Shown: in pieces, positions 1 to 5,376 of the stretch
Layout of the letters: each line of letters begins with the position of its first letter
How positions within the stretch are numbered: position 1 is the first letter of the stretch
NCBI GenBank assembly: GCA_018667995.1
Contig: JABIQT010000827.1
Coordinates: 1-5,376 of the forward strand
DNA length: 5,376 nt
Origin: Candidatus Latescibacterota bacterium
GTDB lineage: Bacteria > JAAXHH01 > JABIQT01
Reading direction: 5' to 3'
Notes under the pieces: model-generated
Told to the model about the DNA's origin: nothing
The model's database searches: none
The model's input: only the letters and a program-made list of their open reading frames with translations
Program-made: the position numbers and the translations under genes

Positions 1-608
1 ATGGTTACCATCGTCGTATTGCTGTTTATGGTTTCATGAATCAGATCGAGATTGTGAGCATAATTCTCATCCAGGCGGACCCCCCGGATTTTCAAATCAA
101 GGCCCTTCGCCTTACGGTAATTCATCCAGGTCATTGCCGGGTCTGTATAACCCGGTCGGGCAAGGATCATCTCTGCGCCTTCTTTCATGGCTTCGGTTGC
201 CATGATGTGCAGCAGAGGGCTGGATCCGCTTGTGACCATGATTGGAGTCATTTCCGCCAGCTTTCGTCGACCCTCCCAGGTACTCGTGTCGCCTTCCGGG
301 AGGTCGATGTTGTGATATCGGCCAATGGCGGCGACGAGGTCAGGTGTTTTCTGGCTACCGTAGCGATTAACGGCGAACAGGTTTTTGGCCACTGCCTCAA
401 TGGCACGAGGGGACGGTCCCAGAGGATTTTCGTTGCCACTGATGCTGACCACCCCAGGTTCGATGCCCCACCCACGCACATCACCGGGTTCTTTGCCCGC
501 TAAGAGCGCGGCTGCCACATTCTGAGCGCTGTATGTCATTGCTCCGACACCGCCCAGCAAGGCTCCTTTCATAAAACCCCGGCGTGAAAAGGCATTTGTA
601 TCGTTCAT
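1..608 (-). CDS. Tat-exported HisC-like PLP aminotransferase (5' part, cut by window edge)
   Basis: This minus-strand reading frame starts with ATG at 608-606 and stays open to base 1, giving 202 codons; the rest lies outside the window. A strong ribosome site (AAGGAG, 622-617) sits 8 nt before the start. Residues 8-14 read SRRGFMK, a near-perfect twin-arginine motif, followed by a Gly/Ala/Leu-rich stretch to about residue 37, so the start that keeps this leader is preferred. The mature part shows class I/II fold-type I aminotransferase features like those of histidinol-phosphate aminotransferase: NENPLGPSP at 59-67, RYGS near 82-85, and TSGSSPLL at 126-133, matching the Gly-Ser-rich PLP-phosphate segment but with Pro where HisC usually has Glu. 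The PLP lysine is beyond the edge. Tat export would fit an enzyme folded around its cofactor in the cytoplasm. Family placement is fairly sure; the substrate is unknown, and true histidine biosynthesis is unlikely for an exported protein. Confidence 0.88.
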   Translation of the reverse strand, partial: MNDTNAFSRRGFMKGALLGGVGAMTYSAQNVAAALLAGKEPGDVRGWGIEPGVVSISGNENPLGPSPRAIEAVAKNLFAVNRYGSQKTPDLVAAIGRYHNIDLPEGDTSTWEGRRKLAEMTPIMVTSGSSPLLHIMATEAMKEGAEMILARPGYTDPAMTWMNYRKAKGLDLKIRGVRLDENYAHNLDLIHETINSNTTMVT

Positions 609-701
609 GGATAACGCTCCTTGTTTTTCGTGGTTGTTTGACACTGCAGACCGCGGCATGTTGGGGCTGGCAGATCTGAGTTCTTTTCTCGCCTACGGTG
701 A

Positions 702-716
702 TTCTAACTGTTAGAA
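702..716. repeat. 15-bp palindrome upstream of the aminotransferase (possible operator)
   Basis: TTCTAAC (702-708) and GTTAGAA (710-716) form perfect inverted arms around one base. The site lies about 94 bases upstream of the aminotransferase start. On the minus strand the overlapping hexamer TAGAAT (706-701) is a 5/6 match to a -10 box, although I see no good -35 at the right distance. A repressor site covering a promoter is a reasonable guess. A chance palindrome cannot be excluded. Confidence 0.35.
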
Positions 717-850
717 CTATAGCCCCATATCCTTCAAGCGACGATGGAACTAAACGCTGTATAGCCCATTAGTGATAAGGTTGGCGAGCTCATTGGAATG
801 CCTACTGTGTCAGGTATCGTGCCGAATGTGCTGCCGCTTGCACCAATCAG

Positions 851-1000
851 GCAGATGCTCCGAAGATTGAAACTCAGAGGTTCTCGTATTCGGCCAATGG
901 CGGTGAATTTCTCGGTATCACAGGTCAGTCTGGTGGCGGCTATAGCATTATGACCGACCTCAAACTACGGTTTAATGTTCAGGAATCCAGGAATATCGTG
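851..1000 (+). pseudogene. Remnant of an ABC-transporter ATPase (Walker A region, type I secretion/exporter-like)
   Basis: This plus-strand frame is open from 779, after three consecutive stop codons, with no ribosome site. It encodes a fragment resembling the start of an exporter-type ABC ATPase: an FSYS strand (881-892), then GGEFLGITG (899-925), then GQSGGGYSI in the Walker A position (923-949), then a segment ending in LRFNVQES (965-988). From Walker A onward it aligns without gaps to the remembered HlyB-like pattern GRSGSGKSTLTKLIQRFY. The catalytic lysine codon is TAT (tyrosine) at 941-943. About a dozen residues normally found between the FxY strand and the GE turn are missing. Homology fades at about base 1000, where transposase sequence takes over on the other strand. 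I read it as a decayed gene fragment. The match is by eye, so chance similarity is possible. Confidence 0.4.
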
Positions 1001-1587
1001 CGCAATGAGAGGGATAGTAGGGCTCCGCTGCCTGCATCCCGTACATTGACGAAGAGGGCCTCTATGAACAAGATTGGATTCACCGCGTCGAGCGGTCTGG
1101 ACTGCCAGGCTGCTGCTTCATCGACCACGCCGTCGGCGATCCTGGAGACCCGCTCTGGGGAGATGGCGACGCCGCAGAGGTCTTCGATATGTCCCTGGAT
1201 CTCTCTGGTCGTCATGCCATGCGCACACTTCGCAATGATCCTATCGTCGAGGTCGGACCAGCGGGTCTGATACTTACGGACGAGCTTAAGATCAAAGCTT
1301 CCTTCAAGGTCCAGGGGAATGTCTTTGGAGACCTCGCACTTCTCAACCTCTAAAGTCTTGGTGGTTTTGCCAATACGGCTGTTGCCACCGTCAAGGCTAT
1401 CAGGGGCTTCTTTCTCATAGCCAAGATGATCCGTGAGTTCGGTCTCCTTGATACGCTCAGCCATGCGCTTCTTAAGCTGCTTGAACACACCCTCCTGACC
1501 GAACAGACGTTGGGCATTGACGCCGTCGTTGAGAAGTTCGTCGATGTGTGCATCCATTTTACCCTGTTCTTGCTTGCGTCTGGCCAT
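979..1587 (-). pseudogene. IS256-family (mutator-type) transposase, truncated 5' half
   Basis: The minus-strand frame starts at ATG 1587-1585 behind an excellent ribosome site (AAGGAGGA, 1598-1591) and gives 202 residues; IS256-family transposases are usually about 400. Family features are the N-terminal LKKRMAERI helix, an NSR segment at 69-71, the segment SFDLKLVRKYQTRW at 97-110, GMTTREIQGHIEDLCG at 124-139, ISPERVSRIADGVVDE at 142-157, and WQSRPLDAV at 161-169. Recognisable homology stops at about residue 186 (base 1030); the last 16 residues are read-through. The first catalytic Asp of the DDE triad should fall in the segment FIEALFVNVRD, but residue 176 is Glu. Other consensus positions have also drifted (PLDL for PRDR, CAHGM for YARGM). 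Lacking the rest of the catalytic core, it cannot transpose DNA. There is no internal stop or frameshift. Confidence 0.85.
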
Positions 1588-1656
1588 AGCTCCTCCTTGT
1601 TACCAATAGGGTGACCGCAGTTGCCACTTACTCCAAACAATTTACATACCCCCCAA
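1030..1656 (-). mobile_element. IS256-family insertion sequence remnant (transposase-proximal end only)
   Basis: This is the surviving part of the element that carried the truncated transposase. The internal edge near 1030 is where transposase homology ends. The outer edge is estimated: reading the minus strand inward from about 1656, GGTATGTAAATTGTTTGGAG resembles the GTGTAAA-containing terminal repeats seen in this family, and lies about 60-70 bases before the transposase start, the usual spacing. The opposite end and its inverted repeat are absent from the window, so the terminal repeat and target duplication cannot be confirmed. Confidence 0.45.
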
Positions 1657-1876
1657 AAGCCTTCTACGGCCTTGCCATTGACCAAGATGACCACGTCCCC
1701 AATGCGAGAAAGTGTCCCAGGAGCACTCTATCGGCCTCTCACAGCTTAGGTCTATCTGGACCTCCACTTGTACCTCCGCGTAACACAATTGAAGTCTGGT
1801 AATTTGAGATTGGAAGTAGTGTCAGATCACGACCGTTCTCAAGGTATCTGGTCATGATCCGTAGTCGCCAATTCAC
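1657..1876. other. Gene-free interval between the IS remnant and the operon promoter
   Basis: I see no convincing gene, RNA or repeat here. Short open stretches occur on both strands, but none has a ribosome site or a recognisable protein pattern. With the leader that follows, the non-coding span from the IS remnant to the start at 2018 is about 360 bases. Confidence 0.5.
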
Positions 1877-1905
1877 TTGACGGTATTGACGCCAGTAATT
1901 ACAAT
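1877..1905 (+). promoter_or_regulatory. Sigma70-type promoter for the two-gene operon
   Basis: TTGACG (1877-1882, 5/6 to the -35 consensus) is followed after exactly 17 bases by TACAAT (1900-1905, 5/6 to the -10 consensus). Transcription would begin near 1912, giving a leader of about 106 nt before the start at 2018. It is the best promoter match I found upstream of the operon and is correctly oriented. Confidence 0.6.
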
Positions 1906-1972
1906 TACCCTTCGATTCAATCAATTGAGGACAAAGCATTCAAGTAGAATGATCAGTGACGAGTACGGTTGC

Positions 1973-1998
1973 CAATTATCAGGTAGATTCTGATATTG
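1973..1998 (+). promoter_or_regulatory. Leader hairpin directly ahead of the ribosome site
   Basis: CAATTATCAG (1973-1982) can pair with CTGATATTG (1990-1998): nine base pairs, one bulged T at 1976, and a 7-nt loop. The stem ends two bases before the AGGAG ribosome site (2001-2005) of the next gene. It is A/T-rich and followed by no T-run, so it does not look like a terminator. It could tune translation or mRNA stability, or be a protein-binding palindrome in the DNA. Confidence 0.45.
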
Positions 1999-2017
1999 AC
2001 AGGAGATTAGACCAAAG

Positions 2018-2875
2018 ATGGGTAGTTTTCTTGAACAGATGATGAAGATTTCCCTCACTGCTGTGGTCTCTGGCATGGAAACGATCGCCGAAACCATGCA
2101 CGAGGTTCAACAGAAGGCGGAAGCCCCCGATGAGGATGAGAACACCGATGATCCGTATACGTCGGCGTATAACAGCGTGTCCAGACTCGCAATAGTTCCG
2201 CTTATTGAGATCGCCAAGCTCCCGATCACCGTTATCATGAAGACGATTTCCGAAGCCACACAGGGGATTCAAGAACATGGTGAAGAGGGCAATGAGGTGC
2301 ATAGCGGCCAAGAAGAAGAGGCTGTTGACCAAGGCAGAGAAGTCGTCCCGTTGAATGCGCAAGAAGCCGCACTTGAAACCGAGACGACCTTGTCGGAAGA
2401 AGCGGAAGAAATGTATCAAAACACCATCTGGCAGATTGGCAGATCCGGTCGAAACGACTTTCAAGGAAAATGGGCAGCCACGTTCGACTATCAGGTGGGT
2501 ACGGATCTAGATGAAGTCAACAGTCCAGGCATACCTCATCTCATCACAGTGCAGGATGGACCGAAGTCTAAAGGCGCCGCAGAGAAACTCAATGTCCACT
2601 TTGCCCTTGACCGTGACTACGCAGACGGTGAATTGGCTTTCATTTATGATCGGTGGGGCGCCGAAAAAGACCAGGTGTTTGTCGATGGCGAATTGCTGGC
2701 ACCCGTAGGTGGTGTGGGGAAGGGCATGTTCAAGCACGTTGCACTCTCACTCAAAGATGTCTCAGATGGCGACCATGTCATTACGATTACGACCTCAGGA
2801 GAGACTGAGGCCGGGGGACATCGCATTGACTACTTGAAATTATCAGAAATTGAGAAATCCGCAGAGCAGGGCTAG
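2018..2875 (+). CDS. Unrecognised acidic protein: amphipathic N-terminus plus beta-rich, CBM-like C-terminal domain
   Basis: I do not recognise this 285-residue protein as a named family. ATG 2018 follows AGGAG (2001-2005) at a rather long 12 nt; the frame is open only from 2000, and later ATGs at 2039 and 2042 lack a ribosome site. No signal peptide or clear transmembrane helix is seen, and there is no cysteine. Residues 1-35 and 55-87 are predicted amphipathic segments that share a degenerate repeat (METIAETMHEVQQ at 20-32; MKTISEATQGIQE at 74-86). A Glu-rich, probably disordered linker spans about 87-135. Residues 137-275 alternate in a beta-strand manner, from WQIG (138-141) through FIYDRWG (208-214) and DQVFVDGE (218-225) to DGDHVITITTSG (250-261) and HRIDYLKL (268-275). 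This resembles galactose-binding-like or carbohydrate-binding beta-sandwich modules. It is almost certainly co-transcribed with the phospholipase gene 11 bases downstream. A phasin-like or membrane/lipid-targeting partner role is inference. Confidence 0.85.
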   Translation: MGSFLEQMMKISLTAVVSGMETIAETMHEVQQKAEAPDEDENTDDPYTSAYNSVSRLAIVPLIEIAKLPITVIMKTISEATQGIQEHGEEGNEVHSGQEEEAVDQGREVVPLNAQEAALETETTLSEEAEEMYQNTIWQIGRSGRNDFQGKWAATFDYQVGTDLDEVNSPGIPHLITVQDGPKSKGAAEKLNVHFALDRDYADGELAFIYDRWGAEKDQVFVDGELLAPVGGVGKGMFKHVALSLKDVSDGDHVITITTSGETEAGGHRIDYLKLSEIEKSAEQG

Positions 2876-2886
2876 GGATATACAGT

Positions 2887-5172
2887 ATGCCAGAAAAGAA
2901 AAAACAACCGTCGCAAGCTGAGTTACTCGCACACATTCGAGAGACCTATCTGTTTAAGGACCTGAACGAGGAGGTCCTGCAAGATTTGTCGAAGGACCTT
3001 ACCTATCTCAGTTTAGAACCCGGAGAAAATCTATTTCATCAAGGCGACCAAAGCGATTCTACGTACCTGGTGATCGAAGGTCAGTTGAAGGTCGCTATCA
3101 ACCTGGACGACGGCAGCGAGATGTTCGTAGGAGAGAACAAACCGGGGCAGTTAGTCGGCGAAATGGGCGTTTTCACGGGGCAAAGTCGTACGGCGAGCAT
3201 TTACGCCGACAACGATGGCATCCCCGCAGGGCTAGTAAGAATTCCGGAATCTGGGTTCGGCCGCATTGCCTCGACGAATCCAGATGCCCTGGCACAGGTG
3301 GGCGAGACAATTCGTCAGCGTTTGTTCCGAAACCAACTGGACGAAATGTTACCCAATATCTTTGGCGAACTCGATGAGGAGACATTCAACGACATTGAGG
3401 CAGAGGCAGAATGGGTTCAGATTTCTCGAGGGGATGTCCTCATAAAACAGGGCGCCCCCGGCGACAGTATGTACATCCTCATTCGCGGTAGGTTGCAGGC
3501 GAGAGTTAATCTTGAGGATGGACAGGTCATTGTCGTGGGCGAAATCACCCCCGGTGAGAGTGTCGGTGAAATGGCGATGTTCACAGGTGAAACGCGCACT
3601 GCTGACGTTGCCGCTGTGCGTGATACCGCACTGGTTAAATTTGACAAGGCAGGTTTCGATCGGTTGATGGAGAAATATCCCCACGTCATTCGGCAGATTA
3701 CTAACATCGTAATCGGTCGGTTACGGCGCGCGCAGTTCGAGAAAGCCCGATCACACAATGTGACCAATATTGCAGTCGTCCCCATTAATCCCGATGTCCC
3801 GCTGACACAATTTACCAAACGCTTTGTTGCCACACTTAATACGCTCGATACAGCGATCCATCTTAGCAGTCACCGCGTTGATTCCACCCTCGGTGTTCCG
3901 GACATTGCCCAATCAGACGCCGATAATCCGTTAAATATCAAACTCACCGCATGGCTCGATCACCATGAAGCGGAGTATCGCTTCGTGGTCTATCAAGTGG
4001 ATTCGGAGATTTCGCCATGGACATCCAGAGCAATACGGCAAGCCGATCGCATCGTGTTCGTTGGACAAGCCTCCGATGATCCCGCGCAGACCCTGTTTGA
4101 AGCCCGCGTCAACAATATAGCCACGGTCCGCTCGGATCTTGTCTTGCTTCATCCAGATGGTACCCAACAACCCAAGGGGACGATCAAGTGGCTCGCCCCT
4201 CGGAAGATATCCAAGCACTATCATGTCCGCTGGAATCTGGACGGCGATTTTGCGCGGCTGGCACGGTTCATTGCAGGCAAGGCAGTTGGGCTATGTCTCG
4301 GTGGTGGTGGTGCACGTGGATTTGCCCACTTCGGTGTGATTAAGACATTGGAAGAAGAAGGGATGCCGATCGACATTATTGGTGGAAACAGCATCGGCGC
4401 CTACGTCTCAAGTATATATGCGACCGGGCACGCAAAAGGGTGGGATGTCAAAACCATGATTAAGGCTACCAGCAAGGTTTTCTCTCGTTGGCACTATCAC
4501 CTTACCCTGCCGGTCACCTCCATGTTTTCCGATGGCATTCTCGTACATGATATCAAAGAATTCGTAGGTGGTGAGGATATTCAGATCGAAGACCTTTGGA
4601 TTCCATTTTTTTGCGTGTCCAGTAATTTGACCCGGGCAGAAGTCAAGACACACCGTACTGGCCCTTTATGGAGAGCCGTACGCGTCAGTGGGGGGCTTCC
4701 AGCAGTTGTGCCACCGGTCGTTTTCGATGGAGACCTGCATGTGGATGGGGCACTTCTCAACAACCTGCCCATCGATGTGATGAGCCAGATGTGTGACGGG
4801 GGCACGGTGATTGCGATTGATGTCAGCCCAATTGTCGACATGGGTGAGAACGAAACACATGGAGACAGCCTGTCCGGCTGGGATATGCTTTTCAGCAAGG
4901 TCAATCCTTTTGCAGAGAAGATCAAGATGCCCGCCCTACCGACGATCATGCAAAGATCGGCTGAAATTGGTGCTGTTTTACAACTCAAGGGCATTGTGGA
5001 AAAGCTCACAGATGTTTACATATCCATGCCTGTTGAGCATTTTGATATACTTGGGTTCGGTGAGGCTAATAATATCGTTCAGGTGGGTTACAACGAAGCA
5101 CAAAGAAGGATTCTCCCTTGGCTGAAAGAGAGGGAATTAGAGCAAAAGAAAAACACCGTGTCTCTGTCTTAA
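2887..5172 (+). CDS. NTE-like patatin phospholipase with two cyclic-nucleotide-binding domains
   Basis: This 761-residue protein has the bacterial neuropathy-target-esterase architecture. Two CRP-like cNMP-binding domains occupy about 20-135 and 154-286; each keeps the phosphate-cassette Glu and Arg (VGEMGVFTGQSRTAS with E92/R101; VGEMAMFTGETRTAD with E228/R237). The NTE-type linker (about 290-465) contains SPWTSRAIRQAD near 376-387, VLLHPDG at 419-425 and a KWLAPRK segment. The patatin domain has the oxyanion loop GGGGARG (472-478), nucleophile S502 in GNSIG (usually GTSIG) and the dyad Asp D620 in DGA. A family-typical C-terminal tail contains LSGWDML and NPFAEKIK. Relatives such as eukaryotic PNPLA6/7 hydrolyse phospholipids and lysophospholipids. 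Unlike eukaryotic NTE, no N-terminal membrane helix is present. ATG 2887 is preceded by a modest AGGG (2874-2877) overlapping the upstream stop codon, suggesting coupled translation. All key residues are intact, so it should be an active serine hydrolase; ligand and lipid substrate are unknown. Confidence 0.96.
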   Translation: MPEKKKQPSQAELLAHIRETYLFKDLNEEVLQDLSKDLTYLSLEPGENLFHQGDQSDSTYLVIEGQLKVAINLDDGSEMFVGENKPGQLVGEMGVFTGQSRTASIYADNDGIPAGLVRIPESGFGRIASTNPDALAQVGETIRQRLFRNQLDEMLPNIFGELDEETFNDIEAEAEWVQISRGDVLIKQGAPGDSMYILIRGRLQARVNLEDGQVIVVGEITPGESVGEMAMFTGETRTADVAAVRDTALVKFDKAGFDRLMEKYPHVIRQITNIVIGRLRRAQFEKARSHNVTNIAVVPINPDVPLTQFTKRFVATLNTLDTAIHLSSHRVDSTLGVPDIAQSDADNPLNIKLTAWLDHHEAEYRFVVYQVDSEISPWTSRAIRQADRIVFVGQASDDPAQTLFEARVNNIATVRSDLVLLHPDGTQQPKGTIKWLAPRKISKHYHVRWNLDGDFARLARFIAGKAVGLCLGGGGARGFAHFGVIKTLEEEGMPIDIIGGNSIGAYVSSIYATGHAKGWDVKTMIKATSKVFSRWHYHLTLPVTSMFSDGILVHDIKEFVGGEDIQIEDLWIPFFCVSSNLTRAEVKTHRTGPLWRAVRVSGGLPAVVPPVVFDGDLHVDGALLNNLPIDVMSQMCDGGTVIAIDVSPIVDMGENETHGDSLSGWDMLFSKVNPFAEKIKMPALPTIMQRSAEIGAVLQLKGIVEKLTDVYISMPVEHFDILGFGEANNIVQVGYNEAQRRILPWLKERELEQKKNTVSLS

Positions 5173-5376
5173 ATGTACACGGTCCTTGCTCCGGCACCTG
5201 ACCGCCTGGTCACTTTCGCCGCCCCATAGCGAATCGTGCCGACTTGAAATAAACCTCGTTGAACGCTCTACCGTCTAAATCTTCTCATAGTTTTCCCATC
5301 GACCAAAGATTACGCTCATTCACTATTGGCGCACATGCGTGCCTCATAATGCCCCATCTATTTTACAGCTGTGGCA
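5173..5376. other. Gene-free tail downstream of the phospholipase gene
   Basis: No supported gene or RNA is present. A small hairpin (TGACC 5199-5203 with GGTCA 5208-5212) lies within a longer-range pairing (CGGCAC 5192-5197 with GTGCCG 5236-5241), but no T-run follows. If transcription ends here, it is not by a standard intrinsic terminator. Confidence 0.45.

Follow-up and report, generated by a model that had tools for sequence, protein, structure and literature searches.

An orphan gene directly upstream of a bacterial NTE-type phospholipase gene and its possible role in membrane docking

The stretch of DNA analysed here (the window) is an entire contig (C154) of 5,376 bases, in which a gene for an NTE-type patatin phospholipase (ORF2) follows closely on a gene for an acidic orphan protein (ORF1). 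The question raised by the locus is whether the orphan protein serves to bring the enzyme to membranes or whether the two genes are mere neighbours. The assembly is fragmented (6.06 Mb in 1,165 contigs, 85% complete); a binning artefact was considered and rejected, as the GC content of the contig (0.513) and its tetranucleotide composition are compatible with the bin, the tetranucleotide correlation of 0.848 being at the low edge of the 0.848-0.953 seen for the other contigs. The following features were located:

3-659, minus strand: 5′ part of a PLP-dependent aminotransferase gene (HisC/PRK09105-like), cut by the contig end
979-1587, minus strand: truncated IS256/Mutator-type transposase of 202 aa, with a match confined to the N-terminal half of the family and the remainder not recognisable in 660-978
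1877-1905, plus strand: promoter-like match TTGACG-17-TACAAT, not above chance
2018-2875, plus strand: ORF1, acidic orphan protein of 285 aa, pI 4.4, no Cys
2030-2134, plus strand: ORF1 residues 5-39, first copy of an amphipathic, apparently duplicated motif (LEQMMKISLTAVVSGMETIAETMHEVQQKAEAPDE)
2201-2296, plus strand: ORF1 residues 62-93, second copy of this motif (LIEIAKLPITVIMKTISEATQGIQEHGEEGNE)
2282-2413, plus strand: ORF1 residues 89-132, acidic linker with a net charge of about -14
2414-2872, plus strand: ORF1 residues 133-285, by prediction an all-beta region that may be a jelly-roll binding domain
2874-2886, plus strand: 11-base intergenic gap and SD-like AGGG over the ORF1 stop
2887-5172, plus strand: ORF2, putative NTE-type patatin phospholipase of 761 aa with cNBD1, cNBD2, NTE_Ploop and patatin domains
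3415-3678, plus strand: ORF2 residues 177-264, second cNBD with the GE...RTA motif
3760-4236, plus strand: NTE family P-loop-like domain of ORF2
4291-4779, plus strand: ORF2 residues 469-631, patatin domain with GGGGARG (from residue 472), GNSIG with Ser502 and DGA with Asp620

Codon statistics identify both ORF1 and ORF2 as real genes. The GC content by codon position is 0.61/0.37/0.55 in ORF1 and 0.60/0.39/0.55 in ORF2, the RSCU values of the two correlate with r = 0.79, and the ORF1 frame is the sole positive of six when scored with codon usage taken from ORF2 and the aminotransferase gene. Recomputation of the gene coordinates, the strand and the 11-base gap agrees throughout with the original prediction, which had also placed an SD over the upstream stop codon; the TAG of ORF1 (2873-2875) lies inside GGGCTAGGGATATACAGTATG and is therefore overlapped by the SD-like AGGG. 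The short gap and this overlap support the two-gene unit that had been proposed, and ORF1 and ORF2 most likely form a small operon, from which both genes would be co-transcribed. The further claim of a single upstream promoter, however, is not confirmed, since six promoter-like sites including the one listed above compare with 4.7 ± 2.3 in shuffled sequences.

Judged from its domains, ORF2 is a standard bacterial NTE-type enzyme and thus of an already known kind, as the original prediction had it. The Pfam families PF00027 (cNMP_binding, twice), PF24179 (NTE_Ploop, 121.5 bits at a cut-off of 27, N-terminal of the patatin domain) and PF01734 (Patatin, 97.3 bits) follow one another in NTE order. 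The first cNBD lies N-terminal to the second, and the GE...RTA motif with the phosphate-binding Glu and Arg is visible in both PF00027 stretches. The patatin domain has the oxyanion GGGxR, the nucleophile GxSxG and the DG(A/G) of the catalytic dyad; Ser502 and Asp620 are invariant across four aligned sequences, and relatives at 33-39% identity have in common the GGGGARG, the Ser of GNSIG/GTSMG and the Asp of DGA/DGG, so that the Ser-Asp site looks intact. The N-terminal transmembrane helix, a hallmark of eukaryotic NTE proper, is absent by hydrophobicity, in agreement with what had been claimed for the enzyme: the highest 19-residue Kyte-Doolittle mean is 1.15, which falls within the catalytic domain and does not indicate a transmembrane-like segment anywhere in ORF2.

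The same succession of cNBDs, NTE_Ploop and a patatin domain with GxSxG and DG(A/G) characterises the NTE/PNPLA6-PNPLA7/Swiss cheese family, within which ORF2 would belong to the bacterial cNMP-patatin branch. ORF2 has two cNBDs and lacks the N-terminal helix, in contrast to the three cNBDs and the transmembrane helix of human NTE (PMC6995513, PMC9025805). The catalytic domain is also common to the bacterial patatin phospholipases RssA (NCBIfam NF007623) and PlpD (PDB 5fqu), but these matches span the catalytic region only, and the cNBDs and the NTE_Ploop are additional in ORF2. Genes with NTE_Ploop are patchily distributed, being present in 5 of 384 genomes of a broad sample that includes the genome studied here, and missing from all 15 further genomes of its order. 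This genome encodes at least four class III nucleotide cyclases, which were matched at four places, so that a ligand source exists for the cNBDs, and ORF2 is probably switched by cyclic nucleotides.

For ORF1, on the other side of the gap, Pfam, NCBIfam and PADLOC yielded nothing convincing, and PHROGs gave only a chance-level match (E 0.7). A PDB match to Mdm2 (E 0.005) was discarded as acidic low complexity, and one of the N-terminal half to phospholipase C (E 1.9) was taken as chance. Genome searches, run on 59 and then on 384 genomes with its own included, revealed no homologue among the 383 other genomes at E 0.001, and none was found in the plasmids and phages searched. The matches within its own genome are likewise due to chance, one lying inside a pilin-like operon gene and the other in the wrong frame of an MFS gene. 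Pattern scans of genome_contigs, which covers close relatives only, and of viral_contigs were negative as well; a genome_contigs pattern scan with the enzyme also gave nothing, although whole-genome searches did detect relatives of it. By these searches ORF1 is an orphan restricted to its lineage, which is itself sparsely sampled.

The two amphipathic segments described in the original prediction are borne out in the N-terminal third of ORF1, where the maximum 18-residue moment is 0.453 in residues 2-36 (p = 0.029) and 0.507 in residues 48-90 (p = 0.022), each relative to shuffles of the same residues. The amphipathicity is of modest degree, and ORF1 has no clearly transmembrane-like segment. 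Alignment of residues 5-39 with residues 62-93 (LEQMMKISLTAVVSGMETIAETMHEVQQ against LIEIAKLPITVI---MKTISEATQGIQE) gives a local score of 41 versus a shuffle mean of 22.9 (p 0.002), which suggests that the segments arose by internal duplication of a motif of about 33 residues. This repeat is a new observation that had not been part of the earlier description.

For the C-terminal region of ORF1, a binding-type beta domain is a fair guess from the predicted strands, and the more specific likeness to a CBM could not be upheld. Both ORF1 models are poor, with pLDDT of 39 and, for the C-terminal region with its eight predicted strands, a mean of 45. The low-confidence model is beta-rich and suggests a beta-sandwich arrangement similar to that of GH2-type sugar-binding jelly rolls and of CUB and CBM-like domains, with a TM-score (by query) of at most 0.45 and Z of about 8, which is background level, the same as that of unrelated models; sequence similarity to these folds is absent, and neither a family nor a PDB match was obtained, with no CBM or sugar-binding family appearing even at E up to 10. 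The top structural rows, from the claudin-binding domain of an enterotoxin, were rejected as a generic beta-sandwich matched by a low-confidence model at 7-9% identity by VIA-align.

In the main reading, which is given a probability of about 40%, the locus is an operon for a cyclic nucleotide-gated, soluble NTE-type phospholipase and an accessory protein that places it on the membrane. ORF2 would then be a soluble (lyso)phospholipase in which the Ser502-Asp620 dyad cuts the acyl esters of phospholipids, and its two N-terminal cNBDs would report the cAMP or cGMP made by the class III cyclases of the cell. ORF1 would be a lineage-restricted accessory protein in the cytoplasm, with two amphipathic repeats that lie on the inner membrane and a beta domain that binds either ORF2 or a ligand, and co-translation of the two proteins would help to put the enzyme at its substrate. 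Docking of the enzyme by ORF1, for which the original prediction had named a membrane, granule or glycan as the target, is a plausible idea based on weak amphipathicity and a low-confidence beta prediction.

About equally likely is that ORF1 and ORF2 are mere neighbours, sharing one transcript or even residing on two. ORF1 would then be a lineage-specific gene, either of recent origin or quick to evolve, and functionally unrelated to an enzyme that reaches membranes via its own catalytic domain. The argument from eukaryotic NTE, on which a docking partner had been postulated, stands only in part: the N-terminal helix of human NTE is indeed needed for ER localisation, but the catalytic domain alone has a high affinity for lipid droplets, an affinity kept in check by the regulatory region (PMC6995513), and the missing helix of ORF2 is therefore by itself no reason to expect such a partner. 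The absence of ORF1 homologues and of a promoter match above chance likewise agrees with unrelated neighbours, as does the IS256 fragment upstream of the pair, because of which the local gene order may be recent. Against it, an 11-base spacing on the same strand with an overlapping SD is what translationally linked genes typically show.

Relatives of the enzyme were compared at 12 loci, one each in genomes G072, G120, G142 and G278, two each in G384 and G385, and four on alphaproteobacterial plasmids. An ORF resembling ORF1 is found at none of the 12, the upstream gene of G072 being out of view since only about 340 bases of that contig precede the ORF, and no other neighbour is conserved. As far as these loci indicate, the pairing of NTE-type genes with an ORF1-type gene is not general. 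The conserved-linkage evidence gives the docking idea no support and, with ORF1 having no known homologues, does not decide for or against a functional link between the two genes in this lineage.

A PHA storage-granule system, with ORF1 as a phasin-like coat protein and ORF2 as a granule-associated patatin depolymerase, is highly improbable. Haloarchaea are known to have patatin-like PHA depolymerases, and the acidic ORF1 with its amphipathic helices is phasin-like in general style, but it has no phasin family match, and PhaC_N (PHA synthase) is not matched at E ≤ 0.001 in the 85% complete genome, which also makes the suggested docking on polyester granules less likely. There is similarly very little to recommend an anti-phage system in which an accessory gene accompanies a cyclic-nucleotide-activated effector, a phospholipase of the Pycsar or CBASS type. 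The cNBDs of ORF2 do score against PADLOC Pycsar models and its patatin part weakly against CBASS phospholipases, but the top PADLOC matches span generic cNBDs only, and the NTE_Ploop and tandem cNBDs are an NTE-type arrangement. No cyclase is found beside ORF2 on the 5,376-base contig, although this ends about 200 bases past ORF2 and a cyclase gene may lie beyond.

Should the pair work as a unit, as in the main reading, it would provide a simple bacterial model for bringing NTE-type phospholipases to membranes, a step that bears on human PNPLA6 disease. The more far-reaching idea that ORF1 represents an undescribed family of membrane-docking adaptors, in which a duplicated amphipathic segment and a ligand-binding beta domain supply in trans the targeting that eukaryotic NTE has in cis, is unlikely. 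On present evidence, the locus presents one more bacterial NTE-type enzyme adjoining an orphan gene.

In G120, an alpha/beta hydrolase gene lies directly upstream of the NTE-type gene, and in G072 a downstream PF01553 acyltransferase gene (L018:2442-3833, plus strand) overlaps its end, which suggests a coupling of phospholipid deacylation and reacylation; such lipid or ester genes close to the enzyme would fit an involvement in phospholipid turnover. Other upstream neighbours include an HD-domain gene at one of the G384 loci, a PLP aminotransferase in Methylobacterium and a serine hydrolase in Ensifer. On pAMI5 of Paracoccus aminophilus, about 3.8 kb separate a cNMP-patatin gene from an adenylate/guanylate cyclase gene (L050:1-1068, minus strand) on the opposite strand. 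Within the window, the aminotransferase at the contig edge has a possible Tat signal and is perhaps exported.
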